NCBI GenBank assembly: GCA_022826755.1
Contig: JAJDUG010000006.1
Span: 1 to 45,057, forward strand
Direction: 5' to 3'
Length of the DNA stretch: 45,057 nucleotides
DNA from: Acidobacteriota bacterium
Lineage (GTDB): Bacteria > Acidobacteriota > Terriglobia > Versatilivoradales > Versatilivoraceae
Positions 1-45,057 of this stretch are shown piece after piece. The position numbers were made by a program, and so were the translations under genes. The notes below the pieces were generated by a model, which did not search any database, had not been told where the DNA came from, and saw only the letters and a program-made list of their open reading frames with translations. The number at the start of each line of letters is the position of its first letter. Position 1 is the first letter of the stretch.

Positions 1-100
1 CACGTCCGGTTCGGAGAGCGGGGACTGGAAACGTGATAGGGGAGCCGGACTGAGGCCCGAAGCGAAAGCGACGGAAGTGCCACCGGACCCTACAGTCAAC
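1..100 (+). other. Possible 3' end of a group II intron (domain V remnant)
   Basis: The first bases, CACGTCCGGTTCGGAGAG, look like the 3' strand of a bacterial group II intron domain V, which typically ends in a CACGTxCGGTTC-type sequence after the reverse transcriptase gene. A GAAGCGAAAGCGACGGAAG stretch follows around 59-77. The 5' half of domain V and any reverse transcriptase would lie outside the window, and I could not draw a clean domain VI hairpin. This is a resemblance only. Confidence 0.3.
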
Positions 101-126
101 GCGCCAGTTCTCGACTCTACCGAAGG

Positions 127-457
127 ACCACGAAGACACACTAAGAAAGACAATGTTCTTGACCCACTCAAAGGGAATGCCCCTTGGGTTCGGGCGAGGG
201 AAAACCCAGCGAGTCAGCTCCCCGTGCAACAGCGTCTCGTCCTGTTAATCCTGTGCATCCTGTGTATCGATGTTCAATAGGTAAATAACCGGATCAACGG
301 GACAGGGTCCTTGTTGCCGATAGGCCCGAAGAAAAACTGAAGGAGATCCATTCGTATTCGTGCCTATTCGTGTTCATTCGTGGTTCGTCGTTATCAACGC
401 CCCCCGGTTTCACCCTCGCATGATCCGCCCCGTCGTGGGGGGCCGGGGCGGGACTTG
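127..457 (+). repeat. Long mosaic intergenic repeat, copy 1 (family A)
   Basis: Non-coding block built of recognisable modules in order: CCACGAAGACAC, a stretch with CTTGACCCACTCAAAGGGAA, a 9-bp-period module (CCTGTTAAT, CCTGTGCAT, CCTGTGTAT), ACCGGATCAACGGGACAGGG, a 10-bp-period module (ATTCGTGTTC, ATTCGTGGTT), then CGGTTTCACCCTCG and CCGTCGTGGGG. The same modules in the same order occur inverted at 24114-24455, with most positions identical by eye. Short frames across it have no recognisable product and are disregarded. Confidence 0.85.
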
Positions 458-522
458 GATGCCATCAGCGAAGGCCAACGGTTCCGTCTGCTTTACTACA
501 CCAACTCGATGTTGATATTTAT

Positions 523-590
523 CCTGTTCATCCTGTGCATCCATGTTCAATATGTAGAAGATCGGACCAACGGGACATGGTCCTTGTTGC
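523..590 (+). repeat. Partial copy of family A repeat
   Basis: Repeats the middle of family A: the 9-bp-period CCTGTTCAT/CCTGTGCAT module, CATGTTCAAT, GGACCAACGGGACATGG and CCTTGTTGC. It ends 13 bases before the uridine kinase ATG, so the upstream region of that gene is made of repeat DNA. I see no clear promoter or Shine-Dalgarno sequence here. Confidence 0.7.
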
Positions 591-603
591 GCGAATTTGA
601 TCG

Positions 604-1224
604 ATGAAGCCCAGCCTGACAATCGGTGTCGGCGGGGGAACGGGCTCCGGCAAGACCACGCTCTCCCGGAAACTGGCGGAGTTCCTGGGACCGGAGAGGG
701 TGCTGATCCTGTCTCAGGACCACTACTACCGGGACGCCGGCCATCTCCCCGCCGAGCAACGGGCCCAACAGAATTTCGATCGGCCGGAGGCGGTGGATTT
801 CGAGTTGCTGGTCCGGCATCTGAAGCAACTGCAAGCGGGCCGGGAAATTGCCCGGCCGTTTTACGATTTCAGGCAACACGTTCGCCTGGAGGGCTCGGAG
901 CCGGCCCTTCCCCTGCCGGTCATTCTGGTGGAGGGGACGCTGGTCTTCGCGGCGGAGGAACTGGTCGGCTGTTTCGACTTGAAGCTCTTTGTGGATGCCG
1001 ATCCCGACATCCGCTTCATCCGCCGCCTGAGGCGGGATATGCGGGAACGGGGGCGCAGCGTGGAATCCATCGTACGCCAGTACCTTGAGACGGTGCGGCC
1101 CATGCACCTGCGATTTGTTGAGCCGGCGCGGCGGGAGGCCGATCTGGTGATCTACGGGGTGGACGGTGTCGAGCGGCAAGTTGCGGCGATTGGAGATCAG
1201 ATCAAGAGGACCGCAGGCACCTGA
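604..1224 (+). CDS. udk: Uridine kinase
   Basis: Predicted cytosolic kinase of the uridine kinase/phosphoribulokinase P-loop family, transferring phosphate to uridine (or cytidine) in pyrimidine salvage. The 206-residue length is typical. Walker A is GGTGSGKTT at residues 11-19. SQDHYYRD (37-44) carries the family's acidic catalytic residue (D39), and NFDRPEAVDF is the usual substrate-binding segment. VDADPDIRFIRRLRRDMRER resembles the lid region, and RPMHLRFVEPARREAD matches the family's C-terminal PMH...F.EP signature. The ATG at 604 starts 13 bases after a repeat fragment and lacks a visible Shine-Dalgarno sequence. The next gene starts 21 bases downstream on the same strand, so the two probably share a transcript. 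A related nucleoside kinase specificity cannot be excluded. Confidence 0.88.
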   Translation: MKPSLTIGVGGGTGSGKTTLSRKLAEFLGPERVLILSQDHYYRDAGHLPAEQRAQQNFDRPEAVDFELLVRHLKQLQAGREIARPFYDFRQHVRLEGSEPALPLPVILVEGTLVFAAEELVGCFDLKLFVDADPDIRFIRRLRRDMRERGRSVESIVRQYLETVRPMHLRFVEPARREADLVIYGVDGVERQVAAIGDQIKRTAGT

Positions 1225-1245
1225 GGGAAAAGGGAGGCCAGGTTC

Positions 1246-1845
1246 GTGAGAGTTCACATCAGGCAAACGGGGTTGGAGTACGACGGCTTCATCCGCATTG
1301 AAAGAGCCGACCTCGCTTTCGAAAAGTTCAGTGGGGAGATGAGCGCCGCCGTACGGCGGTTCCGCTACCACCGCGGGGACGTGGCGGCGGTCATGATTTA
1401 CGACTCCGATCAGGATCGGGTGCTGTTGATCCGCCAGTTCCGCTATGCGGTGCACGCCCGAACCGGAGACGGCTGGCTGATCGAATGCGTGGCGGGAATC
1501 CAGGAGAAAGGGGAGTCCATCCAGACCGGTGCTCGCCGGGAGGTTCTGGAGGAGACCGGGCTGAAGCTGGCGGGGCTGGAGTTGCTGGCCGAGTATTTTC
1601 CCAGCCCCGGAGGTTGCTCCGACAAGATCCATCTCTTTCTGGGGACCCTGGAAGATCCGGAACGTTCCCTGGGCGTTCACGGTGTGGCGCAGGAAGGGGA
1701 GGACATTCAGGCCTCCTGGGTGCCCTTGAGCCAGGCCCTCGAAATGGCTCGCACCGGACAGATCCAGGATGCCAAGACGCTGATCGGGCTGCACATGCTG
1801 GAGAGGCGACTCCGCCGAGGAGATGGAGCGCCAAGTGGAGAGTAA
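1246..1845 (+). CDS. NUDIX hydrolase, ADP-ribose pyrophosphatase-like
   Basis: Hydrolyses a nucleoside diphosphate linked to another moiety; the fold layout suggests ADP-ribose or a nucleotide sugar. The full NUDIX box is present: GIQEKGESIQTGARREVLEE followed by TG fits G-x5-E-x7-REVLEETG, so the metal-binding glutamates are intact. The preceding RVLLIRQFRYAV and ECVAG segments are typical of the NudF/ADP-ribose pyrophosphatase branch. The start is GTG at 1246 with a GGGAGG ribosome site about 10 bases upstream. The last residues and stop codon run into a 14-bp-period tandem repeat (1834-1871), so the natural C-terminus may have been altered by repeat expansion. Substrate is inferred from the family only. 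Confidence 0.85.
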   Translation: MRVHIRQTGLEYDGFIRIERADLAFEKFSGEMSAAVRRFRYHRGDVAAVMIYDSDQDRVLLIRQFRYAVHARTGDGWLIECVAGIQEKGESIQTGARREVLEETGLKLAGLELLAEYFPSPGGCSDKIHLFLGTLEDPERSLGVHGVAQEGEDIQASWVPLSQALEMARTGQIQDAKTLIGLHMLERRLRRGDGAPSGE

Positions 1846-1871
1846 AGAGTGGAGAGTGCAGAGTGGAGAGT
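1834..1871 (+). repeat. Tandem repeat, 14-bp period (7-bp sub-period)
   Basis: AGTGGAGAGT occurs three times at exact 14-bp spacing (1834, 1848, 1862), separated by AAAG and GCAG. It can also be read as heptamers GTGGAGA, GTAAAGA, GTGGAGA, GTGCAGA. The array overlaps the stop codon of the NUDIX gene. Confidence 0.85.
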
Positions 1872-1939
1872 TGTCATCGGAGGGTTTGGGGAACAGGCAA
1901 GCGCCTTGTGACGTGATTGCACTCTATTTTTCTGTTGGT

Positions 1940-2608
1940 TCAGCCGATGCCCACCTTGCGGCAATGGGTCTCCAAAGCGCACAGGCTGCACTGGGGATTG
2001 CGGGCGCTGCAGATCCGGCGGCCGTGGTGAATGAGGCGATGGGAAAAGTTGATCCATTCCCCGGCGGGGAGCAGGGCCATGAGATCCTGCTCGACTTTCT
2101 CCGGGGTTCTCGCCGGGGTCAAGCCAAGCCGCCGGGAAATCCGAAACACGTGCGTGTCGACCACCACCCCTGAGGCCACCCCGTAGGCCGTCCCAAGCAC
2201 CACGTTGGCCGTCTTGCGGGCCACTCCCGGAAGTTCAAGAAGCTCTTCCATGGATTGCGGCACCTGCCCGTTGTGGTCTCTCACCAGGCGGCGGCAGGAC
2301 TCCCGGATGTTTTTGGCCTTGTTGCGGAAGAAGCCGGTGGAATGAATCATCCGCTCCAGGGTCGTCAGCGACGCCCGGGCAAAGGCTTCCGCCGAAGGGT
2401 ACTTGCGAAACAGCTCCGGCGTCACCAGGTTGACTCTCTTGTCGGTGCACTGGGCCGAAAGGATGGTCGCGATCAGCAGTTGCAGCGGGTTGACGTGCCT
2501 CAGGGCGCATTCGGCCTCCGGATAGGCCTTCTTCAAGCCCGCCAGAATGCCGGGCACCTGCCTCTTGACGACTTGTTCGGTTGTCTCGGGATGGTTGGTA
2601 GCTGACAT
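1940..2608 (-). CDS. nth: Endonuclease III (DNA glycosylase/AP lyase)
   Basis: Base-excision repair enzyme that removes oxidised pyrimidines and cleaves the abasic site. 222 residues, close to the bacterial norm. The N-terminal helical part contains LLIATILSAQCTDKRVN. The helix-hairpin-helix LPGVARKTANVV carries the catalytic lysine, and VVDTHVFRISRRLGL carries the catalytic aspartate. The C-terminal iron-sulfur loop is complete: C-x6-C-x2-C-x5-C in CSARNPQCSLCALETHC. The ATG at 2608 has no obvious Shine-Dalgarno sequence. The gene is single, convergent with the NUDIX gene, and divergent from mscS across a 237-bp repeat-containing spacer. Confidence 0.95.
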   Translation of the reverse strand: MSATNHPETTEQVVKRQVPGILAGLKKAYPEAECALRHVNPLQLLIATILSAQCTDKRVNLVTPELFRKYPSAEAFARASLTTLERMIHSTGFFRNKAKNIRESCRRLVRDHNGQVPQSMEELLELPGVARKTANVVLGTAYGVASGVVVDTHVFRISRRLGLTPARTPEKVEQDLMALLPAGEWINFSHRLIHHGRRICSARNPQCSLCALETHCRKVGIG

Positions 2609-2651
2609 GGGTATCTATTTACCAGAGTAATCCACCAAGGGGAACAAAGGA

Positions 2652-2724
2652 ATTGTCGATTGTTGATTGAAGAGTGATGACAACGGATTTTGCGTTAAAT
2701 CCACAATCTACAATCTACAATCCG
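2652..2724. repeat. Inverted pair of heptamer repeats
   Basis: On one side ATTGTCG, ATTGTTG, ATTGAAG follow at 7-bp period; about 35 bases on, CAATCTA, CAATCTA, CAATCCG follow at 7-bp period in complementary sense. The two arms could pair imperfectly. The element fills most of the spacer between nth and mscS. Confidence 0.7.
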
Positions 2725-2762
2725 AAAGACCGGCAAAGAAGGCCTGAAAATCAGCGATCTTC

Positions 2763-2768
2763 TATAAT
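2763..2768 (+). promoter_or_regulatory. Possible -10 box for mscS
   Basis: A perfect TATAAT sits 77 bases upstream of the chosen mscS start, but no convincing -35 box lies 16-18 bases before it (GCCTGAAA is the nearest). It is weak on its own, but it is the only AT-rich hexamer of this kind in the spacer. Confidence 0.35.
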
Positions 2769-2845
2769 GTATGAATCGGCCCGGTGAGAATTGCGGGTTG
2801 AGGGCGGTCAGGATCAAGATGAGCCCTTGAAGGGGGTTGGGCGTA

Positions 2846-3982
2846 ATGTTCGATCAGGAATGGAGACTGATTGCCACCATTGCGATGGTTGTGGTGGCCA
2901 TGGCGGCCCAGGTTCTGTTCCGCCGGGTGCGGCGCCGCCTGAAGGAGCTGATTCTAAGGGAGCATCCCTTCGGCCCGATGCTGCACAGCGGGTTGGACTG
3001 GATATTCGTCCTGCTCAGCCTGGCCGTATGGGTCGCGGTGGCTTCGGGAGTGCTGGCGGCCATTCCTCAGACCCGGTTTCTCAGCACCCGAATGCTGGAG
3101 CTGCTTTCCCAGGGAATTTCCCTGCTGGAAGGATTTTTATACAAACCCATTGTGCCGGGGAAAACCACTTTCAAGATCAGCGACCTCTTCATGGTGGTGG
3201 CGGCTTTCGCGGTGATTACGCTGCTGGCCCGGGGAGCTCGCCGCCTGCTGCTCAACCACATCCTGGACAAGACCCCGCTGGATCTGAGCGTTCGCCACGC
3301 GGTGGCGACCTCCGCCCAGTACCTGATCGTCATCGTGGGGCTCCTGCTCCTGCTTCAGAGCGCCGCCGAGATCGACCTGACCGTGCTGGGCCTATTGGCT
3401 GGTGGCGTGGGTGTCGGGGTCGGTTTCGGCCTGCAGAATATCGCCAACAACCTCATCAGCGGGATATTCATTCTCTTCGAGCGGCCGATCAAGGTGGGGG
3501 ACCGCATCGAGGTCGGGGAGGTGCACGGGCACGTGGTGCGTATCGCGGCACGGGCCACCACGGTGCGCACCAACGACAACATCGACTTCATCATTCCCAA
3601 TTCCAGCTTTACCTCCTTCAACGTGATCAACTGGAGCCACGGGGACCAGAGGGTGCGCTTTCGGGTACCTGTTTCGGTGGCTTACGGCTCCGACGCGCGC
3701 CTGGTCGAGCGGCTCCTTCTGGAGGTTGCCGAGGAAAACGAGAACGTCCTGAAGGAACCCTCACCGCGGGTCGTTTTTTGGGCTTTCGGCGACAGCGCCC
3801 TGGAGTTCCAGCTCAGGGTCTGGACGACCCGAATGTTGCATCGCCGCGGTGTCTTCTTCGGCCAGCTCAACCTCGCCATCTACGAAAAGTTCAAGGAGCA
3901 TGGAATCCAGATCCCCTTCCCCCAGCGAGACCTGCACCTCAAGACGGCGCCTCCGGACTGGAAGTCGCCCTCCCGGGACTGA
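2846..3982 (+). CDS. Small-conductance mechanosensitive channel (MscS family)
   Basis: Inner-membrane channel that opens under membrane tension to release solutes in osmotic downshock. 378 residues. Hydrophobic segments lie near residues 8-24, 48-70, 108-128 and 150-165, followed by the glycine-rich pore helix LGLLAGGVGVGVGFGLQNIA. The signature LFERPIKVGDRIEV, at the start of the cytoplasmic beta domain, follows. VRTNDNIDFIIPNSSF and the C-terminal alpha-beta domain complete the family layout. The in-frame TTG at 2837 directly abuts the AGGGGG ribosome site (2831-2836); the ATG at 2846 sits 9 bases from it and is therefore chosen. The gene appears monocistronic. Together with the trehalose operon nearby it suggests attention to osmotic stress, but that link is only positional. 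Confidence 0.9.
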   Translation: MFDQEWRLIATIAMVVVAMAAQVLFRRVRRRLKELILREHPFGPMLHSGLDWIFVLLSLAVWVAVASGVLAAIPQTRFLSTRMLELLSQGISLLEGFLYKPIVPGKTTFKISDLFMVVAAFAVITLLARGARRLLLNHILDKTPLDLSVRHAVATSAQYLIVIVGLLLLLQSAAEIDLTVLGLLAGGVGVGVGFGLQNIANNLISGIFILFERPIKVGDRIEVGEVHGHVVRIAARATTVRTNDNIDFIIPNSSFTSFNVINWSHGDQRVRFRVPVSVAYGSDARLVERLLLEVAEENENVLKEPSPRVVFWAFGDSALEFQLRVWTTRMLHRRGVFFGQLNLAIYEKFKEHGIQIPFPQRDLHLKTAPPDWKSPSRD

Positions 3983-4053
3983 CCTTTTTTCCCCTGGGCT
4001 CCCCGCCCCCAACCCGGCCGGCGTTCCGTTGGCTGTCGGGTCGTCCTGCCGGT

Positions 4054-6753
4054 CTACTGCCGCTGGCGAAGCCTCTGCAGGATTTCTCCCAGCCGGCGGG
4101 TCTCCTCGCCGTAACGAGCCCAGTCCCCCTGCTTCAGGGCCGATTGAGCCCGGTTGTAGGTTTCAGTGGCCGCCCGGATGAGAGACTGAGCCGATTCCTG
4201 CTCCCGCGGGCGGCCGTTGGTCTCGGCCACTCCAGCGGCGGCGGGACTTGCGGGACCGCCGAAGATCCTGGCCAGTGAGAGATCCAGGGTCTCTTCCATG
4301 GCGATCTGGTTGCCGTAGGCCACGATCACCCGCTTGAGCTCGGGCAGGCTGCGGTCGGAGGCGGCCGCCAGGTAGAGGGGCTGAATGTAGAGGACCGATT
4401 CCTCCACCGGGATCACCAGCAGGCTGCCCCGGATGACCGAGGAGCCGCCCTGCCCCCAGAGAGTGAGCTGCTGGGAGATCTCCGCTTCCTGGTTGATCCG
4501 GCCCACGATCTGGGAGGGACCGTAGACCAGCCGCTGCTTGGGGAACCTGTAGACCACCAGTTGGCCGTAGTTGGGGGCGTCGCAGCGGGCGGCCATCCAG
4601 GCGATCATGTTTTCCCGGCGGGCGGGGGTCAAGGGAATCATCAGGATGAACTCTTCCTTGGCCGCCTCGCTGTTGAGCTTCATGATGGTGTAGTAGGGCT
4701 CCAGGGGGGTGGCGCCCTCCTGCTGGGACAGGGTGGGGATGCGCCACAGGTCCTCCTTGTTGTAGAAGACCTGGGGGTCGGTCATGTGGTAGGTGGCGTA
4801 GATGTTGGCCTGGACGCGAAACAGGTCCACCGGGTAGCGCAGGTGCTGCCTGAGGTCCTCCGGCATGGCTTCCAGGGGCTGGAACACGCCGGGATAGATC
4901 CTGGAGTAGACCTTGATCAGAAGGTCGTCGGGGTCGCTCACATAGAGTTTGACCGTACCGTTGTAGGCGTCGATGGTGACCTTGACCGCGTTGCGGATGT
5001 AGTTTCCCAGCCCCCGGACCGGCTGGGAGTAGGGGAACAGACTGCTGACGGTATACCCGTCGGCGATCCAGAAGAGCCTGCCCTCCTCCGAGATCACCAT
5101 GTAGGGGTCGGTGTCAAAGCGCAGGAAAGGCAGCAGAGTGCGGAGGCGGGTCGACACGGCGCGGTCGTACATCAACCGGCTTCCGGCGTGGATGTCGCTC
5201 GAGAGGATGATCTTGGGTTCCTTGAAATAGAGGCCGAAAAGCAGCTTGCGCAGAAACCCGCCCACCGGGATGCCTCCTTCTCCCTGGTAGTCGGTGAAGA
5301 CGTTCTCGTCTCCGGAGGGGTAGTCGAACTCCTTGGCGTGGGTCTTGACGAAGCAGTAGGAATGGGACAATTCCCCGTAGTAGATCTCCGGACGGGTGAC
5401 CTTGATGTCGGTGACGGAAGCCGGCGGAATGTCCTTGATCATGAAGGTGGGCAGGCCTTCCTGGGTGAACTGGTTGACCGGCCCCTGGCAGATCCCGTAA
5501 CCGTGGGTATAGGTCAGGTGCTCGTTGATCCAGATGCGGCTGGGCAGGCTTTCGGAGGAGAGCTCCCGGGGAGACAGGCTCACCTGCCGGTACTCGCCGT
5601 CGATCCAGTAGCGGTCGTTGTCCACGTCCACGAAATCGTAATAGGGGCGAATGATCTGGAGCTGGCCGTAGGTCTGGAGCAGAGGCTGGTGGTCCCACAG
5701 CCGAATGTTCTGCATGGTCTGCTCGTTCTGCTTCAGGGTATCGGCGGTCAGATTCTCCAGAGCAGGGAATTCCTCCTCTTTCACCCGGTCGATCCCGTAG
5801 GCCATGCGTGTGTGCTTGACCGCATACTCGATATAGGGACTTTCCTTGGCAATTTCGTTGGGGGCTACCTCCAAAGTCTGAATCAGGTAGGGGTACCCCT
5901 GGTTTCCCACGAATCCCACCCCTAGCAGAAGCCCGATCCCGGCCAGGGCCAGGGTGAACCTGCTGCGGAAGGCGCTGGCCATCACCAGGCCCGCGGCCGC
6001 CAGGCTGATGAAGATCATCAGGGTCAGGACCGGGAGCTGGGCTTCGATGTCGGTGAAGCCCGCTCCGTAGACCACTCCCCGGTCGGAATAGAGGAGGTTG
6101 TACTTTTCGAGATGGTAGTGAATGGCCCGCCAGGCGAGGAATGCAGCCACCAGGCCAAGAAGATGGAAACGGGCCGCCGTGACCATGCGGGGGCCGCCGC
6201 GGGTAATCTGGACTCCGCCCTGAATCAGGTAGACCGCGGCGCTGGCGATGGCCGAAAAGACCAGAAGCGCCCACCCGAACTGGTAGATGAACTGGTAGAA
6301 GGGCAGGCTGAAGAAATAGAATCCGATGTCCTGGTCGAAGAGGGGATCGGCGCTGCCGTAGGCCACCGCATTCTGATAGGCGAGATAGACCTCCCACTTG
6401 GTGCCCGCCCAGCTCCCCACGATGTAGGCGATGAAGATGGTGCCGCCCAGCAGGAACTTGCGGAACACCTGGTCCACGCCCTCGGGGATTTCAATCAGGT
6501 TGTCGGGTGAGAAGGAAGGTTGATCGCCGGCCAGCCGGCGCGCCACCTTGGCATTGGCGTGGACCACCATGAAGAAGAAGAGTCCGAACAGCCCGGTCAG
6601 GCTCCACTGGGTGACTATCCTCTTTTCGAAGAGCACGGGATAGCCGGTCTCCTCGAACCAGAGCCAATCCATCCACAGGCCGATGATTCCATTGAACAGC
6701 CCCAGGCCGAACAGAATCGCCAAAATAACGAGCAATCCCCAATTTCTTCTCAT
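4054..6753 (-). CDS. UPF0182 family large membrane protein
   Basis: Member of the uncharacterised UPF0182 family (large membrane proteins of actinobacteria, cyanobacteria and others); function unknown. About 899 residues. The first third holds about seven hydrophobic segments, beginning with NWGLLVILAILFGLGLFNG and including GLFGLFFFMVVHANAK. A long extracytoplasmic region with family-typical tracts follows (for example RIWINEHLTYTHGYG and YPVDLFRVQANIYATYHM), and the tail is charged with AEISQQLTLWGQGGSSVIRG before it. I place the start at the ATG at 6753, not at the upstream in-frame ATG (6828). A perfect AAGGAG lies 7 bases before 6753, and the upstream extension is charged and precedes the first membrane helix unnaturally. 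The gene stands alone, convergent with mscS. Confidence 0.88.
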   Translation of the reverse strand: MRRNWGLLVILAILFGLGLFNGIIGLWMDWLWFEETGYPVLFEKRIVTQWSLTGLFGLFFFMVVHANAKVARRLAGDQPSFSPDNLIEIPEGVDQVFRKFLLGGTIFIAYIVGSWAGTKWEVYLAYQNAVAYGSADPLFDQDIGFYFFSLPFYQFIYQFGWALLVFSAIASAAVYLIQGGVQITRGGPRMVTAARFHLLGLVAAFLAWRAIHYHLEKYNLLYSDRGVVYGAGFTDIEAQLPVLTLMIFISLAAAGLVMASAFRSRFTLALAGIGLLLGVGFVGNQGYPYLIQTLEVAPNEIAKESPYIEYAVKHTRMAYGIDRVKEEEFPALENLTADTLKQNEQTMQNIRLWDHQPLLQTYGQLQIIRPYYDFVDVDNDRYWIDGEYRQVSLSPRELSSESLPSRIWINEHLTYTHGYGICQGPVNQFTQEGLPTFMIKDIPPASVTDIKVTRPEIYYGELSHSYCFVKTHAKEFDYPSGDENVFTDYQGEGGIPVGGFLRKLLFGLYFKEPKIILSSDIHAGSRLMYDRAVSTRLRTLLPFLRFDTDPYMVISEEGRLFWIADGYTVSSLFPYSQPVRGLGNYIRNAVKVTIDAYNGTVKLYVSDPDDLLIKVYSRIYPGVFQPLEAMPEDLRQHLRYPVDLFRVQANIYATYHMTDPQVFYNKEDLWRIPTLSQQEGATPLEPYYTIMKLNSEAAKEEFILMIPLTPARRENMIAWMAARCDAPNYGQLVVYRFPKQRLVYGPSQIVGRINQEAEISQQLTLWGQGGSSVIRGSLLVIPVEESVLYIQPLYLAAASDRSLPELKRVIVAYGNQIAMEETLDLSLARIFGGPASPAAAGVAETNGRPREQESAQSLIRAATETYNRAQSALKQGDWARYGEETRRLGEILQRLRQRQ

Positions 6754-6847
6754 CAATGATCTCCTTGGGATCCAATCGGACTCATTCCCGGATAGCCTGG
6801 CCCTCGCCCTGCCGTTCGGGTCATACAATGCAGAAACAGCCGACCTC

Positions 6848-6938
6848 TAATAAAGACGAACCACGAATGGACACGAATAGACACAAATATTGATAGAACT
6901 CCTTCAACGACAAGCGGCCCCAAAATGCTTCTGCAATT
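6848..6938 (-). repeat. Mosaic intergenic repeat, family B, copy 1
   Basis: Read on the minus strand: AATTGCAGAAG, GGGCCGCTTGTCGTTGAAGG, then the 10-bp-period module TATTCGTGTCC/ATTCGTGGTTC and GTCTTTATTA. The same order occurs on the plus strand at 9681-9774. The CATTCGTGGTTCG module is shared with family A. Confidence 0.8.
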
Positions 6939-7029
6939 CTGTTACGTTAGTATCGCTTCGTGTCCTTCGCAGATAACCTACTCGATTTCGGTTGTCACCC
7001 TCCAAATTTACAACCTATCAATTCGTTTG

Positions 7030-7210
7030 TTGGTGTTCATTCGTGTCCATTCGTGGTTCCCCTTCGAGGATCACTCTTCTTATTCCTTAAAAATGTGCTC
7101 TTTATGGATCCCCTCGCCGACCCTCGGCGGAACCCTCTCAAGTCTTCTCCAACCCCTTCGTGGCCCTTCGTGAATCTTCGTGTGTCTTCGTGGATTACTC
7201 TTTTTTCTTT
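7030..7210 (+). repeat. Fragments of the CATTCGTGG and CTTCGTG modules
   Basis: Contains GTTCATTCGTGTCCATTCG at 7036-7054 and, near 7155-7195, four TTCGTG units at exact 10-bp spacing followed by GGATTACTC. They match the ends of family A in plus orientation. No gene is supported in 6754-7245 outside these repeats. Confidence 0.7.
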
Positions 7211-7245
7211 TGTTTCAGGTAAGTGCCGCCCCCGCCCCCGACGCA

Positions 7246-8481
7246 TCAATTTTCGTAAAACTGGACGATGTCTTCCTCCGGGTGATCCAGCGACAGCATG
7301 AGAAACAGGTAGTCCTTGAGGTGCCGGGTCAACAGGAAATTCTGCTTGACGTGCTGATGCCCGTTCTCCCCCATGGTCCGGCGTAGTCCGGGGTTGGCCA
7401 GCAGTTGCATGGTCCGCCGGGCCGCCCCTTCAGGCGAGTGTACCAGGAATCCGGTCACTCCGTTCAGAATCTGCAGCTTGATTCCACCGACTCTTCCTCC
7501 CACCACCGGCTTTTTCTTCCAGAGGGCTTCGCTCACTGTCAACCCGAAACCCTCCTTGATCGATTTCTGCATCACCACGGTGGACCCGCGCACCAGCGCG
7601 TTGATCTCCAGGTCGCTGAACGGGGGAAGCAGGCACACGTGAATGTCCGGATCGCCGGCCGCCGCTTCCTTCACTTCCCGCAACACCACTTCGCCTTCGG
7701 GGTCGTCCGGGGCGCCGCCCCCGGCCAGCAACAGTTGGCAGTCATGGTTCCTCTTGACCAGGCGGTAGGCGGCAATGACACCCAGCGGGTCTTTCAGCCG
7801 GTCGAAGCGAGAGATCTGAGTCAGGATCGGACGGGTGCTGTCCAGTTCGTACTTGTCCAGCACCGCTTGTATGGTGCTCTGGCTCAGGGGCTTGTTCTTG
7901 TCGCTCAGCGGGTCGATCGAAGGCGGGACCATGTATTGCGGGACTGCGAGGTCCCGCGCAAAGTCGGGCATGGAAAAGACCGAGGCGTCGTACTGATCGA
8001 TCATCGGGCGCAGGAAGTCCCAGACCTTGGGATTGGGGGTTGAGACGTCGATGTGGCAGCGCCAGATCCAGCGGCGCCCGATTTCCTTTTTCTTGAGGAT
8101 CAGGCCTGCCGGCTGGGGGTCGTGGACCACGATAACGTCGCCGTTCAGATCGAGGCTTCCGAGGTTGGCTTCGGTGTTGGCCTGGAAGTGGTCCAGCATT
8201 TCCCGGGTGATTTCTTCCGGGTGCCCGTGCAGTGCGTTGTGGAAGGCCTTGGTGATATTGAAGAAAGCCTGGTCTCCCTTGATGACGTCCCAGGTGGCCA
8301 CGATTCCCAGCTCGCCAAGCAGCGGGACCAGCCGGGTGAGGATCTCGGCCACTCCGCCGCCGACCGCGGTGGAGTTGATGTTCTGCAGCCGCTTGTTCCT
8401 GACCCGTTCGGCGAAGACGGAGAGCTCGGCGATTTCTTCCCGCCCGACGATCTGCTCGTAGTCCTGCAGCCGGATGGCCAT
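7246..8481 (-). CDS. treT: Trehalose glycosyltransferring synthase (TreT), GT4 family
   Basis: Predicted cytosolic GT-B enzyme joining NDP-glucose and glucose into trehalose (reversible in characterised TreT). 411 residues, full length. The N-terminal half has the family segment GGGVAEILTRLVPLLGELG followed by WDVIKGDQAFFNITKAFHN. The C-terminal half has the donor-site features of GT4: SRFDRLKDPLGVI, then KEGFGLTVSEALWKKKPVV (an E-x7-E motif), and GGIKLQILNGVTGFLV. The ATG at 8481 lies one base downstream of the DUF5752 stop codon, indicating translational coupling behind the promoter at 9241-9269. Trehalose usually protects against osmotic or drying stress. A different glycosyl donor or acceptor is possible, but DUF5752 linkage favours TreT. 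Confidence 0.85.
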   Translation of the reverse strand: MAIRLQDYEQIVGREEIAELSVFAERVRNKRLQNINSTAVGGGVAEILTRLVPLLGELGIVATWDVIKGDQAFFNITKAFHNALHGHPEEITREMLDHFQANTEANLGSLDLNGDVIVVHDPQPAGLILKKKEIGRRWIWRCHIDVSTPNPKVWDFLRPMIDQYDASVFSMPDFARDLAVPQYMVPPSIDPLSDKNKPLSQSTIQAVLDKYELDSTRPILTQISRFDRLKDPLGVIAAYRLVKRNHDCQLLLAGGGAPDDPEGEVVLREVKEAAAGDPDIHVCLLPPFSDLEINALVRGSTVVMQKSIKEGFGLTVSEALWKKKPVVGGRVGGIKLQILNGVTGFLVHSPEGAARRTMQLLANPGLRRTMGENGHQHVKQNFLLTRHLKDYLFLMLSLDHPEEDIVQFYEN

Positions 8482-8482
8482 G

Positions 8483-9139
8483 TCAGTCTCCCAGGCGCAT
8501 CGTTCCCAGTTGGATGATTCGGTGGCGCAACTGGTCCAGGGTCATGGCATAGGGGTTCAGCCTGTCGATCTCGTCCGCCAGGGCTTCCTGTCCGATGCCG
8601 CTCAGCCAAAAGGAGAAATCGTTGGTAATCCGCTCCAGTCGCAGCCGGGCCTCGAAGAAGTGGAAGTAGAGGGAGGTGTTGGAGACCGAGGGAAGCCGGT
8701 TCAGGAAATCGGGCAGATCCCGAGCCACGATCCCTGTCGGCACCACGAAGCTCTTGGCCCTGCAGAAGTGAAACTCGTCCCCGGGAGGACACTCGCGGGC
8801 GCGGCCTTCCGTGCTCTCCAGAAAGGCGGCGATCTCCGCCACCATGCTCTCCCGGATCTGCCGGATGGAAGAGAAGCTGAGCAGGTCGATGGCCGCCAGC
8901 TTTTCCGCCAGGGGCTCCTCCTGGAGCGCTTCCGAGATCCACAGGGCGAAGTCGTTGTATAACTCGTGCCGGGCAAACTGCCGGGACAGGAAGTACTCCT
9001 CGTGGGTGTGGTAGAAGATGGAGGATCCCGAGATCCGCTTGAGAATGGCCAGCAGCTCCGGCAGGTTGCGAGCCTTTTGCCCGGTCAGAACCACCAGCCG
9101 GCGTTCCGTATTGAACACGAAGGGCTCGCTGTGGGGCAT
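8483..9139 (-). CDS. DUF5752 family protein, partner of TreT
   Basis: About 218 residues with no signal peptide or membrane segment. The family (DUF5752) is commonly found with TreT; its role is unknown. It is an internal duplication. The first half (FVFNTERRLVVLTGQKARNL, SSIFYHTHEEYF, NDFALWI) is echoed in the second (FHFCRAKSFVVPTGIVARDL, TSLYFHFFEARL, NDFSFWL). Only the first half keeps the HTHEE cluster; the second reads HFFEA. The reading frame extends to a TTG at 9241, but that codon abuts the -10 box of the promoter on the same strand, upstream of any possible transcript start, so the ATG at 9139 is chosen although it has no Shine-Dalgarno sequence. It precedes treT by a single base and may regulate or scaffold it (inference). 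Confidence 0.78.
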   Translation of the reverse strand: MPHSEPFVFNTERRLVVLTGQKARNLPELLAILKRISGSSIFYHTHEEYFLSRQFARHELYNDFALWISEALQEEPLAEKLAAIDLLSFSSIRQIRESMVAEIAAFLESTEGRARECPPGDEFHFCRAKSFVVPTGIVARDLPDFLNRLPSVSNTSLYFHFFEARLRLERITNDFSFWLSGIGQEALADEIDRLNPYAMTLDQLRHRIIQLGTMRLGD

Positions 9140-9240
9140 GGCTGGGGCGGTGGGGGTAAACAACCGAACGTCGAAAGCGGTGTTGGAACCCTGATCTGAA
9201 CCGGAGCGGCGAGGTGGACGCAGCCGCCGAAAGAAGGCCA

Positions 9241-9269
9241 AGAATAGGTAATGGGTGGGGAGATGTCAA
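9241..9269 (-). promoter_or_regulatory. Sigma-70-type promoter of the DUF5752-treT operon
   Basis: On the minus strand: TTGACA, a 17-bp spacer, then TATTCT. Transcription should begin near 9234, giving a leader of about 95 bases to the ATG at 9139. The same TTGACA-N17-TATTCT arrangement drives the NRAMP-like gene at 41836-41864. Confidence 0.75.
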
Positions 9270-9307
9270 GGCGGGGGGCCTGCCTGAAACAACGACAAAA
9301 AGAGTTT

Positions 9308-9540
9308 TCCACGAAGACACACGAAGAACGACGAAGGGCCACCAAGCGGGACGGATTTGCGTCAACGGCCCGCACCGACACGAAACGGATTCTCAACATC
9401 GATGCACAGGATGCACAGGATTTTTCAGGAAACGGCTGGCTTGCAATCCTGAGCATCGGCAAGCCCGCACCGGATCGTCGCCCGAGCCAGCTTCCGGCGC
9501 AATAACCTCTCGTTCTGTTAATCTTGTGCATCCATGTTCA
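9308..9540. repeat. Scattered family A modules
   Basis: Holds CCACGAAGACACACGAAG with GAAGGGCCACC (9308-9342, plus), the inverted 9-bp-period module ATGCACAGGATGCACAGGAT (about 9403-9422, minus), and CTGTTAATCTTGTGCATCC (about 9516-9534, plus). The intervening sequence is unique. No gene is supported between 9270 and 9936. Confidence 0.7.
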
Positions 9541-9551
9541 TGAAAACTGTC

Positions 9552-9602
9552 GATTTCCCGGCGCGGTTGCCGTTCGATCCAAGTGGCGGAGAGGGCCAAG
9601 CT
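9552..9602 (+). repeat. Short shared module (CCGGCGCGGTTGCCG...GAGGGCCAAG)
   Basis: CCGGCGCGGTTGCCG followed by AGAGGGCCAAG recurs at 33702-33740 with a different middle. In both places it lies beside a copy of the GC-rich hairpin repeat, on opposite sides relative to its orientation. Confidence 0.6.
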
Positions 9603-9614
9603 GTGCCAGTCTAT

Positions 9615-9649
9615 GGTGCGGGCGGGACGCCCGCGCTCCCGGGTGGGCT
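9615..9649 (-). repeat. GC-rich hairpin repeat (REP-like), copy 1
   Basis: On the minus strand CACCCGGGAGCGCGGGCG followed by TCCCGCCCGC. The core GCGGGCG-TCC-CGCCCGC is a perfect 7-bp inverted repeat. Other copies lie at 18898-18941 (plus), 19095-19130 (minus) and 33638-33681 (plus). Confidence 0.8.
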
Positions 9650-9680
9650 TCCTCCCACGACAGGGTCATACCAAGGGGAC

Positions 9681-9797
9681 AAAATTGCAGGAGTATTCCA
9701 GGGCCGCTTGTCGTTGAAGGAGGTCCACCTGTCTTCGCGTTTATTCGTGTTCATTCGTGGTTCGTCTTTCATTGACGACCACCGGTTTCACCCTCGT
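9681..9797 (+). repeat. Mosaic repeat: family B joined to the end of family A
   Basis: Begins like family B (AAAATTGCAG, GGGCCGCTTGTCGTTGAAGG), passes through the ATTCGTGTTC/ATTCGTGGTT module and continues with CACCGGTTTCACCCTCG, which belongs to family A (compare 403-420). This junction shows that modules are exchanged between families. Confidence 0.8.
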
Positions 9798-9936
9798 AAC
9801 TTGAGGTGACATGGTCGTCGGAGCGCCCGGATCAGGACCGGATTCCGTGTGGGACTGTAGGGGGAAGTTTAGCCGTAGCTAGAGACTGATGCGGTGGGGG
9901 GTGGACGTCTTGCCTCCCGCAAGGGGACGGGAGAGG

Positions 9937-11337
9937 TCAGGTCGAAGCTGGGGTAGGGGCGGAAAGGCTTCGGACTTCGCTCGTCCGAACGGGCCGGCTA
10001 CTCCTCCTGCGTATCTTTCGCCGATAGGCGGGGACCCGGGCCAGCCCTTCCCAATAGGGGGAGGGATTCCAGGAAGAAGAGCCTTTGGGCAGGCGGGACG
10101 TGGGGCGGGTCTTCAGAGCCTGGACAGTGCCGCCGTTTTCCTGGATCAGCTTCCGCAGAAACTCATCCTGCCATCGCCGGTAGGCCATGACTCCGCCGCC
10201 GTTGTTGAGAATGGCATAGAAGACGGGTCCGTGGGCTCGGGTCATGGCCACCCCCGCCAGCGTGCTGACACCTCCATCCTTGGAAGAATTGGTGCCCGTT
10301 TTTCCCAGGACACGGCCGCGGTACCTGGAATGGCGGAAGCGCCCGCGAAGCGTCCCCTGGTCCACTCCGGCCGCGGGCATGATGTCCTGCAGCATCATGC
10401 CATGTTCCTGCAAGATGGCCCGAAGGCAGTGGAGCACTTGAATGGCGGCGCGTGCGGTCATGCGGCTGCGTCCGATGCCGGACGGTTTTTCTATGTGAAT
10501 ATCCGAGTGATGGAGTCCCATCTCCCGGATCAGATAGTCCCGCATGGACTCGGCTCCTCCCAGAGCGCGCCCCATCCTGTCAGCGATATTATTGACGCTG
10601 AACGCGTTCACCTTCCACAGGATGTCCCGCAGGCTCGGTGAGGAGTGGCTGAGATACTCGATTCGCAACAACTCGCTGACGCACTCTTTGGGCGCTGCGT
10701 AGACTCGTCCCTCGATCCTGATGCCTGATCGTCGAAAGTAGCGTCTCAGGTACCGGACAGGGTAGTTGGGGTTGCTGCTGGAGTTCACCGAAAAGGGTCC
10801 GGCTACCACCAGGTCTCCGGTCACCCGGCGCAAGCCCCTTCTCTTCAGAGAACGGGTCAATCGGTACAGTTCGGCCCTGCCGAGAAGGGGATTCCCGTCG
10901 CTGACCAGGTAGAGGTTGCCTGGCAGCGCCCGTTCCTCCTGGTCAATGGGGGAGTCGCCATAGACTCGAGTGACGAAGCGGTGATCGGGGCCCAGTTGCG
11001 CCAGAGCCACCAGAGAGGTGACCAGCTTCATTACCGAGGCCGGATTGAGCGGGGTGGCGGGGTTCAGTTGCGCCAGTACGGCGCGGCCATCCAGCGATTC
11101 GACCAGAATCCCCTGCCTGTCCAGGCTGTAGCTATGCCTCCGGATTCGGCGAGAGAAATTCTGCAGGGCCGTGCTTTCCAGTTGCCGGGGTGGGGCAGGC
11201 AGCGGTTGGGCTGACGGCTGTCGAAGCTCGCTGCTCTGATTGGCCCCTGCGGGCCAGGAGGCGCTCAACAACAGGAGTGCAAGACAGCAGGGACCGGATT
11301 GGAGCGGTCGCAAGTGCTGGATCAGAGCAGCCTTCAT
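9937..11337 (-). CDS. dacB: D-alanyl-D-alanine carboxypeptidase/endopeptidase (PBP4, S13 family)
   Basis: Periplasmic penicillin-binding enzyme that trims or cleaves peptidoglycan cross-links. 466 residues. The signal peptide has hydrophobic core CCLALLLLSASWPAGA. All three active-site motifs are present: SVMK (S-x-x-K with the nucleophilic serine) in NPASVMKLVTSL, SVNN (S-x-N) in AFSVNNIADRMG, and KTG in VLGKTGTNSSKDGG. The final 60 residues are rich in Ser, Pro and Arg and look poorly conserved. The ATG at 11337 lacks a clear Shine-Dalgarno sequence. A promoter at 11375-11404 (minus) reads this gene, divergent from the lysW promoter. Some S13 proteins act mainly as endopeptidases; the sequence does not decide. 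Confidence 0.9.
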   Translation of the reverse strand: MKAALIQHLRPLQSGPCCLALLLLSASWPAGANQSSELRQPSAQPLPAPPRQLESTALQNFSRRIRRHSYSLDRQGILVESLDGRAVLAQLNPATPLNPASVMKLVTSLVALAQLGPDHRFVTRVYGDSPIDQEERALPGNLYLVSDGNPLLGRAELYRLTRSLKRRGLRRVTGDLVVAGPFSVNSSSNPNYPVRYLRRYFRRSGIRIEGRVYAAPKECVSELLRIEYLSHSSPSLRDILWKVNAFSVNNIADRMGRALGGAESMRDYLIREMGLHHSDIHIEKPSGIGRSRMTARAAIQVLHCLRAILQEHGMMLQDIMPAAGVDQGTLRGRFRHSRYRGRVLGKTGTNSSKDGGVSTLAGVAMTRAHGPVFYAILNNGGGVMAYRRWQDEFLRKLIQENGGTVQALKTRPTSRLPKGSSSWNPSPYWEGLARVPAYRRKIRRRSSRPVRTSEVRSLSAPTPAST

Positions 11338-11374
11338 AAAAGAGGGTCCACGGAGAGGACAGCAGAATCATTCC

Positions 11375-11404
11375 ATCATAGGAAAAGATGGGGTGACTTG
11401 TAAA
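11375..11404 (-). promoter_or_regulatory. Promoter of dacB
   Basis: On the minus strand: TTTACA, 18-bp spacer, TATGAT. The predicted start is about 30 bases upstream of the dacB ATG. It is divergent from the lysW promoter, with about 80 bases between the two -35 boxes. Confidence 0.6.
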
Positions 11405-11485
11405 CCTAAAAGATACAACGCCTGACGCGATCGGGCAGCTCCCGCCGGGTGCCCGGGGCCGGACTCCGGTGACCCCTTAATGCGC

Positions 11486-11515
11486 TTGACAGTCTCTTCG
11501 GCCCTTTCTTATACT
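11486..11515 (+). promoter_or_regulatory. Promoter of the lysW operon
   Basis: TTGACA, 18-bp spacer, TATACT. The predicted start near 11522 leaves a leader of about 150 bases before lysW, long enough for regulation, but I find no named riboswitch or leader peptide in it. Confidence 0.72.
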
Positions 11516-11673
11516 GCCGCCTGCTGTCGCATCCAACACCGGCCTGGTCACCTGCATTGCCTTGGTCGCCGTCCTGGTTGTGGCTGGTCGGGAAGTGAGG
11601 CACCCATTTTGTTTTAGGTTTTCCACGATATTCAAGATTGCTGCAATCTTTATCGGTGTCCTGGGAGGGTACC

Positions 11674-11838
11674 GTGGCCAACTGCCCGGAATGCGAAGCC
11701 GAATTGGAATTGGATGACGATGTGGAGAAGGGTGAGATCGTAACCTGCGCCGATTGCGGGGCCGACCTGGAGGTCGTGGGCATGGATCCCCTGGAGTTGG
11801 ACCTGGCTCCGGAGGAAGAAGAAGACTGGGGGGAATGA
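11674..11838 (+). CDS. lysW: LysW amino-group carrier protein
   Basis: Small acidic carrier protein (54 residues) whose C-terminal glutamate is joined to the amino group of 2-aminoadipate or glutamate, protecting and presenting it during lysine or ornithine synthesis. A zinc-finger-like pair of CxxC motifs is present (CPEC at residues 4-7 and CADC near 28-31), with an acidic body, and the chain ends in EDWGE, the conserved LysW terminus. The GTG at 11674 is chosen because GGAGG lies 5 bases upstream and it begins VANCPEC, as family members do. An in-frame codon at 11638 would add 12 unrelated residues. It is first in the operon with lysX, lysY and lysZ. A terminator-like structure follows directly. 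Confidence 0.93.
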
Positions 11839-11882
11839 TCCCCCGGCAAGGAGTGTTTACAACTCACCTTCCGACCCGATCG

Positions 11883-11935
11883 ACCACAGAGGATGCGAGA
11901 GTTGCTTGACCGAATCCGCTCCCTGTGGTTTTTTT
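11883..11935 (+). terminator. Intrinsic terminator or attenuator between lysW and lysX
   Basis: The left arm ACCACAG-a-GGA-t-GCG (11883-11897) pairs with the right arm CGC-TCC-CTGTGGT (11917-11929). Thirteen base pairs are interrupted only by two single-base bulges, and seven T residues end at 11935. The lysX ATG follows 10 bases later. The structure should stop part or all of the transcription leaving lysW. Confidence 0.75.
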
Positions 11936-11945
11936 GTGTGTACTG

Positions 11946-12812
11946 ATGAAAATCGGATTGCTCTGCTCCATCCTGCGCAAGGAAGAAAAGCTGCTGCTGG
12001 AGGAGTTTCGACGCCGTGGGGTTGCTCCGGAGATCGTCGACGACCGCGAGCTGGTCTTTCGTCTGGACTCCAGGCATCTGGATTTCGACGTGGTGCTGGA
12101 GAGAAGCGTCAACCACTCCCGGGCGCTCTATTCCCTGAAGGTTCTCAACGACTGGGGGATCCGGACGGTCAACCGCTATCCTGTGGCCGAAATTTGCGGC
12201 AACAAGTTCCTGACCACCAGCGCGCTCCTCCAGAATCGGATTCCCACCCCTCGGACCGTCATGGCCTTTACGCCCAAGTCCGCCCTCAGAGCCATCGAGG
12301 AACTGGGTTATCCGGTGGTGCTCAAGCCGGCCGTCGGTTCCTGGGGACGGCTGCTCTCCAAGATCAATGATCGAGAGGCCGCCGAAGCCGTGCTGGAACA
12401 CAAGGATGTCCTGGGTTCCTACCAACACTCCGTCTTCTATATCCAGGAGTACGTTCCCAAGTCGGGCCGGGACATCCGGAGCTTCGTGGTGGGTGACGAG
12501 ACCATTTGCGCCATCTATCGCTATGCTTCTCACTGGATTACCAACACGGCCCGGGGAGGGCGAGCCGAGAATTGCCCGGTAACCCCGGAAATCGACCGCC
12601 TGTCTCAGGAGGCCGCTCGAGCCGTTGGCGGCGGGGTCCTTGCCGTGGATCTCTTCGAGTCCGAGTCGGGATTTCAGGTCAATGAAGTCAACTACACCAT
12701 GGAGTTCAGGAATTCCATCCATACCACCGGCGTCGACATCCCGGCCAGAATCGTCGACTACGTCCTGAAGGCTGCTGCCGAAGGGCAGTCCGGGTCCGAG
12801 CAGCTCTCATGA
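11946..12812 (+). CDS. lysX: LysX/ArgX: LysW-aminoadipate (or glutamate) ligase, ATP-grasp
   Basis: ATP-dependent ligase attaching the amino group of 2-aminoadipate (lysine route) or glutamate (arginine route) to the C-terminal glutamate of LysW. About 288 residues of the RimK-like ATP-grasp family. Visible features are the N-terminal [15 protein letters not shown], the ATP-binding strand [16 protein letters not shown], and the metal-binding end [20 protein letters not shown]. The frame opens at 11925, but MKIGLL at 11946 matches the usual family N-terminus. There is no Shine-Dalgarno sequence before it; the terminator T-run occupies that place. It overlaps lysY by 4 bases (ATGA), showing translational coupling. 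I cannot decide LysX from ArgX specificity by eye. Confidence 0.9.
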
Positions 12813-13852
12813 TCTCGGTTTCCATCGTGGGCGGTTCCGGTTATACCGGCGGAGAGGTGTTGCGCCTTTTGCTGGACCATCCGGAGGTTGAGCTCTGTCA
12901 GGTGACCTCGGAATCCAGGGTGGGCAAGTTCGTCCATTCGGTGCACCCCAACCTTCGCAAGCGCTGCAAGCTGCAGTTCGTCTCCAGCCGGGCCTTGAAG
13001 AAGGTGGACCTGCTCTTTCTCTGCCTGCCCCACGGGATGGCCATGGACCGCATGGAGGAGTTCCTCGATCTGGGCAGCCGGATCATCGACCTCTCCTCCG
13101 ATTTTCGCTTGCGGGCCCCGGCGGACTACCCGACCTGGTACCACCACGAGCATTCCAGGCCGGAGCTGCTGGGCGAGGCGGTCTACGGCATTCCCGAACT
13201 GCACCGGCAGGAGATTCGGGAGGCCAGGCTGGTGACCGGGGCGGGCTGCCTGGCGACAACCGTCATTCTTGGGCTTTACCCCCTCTTCAGGGCAGGACTG
13301 GTGGATTCGGAGGACATCTTCATCGAGGCCAAGGTGGGTTCGTCGGCTGCCGGCAACAAGTCCAGCCTGGCTTCCCACCACCCGGAGCGCAGCGGTTCCC
13401 TCCGGTCCTTCCAGCCGACCCGCCACCGCCACACGGCCGAGGTTCAGCAGGAGCTGGCTTTCAACGGGGCCAGGCCCCGGATTCACTTGTCGGCCACCTC
13501 CACCGATTCGGTGCGGGGTGTCCTGGCCACGGCCCAGGTGCTGCTGGAGCGGTGTCCGGAGGAGAAGGCGCTCTGGAGAACCTATCGGGAGGCCTACCGG
13601 GCGGAGCCCTTTCTCAGAATCGTCAAGGAAAGATCAGGGGTTTACCGTTACCCGGAACCCAAGATCCTGGCGGGATCCAACTACTGCGACGTCGGCTTTG
13701 AGCTGGACCCGGCCGAGGGACGCCTGGTGGTGCTTTCCGCCCTGGACAACCTGATGAAGGGGGCGGCGGGAAACGCCGTTCAGGCCATGAACGTGATGCA
13801 CGGCTGGGAGGAGACCCTGGGGTTGGGCTTTCCCGGTTTGCATCCCGTATAA
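12809..13852 (+). CDS. lysY: LysY/ArgC-type LysW-acyl-phosphate reductase
   Basis: NADPH-dependent reductase turning the LysW-bound acyl phosphate made by LysZ into the semialdehyde; homologous to ArgC. 347 residues. The N-terminal dinucleotide-binding motif is [15 protein letters not shown]. The catalytic cysteine lies in [17 protein letters not shown] and the catalytic histidine in [24 protein letters not shown] and [10 protein letters not shown] are also family signatures. It starts inside the lysX stop (ATGA overlap), and its own TAA overlaps the next ATG (TAATG). Sharing an operon with lysW, lysX and lysZ argues for the carrier-protein pathway over the acetylated arginine pathway. Confidence 0.92.
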
Positions 13853-14307
13853 TGATGAGCAGAACTGATTTGTCGGGTCCTTCCATGGAGTTGTCGAGGT
13901 CGAAGTCACTCAAGTCGTGCGCGGCGGTTGTTCTGGCTGCCTTGACCTGTTTCGTCTGGGCGCCCGGGACGGCTCTCCCGGGGGACGAGAAGGACGAGTC
14001 CAAGAAGGAACAACCCTTTGCCTTGCTCAAGGGGAGCTGCTTCGATCAGAGAGGCTTCAGCTTGCCGGGAGTGGCCATTCAGGTGTCGCTGCCGCCGGGG
14101 GAGAACGGAAAGAAGAAGAAAAAGCGTTGGCGGATGCAGTCGGACCGCCGCGGAGAATTTGCCGTCCGGCTTCCCGCCGGAGAACGGACCGTGGTGGTGA
14201 CCGCCAGCAAGAAGGGTTACCGGAAGACGGAAGAGTCCATTCGGTTCTACGCCGACGAGCTGCAGCACATCGTCATCCAGATGAAGCCGGTTGCCAAGTC
14301 GAAGTAG
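13852..14307 (+). CDS. Exported protein with a carboxypeptidase regulatory-like domain
   Basis: 151 residues, function unknown. The N-terminus has a signal-like hydrophobic stretch (CAAVVLAALTCFVWAPGTA) followed by a charged linker. From about residue 55 a single beta-sandwich of the carboxypeptidase-regulatory type follows: LKGSCFDQRGFSLPGVAIQV, SDRRGEFAVRLPAGERTVVV, ASKKGYRKTEESI. Such domains often bind surfaces or sugars, or serve as structural modules in exported proteins. The ATG overlaps the lysY stop as TAATG, so it is translated with the lys genes although nothing links it to amino acid synthesis. It resembles the N-terminal domain of the next gene, suggesting a pair arising by duplication or acting together. 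Confidence 0.7.
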   Translation: MMSRTDLSGPSMELSRSKSLKSCAAVVLAALTCFVWAPGTALPGDEKDESKKEQPFALLKGSCFDQRGFSLPGVAIQVSLPPGENGKKKKKRWRMQSDRRGEFAVRLPAGERTVVVTASKKGYRKTEESIRFYADELQHIVIQMKPVAKSK

Positions 14308-15566
14308 CCGGTTCCTCCTTTGAAATGCGGGTGCCCGATTCGATGCCGACCCCTGCCGCCAAAACCATGTTTCGAGGAAGTCTCCAGTTGACCGCGGGAT
14401 TGCGGTCCATCGCCGGGATGGGCACGGTGCCCCTTCTCTTGGTGCCGGCTCTGATTTGGGGACTGCTTTCCGGGGAAGCCAGGCCCCAGGGCGACGAGGA
14501 TGCGCCTCGGACCAAGTCGATTCGCGGCCACGTGGCCGGGCCCGACGGAAAATCCCAGCCGGGGGCCAAGGTCTTTGTCAGGAACGTCAAGAACGAGACC
14601 ACCACCATCCTCGTCACGGACGAGAAGGGACTCTTTGCCATTTTCGGCCTGGAGCCGGCGCTGGACTACGAGGTCTATGCCGAATACCAGCAGTTCAGAT
14701 CGAGAGTTCTGGCCATCAGCTCCATGCTCAAGCGCTACGACAACGTCCTCAACTTCAAGCTGGAGGAGAGGGCGGTCGAGGAAAAACCCGCGCATGTCCC
14801 CGTTCGGATGCAGAGCGTTGAGATTCCCGGCAAGGGAGGCTTGCAGTTTGCAGGCGACTGGTATCCCCCACCGGACACGGAGGAGGGGCGGTTTCCGGCG
14901 GTGGTGCTGCTGCACGGTTCGGGGGAGACCCGCGGCGTTTGGGATACCTTCATCCAGGAGAAGCTTGCGGGGAACAGGGTCGGGGTGCTCAACCTCGATC
15001 TGACCTCCGGAGAAGAGGAGTCCCCAGGGGGCGCGGCTGCTCCTTCTGAGGCGGGACCGGATCAGTTGGACGCCTTGCTGAAACTGTTGGAGGCGACCTT
15101 TGCCTGGCTGGAGGCCCGGGGAACAATCGATCCCTACCTCATCGGCGTGGTGGGCACGGGTCTTGGAGCCGACCTGGCGTTTCTGGCCTCCGGCAAGTTC
15201 GAAAATGTGCGCGCGGCGGTGGTGGTTTCGGGCAACCTGGCCAATGTCCGCGGCGTGGCCGAGCGGGCTCAAGACTTCCAACCTCACTCCATCCTCTTCC
15301 TGGCAACCCAAGGGGACGAGTCCTCCACCGCTTCCATCGCCGGATTGGAACGGCAGACCGGTTACCCCAGGCAAACCCGCGTGTTCGAAGGCTCCAGTTC
15401 TCGGGGGTCCGAGGTGCTTGCGGAGATTCCGGAAGCCTCCGACCTGGTGGTGGAGTGGCTGGACAAGAGGCTGCGCTGAACGCCCCCGCGGAATTCAGGC
15501 GGCAGCGGCCGGACTCGCCCCAGCCATCGGGTTGCGCCCAGCCGTTCCCCCAGGCCAAGTCGAAGT
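14293..15566 (+). repeat. 13-bp direct repeat flanking the hydrolase-like gene
   Basis: GCCAAGTCGAAGT occurs at 14293-14305 (last codons of the preceding gene) and again at 15554-15566 (19 bases upstream of the lysZ ATG). The 1.25-kb interval contains exactly the hydrolase-like gene. A repeat this long at this spacing is unlikely by chance and may mark the ends of an inserted or duplicated segment. Confidence 0.5.
14325..15479 (+). CDS. Exported alpha/beta-hydrolase-fold protein with N-terminal carboxypeptidase-like domain; probably inactive
   Basis: About 384 residues. After a hydrophobic export segment (VPLLLVPALIWGLLSGEA) comes a carboxypeptidase-regulatory-like domain (SIRGHVAGPDGKSQPGAKVF, TDEKGLFAIFGLEP), then a dienelactone-hydrolase-like alpha/beta domain (FPAVVLLHGSGETRGVWD, DPYLIGVVGTGLGADLAFLA). 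In that fold the nucleophile elbow reads G-x-S-x-G; here it is GTGLG, with glycine at residue 279 where serine (or cysteine) is expected. Hydrolysis is therefore unlikely unless another residue substitutes. The start at 14325 is the first plausible ATG and has no Shine-Dalgarno sequence; 14343 is an alternative. It lies inside the lys operon between 13-bp direct repeats. Confidence 0.7.
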   Translation: MRVPDSMPTPAAKTMFRGSLQLTAGLRSIAGMGTVPLLLVPALIWGLLSGEARPQGDEDAPRTKSIRGHVAGPDGKSQPGAKVFVRNVKNETTTILVTDEKGLFAIFGLEPALDYEVYAEYQQFRSRVLAISSMLKRYDNVLNFKLEERAVEEKPAHVPVRMQSVEIPGKGGLQFAGDWYPPPDTEEGRFPAVVLLHGSGETRGVWDTFIQEKLAGNRVGVLNLDLTSGEEESPGGAAAPSEAGPDQLDALLKLLEATFAWLEARGTIDPYLIGVVGTGLGADLAFLASGKFENVRAAVVVSGNLANVRGVAERAQDFQPHSILFLATQGDESSTASIAGLERQTGYPRQTRVFEGSSSRGSEVLAEIPEASDLVVEWLDKRLR

Positions 15567-15584
15567 CAAGGAGATCGGACGATC

Positions 15585-16403
<819 letters not shown>

Positions 16404-16414
16404 CGGCGGCGGCC

Positions 16415-16996
16415 TCACAAGAATCGCGGCGTCTCCCGCCGATACCGCTCGTACTCCTCCCCATATTGCTGCTTCAGCCAAACCTCCTCACTGAGGGGCA
16501 TGACGATGAGCACCAGGGCAAGCAGCCCATGGGTGACCCAAAGGAACTGTGAGTTGGCGATGATGCTCAGGCCCAGGAAGAGGACGTTGAATCCGAGGGT
16601 TTGCGGATTGCGGGTGAACCGGTAGGGGCCGGCGTCAACCAGGCCCTCCCTGGTGCCCCAGGAATTCTTCCGGCCGATGGCGGCGAGTCCCCACAGCGCC
16701 AGCATTTCTCCGAGCAGAGCCAGCGGGATGCCGAGGAACCACCGCAGGCCACCCGCAAAGATCCAGGAGTTCCAATCCAGGACCAGCAGACACGCGTTGA
16801 GTCCCAAGGCCGCGCGGTAGCAGATCCAGGTCATGACAAACTGCCAGGAGCGACGCGCCGGCGGAGGCCAGATCCGGCGGTGGGGTCGGACCACCGACCA
16901 GACCATTGCGGCCAACAGCAGGAAGAGGGCGACTAGGTCGATTGCGAACAGGGCGCGGATCAGGCGATCATCCACGTCGATAATGTCCATTGACAT
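16415..16996 (-). CDS. Isoprenylcysteine carboxyl methyltransferase-like membrane protein
   Basis: 193 residues with four to five predicted membrane helices (for example ALFAIDLVALFLLLAAMVW and LWVTHGLLALVLIVMPLSE). The C-terminal signature of the ICMT/PEMT family is clear: GPYRFTRNPQTLGF, followed at the end by EEVWLKQQYGEEYERYRRET. Family members use S-adenosylmethionine to methylate membrane-associated small substrates; in bacteria the substrate is usually unknown. Its stop lies 11 bases from the convergent lysZ stop. No operon partner is seen. Confidence 0.8.
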   Translation of the reverse strand: MSMDIIDVDDRLIRALFAIDLVALFLLLAAMVWSVVRPHRRIWPPPARRSWQFVMTWICYRAALGLNACLLVLDWNSWIFAGGLRWFLGIPLALLGEMLALWGLAAIGRKNSWGTREGLVDAGPYRFTRNPQTLGFNVLFLGLSIIANSQFLWVTHGLLALVLIVMPLSEEVWLKQQYGEEYERYRRETPRFL

Positions 16997-17169
16997 GGTG
17001 GGAGATTCCCTTCGGGTCGAACTCCGCGCATGTTGCTCTGAATGCGGCGACCCCGGATATCCGCCTTCGACCTGGCAGTCGTTCAGCGTCGCTTGCCCAT
17101 GTGACTTTGAGAAGCGGACTCTCGTTCTCGGTGTCGGATGACCGGCACCACCTTGCCGTTGTTGTCCCT

Positions 17170-17562
17170 CTACCGGGGGCGGGCGCCCGCCACGGCATGG
17201 AACGCTTGATCGAAGGTCTTGACCTCGCTTACACCACGCCTGCGGCAGCTTGCAAGGTGGCAGAGGTCCCGTGGGCTCAAGCCGGAATACTGTTCATGCA
17301 GTTTTCGGGCCAGGGTGACGTCCTCTTCTTCCAACGGCCACACTTCCACCCGAAACCTTCGGATCAGCGCCATGGCCGAATCGAGAGTTTCGATTCTCGC
17401 AGCCGGAAGATAGGCGTGCACCAACTCTTGGAGAACCTCCGCCGAGGTGCAGAGCGGCGAACCGTTCCGATTGGCTTCGACGAAGAAGTCCCGAGCAGGG
17501 TCTCGAAGTGGATGAGGTCGTCCGACCGCGTACATGAAGAGGTTGGTGTCGACAAAGATCAC
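17170..17562 (-). CDS. PIN-domain toxin (VapC-like), first module
   Basis: 130-residue PIN-domain ribonuclease, the toxin of a type II module. The metal-binding acids are in place: D5 in FVDTNLF, E46 in EVLQEL, D99 in SPRDLCHLA and D118 in KTFDQAF. The start is GTG at 17562, overlapping the antitoxin stop by 4 bases (GTGA), so the toxin is translationally coupled to its antitoxin. RNA target unknown. Confidence 0.85.
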   Translation of the reverse strand: MIFVDTNLFMYAVGRPHPLRDPARDFFVEANRNGSPLCTSAEVLQELVHAYLPAARIETLDSAMALIRRFRVEVWPLEEEDVTLARKLHEQYSGLSPRDLCHLASCRRRGVSEVKTFDQAFHAVAGARPR

Positions 17563-17834
17563 GTATCGGATGCACCCCTTCGACGCGATTGATTGATCAG
17601 GTCCAGGTGCCGGTTCCAGTCCGGTTCCGTCTCAGATCCCTCCCGACGGTCGCAAGCGCGGAAAAATTCTTCCAGATCCTCCGGGGATTGGAAGGGCTTG
17701 GCCTGCTGCCGCTCCTGCAGGCGCTCGCGAGCCGCGGCCCTCAACCATGCGCTCAACGTCATGCCCTCCCTTCGCGCCTGGTGCACGAAACGGTCTCGAT
17801 CTTCATCGGGGATGACAAGCTGAACTCTGGCCAT
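17559..17834 (-). CDS. Ribbon-helix-helix-type antitoxin, first module
   Basis: About 91 residues. The N-terminal part MARVQLVIPDEDRDRFVHQA followed by GMTLSAWLRAAARERL fits a ribbon-helix-helix DNA-binding fold. The C-terminal half is acidic and polar (SPEDLEEFFRACDRR), the usual toxin-neutralising tail. A GTG at 17843 would add three residues; the ATG at 17834 is preferred because AGGTG lies 7 bases before it. The stop overlaps the toxin start. It probably represses its own operon by binding the palindrome at 17862-17880. Confidence 0.78.
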   Translation of the reverse strand: MARVQLVIPDEDRDRFVHQARREGMTLSAWLRAAARERLQERQQAKPFQSPEDLEEFFRACDRREGSETEPDWNRHLDLINQSRRRGASDT

Positions 17835-17861
17835 GGCAATCACCTGTATTAACTATAAGCA

Positions 17862-17880
17862 TGTGTATACATATTACACA
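17862..17880 (-). promoter_or_regulatory. Putative operator of the first toxin-antitoxin module
   Basis: TGTGTA at 17862-17867 and TACACA at 17875-17880 form a perfect 6-bp inverted repeat with a 7-bp spacer, 28 bases upstream of the antitoxin ATG. A TATAGT hexamer lies between the palindrome and the gene. This is the usual place for autoregulation by a ribbon-helix-helix antitoxin. Confidence 0.45.
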
Positions 17881-17975
17881 CACTTGCCTCAGCGATCAAC
17901 TTCCACGGGTTTCTCCCGGAGCATGACTTTGCCCCGGCCGCTTGGTGATGCTACCATGAGCGGGTAAGGTATGAT

Positions 17976-17998
17976 GTACATGTTAATGAACATTACAG
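17976..17998 (+). promoter_or_regulatory. Putative operator of the second toxin-antitoxin module
   Basis: TGTACATGTT-AATG-AACATTACA: the inner ATGTT/AACAT arms are perfect and extend outward with a one-base offset (TGTA/TACA). A possible -10 box TATGAT (17970-17975) adjoins it. The Phd-type antitoxin starts 8 bases downstream. Confidence 0.45.
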
Positions 17999-18006
17999 GT
18001 GGATCG

Positions 18007-18288
18007 ATGACTGACAAGCATTCTATCGCCGAGGCGCGCCGCAATCTACCGAAACTCGTTCGCGTGGCAGAACAGGGAATGGAGGTGGAGTTGACGCGGC
18101 GCGGCAAGCCCGTCGCGGTGTTGATCGGCTGCAAGCAATTCGAGCGGCTCGCTTCGAGCCGCCGCAGTTTCGTTACGGCGTATCAGGTCTTTACGAATGA
18201 GAGCGACCTCAGGGAGCTTGCACTTGACCCTGACAAACTGTTTACGAGGCAACGGGAGAAAACACCGGGACGCGACGTTCGATTGTGA
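18007..18288 (+). CDS. Phd/YefM-type antitoxin, second module
   Basis: 93 residues. The N-terminal DNA-binding domain of the Phd/YefM class is recognisable: HSIAEARRNLPKLVRVAEQG, then VELTRRGKPVAVLIGCKQFE. The remainder (YQVFTNESDLRELALDPDKL) is the toxin-binding tail. The frame opens at 17971 inside the presumed operator, so the ATG at 18007, preceded by AGGTGG, is chosen. The toxin follows after 3 bases. Such antitoxins bind palindromes over their own promoter; one lies immediately upstream. Confidence 0.85.
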   Translation: MTDKHSIAEARRNLPKLVRVAEQGMEVELTRRGKPVAVLIGCKQFERLASSRRSFVTAYQVFTNESDLRELALDPDKLFTRQREKTPGRDVRL

Positions 18289-18291
18289 ACT

Positions 18292-18702
18292 GTGAAATAC
18301 CTGCTCGATACCAACATCATCTCGGAGCCTCTCAAGCCGAAGCCGTCCAGCAGCGTCATGCGGCAGTTACGCCGGCATGAGGACGACATTGCGATTCCGG
18401 CGCCCGTCTGGCACGAGTTGCGGTTCGGCTGCGCCCGCCTGGGTCCTTCACGACAACGGGAAGCTATCGAGCGCTATATCGAGGATGTCGTGCTGGCAAG
18501 CCTTCCAGTGCTGGAGTATGACCAGCGAGCCGCTGACTGGCATGCGACCGAACGTGCGCGGCTGAGCGCAGCCGGCAGCACGCCACCGTTTATTGACGGG
18601 CAGATTGCCGCGATCGCTTTCGTCCATAACCTGACCTTGGTCACGTCGAATGTGAGCGACTTTCAGCAGTTCAAGGGACTACGAGTACGAAGTTGGGCGT
18701 AA
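18292..18702 (+). CDS. PIN-domain toxin (VapC/FitB-like), second module
   Basis: 136-residue PIN-domain ribonuclease. Acidic site: D6 in LLDTNIISE, E42 in VWHELRFG, D102 in PFIDGQIAAIA and D123 in SNVSDFQQF. The TPPFIDGQIAAIA pattern and the NxxDF ending are those of the FitB/VapC branch. GTG start 3 bases after the antitoxin stop. This module is divergent from the first PIN module and belongs to a different antitoxin class. Confidence 0.87.
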   Translation: MKYLLDTNIISEPLKPKPSSSVMRQLRRHEDDIAIPAPVWHELRFGCARLGPSRQREAIERYIEDVVLASLPVLEYDQRAADWHATERARLSAAGSTPPFIDGQIAAIAFVHNLTLVTSNVSDFQQFKGLRVRSWA

Positions 18703-18747
18703 GCCCGGTCCGTAACCCCCTACCGCATCAGCCTTCGCCATTCGGCG

Positions 18748-18767
18748 ACTCCCCCTCAAGGGGGAAG
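18748..18767 (+). repeat. ACTCCCCC hairpin repeat, copy 1
   Basis: ACTCCCCC-TCAA-GGGGGAAGT forms a strong short hairpin 46 bases after the toxin stop. The same element lies at 43645-43665, 59 bases after the NRAMP-like gene. Both follow a stop codon, so they may end or stabilise transcripts, though neither is followed by a long T-run. Confidence 0.6.
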
Positions 18768-18897
18768 TGATAGAAGGCTCCACCCGCAGGCGATCCGGAG
18801 GGGGGCAGACGCGGCGTTTGGGGAGTGACGGTCAGCAGCGAGGGCGGAACCGTGAAACGGTAGGGAGCTGTTTCATTAGCACGAGGCGCCCAAGGGG

Positions 18898-18941
18898 GAT
18901 GCCCACCCGGGAACGCGGGCGTCCCGCCCGCATCCTTATTT
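18898..18941 (+). repeat. GC-rich hairpin repeat (REP-like), copy 2
   Basis: Contains GCGGGCG (18915-18921), TCC, CGCCCGC (18925-18931), followed by ATCCTTATT. In one frame it spells the meaningless peptide MPTRERGRPARIL, identical in the copy at 33638. Confidence 0.85.
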
Positions 18942-19094
18942 CTTTGTCTTGATGGAGTTTGCGGAGCGTCAGGGCAACTTTGCAGGCAGCCGGCTCTTCG
19001 GCGTGAACCGCGACGGCAAGGCCCAAGGAGACTCACGGCGCCGCTACCGGTCGATCCATGGGGCCGAGTGGGGCGATGTTGTGGTGGGTTTTGG

Positions 19095-19130
19095 GGGGGG
19101 CGGGAGGCCCGCGCTCCCGGGTGGGCATCG
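19095..19130 (-). repeat. GC-rich hairpin repeat (REP-like), copy 3
   Basis: Inverted relative to copy 2, about 155 bases away, with a slightly degenerate core (GGGCCTCCCGCCC on the minus strand). Copies 2 and 3 thus bracket a short unique segment in the spacer between the second toxin and the PSCyt1 gene. No gene is supported in 18703-19245. Confidence 0.75.
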
Positions 19131-19156
19131 TCCACACCATAACCCGCGAATTCCCG

Positions 19157-19186
19157 TTGCCGCCCGGCAGGGCGGGAGAATAAAAT
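19157..19186 (+). promoter_or_regulatory. Promoter of the PSCyt1/DUF1553-DUF1501 operon
   Basis: TTGCCG, 18-bp spacer, TAAAAT; the start falls about 53 bases before the ATG at 19246. Confidence 0.5.
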
Positions 19187-19245
19187 GAGAGAACCGAGCG
19201 GCAACCCCTATTCGGTTTCGACTATCGGAGCGGCTGTCTGACTCC

Positions 19246-22200
19246 ATGAAGGCTAAATCCCTAATGTCAAGACTGATTGTGGCTGCGGCCCTGGTGTTCT
19301 GCCTGGCCGGGTCGGGACTGGCGTCTGAGAAGTTCCCGGCCGAGGCCCTGGAGTTTTTCGAGAAAGAGGTGCGTCCGGTCCTGGCCGCGCACTGCTACGA
19401 CTGCCACGGTCCCCAGATGCAGCAGGGCGGGCTGCGGCTGGACTCGAGGGAGGCAGTGCTCAAGGGGGGGAGCCGGGGAGCCGCGGTGGTGGAAGGGGAG
19501 CCCGGATCAAGCTGGTTGATCAGGGCGGTTCGCCACCAGGAGTTGGAGATGCCGCCGGCCGGCCGGCTGTCTCCCGAGCAGATCGGATCCCTGGAGCGCT
19601 GGGTCGCCATGGGCGTCCCCTGGCCCGAGCCTGCCGCCGCCCCGGGCGGACCCGCGGGAGTGGATGAGTTCTACGCCGGAATGCTGCGGGAGCACTGGTC
19701 CTATCAACCTCTGGCCGAACCCCGGGCGCCGGAAAATGGAGCGCTTGCCCCGGGGCATCCGGTGGACCGGTTCATCCTGGCGGAACTGGAACGCCGGGGG
19801 CTGAAGCCGGCCGCGCCGGGCGACCGGAAGACCCTGGTCCGAAGGCTCAGCCTGGTGTTGACCGGGCTGCCTCCCGAGCCCGAAGAAGTGGATCGATTCG
19901 TTCGGGATACCTCCCCCAACGCCTACGAGCGGCTGGTGGACCGTCTCTTCGCTTCTCCTCACCTGGGGGAACGGTGGGCGCGTCACTGGATGGACGTGAT
20001 GCGCTTCGGGGAAACCTACGGCTACGAGTGGAACTACGAGCTGCTGGCTGCCTGGCGCTACCGGGACTACCTGATCCGGGCCTTCAACCAGGACCTGCCC
20101 TTCGACCAGTTGGTCCGGGAACACGTGGCCGGCGACTTGCTGGAACGACCCCGCATCGACCGCAGGTTGGGACTGAACGAGTCCCTGGCCGGGGCGGCAT
20201 TTTTCCGCCTGGGAGAGATGGGTCACGACAACTGCGTGACCTTCCGGGAGATCCGCACCGACGTGGTCGACAACCAGATCGACACCCTCACCAAGGCTTT
20301 TCAGGGCCTGACGGTGGCCTGTGCCCGCTGCCACGACCACAAGCTGGACCCCGTCCCCACCCAAGACTATTACGCGCTCTACGGGATCCTGAACAGCTCG
20401 CGCCAGCTTTCCCGGACGCTGGATGTCGGGGACTCCGACCAATGGATCAAGGATCGTCTCAAGAAGCTGAAATCTTCTATCCGCAAGGAGCTGGCCCGGC
20501 TTTGGATTCGCCGGTCCGAACAGATACCCGACACCCTGCTGGCCCTCCAGGCAGCCCAGGCCGTCGGCGTCCCGGACGCGGCCCGGGCCGCCGGTCTCGA
20601 ACCCGAGAGGCTGGAGCGATGGCGCCAGGTCCTGCTCAAGCAGAGCATGGACCCCGAGGGGATTCTTTACCCCTGGGCAGCCATCGCCTGTGAGGCCGGG
20701 TTGTCTCCCGGACGGTTCCGTCAGGCCTGGTCGAAGATGGAGACCCACTACAGGAGCGAGAGGGCGGAGCGCAAGGACTTCAACCGCACCCACTTTCTGA
20801 GCTTCGGCGATTTTCGTACCGGCAGTCCAGGCGAGTGGCGCCCCGACGGTCTCGGACTCATGGGGGGGGCGGTAAACGATGGGGCATTGACCCTCGACAC
20901 CGGCGGCTCCCGAGTGGTTTCGGGAATTCTCTCCGCCGGCCTCTACAGCCACGTCCTCTCGGAACGCCTCAACGGCGCCCTGCGCTCTCCCTATCTGCCC
21001 AAGGACAAGAAGTTCGTGAGTCTGCGGCTCATGGGAGGCAAGCTGGCTTCCCGCCGGACCATTGTGGATCACTGCATTCTCGGCGACGACTACAAGCCGC
21101 TGGAGAGCGACCGCCTGTCCTGGTACCGGATACCCATCAAGCACCGCGACACGACCTTCCCGCTCTATGTCGAGCTGGTCACCAAGGACGGGAATCCTCG
21201 CATACCCGAGCGCCCCCGGCATCTGAAGGACTACACCGAGGAGGACTTTGTCAGTCCTGGGTCCTATTTCGGCATTTCTCAGGCGGTGCTGCACGACATC
21301 GAGGAACTGCCGCGGGAGGAACTGGACCACTTGGCCCCGCTGTTCCAGGGGAATCCGCCGCGAAGTGCCGAGCAGTTGGCCCGGCGCTATGGAGCCGCCA
21401 GCCGGCGGGCCCTGACCGCCTGGGCCAAGGGGAAGGCGGGGTTGCCGGAGGTGGGTTGGATCAATTGGCTGATCGGGAATGAGCTGTTGGAGAACCGCAA
21501 GGATCTGAGTCCCCGGCTCGACAGGCTGGTTTCCGCCTACCGCAACCTGGAGGCCCGCCTCTCAAACCCGCGGATCATCAGCTCGATGGGCGATATCGAC
21601 CCTGGATTCGATGCCCCCCTGCTGGAGAAGGGAGACGCCAAGCGTCCCGGCGATCCGGTGCCTCGCGGCTACCTGACCATGTTGAAGGCCTCCGGTTCGG
21701 CCTTCCGTACCCCGGGCAGCGGGCGCAGGGAACTGGCCGAAATCATCGCCTCGGGCGACAATCCGCTCACGGCCCGGGTGATGGTGAACCGTCTCTGGCA
21801 CCACGTGTTCGGCCGAGGCATCGTGGCCACCGTGGATGACTTCGGCCGATTCGGAGACAAGCCCACCCATCCCCAACTGCTCGACTACCTGGCCAGCCGA
21901 TTCGCCAAGGATGGATGGTCGGTCAAGCGCTTGCTGCGCCTGCTGGTCCTCTCGGAGACCTTTCGCCAGTCCAGCCGGCCGTCGTCCTTGGCCACCAGGG
22001 TCGACCCCGACAACCGGAGCCTCCACCACTACCCGCTGCGGCGGCTGGAGGCCGAGGTCATTCGGGACACCATCCTGTCAGCCTCGGGGAGGTTGGAGCC
22101 CCGGCTCTACGGCCCCAGCATCCAGCCCTTTCGGGACGACCCCAAGGATTATCGCAAGCTGCTCTCCGGACCCCTGGACGGAAACGGGCGGCGCAGCCTC

Positions 22201-22596
22201 TATCTGAGGGTGACCCGCATGGAGAGTCCGCCTTTTCTGGAACTGTTCGACTTTCCGGCGCCCTCGGCCACGCGCGGTCGTCGGGACCGCACCAACGTGC
22301 CTTCCCAGGCCCTGGCGCTGCTAAATGACGCCTTTGTGGTGGAGCAGGCCGGCTTTTGGGCGGAGAGGCTGCTGGCTGAAAGGGACGAAACGGTGGAAGC
22401 TCGCCTGCAACGAATGTTCCGCCGGGCGCTGGGCCGTTCCCCGGACTCGACCGAGCTGGGGCGATTCAAGGGCGCGGTCTCGCGGCTGTCGGCCTTGCAC
22501 GGCATCGCTGAAGAGAATATACTGGGCGAAAAAAAAGTGTGGAAAGACGTGGCTCACGCCATGTTCAACCTGAAAGAGCTTATCTATCTGTTCTGA
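19246..22596 (+). CDS. Exported PSCyt1-DUF1549-DUF1553 multidomain cytochrome protein
   Basis: 1116 residues, exported: the signal peptide has core LIVAAALVFCLAGSGLA. The order is that of planctomycete-type proteins. A PSCyt1 haem domain holds CYDCH (residues 50-54) and LEMPPAGRLSPEQI. DUF1549 (PSCyt2) follows, with HPVDRFILAELERRGL and FASPHLGERWARHWMDVMRF. A second CxxCH, CARCHDHKLDPVPTQDYYAL, is near residue 360. A variable middle precedes DUF1553 (PSD1) with NPLTARVMVNRLWHHVFGRG, LHHYPLRRLEAEVIRDTIL and TNVPSQALALLNDAF. Biochemical role unknown; it is abundant in Planctomycetota, Verrucomicrobiota and Acidobacteriota, and often speculatively tied to breakdown of complex carbohydrates. It is translated with the DUF1501 gene 9 bases downstream. 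The second CxxCH sits in DUF1549 and may bind metal instead of haem. Confidence 0.92.
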   Translation: MKAKSLMSRLIVAAALVFCLAGSGLASEKFPAEALEFFEKEVRPVLAAHCYDCHGPQMQQGGLRLDSREAVLKGGSRGAAVVEGEPGSSWLIRAVRHQELEMPPAGRLSPEQIGSLERWVAMGVPWPEPAAAPGGPAGVDEFYAGMLREHWSYQPLAEPRAPENGALAPGHPVDRFILAELERRGLKPAAPGDRKTLVRRLSLVLTGLPPEPEEVDRFVRDTSPNAYERLVDRLFASPHLGERWARHWMDVMRFGETYGYEWNYELLAAWRYRDYLIRAFNQDLPFDQLVREHVAGDLLERPRIDRRLGLNESLAGAAFFRLGEMGHDNCVTFREIRTDVVDNQIDTLTKAFQGLTVACARCHDHKLDPVPTQDYYALYGILNSSRQLSRTLDVGDSDQWIKDRLKKLKSSIRKELARLWIRRSEQIPDTLLALQAAQAVGVPDAARAAGLEPERLERWRQVLLKQSMDPEGILYPWAAIACEAGLSPGRFRQAWSKMETHYRSERAERKDFNRTHFLSFGDFRTGSPGEWRPDGLGLMGGAVNDGALTLDTGGSRVVSGILSAGLYSHVLSERLNGALRSPYLPKDKKFVSLRLMGGKLASRRTIVDHCILGDDYKPLESDRLSWYRIPIKHRDTTFPLYVELVTKDGNPRIPERPRHLKDYTEEDFVSPGSYFGISQAVLHDIEELPREELDHLAPLFQGNPPRSAEQLARRYGAASRRALTAWAKGKAGLPEVGWINWLIGNELLENRKDLSPRLDRLVSAYRNLEARLSNPRIISSMGDIDPGFDAPLLEKGDAKRPGDPVPRGYLTMLKASGSAFRTPGSGRRELAEIIASGDNPLTARVMVNRLWHHVFGRGIVATVDDFGRFGDKPTHPQLLDYLASRFAKDGWSVKRLLRLLVLSETFRQSSRPSSLATRVDPDNRSLHHYPLRRLEAEVIRDTILSASGRLEPRLYGPSIQPFRDDPKDYRKLLSGPLDGNGRRSLYLRVTRMESPPFLELFDFPAPSATRGRRDRTNVPSQALALLNDAFVVEQAGFWAERLLAERDETVEARLQRMFRRALGRSPDSTELGRFKGAVSRLSALHGIAEENILGEKKVWKDVAHAMFNLKELIYLF

Positions 22597-22605
22597 GGCC
22601 TCACC

Positions 22606-24021
22606 ATGTCGATTCGAAAAGGGGACGGAGAGGGTTGTCCGGGATATGCTGGCGCTCCGCTGACGCGGCGCGAAGTGCTCAAGCAGGCCGCCAATGGTTT
22701 CGGAATGCTGGCGCTGTCTTCGCTCATGGCCGATAAGGCCTACGCCGGGCTTGTTCCCACGGCCATGCCTCATTTCCCTTCCAAGGTGAAAAACGTCATC
22801 CTCTGCTTCATGCCGGGCGGGGTCTCGCACATGGATACTTTCGACCCCAAGCCCAAGCTGAACGAACTGCACGGCCAGCTTTCGGGAGACGGGCAGAGAA
22901 CCTGGCAGGGGTGCCCCTGGAGCTTCGATCGCTACGGACAGTCCGGGATGCCCGTCAGCGAGCTGCTCCCCCATATCGCCACCTGCGTCGACGATCTGGC
23001 CGTGGTCCGCTCCATGGTCTCCGGGTTTCCACTTCATCCCCGGGGCAACATCCTGTTCCACACCGGCAGGAACGTGGGAGGGCATCCCAGCCTGGGATCC
23101 TGGATCACCTACGCCTTGGGCAGCGAGAACAAGAACCTGCCCGGATATGTGCTGCTGCACACCGGAGACATTCCCCCCGGCGGCCTGGAGAATTTCTCCA
23201 ACGGCTTCCTGCCGGCCACCCACCAGGCCCTGCCCGTCAAGGCCGAGGGCAATGCCATCGACAACCTGGCGGCCTCCGACGACCCGCGGCTGCAGCAGGC
23301 CAAGCTGGACCTGCTCCTGGACCAGGACCGGGCCTTCGGCGCCTCGGGCGGCAGCAACGACGCGGTCGAGGCGGCCATCCGCAACTACGAAATGGCCTAC
23401 CGCATGCAATCGCTGGTGCCGGACGTTCTGGATCTGGACAAGGAGACCGAAGCCACCAAGCGTCTCTACGGCCTGGACACCACCAACAAGGACAAGCGGA
23501 ACTACAGCCTGCAGTGTCTGCGGGCCCGCCGGCTGGTGGAGGAAGGGGTTCGCTTCGTGGAGATCACCTGCCCGGTTCTGTTCGGGCAGAACAACGGGAC
23601 CTGGGATCAGCACTCCTACCTGAAGCGGGGCCACGAAGCCAATGCGCTGGTGACCGACCAGGCGGTGGCCGCGCTGATCAAGGACCTCAAGTCCCGCGGC
23701 ATGCTGGAGGAGACGCTGCTTATCTGGGGCACCGAGTTCGGACGGACCCCCGACAGCTCCAACGGCGACGGCCGCGACCACCTGGAAACCGCCTTCACCG
23801 TCTTCATGGCCGGCGGGGGCGTCAAGGGCGGCACTCTCTATGGCGAAACCGACGAGATCGGCAAGAAAGCGGTGGAGAACATCACCACCGTGCACGACCT
23901 CCATGCCACCATCCTCCACCTGGTGGGCCTCGACCACGAAAAGCTGACCTACCGCTTCGGCGGCCGGGACCTCAGCCTGACCGACGTCCACGGCAGCGTC
24001 ATCAACCCCATCCTGGCGTAA
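22606..24021 (+). CDS. DUF1501 family protein (alkaline-phosphatase/sulfatase-like fold)
   Basis: 471 residues and the standard partner of PSCyt1/DUF1553 proteins. The N-terminus TRREVLKQAANGFGMLALSS resembles a Tat-type export signal, although the twin arginine is followed by EVLK instead of the usual FLK. Family features are VKNVILCFMPGGVSHMDTFD (start of the metal-site fold), FPLHPRGNILFHTGRNVGGH, LLIWGTEFGRTPDS and HDLHATILHLVGLDHEKLTY. The conserved acids and histidines suggest a phosphatase/sulfatase-type metal centre, but no activity has been established for the family. The gene starts 9 bases after the preceding stop. A strong hairpin follows at 24055-24097. Confidence 0.9.
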   Translation: MSIRKGDGEGCPGYAGAPLTRREVLKQAANGFGMLALSSLMADKAYAGLVPTAMPHFPSKVKNVILCFMPGGVSHMDTFDPKPKLNELHGQLSGDGQRTWQGCPWSFDRYGQSGMPVSELLPHIATCVDDLAVVRSMVSGFPLHPRGNILFHTGRNVGGHPSLGSWITYALGSENKNLPGYVLLHTGDIPPGGLENFSNGFLPATHQALPVKAEGNAIDNLAASDDPRLQQAKLDLLLDQDRAFGASGGSNDAVEAAIRNYEMAYRMQSLVPDVLDLDKETEATKRLYGLDTTNKDKRNYSLQCLRARRLVEEGVRFVEITCPVLFGQNNGTWDQHSYLKRGHEANALVTDQAVAALIKDLKSRGMLEETLLIWGTEFGRTPDSSNGDGRDHLETAFTVFMAGGGVKGGTLYGETDEIGKKAVENITTVHDLHATILHLVGLDHEKLTYRFGGRDLSLTDVHGSVINPILA

Positions 24022-24054
24022 GAGCACCCAACCCCAATCAGGTTCCGTTCCATC

Positions 24055-24097
24055 CCGGCGAGAGCGCTTCCTCAGCGGAAGCGCTCCCGCACGCCGG
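24055..24097 (+). terminator. Long GC-rich hairpin downstream of the DUF1501 gene
   Basis: The inner stem GAGCGCTTCC (24062-24071) / GGAAGCGCTC (24077-24086) is perfect with a TCAGC loop. An outer stem CCGGCG (24055-24060) / CGCCGG (24092-24097) adds six pairs. There is no T-run, so it may stabilise the 3' end or act as a non-canonical terminator. It lies 33 bases after the stop. Confidence 0.55.
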
Positions 24098-24113
24098 GGC
24101 AACTGTTCCCGGA

Positions 24114-24455
24114 CAAGTCCCGCCCCTGCCCCCCACGACGGGACGGATCATTCGAGATTGAAACAGAGGGGCGTTAATAAAGACGAACCACGAATGAACA
24201 CGAATCCGAATGGATCTGTTTCGGTTTTTCTTCGTGGCCTATCGGCAACCAGGACCCTGTCCCGTTGATCCGGTTATCTACCGATTGAACATGGATGCAC
24301 GGGATGCGCAGGGTTAACAGGACGAGAGGCTGTGGCACGGGAAGCCGACTCGCTGCGGTTTTCCTCACCCGAACCCAAGGGCGTTCCCTTTGAGTGGGTC
24401 AAGAACCTTGTCTTTCTTGGTGGCCCTTCGCCGTCCTTCCTGTGTCTTCGTGGAT
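24114..24455 (-). repeat. Long mosaic intergenic repeat, copy 2 (family A)
   Basis: Inverted counterpart of 127-457. Read on the minus strand it runs CCACGAAGACAC, CTTGACCCACTCAAAGGGAA, the 9-bp-period CCTGTTAAC module, ACCGGATCAACGGGACAGGG, GCCGATAGGCC, the ATTCGTGTTC/ATTCGTGGTT module and CCCGTCGTGGGG. It carries GAAGGACGGCGAAGGGCCACC, which copy 1 has lost and the fragment at 9308-9342 partly keeps. Confidence 0.85.
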
Positions 24456-24499
24456 AACTCTTTTGTCTGTTGTTTGAGACAAGGGCGGGTTCGGCCCGG

Positions 24500-24718
24500 T
24501 CAGGAGAAGAACGCCAGCAGAACCCAGAGCACCAGGCCCGAGGAGATGATCAACAGGATGCAGACGGTGGTGATCACCAACGAGAGGATGCGAAAGAAGG
24601 TCTCCAGGAACCGAAATGCCGGAAAATCCAGCAGATCTGTCTCCAATTCAGGAGGTTGCGGTGGTTTCTTCGGGTTTGACTGATCTACCAGGTGAAGACG
24701 TGCTGCAGATCTGTTCAT
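24500..24718 (-). CDS. Small single-pass membrane protein, unknown function
   Basis: 72 residues. The first 35 are polar and proline-rich (NPKKPPQPPELETDLLDF); the rest is one long hydrophobic segment (FFRILSLVITTVCILLIISS, then GLVLWVLLAFF), typical of a tail-anchored or small inner-membrane protein. No Shine-Dalgarno sequence is visible before the ATG at 24718 and no family is recognised. It lies directly beside repeat family A and is isolated. It is kept because of the coherent polar-then-hydrophobic layout, but could be a chance frame. The following 290 bases (24719-25007) hold nothing I can name. Confidence 0.45.
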   Translation of the reverse strand: MNRSAARLHLVDQSNPKKPPQPPELETDLLDFPAFRFLETFFRILSLVITTVCILLIISSGLVLWVLLAFFS

Positions 24719-25007
24719 GGGTTGATTCCAGGCGGCTTGCTCAATGGTGTGACCGGCGCCTATGAACTAGTACCGCTCGATCTCCCGAGGATCATCACCC
24801 CGAAAAAATAAATCTCGACGGTCAGCACCAGTTCGGCCCACCCAACGCCCGACCCCGGAAGGATGGGGCGGAGGTCTCCGGGGCGCCGAGCCTGACGGCT
24901 TGCGTCCGAACCCCGGGCCGTATACAGTGTTTCTCGGGACGCGTCTTCCTGCCGGCCGCGGAAATCCCGGGCGGCTCGGCAAGACCCAAGCCGGACGGAG
25001 GAACCGA

Positions 25008-25448
25008 GTGGCTAGAGGCCCCAAGAGGCCGGTTGCATGGGCGGCCGCGGCGGTGTTGGCGGCCATGGCCCTGCACGGGGGCTGCATTCCGGTGGGAGAG
25101 GACACGATAGAGGTCACGGTCTCGGCCTACAACTCCCATCCCGACCAGACCGATGAAACTCCCTACGTTGCCGCTTGGGGAGACCGGCTGGAACCGGGCA
25201 TGAGATCCATCGCCGTTTCCCGGGACCTGATTCCGCTGGGCTTCGTACGCGGAGCAAGGGTGAGGATCGAGGGGTTCCCCGGCCGGCGCTTCCTCGTACT
25301 GGACAAGATGCACCACCGCTGGCGCCGGCGCATCGACATCTACATGGGAGACGACCTCGAGGCGGCGCGGAAGTGGGGAACCCGCCGGCTCCGAGTCCAC
25401 TATTTCTCCAGTTGGATCCAAAAGAGCGTGAAGCCTCGCGAGCGCTGA
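25008..25448 (+). CDS. 3D-domain lipoprotein (RlpA/MltA-like double-psi barrel)
   Basis: About 146 residues. The N-terminus is a lipoprotein-like signal ending AAVLAAMALHGGC, so the mature protein is probably lipid-anchored at the cell envelope. The body matches the 3D domain, named for conserved aspartates and related to lytic transglycosylase barrels: VTVSAYNSHPDQTD, SIAVSRDLIPLGFVRGARV, VLDKMHHRWRRRIDIYMG. It likely acts on or binds peptidoglycan (inference). The frame extends upstream to 24900, but the GTG at 25008 has a perfect GGAGG six bases before it and gives a proper signal peptide. It is followed at 16 bases by the oxidoreductase gene. Confidence 0.8.
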   Translation: MARGPKRPVAWAAAAVLAAMALHGGCIPVGEDTIEVTVSAYNSHPDQTDETPYVAAWGDRLEPGMRSIAVSRDLIPLGFVRGARVRIEGFPGRRFLVLDKMHHRWRRRIDIYMGDDLEAARKWGTRRLRVHYFSSWIQKSVKPRER

Positions 25449-25464
25449 CCGGGAGCTTGAAAGC

Positions 25465-26508
25465 GTGAACACCCCAACCTACCGCGCGGGAATCATCGGC
25501 CTGGGGTTTATCGGTGCCGCCGACCAGACCTCCGGCGATGCCCTGGGACAGCAGGTTGAGAACTTGGATGGCACCCACCTGGGGGCTCTGGCGGGAAACC
25601 CGAGAATCCGACTGGTGGCGGGAAGCAGCCGCGATCCGGGGCGGCGGTCCCGCTTCGAAGAGCGCGCCGGGGTTCCCAGCTACGCCGACTGGCGGGAGAT
25701 GATTGCCGCCGAAGCCCTCGACCTGGTGAGCGTGGCCACCTACACGCCGGTGCACGAGGAAATCACCGTGGCTTGCGCCCGCGCCGGGATCCGGGCCATC
25801 TACTGCGAAAAGCCCATGGCCTCCCGCGTTTCCGAGGGCGATCGGATGCTGCAGGCCTGCCGGGAGTCGGGATCTCTCCTGGCAATCAACCACAACCGGC
25901 GCTTTCACCCCAACTATCGCCGCCTTCGCGATCTGATCGGCGATGGGGGACTGGGTGAGCTGACCTCGGTCAACCTGCAGTGGAGCAGCGGACGCCTGGG
26001 CAATGTCGGCACCCACCTGTTCGATGCCCTCCGCATGGTGACCGCTCGTCGGGTGGAGGCCGTCGCGGGGACCCTGGATCTTGCGGGGAAGCCCGATTGC
26101 CGCGGTCCGGCCTTTCAGGACCCCGGCGGATGGGGCCTGATGCGCCTGGAGGGCGGGGTGATGGTCACCGTGGATGCCTCAGACTACGCGAGGGTCCCCA
26201 TGAGCCTGAGCCTCAACGGGAGCGAGGGACGAGCCCTGACCGGTGGGGACGAAGTACGGCTGGAGTACTGGGATGGTCGCCGGCAGCATTGGCCCAGCCT
26301 TCGCACGGAGGCCACCGGCATGGACCGGGCCGTGCAGGAGATCGTGGCCTGGCTGGACGGGAGCGGGTCCTTTGCCTACGACGCCGGAGAAGCCTTGCAT
26401 GTCCTGGAAAGCATCGTGGCCTTCCACGCCTCCCACGACCGCTCGGGCGCCTGGACGGAACTGCCGCTGCAGGGAGCGGACCGAGACCGCCTGCTGAACA
26501 GCGGCTAG
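25465..26508 (+). CDS. Gfo/Idh/MocA family oxidoreductase
   Basis: 347-residue NAD(P)-dependent dehydrogenase of unknown substrate, probably a sugar or polyol. The N-terminal Rossmann motif is AGIIGLGFIGAADQ. The catalytic-region EKP motif is in AIYCEKPMASRVSEGDRML, and LAINHNRRFHPNYRRLRDLI is typical of the family. No export signal, so it should be cytosolic. GTG start 16 bases after the 3D-domain gene. The stop codon TAG shares the palindromic CTAG with the stop of the convergent aminotransferase, so the two genes overlap by four bases. Confidence 0.85.
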   Translation: MNTPTYRAGIIGLGFIGAADQTSGDALGQQVENLDGTHLGALAGNPRIRLVAGSSRDPGRRSRFEERAGVPSYADWREMIAAEALDLVSVATYTPVHEEITVACARAGIRAIYCEKPMASRVSEGDRMLQACRESGSLLAINHNRRFHPNYRRLRDLIGDGGLGELTSVNLQWSSGRLGNVGTHLFDALRMVTARRVEAVAGTLDLAGKPDCRGPAFQDPGGWGLMRLEGGVMVTVDASDYARVPMSLSLNGSEGRALTGGDEVRLEYWDGRRQHWPSLRTEATGMDRAVQEIVAWLDGSGSFAYDAGEALHVLESIVAFHASHDRSGAWTELPLQGADRDRLLNSG

Positions 26509-27833
26509 CCCTTCACCCTGTCCAACGCCTTCTCCATGGCTGCGACCAACCCGGTGATGTGCCGCTCTTCCATGGGCAGCGACAAGGCGCACATGCTCAG
26601 CGTGTGGCTCAGGAAGTACCCTTCCTCCAGCAAGGCCAGAAAGACCTGGTGGCTCAAGGCCCGGTCGGCCCGGGCCAGGTCACGGTAGGTCTCCAGCCTG
26701 CCCTCGACGAAGTAGATGCTGAAGACCGAGCCCGTATGGATGGCCTGGGCGTGGACGCCCCGGCGGGCAAAGAGGTCATTCAACCCGGAGGTCAGCCGCT
26801 CCGCCAGGCCGTTGAGGTGGTCGAATGCCGAAGGCGTCAGTTCTCGCAGGGTGGCCAGGCCGGCGGCCATGGTCATGGGGTTGGCGCTGAAGCTTCCGCT
26901 CTGGGAAAAGCCGGTCGGGCCCCGGCTGGGATCCAGCAGGTCCATCAGGTCGGCCCGGCCGCCGAAAGCCCCCACCGGAAACCCTCCCCCCACGATCTTC
27001 CCAAAGCAGGTCAGATCCGGATCGATCCCGAACTCGGCTTGCAGGCCGCCTCTGCCGGCGCGAAAGCCCACGATTTCGTCGAATATCAGCAGCAGCCCGT
27101 GCCTGCGGGTGATCTCTCTCACGGCCCGGGCGAATTCCGGTCGAACCGGGAGCATCCCCGCCTTGGGGTCGAACATGACGCAGGCCAGGTCCCGGGCGTG
27201 TTCTTCGAGCAGCCTGGCGACGGCGGCCTCGTCGTTGTAGGGAAGCACCAGCACCTCGCCGGCCGCGTGGGGCGACATCCCTCCGGCGCCGGGTACGGAA
27301 TGGGGAGCCTCCACGGGTCCGGCCCGGTCCAAGGGAGGAAACACGCTGACTTCCACCGCGTCGTGGCTGCCGTGGTAGCCGCCTTCGAACTTGGCGATCC
27401 TGGACTTTCGGCTGAACCCCCGGGCCAGCCGAACCGCGTGCAGGGTGGCTTCGGTGCCGGAGTTCACGAACCGCACCCGGTCCAGGGTGGCGACCCGGCG
27501 GCACATTTCGGCGGCCATGTCGGTCTCGATGCCTGTCGGGGCGCCCAGGGCGATTCCCTGGTCCAACTGGGCCCGAACGGCCTCCATGACCTTGGGATGG
27601 TTGTGGCCCAGGATCTGGGTGGAGTGGTGGTTGGCGAAGTCCACGTAGCGGTGCCCGTCGATGTCTTCCAGGATACATCCCCGGGCTTGGGCCATGGTCA
27701 GGGGATAGGGCTGAAAGAAGTAGGCGCCCTTGGCCGGTCCGGCGGTCACCGGCCGGCCCCGTTGAAAGGCATCGGCTGAATTGGGCGTGCGCCTCCGGTA
27801 TTCTTCTTCCACCGATATCACTTGCTCCGTCAT
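26505..27833 (-). CDS. Class III aminotransferase (glutamate-1-semialdehyde aminomutase-like)
   Basis: 442-residue PLP enzyme of the HemL-like branch of class III aminotransferases. The PLP lysine is K279 in CFGKIVGGGFPVGAFGG. Other markers are GHRYVDFANHHSTQILGHNH, VRFVNSGTEATLHAVRLARG, FEGGYHGSHD and LIFDEIVGFRAGRGG (the cofactor-binding D-E pair). A role in haem synthesis is not certain: this subgroup is often found outside haem operons and may transfer amino groups on other substrates. The ATG at 27833 is isolated. The C-terminus overlaps the convergent Gfo/Idh/MocA gene at CTAG. Confidence 0.82.
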   Translation of the reverse strand: MTEQVISVEEEYRRRTPNSADAFQRGRPVTAGPAKGAYFFQPYPLTMAQARGCILEDIDGHRYVDFANHHSTQILGHNHPKVMEAVRAQLDQGIALGAPTGIETDMAAEMCRRVATLDRVRFVNSGTEATLHAVRLARGFSRKSRIAKFEGGYHGSHDAVEVSVFPPLDRAGPVEAPHSVPGAGGMSPHAAGEVLVLPYNDEAAVARLLEEHARDLACVMFDPKAGMLPVRPEFARAVREITRRHGLLLIFDEIVGFRAGRGGLQAEFGIDPDLTCFGKIVGGGFPVGAFGGRADLMDLLDPSRGPTGFSQSGSFSANPMTMAAGLATLRELTPSAFDHLNGLAERLTSGLNDLFARRGVHAQAIHTGSVFSIYFVEGRLETYRDLARADRALSHQVFLALLEEGYFLSHTLSMCALSLPMEERHITGLVAAMEKALDRVKG

Positions 27834-28212
27834 GATGTGCCCTTTCCGGGTTTCACAAAAGGTGCGCCTTCGATTCTTGTCTTGCGTGCATAGACAGGAT
27901 GAACAGGATCGCCCGGTTCCCTTTCCCGAATTTCCCCTTTCTCCCGTCTATCCATGTTTCCTTCCAGTTTGCCTGCGCCGGCTGCACCACCCCTCACAAG
28001 GAGAAACAGCACCATGCGTTTTGTATCAGTTTCCCGCCCCTGGGCGCCAGCGAAACCTCAGCGAGCCAGGCGCCGGCAGCGCCATTCTTTGCTTGTTCCT
28101 GGAAGGGCAGGAAAGGAGCGAGACGACTCAGGCATGGATTGGAAGCCCGGGCTTCGGGGTGCCGGCCGCCTGGTCAACGGTCTCATGGATCAGGAGAGGC
28201 GCCGGCCGGCTT
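27834..28212. other. Spacer with a family A fragment and a doubtful small frame
   Basis: GACAGGATGAACAGGAT at about 27895-27911 is an inverted 9-bp-period module of repeat family A. An ATG at 28014 preceded by CAAGGAG opens a 74-codon arginine-rich frame ending at 28238, inside the cytochrome promoter. It has no recognisable domain and I do not call it a gene. Confidence 0.5.
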
Positions 28213-28241
28213 TTGACTTCCTGGGAGCCTTACCATAAAAT
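28213..28241 (+). promoter_or_regulatory. Promoter of the cytochrome c-PQQ dehydrogenase operon
   Basis: TTGACT, 17-bp spacer, TAAAAT; the start near 28248 leaves about 42 bases to the ATG at 28290. Confidence 0.7.
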
Positions 28242-28289
28242 CGGCCGAAAATGGTTTCGTCAGGCCATTCTCCAGTTGGTGAGGTGAGT

Positions 28290-29141
28290 ATGCCGACTCT
28301 CGCAAGACGGTTGCCGTGGCTTGTCTTGGCCATCGTCGCTGTCGTCCTGGGCTCGACCTCCGCAATCCCGGCCCTGGCGGTGGCGGAGGAAGAAGAGAGG
28401 AAGCAGAACCCCTACAAGGGGAACCCGGAAGACATTCTGGTCGGGAAGGGCCTCTTCCGCTATTACTGCGCCGGCTGCCACGGAATGGAAGGCGGCGGGG
28501 GATTCCGCGGGCCCGACCTGGTTCGAGGGCGGCTCACCCATGTCGTCGACGATCACGACATGCTGGAGGTGGTGAGGAACGGAATCCAGGGAACCCAGAT
28601 GCCTCCCCAGACGCTTCCCGACAGCAACCTGTGGCGCATGATCGCCTTCATTACCGATCTCCGGTCCAAGGCCCGGCCGCAGGAATTGAGCGGAGACTGG
28701 GAATCGGGGCGGAAGATCTTCAATGGCAAGGGGTTTTGCTCCGGCTGCCACATGGTTCGCGGAGAGGGGGGGCGCTTCGGTCCCGACCTGACCGGCATCG
28801 GGAACACCCGCCCCTGGGAGTCTTTCCGGGAAGCCATGCGGGAGCCCAGCGCCCAGTTCAAGAACGTCCTTCAGGCGGACGGGCGGATGGCGGGCGGCTA
28901 CGAGTCTGTCCGCCTGGTGACTCCCTCGGGAGAGGAGATTACGGGTGTGGTCCGCAACGAGGACACCTACACCATCCAGGTGCTGGACCGGAACGAGAAC
29001 TACCACAGCTATCGCAAGAGCGAGCTCCGGGAACTCACCCACCTGGACCATTCCCTGATGCCGGCCTATTCCGAAAGCGCGCTTTCCGACCAGGACTTGA
29101 GGGACCTGCTGATTTTCCTCACCCGTCCCGCCGGGGAGTGA
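28290..29141 (+). CDS. Exported di-haem cytochrome c with a planctomycete-type haem-binding C-terminal region
   Basis: About 283 residues. Signal peptide with core WLVLAIVAVVLGSTSAIPAL. Two c-type haem sites: CAGCH near residue 60, with Met in GTQMPPQT as possible axial ligand, and CSGCH near residue 150. After the second site, REPSAQFKNVLQADGRMAGG, VRLVTPSGEEITGVVRNEDT and LMPAYSESALSDQDLRDLLI follow a pattern common in Planctomycetota and Acidobacteriota cytochromes. The ATG at 28290 sits just behind GAGGTGA; an upstream in-frame codon at 28251 is less likely. It probably takes electrons from the PQQ dehydrogenase encoded 105 bases downstream (inference from adjacency). Confidence 0.87.
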   Translation: MPTLARRLPWLVLAIVAVVLGSTSAIPALAVAEEEERKQNPYKGNPEDILVGKGLFRYYCAGCHGMEGGGGFRGPDLVRGRLTHVVDDHDMLEVVRNGIQGTQMPPQTLPDSNLWRMIAFITDLRSKARPQELSGDWESGRKIFNGKGFCSGCHMVRGEGGRFGPDLTGIGNTRPWESFREAMREPSAQFKNVLQADGRMAGGYESVRLVTPSGEEITGVVRNEDTYTIQVLDRNENYHSYRKSELRELTHLDHSLMPAYSESALSDQDLRDLLIFLTRPAGE

Positions 29142-29246
29142 TGGCGAGGAGAGGGGTGGTTTCGAGTCATCCGGACAGAGCCGCCGAGGGCGGTCCCCTT
29201 CCGGGCGGCCGGCTGGCGTAGGAGTCGTGTCCGAAGAGGAGAACCC

Positions 29247-30860
29247 ATGAAGCGAACATGGTTTGTGCCGGTGGCATGCCTGCTGCCGATGTTCCTTGCG
29301 TTCAGCGGCCTGTCCCGGGCGGGCGACGTGACCAGCCAGCGATTGGTGCGGGCCCTGGAAGAGCCGCAGAACTGGCTCACCTACCGGGGGGATTACAGCG
29401 GCCGGAACTACCGCCCCCTCAAGCAGATTCACAAGGGCAACGTGGCCGACCTTCGGGTCGACTGGGTGTTTCAGACCGGCGTGGGGGCTGCCGCCAAGTT
29501 CCAGACCGTGCCCCTGGTGGTGGACGGGATGATGTACATCACCGCTCCCTACAACAACGGCTATGCCCTGGACGCCCGAACCGGCCGGCGGCTCTGGAGG
29601 TACCAGCGCAGCCTGCCCGACCAGAGCCTCTGCTGCGGGCCCATCAATCGAGGGTTCGCCCTGCTGCGGGACAAGTTGTTCATGGCCACCCTGGATTCCC
29701 ACCTGGTGGCCCTGGACACCAAGACAGGAAACGTGCTCTGGGACATCGAGCGGGCCGACTACAAGATCGGCTACAGCTCCACCGGCGCTCCCCTCATCGT
29801 CAAGGACAAGGTCATCATCGGAACCGGAGGCGGCGAGTACGGCGTCCGTTGCTTCCTGGACGCCTACGACCCCGACACCGGCAAGCGGCTGTGGCGGTTC
29901 TGGACCATCCCGGCGGCCGGCGAGCCCGGCTCGGAAACCTGGTTGGGAGATTCCTGGAAGACCGGCGGGGCGCCGACCTGGATGACGGGAACCTACGACC
30001 CCGAGCTGGACCTGCTCTACTGGTGCACCGGCAACCCGGCCCCCGATCTCAACGGGGAGACCCGTCTGGGCGACAACCTCTACTCGGCCTCGGTGGTGGC
30101 GCTGGACCCCGACACCGGCAAGATGAAGTGGTACTTCCAGTTCACGCCTCACGACGTCCACGACTGGGACGCCAACGAAGTTCCGGTGCTCCTGGATCTC
30201 GAAATGGACGGCAAGCCCAGAAAGCTGCTGGTCCAGTCCAATCGCAACGGTTTCTACTACGTCCTGGACAGGGAAACCGGAGAGTTCCTCCACGCCAACG
30301 CGGTGGCGCGGGTCACCTGGGCCTCCGGAATCGATGCCAAGGGGCGGCCCATGGTGCTGCCCGACACCGCCCCCACGCCGGAGGGCAACCGGCAGTGCCC
30401 GGGAATGGGAGGAGGCTCCAACTGGATGGCGCCTTCCTACAATCCCGATGCCGGGCTGCTCTACGTGGTGGTCCGGGAGGAGTGCACCGACTACTTCAGC
30501 AGTGAGCAGGAGCTGGAGCCGGGGCACTTCTGGCTGGGGAGCTTCCCTCGGGTCAAGCCCGACGAAGATACCTGGGGCGTGGTCAAGGCCCTGGTGCCCA
30601 CCACCGGCGAAGTCAAGTGGGAGTTCAAGTTCCACACCCCGACCTGGGCGGGGACGCTCTCCACGGCGGGAGGGCTGGTCTTCGTGGGCGACATGGAAGG
30701 CTATCTCACCGCACTGGATGCCCACACCGGCAAGAGCCTGTGGCGGTTCCAGACCGGGTCGCCCATCACGACCCATCCCATCACCTATATGCTGGACGGC
30801 AGGCAGATCGTGTCCGTGGCCGCCGGCAGCAATCTCTTCACCTTCAGCCTGGCTCCCTGA
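29247..30860 (+). CDS. PQQ-dependent alcohol-type dehydrogenase
   Basis: 537-residue periplasmic quinoprotein of the eight-bladed propeller family that oxidises alcohols or related substrates with PQQ. Signal peptide core CLLPMFLAFSGLSRA. Repeated propeller motifs such as ALDARTGRRLWRY, ALDTKTGNVLWDI, ALDPDTGKMKWYF and ALDAHTGKSLWRF are plain. The adjacent cysteine pair typical of PQQ alcohol dehydrogenases is in QSLCCGPINRG. GNPAPDLNGETRLGDNLYSA and HDVHDWDANEVPVL cover the active-site region. No C-terminal cytochrome domain is present; the separate di-haem cytochrome upstream would replace it. Whether the cofactor metal is calcium or a lanthanide, and what the substrate is, cannot be judged here. 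Confidence 0.88.
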   Translation: MKRTWFVPVACLLPMFLAFSGLSRAGDVTSQRLVRALEEPQNWLTYRGDYSGRNYRPLKQIHKGNVADLRVDWVFQTGVGAAAKFQTVPLVVDGMMYITAPYNNGYALDARTGRRLWRYQRSLPDQSLCCGPINRGFALLRDKLFMATLDSHLVALDTKTGNVLWDIERADYKIGYSSTGAPLIVKDKVIIGTGGGEYGVRCFLDAYDPDTGKRLWRFWTIPAAGEPGSETWLGDSWKTGGAPTWMTGTYDPELDLLYWCTGNPAPDLNGETRLGDNLYSASVVALDPDTGKMKWYFQFTPHDVHDWDANEVPVLLDLEMDGKPRKLLVQSNRNGFYYVLDRETGEFLHANAVARVTWASGIDAKGRPMVLPDTAPTPEGNRQCPGMGGGSNWMAPSYNPDAGLLYVVVREECTDYFSSEQELEPGHFWLGSFPRVKPDEDTWGVVKALVPTTGEVKWEFKFHTPTWAGTLSTAGGLVFVGDMEGYLTALDAHTGKSLWRFQTGSPITTHPITYMLDGRQIVSVAAGSNLFTFSLAP

Positions 30861-30872
30861 GATGGGGTGGAT

Positions 30873-33563
30873 CTATTCCCGTCGCGTCCAGGTTTCGAAG
30901 TTCCACAGTTCCGAATCCCAGGCGTTCATCCAGACACCCTCGATGTCATTGGAGTGAGCCGACACGACCCCCCGGTGAACCAGGGGAACGATGGCGTAGC
31001 TGCCGACCAGCAGGTCGTTGAGCTCGATCGTGATCCGGTTGCGCCGCTCCATGTCGACCGTGTTCTGGAGCTCGGCGAAGAGCCGATCGTATTCGTCGGA
31101 CTGGAAGCGCGGGACATTCGATCCGAGAAACGAGTTGGCCGCTCCGGCGATCTCGGTGGTTACCCAGGAGCCCAGGTAGCTCTCGGGGTCCACGCTGCTT
31201 CCCCTGTTGGCGTACATCTGAACGTCGGCGTAGAACTTGCCCACGGTGTCCGGGCTCGTGATGTCATCACCGAAGAACACGCTGGGATTGACATGCTTCA
31301 GTTCGGTCTCGACGCCGAGTTCCGCCCACCAGCCCTGGATCAGCTCCTGGGAGGCCTGGCGCACCGAATTGGTTGAAGTCTGGAAGAGGATCGTGAGCGG
31401 AACGCCTTCCCGCTCCCGCACGCCGTCGCCGTCGGAATCGACGATCCCGGCATCGTCCAGAATCTCCTTGGCCAGGTCCATGTTCTGAACCAGGCATTCG
31501 TCGTTGTTGGTCGATGCCTGGGCAGGCGGAGCAGGCCAGACGTTGCAGGTCGCACGCCCCGCCTGCTCGCCGTAGCCGGTCCTGGCCAGGGTGTCGCGGT
31601 CGATTGCCAGTGAGAGAGCCCGCCCCACAATCGGGTCGGTCAGGAACGGGTGCGGGTTGGATCCGCCCGCGTACTCCGAACGAAGATCGCCCAGGCCGGG
31701 GTCCGGATTGGTCTGGTTCAGCACCAGGCGCTCGACCAGGGTGGTGAAGGCCGAGACGACGGTTCCGCCGCCGCCCTCGGAGATCGAAGCCAGCACATCG
31801 GGTTCGACCTGGAGGTTCCAGGCATAATCGGCCTCGTTGAGCTCGAACACGGATCGTGCAGCGGCCTCGGCCGTCCCTCCGCCCTTGAGGATCACTTCAC
31901 CGAAGTAGGGAAGACCCGACTCGATGCCCCGGTAGTGCGGATTGAACCGGTAGAGGATGGTGCCGTCCGCGCCGAAGTCGGACACGACATAGGGGCCCGT
32001 GCCGATGGGTCCCAGGTTGGCATCGGTGCAGCCGGCCGCCGCCTCGCCCAGGCAGTCGGCGAACTGCGCGGCTTGCAGGATGGGGCTCAGGCTGGACACG
32101 AACGGGTCATAGGGAAATGTCGTCGGTTCAAGGAACCTGATGGTGACGGTTCGCTCGTCGACGGCATCCACGGAGGCCACATTCTCGAAGCTCCGAGATC
32201 GGGCGCAGCCGCCGCCCGGAGCGGTGCAGTAGCGCCAGGTAAAAATGACGTCGCCGGCGGTCACGGGGGTGCCGTCGGACCAGAGCGCATCCTCCCGAAT
32301 CGTCCAGGTGACGCGGGTCCGGTCTTCAGAGAAACCGCCGTTCTCGCCGGTCGGCACTCGCGTGGCCAGAACGGGGACGATCTCGCCGTCCGGGGTGTAC
32401 TCGGCCAGGGGCTCGATGACCAGCGATGCCGCTTCGGCATCCTTGGTGCCCCGGGACAGGTAGGGGTTGAGAATGGTGGGCGCCTGCCAGTAGCGAAGGG
32501 TGGCGCTGCCCCCCCGGCCCGCAGCCTGGGTGTCGTCACCTGGTGGAGAATCGGAACCGCCGTTGTCTTCGTGGTCCAGGTCTTGCGGATAGTAGCCGGC
32601 GGCGAGCAGGACAGGCACCCCGAAGACCATGACCCTCTTGACGAAGGTCACCTTGCGTGCCTGCAGTCCGGTAGAGGGATTGCGCGTCGAGTAGTAGAGG
32701 AAGGCTTCACCGAAAGCGTCGGCGACGCCCGTAACGTCCCGGCCGCCGAAAGTTCCGATAAAGCTCGGGTCCAACTCGGACAGGCTGGTGCCGTAGGGGT
32801 GACTGTAGGGATCCCCGGTGAACAGCGCGTTGCCGTAGGTGTCCAGGCCGAACAGGTAGACCGCCCCGCTTCTCCAGCGAGGATCGAACGACAGAGCGAA
32901 GGTGGCGAAGTATCCCCTCGATTCCAGATCCATGGCGGCGCAACGGACAAACTCCTGCAACCTCACCTGGGAAGGATCGGCATCCAGCATGACGGCGTTG
33001 ACTTCGTCCCCGCGGCAGGTGCCGGGAATATCGCGGCGGTAGATCCCCGCGCCGATCCTGGCAGGCACCCCGTTCCAGTCGATGGCCTTGAAGTAGGAAG
33101 CCTTCGGCTCTTCCCGGCCCGTCGCAGGATTGGTGAACGAATAGTAGGTCCAGCCCTCGCCGAATTGACTCGCGACACGGTCCCCTTCCAGGGCGAGGTC
33201 GCTGCCGAAATTGTCGATCAGAGTTCCCTGCGGCACTCCTTCCCTCGAAGGATCGGGTGGGAAGACGAACAATCGAGCTGCCCCCGGGGCCGGCGACAGT
33301 TCGACCACCACAATATAGATCGGACCACTCCTCCAACGCTCTTCCTCGTGGAAGGCCCGCCGGGCCGCCTCGGCGCCCACTTCCTCAACCAGCTCATAGG
33401 CGCATTGAACGAAAACCCGAATGTCTTCCTCCGTACGCACGGCGCCGGCGACGATGGCGCTCTCCCCGCAAGTGGGCGCTTCACCGCCTACGTTTGAGCC
33501 GACAGCCGGCGCGGCCGCCACAAGGATCAAGAACAACGGCAAACAATTCAATCGGTGTCGCAT
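30873..33563 (-). CDS. Family 5 solute-binding protein with two N-terminal Cache-like domains
   Basis: About 896 residues, exported (signal core LPLFLILVAAAPAVGS). Two successive sensor-like domains come first. Each carries the single-Cache pattern, the second clearest: RWRSGAVYLFGLDTYGNALF, DVTGVADAFGEAFLYYSTRN and FVKRVMVFGVPVLLAAGYY; the first has RWRSGPIYIVVVELS and YFKAIDWNGVPARIGAGIY. From about residue 360 a full SBP_bac_5 (peptide/nickel-type) domain follows: TILNPYLSRGTKDAEA, TWTIREDALWSDGTPVTAGD and DEYDRLFAELQNTVDMERRN. No permease or ATPase genes are nearby. The ATG at 33563 is chosen over a TTG at 33590. TTGACC-N17-AAATAT (33570-33598) would start transcription almost at the ATG, which would make the mRNA leaderless. 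Confidence 0.82.
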   Translation of the reverse strand: MRHRLNCLPLFLILVAAAPAVGSNVGGEAPTCGESAIVAGAVRTEEDIRVFVQCAYELVEEVGAEAARRAFHEEERWRSGPIYIVVVELSPAPGAARLFVFPPDPSREGVPQGTLIDNFGSDLALEGDRVASQFGEGWTYYSFTNPATGREEPKASYFKAIDWNGVPARIGAGIYRRDIPGTCRGDEVNAVMLDADPSQVRLQEFVRCAAMDLESRGYFATFALSFDPRWRSGAVYLFGLDTYGNALFTGDPYSHPYGTSLSELDPSFIGTFGGRDVTGVADAFGEAFLYYSTRNPSTGLQARKVTFVKRVMVFGVPVLLAAGYYPQDLDHEDNGGSDSPPGDDTQAAGRGGSATLRYWQAPTILNPYLSRGTKDAEAASLVIEPLAEYTPDGEIVPVLATRVPTGENGGFSEDRTRVTWTIREDALWSDGTPVTAGDVIFTWRYCTAPGGGCARSRSFENVASVDAVDERTVTIRFLEPTTFPYDPFVSSLSPILQAAQFADCLGEAAAGCTDANLGPIGTGPYVVSDFGADGTILYRFNPHYRGIESGLPYFGEVILKGGGTAEAAARSVFELNEADYAWNLQVEPDVLASISEGGGGTVVSAFTTLVERLVLNQTNPDPGLGDLRSEYAGGSNPHPFLTDPIVGRALSLAIDRDTLARTGYGEQAGRATCNVWPAPPAQASTNNDECLVQNMDLAKEILDDAGIVDSDGDGVREREGVPLTILFQTSTNSVRQASQELIQGWWAELGVETELKHVNPSVFFGDDITSPDTVGKFYADVQMYANRGSSVDPESYLGSWVTTEIAGAANSFLGSNVPRFQSDEYDRLFAELQNTVDMERRNRITIELNDLLVGSYAIVPLVHRGVVSAHSNDIEGVWMNAWDSELWNFETWTRRE

Positions 33564-33637
33564 GCCTCTATATTTCGGGAATCCGGCCAAAAGGTCAAGG
33601 CAGACACGGCCCGACCTGTCTCACTGCTGTCAGGAGA

Positions 33638-33740
33638 TGATGCCCACCCGGGAGCGCGGGCGTCCCGCCCGCATCCTTATTCCCGGCAACCATTCGTCCT
33701 CGCCGGCGCGGTTGCCGGTGACCGCGCAGAGGGCCAAGTC
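33638..33740 (+). repeat. GC-rich hairpin repeat copy 4 plus shared module
   Basis: 33638-33681 is nearly identical to 18898-18941, including the perfect GCGGGCG-TCC-CGCCCGC core and ATCCTTATT. From 33702, CCGGCGCGGTTGCCG and GAGGGCCAAG repeat the module seen at 9552-9602. No gene is supported in the rest of the 33564-33868 spacer. Confidence 0.8.
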
Positions 33741-33868
33741 CCTTCCACTACCGATTGCCTTCATCGGCCTCTCCTACCGGGAATCAACAACTTACGGGTG
33801 ATTTTGGAGCAATTTAGGGTAAAATCCCACAGAATTTCAGGTTCTTTCCTTGAGAGTGGGCTAACGGT

Positions 33869-36800
33869 TTGGGCAACCAAGACAGAATTCCCGGGACCTC
33901 GCAGCCCGCGGCCGATCATTCGGTCCATGCGTCGTCCAATCCCGAGCCGGAAGCCGCCGCGCCGACGCCCCTGCAACAACCAACCTCCCAGCCGCTCTGC
34001 CTTTCCCTCGACCTGGAGATAAGCAGAAAAAACGGCCGTATTCGTGCCTTCGGCGCGGTGCGGTCGGATACCGGGCAAGGGTATACCGGCGGCGGTTCGG
34101 CATCGGAGCTGGCGAAGCTCGACGATCTGGCCGAGGGGGTGTCCTTCCTTCTGGGCCACAATCTGATCGACTTCGACCTGACACACCTGGCGGCGGCCCG
34201 GCCCGGCCTGCGGCTGCTCAAGCTGCCGGCGGTGGACACCCTGCGCCTCAGCCCGCTGGCCTTTCCCCGCCACCCCTATCATGGCCTCGTCAAGCATTAT
34301 CAGGACGGGGGTCTCAAGCGCGGGCGCGTGAACGACCCGGAGCTGGACTCACGGATTGCTCTGGAGGTGTTCAGGGACGAGCAGGCAGCCCTGAAGGAGA
34401 CGGAGCCGGACCTGCTCACGGCCTGGCACTGGCTGGGAACCCTGGAGGGTAATGTTCTGGATCGTGGTCTGGACGACTTCTTCTCGAAGCTTCGGGGTGT
34501 TCCAAGGCCTTCCGACGTCGGGGCTCGGTCGGCCATAGCCCGGCGACTCTCGGGTAAGGCCTGCGTGACTCAGGGGTGGGAGGTCCTGAGCAAGGCGAGA
34601 GACTGCGGCTGGGCGCTGGCCTACACGCTGGCATGGCTGTCGGTGGCGGGAGGCAACTCGGTCATGCCGCCCTGGGTGCGGCATCAGTTTCCCGAAGCAG
34701 GCCGCCTGGTGCGCCGGCTCAGAAACACGGCCTGCACCGATTCCGCCTGCGACTGGTGCCGGGAACACCACGATGCCCGCAAGGAGCTGAAGCGCTGGTT
34801 CGGCTTCGATGATTTTCGGCCCAAACCGGCAGACGAGAGCGGGCGCCCCCTGCAGCAGGCCATCGTGGAGGAGGCGATGGCGGGCAATCACCTTCTGGGC
34901 ATTCTGCCCACCGGTGCCGGCAAGTCTGTCTGCTACCAGCTTCCGGCCCTGTCCCGCTATTACAACACCGGCGCCCTGACGGTGGTGATCTCGCCCCTGG
35001 TTGCGCTGATGGCGGACCAGGTCGCGGGACTGGAGGCGCGTGGAATAGGCTCCTGCGTGACCGTCAACGGGCTCCTGTCCATGCCTGAAAGGGCAGAGGC
35101 CCTGGACCGGGTTCGCCTGGGGGACGCGGGCATCCTGCTCATCTCTCCGGAGCAACTCCGCTCCCGTTCCCTGCGCCGGGTGCTCAATCAGCGAGAGATC
35201 GGTGGCTGGGTGCTGGACGAGGCCCACTGCCTGTCGCGCTGGGGCCATGACTTCCGCCCCGATTATCGCTATGTGGGTCGCTTCATCCGGGAAAAGGCGG
35301 GTAGTGGTTCGGTGCCGCCGGTGTTGTGCCTGACCGCCACCGCCAAGCCCGACGTGACCAAGGACATCAAAGAACACTTTCGGGACAAGCTCGGGATCGA
35401 GCTGAAGGTTTTCGACGGCGGGGCCGACAGGCCCAACCTCACCTTCGAGGTGATTCCGACCTCGGGCGACCAGAAGTTCAGCGACATTCACCAGGTCCTG
35501 ACCTCCTATCTGCCGCCCGACACGCCCGGCGGGGCCATCGTCTACTGCGCCACCCGGCGGCAGAGCGAGGAAGTGGCCGAATTTCTGCAGGTGAAGGAGG
35601 TCGAGGCGGAGTATTTTCACGCGGGCCTGCAGCCGGAAAGCAAGAAGGAGGTGCAGCGGCGCTTCATCGACGGCGATCTGCGCGCCATCGCGGCCACAAA
35701 CGCCTTTGGCATGGGCATCGACAAGCCGGACGTGCGGCTGGTCATTCACGGCGACATTCCGGGGTCGCTGGAAAACTATCTCCAGGAGGCCGGCCGCGCC
35801 GGGCGTGACCGGGCATCGGCGCGTTGCGTGCTGTTGTACGCGCCGGAGGACGTGGAGCGCCAGTTCGGGATGTCGGCGCGCTCGCGGCTGACCCGGCGAG
35901 AGATCCACGCCATCCTCAGGGCACTGCGCAACCTGGACCGCAAGAAGCGATTGGGCGGCGAGGTGGTGGCCACCGCGGGCGAGATTCTGGGAGAGGACGA
36001 GGAAAAGGCATTCGAGCGGGACTCCGCCACCGACGATACCCGGGTGCGCACCGCCGTTGCCTGGCTGGAGGAGTCGGAGTTGCTGACCCGGGAGGAAAAC
36101 GCCGTCCAGGTGTTTCCCTCCTCGCTGCGGGTGAACTCGGTTAAGGAGGCCGGCAAGCGGCTGGAGCGAGCAGGTATCACGGACGACTACCGCCGCCAGT
36201 TGTTGCGCATTGCCCAGGTGTTGATTGAGTCCAACGCCGACGAGGGCATCAGCACCGATGAGCTGATGGAGAGTTCAGGATTGAGTCCCGAAGGTGTACG
36301 CGGCGCCTTGTATGACCTGGAGCGGTTGGGCATCGCCAGCAACGACACGGTTCTGACCGCGTTCGTTCACGCCGGCGTGGAGCGATCATCCAGTCGGCGT
36401 CTACAGGAATCAGCCCGCCTCGAGACCGCCTTGATCTCGCACATGCGTGAGGAGGCGCCGGACTTGGCCAAGGGAGACACCTCCTCCCTGCATCTGCGTA
36501 TTGCCTCCCAGGTGCTGCAAGACCAGGGATTGACCGATCCCCTGCCGGAGCGGCTCTGGCGCATCGTCCGCGGCATCGCCTATGACGGGCGTGGCGTGGA
36601 TGGGGCCGCCGGCAGCCTCACGGTGCGGAAACGGGACGCGGAGACCCTGCGGGTGACGCTGCGGCGCGAGTGGCAGAAGCTCGAAGAGACTGCCACGATC
36701 CGGCGACAGGCAGCCGGTCGCCTGCTGGATCATCTGTTGGACTGCCTGCCGCCGGGGATCCGCGGCACCGACCTGCTGGTCGAGACCACCCTCGGAAAAC

Positions 36801-39169
36801 TGACACGGGCCATCGAGTCCGACCTGATCTTGAGGAGCCGGGTCCAGCGGCCGGACAAGCTGTTGGATAGGGCGCTGATGTGGCTGCACGAGCAGGAGGT
36901 GATCCAGCTAAACAAGGGTCTGGCGGTGTTTCGTCCGGCCATGACCATTCACCTGCAACAGCGCGAGCGCCGCGGCTTCGCCAGGGCCGACTTCGAGCCC
37001 CTGGCGCTCCATTACACCGGACAGGTCCTGCAAATTCACGTGATGGCGGAGTTCGCCAAGCGCGGCCTGGAGGCCATGAGCGAGGCGCTGCGTCTGGCGA
37101 TGGACTATTTCACGCTTGAACAAAAGGTCTTTCTGGCCCGCTGGCTGCCCGAACGGGACAAGGAGATCGGACGCCAGACCACGCGTGAGTCATGGCATCG
37201 GATCGTCGAAAGCCTGAAGAACCCCGTCCAGCAACGCATCGTCGCCGACGACCGCGAGCAGACCAACCTACTGGTGCTGGCGGGCCCCGGCTCTGGCAAG
37301 ACGCGGGTGCTGGTGCATCGGGTCGCCTACCTGATACGCGTGCGTCGCGAGAGCCCTCGGGGCATCCTGGCCCTGGCCTACAACCGTCACGCGGCGGTCG
37401 ATATCCGGCGGCGCCTCCGGGATCTGATCGGAGAGGATGCGCGCGGCGTTACCGTGCTTACCTGCCACGCCCTGGCGATGCGGCTGGCCGGAGCCAGCTT
37501 CACCGGAAGGGCGGGTCGCCCCGACGACGAAGTGTTCCGGGAGGTGATCCGCCGCGCGGTGGACTTGCTGCACGGGAAGGACCTGCCTGCGGAGGAGGCG
37601 GACGAGAGGCGGGAACGCCTGCTGGCCGGCTTCCGTTGGATCCTGGTGGACGAGTACCAGGACATCGGGTCGGACCAGTATGAGCTGATCTCGGCCCTGG
37701 CCGGGCGAACGCTGGAGGACGAAGCCGGCAAGCTCACCCTGTTCGCGGTAGGCGACGACGACCAGAACATCTACGCCTTCAACGGCACCTCGGTGGAATT
37801 CATCCGCCGATTCGAGAAGGACTACGGTCCCAAGCCCATGTACCTGACCGCAAACTACCGTTCCACGCGCCACGTCGTGGAAGCGGCCAACGCCGTAATC
37901 GAGCCGGCGAGAGAGCGGATGAAGGCCGGTCATCCCATCCGGGTCGATCGGGCGCGCAGCAAGGCCCCCGCGGGCGGCGCCTGGGAAGAGCTCGATCCCG
38001 TTGCCCGGGGAAGGGTGCAGATCCTGCCGGCCGGAGGTGATCCCGTCTCTCAGGCGCGGGTTGTCATGGGTGAGCTCTTGCGTCTGTCCCGGCTGACATC
38101 CGATTGGGATTGGTCGCGTTGCGCCGTGATCGCGCGCGAGTGGGAGTACCTGGTCCCGGTGCGCGCCTTCTGCCAGGCGCAGGGCGTTCCGGTGCAGATG
38201 GGAAACGAGGAGATTCCGAGCTTCTGGCGCCTTCGGGAGACCCGGGCGCTGGTGGAATGGCTGCGAGGGCGGAATCCCCGCCTGGTCGATAGCGCCGCGT
38301 TGGAAGCGTGGGCCAAACGGCGCCCGTCCGATCCCTGGCACGATCTGCTGCGTCAGGCCATCGGGGAGCACAAGCTGGAAAGCGGCGGCGGGGAAGTCCC
38401 GGTGGATCACTTCATCGAATGGCTGGCGGAGTGGGGGCGGGACATCCGCCGTCGCCAGCAGGGCCTGCTGCTGCTGACCGGCCACCGGGCCAAGGGGCTC
38501 GAGTTCGACCACGTGGCCGTGCTCGACGGGGGCTGGGACCGCATCGGATCCGGTGAGGGCCCGGACGACCCTCGGCGTCTCTACTACGTGTCCATGACCC
38601 GCGCCCGCCAGACCCTGGCGCTGGCGCGGCTCCATCGACGTCACAGGTTTCAGGACGCATTGGCCCGGCATCCCTCGGTGATGCACCGCGAGCCTGTCGA
38701 GCTTCCCCCGGTTTCCGCGGCGATCGAAAACCATTACGTCCGGATCGGCCTTCAAGAGGTGGACCTTGGCTTCGCCGGACGTCGATGGGCGGGTGATCCG
38801 ATCCACCGGGCCATCGCCGCGCTGTCACCAGGAGATCCCCTGAAGGTACGCGTTGGGGAAAGGGGGCAATGGGAGTTGCTGAACCGTGTGGGGAGGGTGG
38901 TGGGACGACTCGCCAAGAGCTTCAGGCCGCCATCCCGGAAATCCTGCCGGTCAGCCGGAGTGTTGGCCATAGTCGGCTGGAGCCGCGAAGCCTCGGACCC
39001 GGACTACCGGGAGAGCATGAGATGCGATTCCTGGGAAGTGGTCGTCCCGGAACTGGTGTTCCAACCTGACGGAACCGAAGCCCGTGTGGGGGCGCCAGAC
39101 AGGCCTCGGATTACCTCTCGCGGCCCGGACCTGCCGGAGCTCTCGGCCGGGCCCCGAAGCAGCAGATAG
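33869..39169 (+). CDS. Giant fusion: DEDD-type exonuclease-like + RecQ helicase + UvrD/Rep helicase
   Basis: 1766 residues. An RNase H-like exonuclease region comes first: SLDLEIS near 46-52, LLGHNLIDFDL near 93-103, then RVNDPELDSRIALEVF. A RecQ-type SF2 helicase follows: Walker A LPTGAGKSVCYQLP near 345, DEAHCLSRWGHDFRPDY near 450, QEAGRAGRDRASARC near 637. The middle is partly winged-helix-like. Last is a UvrD/Rep-type SF1 helicase: AGPGSGKTRVLVHRV near 1137, ILVDEYQD near 1255, DDDQNIYAFNG, LTANYRSTRHVVEAANAV, HRAKGLEFDHVAV and YYVSMTRARQTLALARL. All ATPase motifs look intact, implying processive unwinding from two motors plus nuclease trimming in repair, recombination or defence (inference). 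TTG at 33869 is the only plausible start in frame before long coding sequence and is uncertain. The gene stands alone between repeats and the convergent reductases. Confidence 0.88.
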   Translation: MGNQDRIPGTSQPAADHSVHASSNPEPEAAAPTPLQQPTSQPLCLSLDLEISRKNGRIRAFGAVRSDTGQGYTGGGSASELAKLDDLAEGVSFLLGHNLIDFDLTHLAAARPGLRLLKLPAVDTLRLSPLAFPRHPYHGLVKHYQDGGLKRGRVNDPELDSRIALEVFRDEQAALKETEPDLLTAWHWLGTLEGNVLDRGLDDFFSKLRGVPRPSDVGARSAIARRLSGKACVTQGWEVLSKARDCGWALAYTLAWLSVAGGNSVMPPWVRHQFPEAGRLVRRLRNTACTDSACDWCREHHDARKELKRWFGFDDFRPKPADESGRPLQQAIVEEAMAGNHLLGILPTGAGKSVCYQLPALSRYYNTGALTVVISPLVALMADQVAGLEARGIGSCVTVNGLLSMPERAEALDRVRLGDAGILLISPEQLRSRSLRRVLNQREIGGWVLDEAHCLSRWGHDFRPDYRYVGRFIREKAGSGSVPPVLCLTATAKPDVTKDIKEHFRDKLGIELKVFDGGADRPNLTFEVIPTSGDQKFSDIHQVLTSYLPPDTPGGAIVYCATRRQSEEVAEFLQVKEVEAEYFHAGLQPESKKEVQRRFIDGDLRAIAATNAFGMGIDKPDVRLVIHGDIPGSLENYLQEAGRAGRDRASARCVLLYAPEDVERQFGMSARSRLTRREIHAILRALRNLDRKKRLGGEVVATAGEILGEDEEKAFERDSATDDTRVRTAVAWLEESELLTREENAVQVFPSSLRVNSVKEAGKRLERAGITDDYRRQLLRIAQVLIESNADEGISTDELMESSGLSPEGVRGALYDLERLGIASNDTVLTAFVHAGVERSSSRRLQESARLETALISHMREEAPDLAKGDTSSLHLRIASQVLQDQGLTDPLPERLWRIVRGIAYDGRGVDGAAGSLTVRKRDAETLRVTLRREWQKLEETATIRRQAAGRLLDHLLDCLPPGIRGTDLLVETTLGKLTRAIESDLILRSRVQRPDKLLDRALMWLHEQEVIQLNKGLAVFRPAMTIHLQQRERRGFARADFEPLALHYTGQVLQIHVMAEFAKRGLEAMSEALRLAMDYFTLEQKVFLARWLPERDKEIGRQTTRESWHRIVESLKNPVQQRIVADDREQTNLLVLAGPGSGKTRVLVHRVAYLIRVRRESPRGILALAYNRHAAVDIRRRLRDLIGEDARGVTVLTCHALAMRLAGASFTGRAGRPDDEVFREVIRRAVDLLHGKDLPAEEADERRERLLAGFRWILVDEYQDIGSDQYELISALAGRTLEDEAGKLTLFAVGDDDQNIYAFNGTSVEFIRRFEKDYGPKPMYLTANYRSTRHVVEAANAVIEPARERMKAGHPIRVDRARSKAPAGGAWEELDPVARGRVQILPAGGDPVSQARVVMGELLRLSRLTSDWDWSRCAVIAREWEYLVPVRAFCQAQGVPVQMGNEEIPSFWRLRETRALVEWLRGRNPRLVDSAALEAWAKRRPSDPWHDLLRQAIGEHKLESGGGEVPVDHFIEWLAEWGRDIRRRQQGLLLLTGHRAKGLEFDHVAVLDGGWDRIGSGEGPDDPRRLYYVSMTRARQTLALARLHRRHRFQDALARHPSVMHREPVELPPVSAAIENHYVRIGLQEVDLGFAGRRWAGDPIHRAIAALSPGDPLKVRVGERGQWELLNRVGRVVGRLAKSFRPPSRKSCRSAGVLAIVGWSREASDPDYRESMRCDSWEVVVPELVFQPDGTEARVGAPDRPRITSRGPDLPELSAGPRSSR

Positions 39170-39179
39170 CCTCCGCTCC

Positions 39180-40322
39180 TCAAGCCTTGGCTTCGGCCAT
39201 CAGTTCGTTGTAGGTGTCGGAGACGGCCTTGAGCCGCTTGAGGGCCTCGTCGGGCAGGGTGAGTTGGGTGCCCTTGAAGTTGTCCTCGACGTGCTCGGGT
39301 TTTTCTCCTCCGGAGAGGGCGCTGGTCACCTCGGGGTGAGAGAGCACCCAGGCCACGCACACCTGGGGGCGGCTGACTCCCAGTTCTTCGGCGACCCGGT
39401 CCAGTTCCTCGACCACGCCCACCAGGGGAGATCCCTCCTCGGGCTCTCTGCCCGGCACCAGTCTGCCTTCGCCCAGAGGACTGAAGGCCATCAGCCCCAG
39501 GTTGCCCTTGCGAATCAGCGGGAACAGCTCCTGGGTCATGAAGTCCCGGCGGGCGCCCGACACGATGTTGTAGTAGTCCTCCAGGCCGGCAATGCGGGAT
39601 TTCCCGGACCGGTCCGGCCTCATCCCGATCTCGATCAGCTCGTCCACCTGTTTGGCCAGGTGGTTGGAAACCCCCCAGTAACGGATCTTGCCGGCCTGGA
39701 CCAGGCTTTCCATGGTGTCGGCGATCATCTCCATGTGCTCCAGGGTCGCGGTGCCGGGAGGCGGCTCCGGACGTTCGGAGGACGGAGTCATCCCGTCGGG
39801 ACCGTGCAGCAGGTAGATGTCGATGTAGTCGGTGTTCAGGCGTTTGAGGCTGGCTTCGCACTTCTGGGTCAGGATCTCCCTGGTGAAGACCAGGGGCTTC
39901 TCACCGGCGGGATGCGGCGAGCCCTTGGTGGCGATCACCACTTCGCTGCGCCGTCCGGCGACGCCGTGCCCCAATGCGGTCTCGGACCCTCCCATGCCGT
40001 ATCCTTCGGCCGAGTCGAAGAAGTTGATGCCGATGTCGATGCAGTGCCGGATCAGCTTGTGAGCCTCGGCGTCCCCGCCCTCGCGGCTGAGGTGGCGCCG
40101 GAAGGCCGTGCCCTGGCAGTGCCTGGAGACCCAGAGATCGGTGTGGCCGAACTGCACCAGGTGCGAGGGACGGCTGGGGGTTTCGGGCGGCGGTGGCGCC
40201 TGCCGGCAACCGGACAACGGGGCCAGCACCATCGAGCCGGCAGCCGCTCCGCAGGCCTTGAGGAAGGTCCTGCGATCGGTCGAACTGCCGACGGCGTGGG
40301 AAGACAGGGGACGTAGGGACAT
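39180..40322 (-). CDS. Tat-exported aldo/keto reductase, copy 1
   Basis: 380 residues. The N-terminus has a twin-arginine signal, DRRTFLKACGAAAGSMVLAP, ending LSGC, so the protein is probably folded in the cytoplasm, exported by Tat and possibly lipid-anchored. The aldo/keto reductase tetrad is visible: D and Y in FFDSAEGYGMGGSE, K in VVIATKGSPH and H in IYLLHGPDG. Substrate unknown; these enzymes need a nicotinamide cofactor, which is odd for an exported protein. A good AGAAAGG ribosome site precedes the ATG at 40322. It is nearly the twin of the next gene (40389-41528) and its stop is 11 bases from the convergent helicase gene. Confidence 0.87.
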   Translation of the reverse strand: MSLRPLSSHAVGSSTDRRTFLKACGAAAGSMVLAPLSGCRQAPPPPETPSRPSHLVQFGHTDLWVSRHCQGTAFRRHLSREGGDAEAHKLIRHCIDIGINFFDSAEGYGMGGSETALGHGVAGRRSEVVIATKGSPHPAGEKPLVFTREILTQKCEASLKRLNTDYIDIYLLHGPDGMTPSSERPEPPPGTATLEHMEMIADTMESLVQAGKIRYWGVSNHLAKQVDELIEIGMRPDRSGKSRIAGLEDYYNIVSGARRDFMTQELFPLIRKGNLGLMAFSPLGEGRLVPGREPEEGSPLVGVVEELDRVAEELGVSRPQVCVAWVLSHPEVTSALSGGEKPEHVEDNFKGTQLTLPDEALKRLKAVSDTYNELMAEAKA

Positions 40323-40388
40323 GGTGATTTACCTTTCTGGAATGGTTGTATGCGGTTGCGGCCAAGCCTGTTGCCGGGGTCGAGACCC

Positions 40389-41528
40389 TCAGCTCTTGGC
40401 TTTGGCCGTCAGCTCGTTGTAGGTGTCGGAGGCGGCCTTGAGCCGCTTCAGGGCCTCTTCCGGCAGGGTGAGTTGGGTGCCCTTGAAGTTGTCCTCCACG
40501 TGCTCGGGCTTTTCTCCTCCGGACAGGGCGCTGGTCACCTCGGGGTGAGAGAGCACCCAGGCCACGCACACTTGGGGGCGGCTGACTCCCAGCTCTTTCG
40601 CGACCCGGTCCAGTTCCTCGATCACGCCCACCAGGGGAGACCCCTCCTTGACCATTCGGCCCGGCACCAGTCTGCCTTCGCCCAGAGGGCTGAAGGCCAT
40701 CAGTCCCAGGTTGCCCTTGCGAATCAGCGGAAACAACTGCTCGCTCATGAAGTCTCGGCGGGCGCCGGACACGATGTTGTAGTAGTCCTGCAGGCCGGCG
40801 AGGCGGGACTTGCCGGACCTGTCATCCCTCATTCCGATCTCGATCAGTTCGTCCACCTGTCTGGGCAGGTGGTTGGACACTCCCCAGTAGCGGATCTTGC
40901 CGGACTGAACCAGGCTGTCCATGATGTCGGCAATCTCCTCCATGTGTTTCAGCGTCGGGGTGTCGTGAGGCGGAGAGAATTGCTCTTCGGAGGGAGTGAG
41001 CTTGTCGGCGCCGTGCAGCGAATAAATATCGATGTAATCGGTTTTCAGGCGTTTGAGACTGGCTTCGCATTTTTGGGTCAGGATCTCCCTGGTGAAGACC
41101 AGGGGCTTCCCGTCGGCCCCGCTTTGAGCGGCCTTGGTGGAGATCACCACCTCGCTCCTCCGTCCGGCGACGCCGTGTCCCAATGCGGTCTCGGATCCTC
41201 CGTGGCCGTAGGCTTCGGCGGAGTCGAAGAAGTTGATGCCGATGTCGATACAATGCCGGATCAGCTTGTGAGCCTCGGCATCCCCGCCCTCGCGGCTGAG
41301 ATGGCTCCGGAAGGCCGTGCCCTGGCAGTGCCTGGAGACGTAGAGGTCGGTGTGGCCGAACTGCACCAGGTGGGCGGGGCGGCTGACGGGTTCCGGCGGC
41401 GGGGCCTGCCGGCAGCCGGAAAGCGGAACCAGCACCATCGAGCCCGCGGCCGCCCCGCAGGCCTTGAGGAAGGTCCTGCGATCGGTCGGTTGGTCGATGC
41501 GATGGGAAGACAGCGGAGGTTGGGACAT
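40389..41528 (-). CDS. Tat-exported aldo/keto reductase, copy 2
   Basis: 379 residues, closely similar along its length to copy 1, with the same twin-arginine signal (DRRTFLKACGAAAGSMVLVP, then LSGC). The tetrad is conserved: DSAEAYGHGGSE, VVISTKAAQ and IYSLHGADK. Differences concentrate around GSPHPAGEKP against AAQSGADGKP and the EEPEEGS/MVKEGS loops, which may alter substrate choice. Even the leader sequences upstream of the two ATG codons match (TTTCTGRAATGGTT on the plus strand), so the duplication included the regulatory leader. The genes run co-directionally with a 66-base gap. A possible promoter is at 41699-41727. Confidence 0.87.
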   Translation of the reverse strand: MSQPPLSSHRIDQPTDRRTFLKACGAAAGSMVLVPLSGCRQAPPPEPVSRPAHLVQFGHTDLYVSRHCQGTAFRSHLSREGGDAEAHKLIRHCIDIGINFFDSAEAYGHGGSETALGHGVAGRRSEVVISTKAAQSGADGKPLVFTREILTQKCEASLKRLKTDYIDIYSLHGADKLTPSEEQFSPPHDTPTLKHMEEIADIMDSLVQSGKIRYWGVSNHLPRQVDELIEIGMRDDRSGKSRLAGLQDYYNIVSGARRDFMSEQLFPLIRKGNLGLMAFSPLGEGRLVPGRMVKEGSPLVGVIEELDRVAKELGVSRPQVCVAWVLSHPEVTSALSGGEKPEHVEDNFKGTQLTLPEEALKRLKAASDTYNELTAKAKS

Positions 41529-41698
41529 TGAGGGCTACCTTTCTGAAATGGTTTTATTGCGATTGCGGCGAAGCCTGTTGCCGGATGCGAAACCCTGACC
41601 GGCCGGGCAAAGGTCAGCCGGCCGTTGGATGGGAACACCCCGGAAAAGCGGGTTTTCGGCGGCCCGGCCCTTGGATGGGCGCCTGACCGGGAGCCCCT

Positions 41699-41727
41699 AA
41701 AATCCTTCAGGCGGGACGGGTTGTCAA
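41699..41727 (-). promoter_or_regulatory. Possible promoter of the aldo/keto reductase pair
   Basis: On the minus strand a perfect TTGACA (41722-41727), 17-bp spacer, and GATTTT as a poor -10. The leader to the ATG at 41528 would be about 165 bases. Divergent from the NRAMP-like promoter. Confidence 0.4.
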
Positions 41728-41835
41728 GTCTTTTCAGGGAGTCGAGAGCCGGTCGGGTCCGTCGCGGGTTTGCCGGGTTGGCCGGCCCCCGCCTTCCAGG
41801 CGCCGTTCGGGTCCTCGGACTTGCGGGCCAATGGC

Positions 41836-41864
41836 TTGACAGGTGGGAAGCCCCCCGATATTCT
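41836..41864 (+). promoter_or_regulatory. Promoter of the NRAMP-like transporter
   Basis: TTGACA, 17-bp spacer, TATTCT, with the start near 41871 and a 54-base leader. Both hexamers and spacing equal those of the DUF5752-treT promoter. Confidence 0.72.
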
Positions 41865-41924
41865 CCGGGTCTTGTTCAGCAATCTTCCGCCGATTTCGGA
41901 CCCCCTTTCCGCGAGGACCCCGCA

Positions 41925-43586
41925 ATGAATACCGCCGCCCCGCCTGCCCCACGTTCGGAAGAGCAGACCCTCCTCGAGGCCCAGGGGAAAGGCGGGCTTG
42001 CGCTGGTGCTGGCCTACTTCAAGCTTTCGGGGCCGGGTTGGCTGCAGAGCGCCCTGACCCTGGGCGGCGGCTCCTTGAGCAGCAGCCTCTACCTGGGCGT
42101 GCTGGCCGGCTACTCCCTGCTCTGGCTGCAGCCGCTGGCCATGGTGCTGGGCATCGTGATGCTGAGCGCCATCGGATATGTCACCACCTCCACCGGCGCT
42201 TCTCCCTTCCAGGCCGTCAACCGGCAGGTCAACCCCGTGCTGGGATGGGGCTGGGCGCTGGCCTCGCTGCTGGCCAGCCTGGTGTGGTCGATGCCCCAGT
42301 ACTCCCTGGCGACGGCGGTGGTGCAGCAGAACCTGCTTCCGGGGGTGGTGGAAGGATGGCCGGGCAAGGCCCTGGTGGTGCTCTTGATCCTGGGGGTTTC
42401 GACGGCCGCCACCTGGAGCTACGGGCGCGGCCGCATGGGAGTCAAGTTCTACGAGGTCATTCTCAAGATCGCGGTGGCCCTGATCGTGGCCTGCTTCATC
42501 GCGGTGGTGATCACCCTGAGCCTCTCTTCCCAGGGATTGCCCTGGCAGTCTCTGTGGAAGGGTTTCATCCCCAATCCGCAATCGCTTCTCAGTCCCTCGG
42601 AACAGTACCTGCCGCTGCTTCAGGCCGTGAACGAGGCCCATCGCTCCTACTGGAGCGACCTCATCGTGCAGAAGCAGACCGACGTGCTGGTCAGCGCCGC
42701 GGCCACGGCCGTGGGCATCAACATGACCTTCCTCTTTCCCTATACGCTGCTCAGGCGCAAGTGGGGCAAGGCCTTTCGCGGATTTGTGATCTTCGATCTG
42801 GGCAGCGGCATGCTGATCCCCTTCGTGATCGCCACCAGTTGCGTGGTCATCGCCGCCGCCACCCAGTTCCACGTCCAGCCGCAGCCGGGTCTGGGACCGG
42901 AGACGGCCGAGCAGCGGATGGCCGCCGCCTCGCCCATTCAGCAGAGGGAGTTCCAGCAATTGTTGCAGGGGCGAGCGGCCGCCGGTGAATCCGTGGCGCC
43001 GGCGGAAACCATGGCCTTCTCCCCGGCCGAGAGAAAGCTGGCAGCGACGCTGGTGACCCGGGACGCCTTCGACCTGGCCGACTCGCTGCAGCCGCTGAGC
43101 GGACGATCCTTCGCCAACCTGGTCTTCGGGCTGGGGGTGCTGGGCATGGCCCTCTCGACCATTACGCTGCTGATGCTGGCCTCCGGGCTGGTGATCTGCG
43201 AGATGTTCAACCTCCCCGCCACCGGCTGGACCTACCGGCTGGCCACCCTGACCGCGGCCACCGGGGCCCTGGGACCCTTTGTCTGGAGCAAGGCCGCCTT
43301 CTGGCTGGCCATCCCCACCTCGGTATTCGGCTTCATCCTGCTGCCGCTGGCCTACCTGACCTTCCTGCTACTGATGAACCAGCGGAAGGTGCTGGGGCCG
43401 GAAATGCCCCGGGGTGCGAGCCGCTGGACCTGGAACAGCCTCATGACCCTGGCGACCGCGGTCGCCGGTTGCGGCAGCCTGATCATGGTGTGGAAAAAAG
43501 GCGGGCCCTGGGGGCTGGCGGCGGTGGGGCTGGTTGCTGCCGCGGCGCTCTGGTTCCACCTGCGGCGGACACGATTTTCCAAGTGA
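41925..43586 (+). CDS. Divergent NRAMP-like (SLC11-related) membrane transporter
   Basis: 553 residues with about eleven predicted membrane helices and a hydrophilic insert near residues 310-380. The first helix, KLSGPGWLQSALTLGGGSLS, aligns with the NRAMP helix 1 GPGxxxxxxxxDPGN, but the metal-binding DPGN is GGGS here. The helix 6 region, GINMTFLFPYTLLRRKWGKA, lacks the usual MPH metal ligands. It may therefore carry another ion or solute, or bind metal differently. The upstream frame is open from 41625, but ATG 41925 has GAGG 7-8 bases before it, follows the promoter at 41836, and begins a normal polar N-terminus before helix 1. The gene is single, divergent from the reductases. Confidence 0.78.
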   Translation: MNTAAPPAPRSEEQTLLEAQGKGGLALVLAYFKLSGPGWLQSALTLGGGSLSSSLYLGVLAGYSLLWLQPLAMVLGIVMLSAIGYVTTSTGASPFQAVNRQVNPVLGWGWALASLLASLVWSMPQYSLATAVVQQNLLPGVVEGWPGKALVVLLILGVSTAATWSYGRGRMGVKFYEVILKIAVALIVACFIAVVITLSLSSQGLPWQSLWKGFIPNPQSLLSPSEQYLPLLQAVNEAHRSYWSDLIVQKQTDVLVSAAATAVGINMTFLFPYTLLRRKWGKAFRGFVIFDLGSGMLIPFVIATSCVVIAAATQFHVQPQPGLGPETAEQRMAAASPIQQREFQQLLQGRAAAGESVAPAETMAFSPAERKLAATLVTRDAFDLADSLQPLSGRSFANLVFGLGVLGMALSTITLLMLASGLVICEMFNLPATGWTYRLATLTAATGALGPFVWSKAAFWLAIPTSVFGFILLPLAYLTFLLLMNQRKVLGPEMPRGASRWTWNSLMTLATAVAGCGSLIMVWKKGGPWGLAAVGLVAAAALWFHLRRTRFSK

Positions 43587-43644
43587 TGATTTCCGGGCCT
43601 CCGCTCCCCAATTCCGCATAACGTCCGTCAACAAACTCTCGCCG

Positions 43645-43665
43645 ACTCCCCCTCAAGGGGGGAGT
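43645..43665 (+). repeat. ACTCCCCC hairpin repeat, copy 2
   Basis: ACTCCCCC-TCAA-GGGGGGAGT, followed by GATTGACTTTT. It is 59 bases after the transporter stop and matches 18748-18767 including the flanking CGACTCC. Beyond it, 43666-43863 holds no gene I can support. Confidence 0.6.
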
Positions 43666-43863
43666 GATTGACTTTTGGGAGGTCGTGCGTTCGGGGACGC
43701 GGATCAAAATTCGCCCTACGCGGCTGAAATGGTTCGATTATAACTCAATAATTATAAACGACTTACTGTGGATTAGCCCGCTTCACTCCCCTCATTAAAT
43801 CCCCCTAATTGAACAGGAATCCATTGGACCATTCGGAACGTTGACGGACACGTCAGCCGAGTA

Positions 43864-44016
43864 TCAACCCTGAGTCCCGGGCTGTCGAGTGGGGTGGCAA
43901 GCTGCCCGTGCCAGGGGTCGGAGATCTTTGTATGCATAGATCCGGGTGGTTCTGGGATTGGTGTGTCCGCCAGAGTGCAGCACGTACTCAATCGGCACGT
44001 CCTGAGAGAGAAGGTC
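43864..44016 (-). pseudogene. Remnant of a tyrosine recombinase (integrase) C-terminus
   Basis: Translating the minus strand gives SDLLSQDVPIEYVLHSGGHT followed by NPRTTRIYAYKDLRPLAR and a stop at 43864-43866. This matches the last active-site block of tyrosine recombinases: the histidine in GGH, then the nucleophilic tyrosine nine residues later in TTRIY. A TAA in frame just upstream (about 44017) and the absence of the arginine and HxxR block show that only a fragment survives. No other integrase part or attachment site is visible. It indicates a past mobile element here. Confidence 0.65.
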
Positions 44017-44066
44017 GGAAGTTTACATAGAGGGTGTTATCGGAAGTGGGAGCACAGCAGGGGAGA

Positions 44067-44786
44067 TCATTCAGTACCTGACTGGTGCGCATGCACGGGC
44101 CGGCTCGACAATTCGAGCAGAAGCTTTTCCCGAAGCAGAGGTTGCCGGGTTTTCGACTGGCCCAACTCCGGTCCAAAGGCCGGATCTTCGAGCAAGAGCA
44201 AACCGCTCCCTGAGGTGGCTGAGCTTCGCTTGGTCGCTGTTGGCGGCGTCGTGTCCGCAGGATCATCTCGGAGTTTGCGCGGTACGTTGTAGATGCCGCC
44301 CCATCTGGGGGCTGCCAAAAAAGCTATCCCTGTGGGCAATCCCACGTACAAACCACCAAAAAGGGCCCAGCCCCGGCTGTTCAGATCCCACCCGGGTGCC
44401 GACCCGAAAAAATACGCAGAGGTTGCCGCAGCAGTGATCCATGCCTGATAGCGCTTCTCTATAGGTCGATACACCAGAACCCTTTCAACCGATTGCTTCT
44501 GGAGAGCGAGCGTTTTTCCGTCCGGCGACAGGACCATGATGGCCTCGGTCGACGCCGACTGGAATTGGCCTTCAACCTTCTGAATGCCTCCAGGAGCCCG
44601 GTCCTTGTACAGCCGCACCCTGGTTCGGGCTCCGGATGTAATTCTCTGCACCTTGGACCAGTCCCGCCTGATCCACGTTCCTCCTGCCTCTGCCACAGGC
44701 GATAATCCAATCACTGTCAGCAGCAACATAAGTCCCGTAGCCGTGCCCTGTCTGCACAACTTCCAAAAACCTGTGTTTGTCTTCAT
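44067..44786 (-). CDS. Exported protein of unknown function
   Basis: About 239 residues. Signal peptide with core TGLMLLLTVIGLSPVAEA. The mature start WSKVQRITSGARTRVRLYKD and VEGQFQSASTEAIMVL, SVERVLVYRP resemble the small beta-barrel domain seen in many uncharacterised exported acidobacterial proteins. A membrane-like stretch rich in Gly and Ala follows (SRGWALFGGLYVGLPTGIAF), then a polar tail. ATG 44786 follows a GGGG-type ribosome site; a GTG at 44792 would add two residues. It ends about 50 bases from the integrase relic. No function is proposed. Confidence 0.65.
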   Translation of the reverse strand: MKTNTGFWKLCRQGTATGLMLLLTVIGLSPVAEAGGTWIRRDWSKVQRITSGARTRVRLYKDRAPGGIQKVEGQFQSASTEAIMVLSPDGKTLALQKQSVERVLVYRPIEKRYQAWITAAATSAYFFGSAPGWDLNSRGWALFGGLYVGLPTGIAFLAAPRWGGIYNVPRKLRDDPADTTPPTATKRSSATSGSGLLLLEDPAFGPELGQSKTRQPLLREKLLLELSSRPVHAHQSGTE

Positions 44787-44842
44787 CAGCACCCCGAAAT
44801 TTACCTGATTGACAGATTGGGACTTTATCGGAAGTCCGGGGG

Positions 44843-45057
44843 TTACTTCGATTTCGAGGATGCGATGCGCTCCTGGAACTCACCGGCCAGTTTCCCAGCT
44901 TCGGCCACCTGCTCGACGGTCATCTTGCGTCGCAACCAACTCTCTGTGGTTACTTTACGTCCGAACACAGTTGTGTAGGAACTGGCCCCTTTGTCCAGGG
45001 CGACCTTGAGCCAAGCGTAGGCCAGCACGTAGTCAGTCATGGACGAATAATCAGGCG
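44843..45057 (-). CDS. C-terminal end of a Sel1-like repeat protein (cut by the window)
   Basis: At least 71 codons on the minus strand, open to the window edge. The first visible residues, DYSSMTDYVLAYAWLKVALD followed by KGAS, fit the end of a Sel1-like repeat (D-x-x-x-A-x-x-W-x-x-x-A-x-x-x-G). The C-terminal KMTVEQVAEAGKLAGEFQER is the usual closing helix. Sel1 proteins are helical scaffolds for protein-protein contacts. The internal ATG at 45040 is unlikely to be the true start because the same frame continues through it. Confidence 0.7.
   Translation of the reverse strand, partial: PDYSSMTDYVLAYAWLKVALDKGASSYTTVFGRKVTTESWLRRKMTVEQVAEAGKLAGEFQERIASSKSK

Follow-up and report, generated by a model that had tools for sequence, protein, structure and literature searches.

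In Escherichia coli, the rplL–rpoB attenuator and the rpsU–dnaG terminator are constitutive, partial terminators that follow the gene of an abundant small protein and limit the production of low-copy enzymes encoded downstream. For the lysine genes of Thermus, leader-peptide attenuation has reportedly been proposed, with the terminator situated before the first gene. In clostridial ABC importer operons, stem-loops after the 5' substrate-binding-protein genes terminate transcription at 20.7–96.1%; the efficiency exceeds 90% for hairpins followed by more than five U residues and falls short of 50% for several weaker ones, and most of the spacers that contain such stem-loops are without promoters (PMC9045158). 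Internal operon termination sites that lower the expression of downstream genes have also been mapped experimentally in Methanococcus maripaludis (PMC10450193). No description of a terminator behind the amino-group carrier gene lysW was found in the open-access papers searched.

The window analysed here, a stretch of 45,057 nucleotides from an Acidobacteriota bacterium, contains a hairpin and T-tract between lysW and lysX. This element is most likely a constitutive but incomplete intrinsic terminator that, together with weak initiation at lysX, sets the level of the carrier protein well above that of its enzymes.

Gene context

The carrier gene lysW (11674–11838, + strand) is assigned by TIGR01206 (73 bits, cut-off 53); it has a GTG start codon preceded by the Shine–Dalgarno sequence GGGAGGG, and its product ends in EEEEDWGE. 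The first gene 3' of the terminator is lysX, encoding the [LysW]-aminoadipate ligase (11946–12812, + strand; TIGR02144, 346 bits, cut-off 276), the stop codon of which overlaps the start of an argC (LysY-type) reductase gene (12809–13852, + strand; TIGR01850) in the sequence ATGA. The [LysW]-aminoadipate kinase gene lysZ follows at 15585–16403 (+ strand; NF010659, 425 bits, cut-off 223), and all genes of the lysW–lysX–argC–lysZ region are co-directional on the + strand. A homocitrate synthase above its family cut-off is encoded elsewhere in the same genome, consistent with the aminoadipate route to lysine, and a dapA-type gene is likewise present.

Between argC and lysZ (13852–15479) the lysine operon includes two genes with carboxypeptidase-regulatory-like domains, one of which also has an alpha/beta-hydrolase part. 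Two adjacent PIN-domain-like toxin/antitoxin-like gene pairs, recognized from their translations, occupy 17170–18702, in opposite orientation.

Structure of the terminator

Sequence, folding and comparison together point to an intrinsic terminator at 11882–11935 (+ strand), composed of a hairpin (11882–11930) and a T-tract (11929–11935). In the RNAfold structure the base of the stem is formed by eight uninterrupted pairs, GACCACAG/CTGTGGTT, between 11882–11889 and 11923–11930, within which the outer stem comprises the 5' arm CCACAG (11884–11889) and the 3' arm CTGTGG (11923–11928). Above this base follow a bulge, GGA/TCC, a second bulge, GCG/CGC, a third bulge and a short apical part. The 54-nt hairpin piece has a minimum free energy of −22.2 kcal/mol (z −4.5), and T7 stands directly 3' of the stem, so that a stable hairpin and an immediately adjoining U-tract, the two components of an intrinsic terminator, are both present. 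The sequence-only reading had described a stem of 13 pairs with two bulges; the hairpin stands, and the counts become 14 firm pairs (up to 19) and three single-base bulges. The same reading was correct in placing seven T residues after the stem, at 11929–11935, and ten bases between the T-tract and the lysX ATG at 11946, and in finding no Shine–Dalgarno sequence before that ATG (duplex −2.7 kcal/mol).

A search of both strands for an 8-bp stem base with at least T6 immediately after it finds one site in the window, whereas shuffled windows contain a mean of 0.3 such sites; on its own the sequence is therefore weak evidence, and the element is only mildly unusual for 45 kb. A looser terminator scan yielded more matches in shuffled sequence than in the real window, and the single-sequence argument was therefore dropped in favour of comparison. 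The case against a chance hairpin rests on the precise position of the element, on its conservation among the 12 genomes compared and on the compensatory changes found there. A repeat element was also considered and is ruled out, since the exact 6-bp stem with T5 is present as a single copy in the genome.

Conservation within the order

The sample of the order comprises 12 genomes from four genera, all of which have lysX (in L089, G010:C608, the open frame of this gene contains one TGA, reflecting an assembly error or a pseudogene). In each of them lysW lies 106–124 nt upstream of lysX, and a hairpin with a T-tract is found at the equivalent place, beginning 32–50 nt past the lysW stop codon. 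The alignment contains 11 distinct elements, six rows of which belong to one genus, and the independent comparisons therefore number four, one per genus. Three genera have CCACAG/CTGTGG at the base of the stem; the fourth has CCATAG/CTATGG, a compensatory change. All 11 distinct sequences of the alignment share the T5 directly 3' of the stem. The inner stem has a changed sequence from genus to genus and yet pairs in each: it reads GGA.GCG/CGCTCC in the genus of the window, CTTCYATCGG/CCGWRGGGG in L089 and L092, and GTAAR/TTTAT in L090 and L091, with another version in L093.

The RNAalifold consensus has 16 pairs, eight of which are altered on both sides. With kinship left in, 90.9% of the cells are paired, compared with 80.1 ± 1.7% in shuffles, and the covariation score is 0.360, compared with 0.191 ± 0.028; on each measure, all 500 shuffles fall short of the observed value. 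Sliding the partner by one to three columns lowers the pairing to 36–55%, and six divergent sequences from the order each fold at z −4.2 to −6.6. Within the genus, none of the 28 stem positions varies, as against 8 of the 19 apical positions, 8 of the 43 in the upstream spacer and 104 of the 284 third codon positions of lysX. The upstream half of the lysW–lysX spacer (11839–11881, + strand) is not conserved between genera, and neither is any other part of the spacer outside the hairpin and T-tract. Compensatory changes at a conserved place indicate a structure under selection. A comparison of the stem in relatives had been set beforehand as one half of a test of the sequence-only reading, and retention throughout the order, with pairing restored by these changes, agrees with the terminator proposed there.

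Possible regulation of termination

The location of the element before biosynthetic enzymes would also suit a regulated attenuator. Readthrough would then depend on lysine, arginine or loaded LysW, with an alternative fold, a bound protein or a leader peptide as the intermediary. Attenuators typically have conserved terminators, and at the 6-bp base of the stem not only the pairing but also the sequence is retained, as might be expected if a protein bound there. However, in a regulated attenuator one would expect a sensor to be conserved, and no such sensor was found across the genera. An Rfam search gave no family match, and neither the spacer upstream of the stem nor the 5' leader of lysW is alignable between genera, so that the search and the intergenus comparison show no conserved aptamer of riboswitch type upstream of the terminator. 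Pairing of upstream sequence with the 5' arm is within or near the range of shuffles in most genomes, with a partner that differs by genus; L093 (6/200) and L089 (18/200) rank high against shuffles, but with different partners. The open reading frames of the spacer have no runs of Lys or Arg codons, and none of them is a short frame rich in end-product codons overlapping the terminator region; moreover, the ATG at 11896 is lost outside the genus. A 17-residue leader peptide starting there and overlapping the lysX start was considered as a candidate and rejected, its Shine–Dalgarno sequence being weak, its codons showing amino-acid-changing substitutions within the genus and its start being absent from other genera.

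The suggestion in the sequence-only reading that the structure might be switched by the end product thus finds no support in a conserved upstream element, a consistent antiterminator or a leader peptide. A regulated attenuator is accordingly unlikely, and the terminator appears to be constitutive rather than switched. Somewhat less likely again is a modulation of termination according to pathway state, such as through a protein that recognizes the CCACAG/CTGTGG stem base. If this were true, enzyme supply would track demand at a constant supply of carrier, and the element would represent a new kind of attenuator without an aptamer or a leader peptide.

Promoter and translation signals

Comparison within the order locates a sigma-70-type lysW promoter, TTGACA-18-TATACT (11/12 matches), at 11486–11515 on the + strand. 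The 11 order genomes with a contig extending this far all have the same two hexamers and the same 18-nt spacing, at 163–192 nt before the lysW reference point. The leader of about 120–160 nt between the promoter and lysW (within 11486–11673) is not conserved in sequence between genera.

The lysW–lysX interval contains no promoter-like site comparable to this invariant promoter. The best site in this interval, TTGACC-17-TTTTTT, overlaps the terminator; its score is about half that of the lysW promoter, and other genera lack it. This bears on the reading that termination is complete, with a monocistronic lysW and with lysX–argC–lysZ transcribed from a promoter of their own. The strong type of terminator (more than five U residues) and a spacing of more than 100 nt would agree with such an arrangement, but a mere ten bases separate the T-tract from the lysX ATG, and the candidate promoter has the shortcomings just described, which together make this reading distinctly improbable. 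The terminator lies among genes of one pathway that share an orientation, and no promoter was found to follow it, as in an operon-internal element.

Assuming an E. coli-like anti-Shine–Dalgarno sequence, the lysW duplex has an energy of −10.7 kcal/mol in the window and −10.7 to −14.7 kcal/mol across the order, whereas the values for lysX are about −2 to −3 kcal/mol, with one genome at −6.3 kcal/mol. The Shine–Dalgarno sequence of lysW is therefore strong in all members of the order, and that of lysX is almost lacking in 11 of the 12, the exception being L089.

Proposed function

LysW holds the intermediates of the pathway covalently, as their scaffold, and the ratio of carrier to enzymes matters because every molecule in process needs a protein scaffold. 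In the mechanism favoured here, termination that is constitutive and incomplete, transcription would start at the conserved promoter, a site located from its sequence and presumed to be in use, and LysW would be translated from its strong Shine–Dalgarno sequence. The hairpin and U-tract would then release most polymerases and mark the 3' end of the lysW transcript, while a minority would read through to make the lysX–argC–lysZ message. Initiation at lysX is expected to be weak because its start codon comes directly after the U-tract and has no Shine–Dalgarno sequence. As a result, the small carrier would stand in fixed excess over the enzymes acting on it.

By analogy, and with caution, most transcripts should end at about 11930–11937 and a minority should continue. 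So strong a terminator could leave the enzymes in short supply unless a substantial share of polymerases reads through. That the hairpin mainly stabilizes or processes the lysW 3' end, as an exonuclease block or an RNase site giving a long-lived message with little termination, would produce the same carrier excess and has a precedent in the effect of folding energy on transcript stability in clostridial operons (PMC9045158), but the conserved T-tract is needed for termination and not for exonuclease blocking, and this is the least probable of the explanations considered.

Partial termination as a means of setting the ratio, the other proposal of the sequence-only reading, is supported: it fits a lysW with a conserved promoter and strong ribosome site, followed by a lysX with a weak start and no promoter of its own. 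Judged from sequence, the promoter and ribosome site of lysW, the terminator and the weak start after it would all point to an excess of LysW, and this combination is kept across the whole order. The terminator thus offers a concrete and evolutionarily supported place where the ratio of carrier to enzymes is probably set.

Occurrence outside the order

A sample of 399 genomes from the class includes one further genome with lysX, G018 (L094), which belongs to another family. At the same place its stem has another sequence, with GGGG and GAGAA opposite TTCTC and CCCC, followed by TTTTTTATTTTTT, a T-tract of the pattern T6AT6, and the terminator fold has a z of −3.0. Since the stem differs and a T-tract follows it, the function has been kept or rebuilt without the sequence; the arrangement probably arose or was rebuilt independently in this second family. 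In most other Acidobacteriota and in many Chloroflexota, lysW and lysX are spaced by 0–20 nt, which leaves no room for a terminator, so that an excess of LysW, if needed, must be reached otherwise there. Elsewhere in the phylum, spacers measure 1–20 nt in most cases. Such spacers also rule out a generalization to all LysW operons. Only a few of 27 spacers of 40–290 nt from outside the order have a hairpin with a T-rich tail (e.g. L011, L077 and L094); among Chloroflexota, hairpins occur in some of the longer spacers, two of which (L011 and L077) have such tails.

Several of the other lysW–lysX spacers have features of their own. Those of L102, L115, L118, L044, L054 and L060, from unrelated genomes, contain long, nearly perfect palindromes without T-tracts, which look like dispersed palindromic repeats. 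The spacers of about 150 nt in L028, L049, L055 and L057 (Deltaproteobacterial/Thermodesulfobacteriota) share conserved blocks around GAGAGACGCCT.CCGG, GACTCACAACC and TGGAGTTGAGAAGATGA and have neither stable folding nor a T-tract; from their sequence, the blocks could possibly be a promoter or a protein site for lysX. L066, L069 and L008, the records of which are titled Woesearchaeota, Undinarchaeales and Acidimicrobiia, encode LysX proteins 63–76% identical to the acidobacterial one. Some of these titles probably denote mislabelled bins, as L008 matches a genome in the window's own family.

Comparison with known systems

The conserved element belongs to an established class, that of terminators within operons that follow the gene for a small protein probably required in excess. 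The rplL–rpoB and rpsU–dnaG elements of E. coli have a similar layout, although the gene families are other ones and no homology is claimed. The lysine pathway and a terminator are shared with Thermus, but the leader peptide proposed there has no counterpart seen at lysW–lysX. The sites in M. maripaludis involve an archaeal polymerase and terminator type, unlike the element described here (PMC10450193). The clostridial ABC importer operons differ in their first gene, which in this acidobacterial locus encodes the amino-group carrier for lysine biosynthesis; they resemble the present locus in having a small abundant first gene, a stem-loop with a U-tract in a long spacer and downstream partner genes that are needed in lower amounts (PMC9045158).
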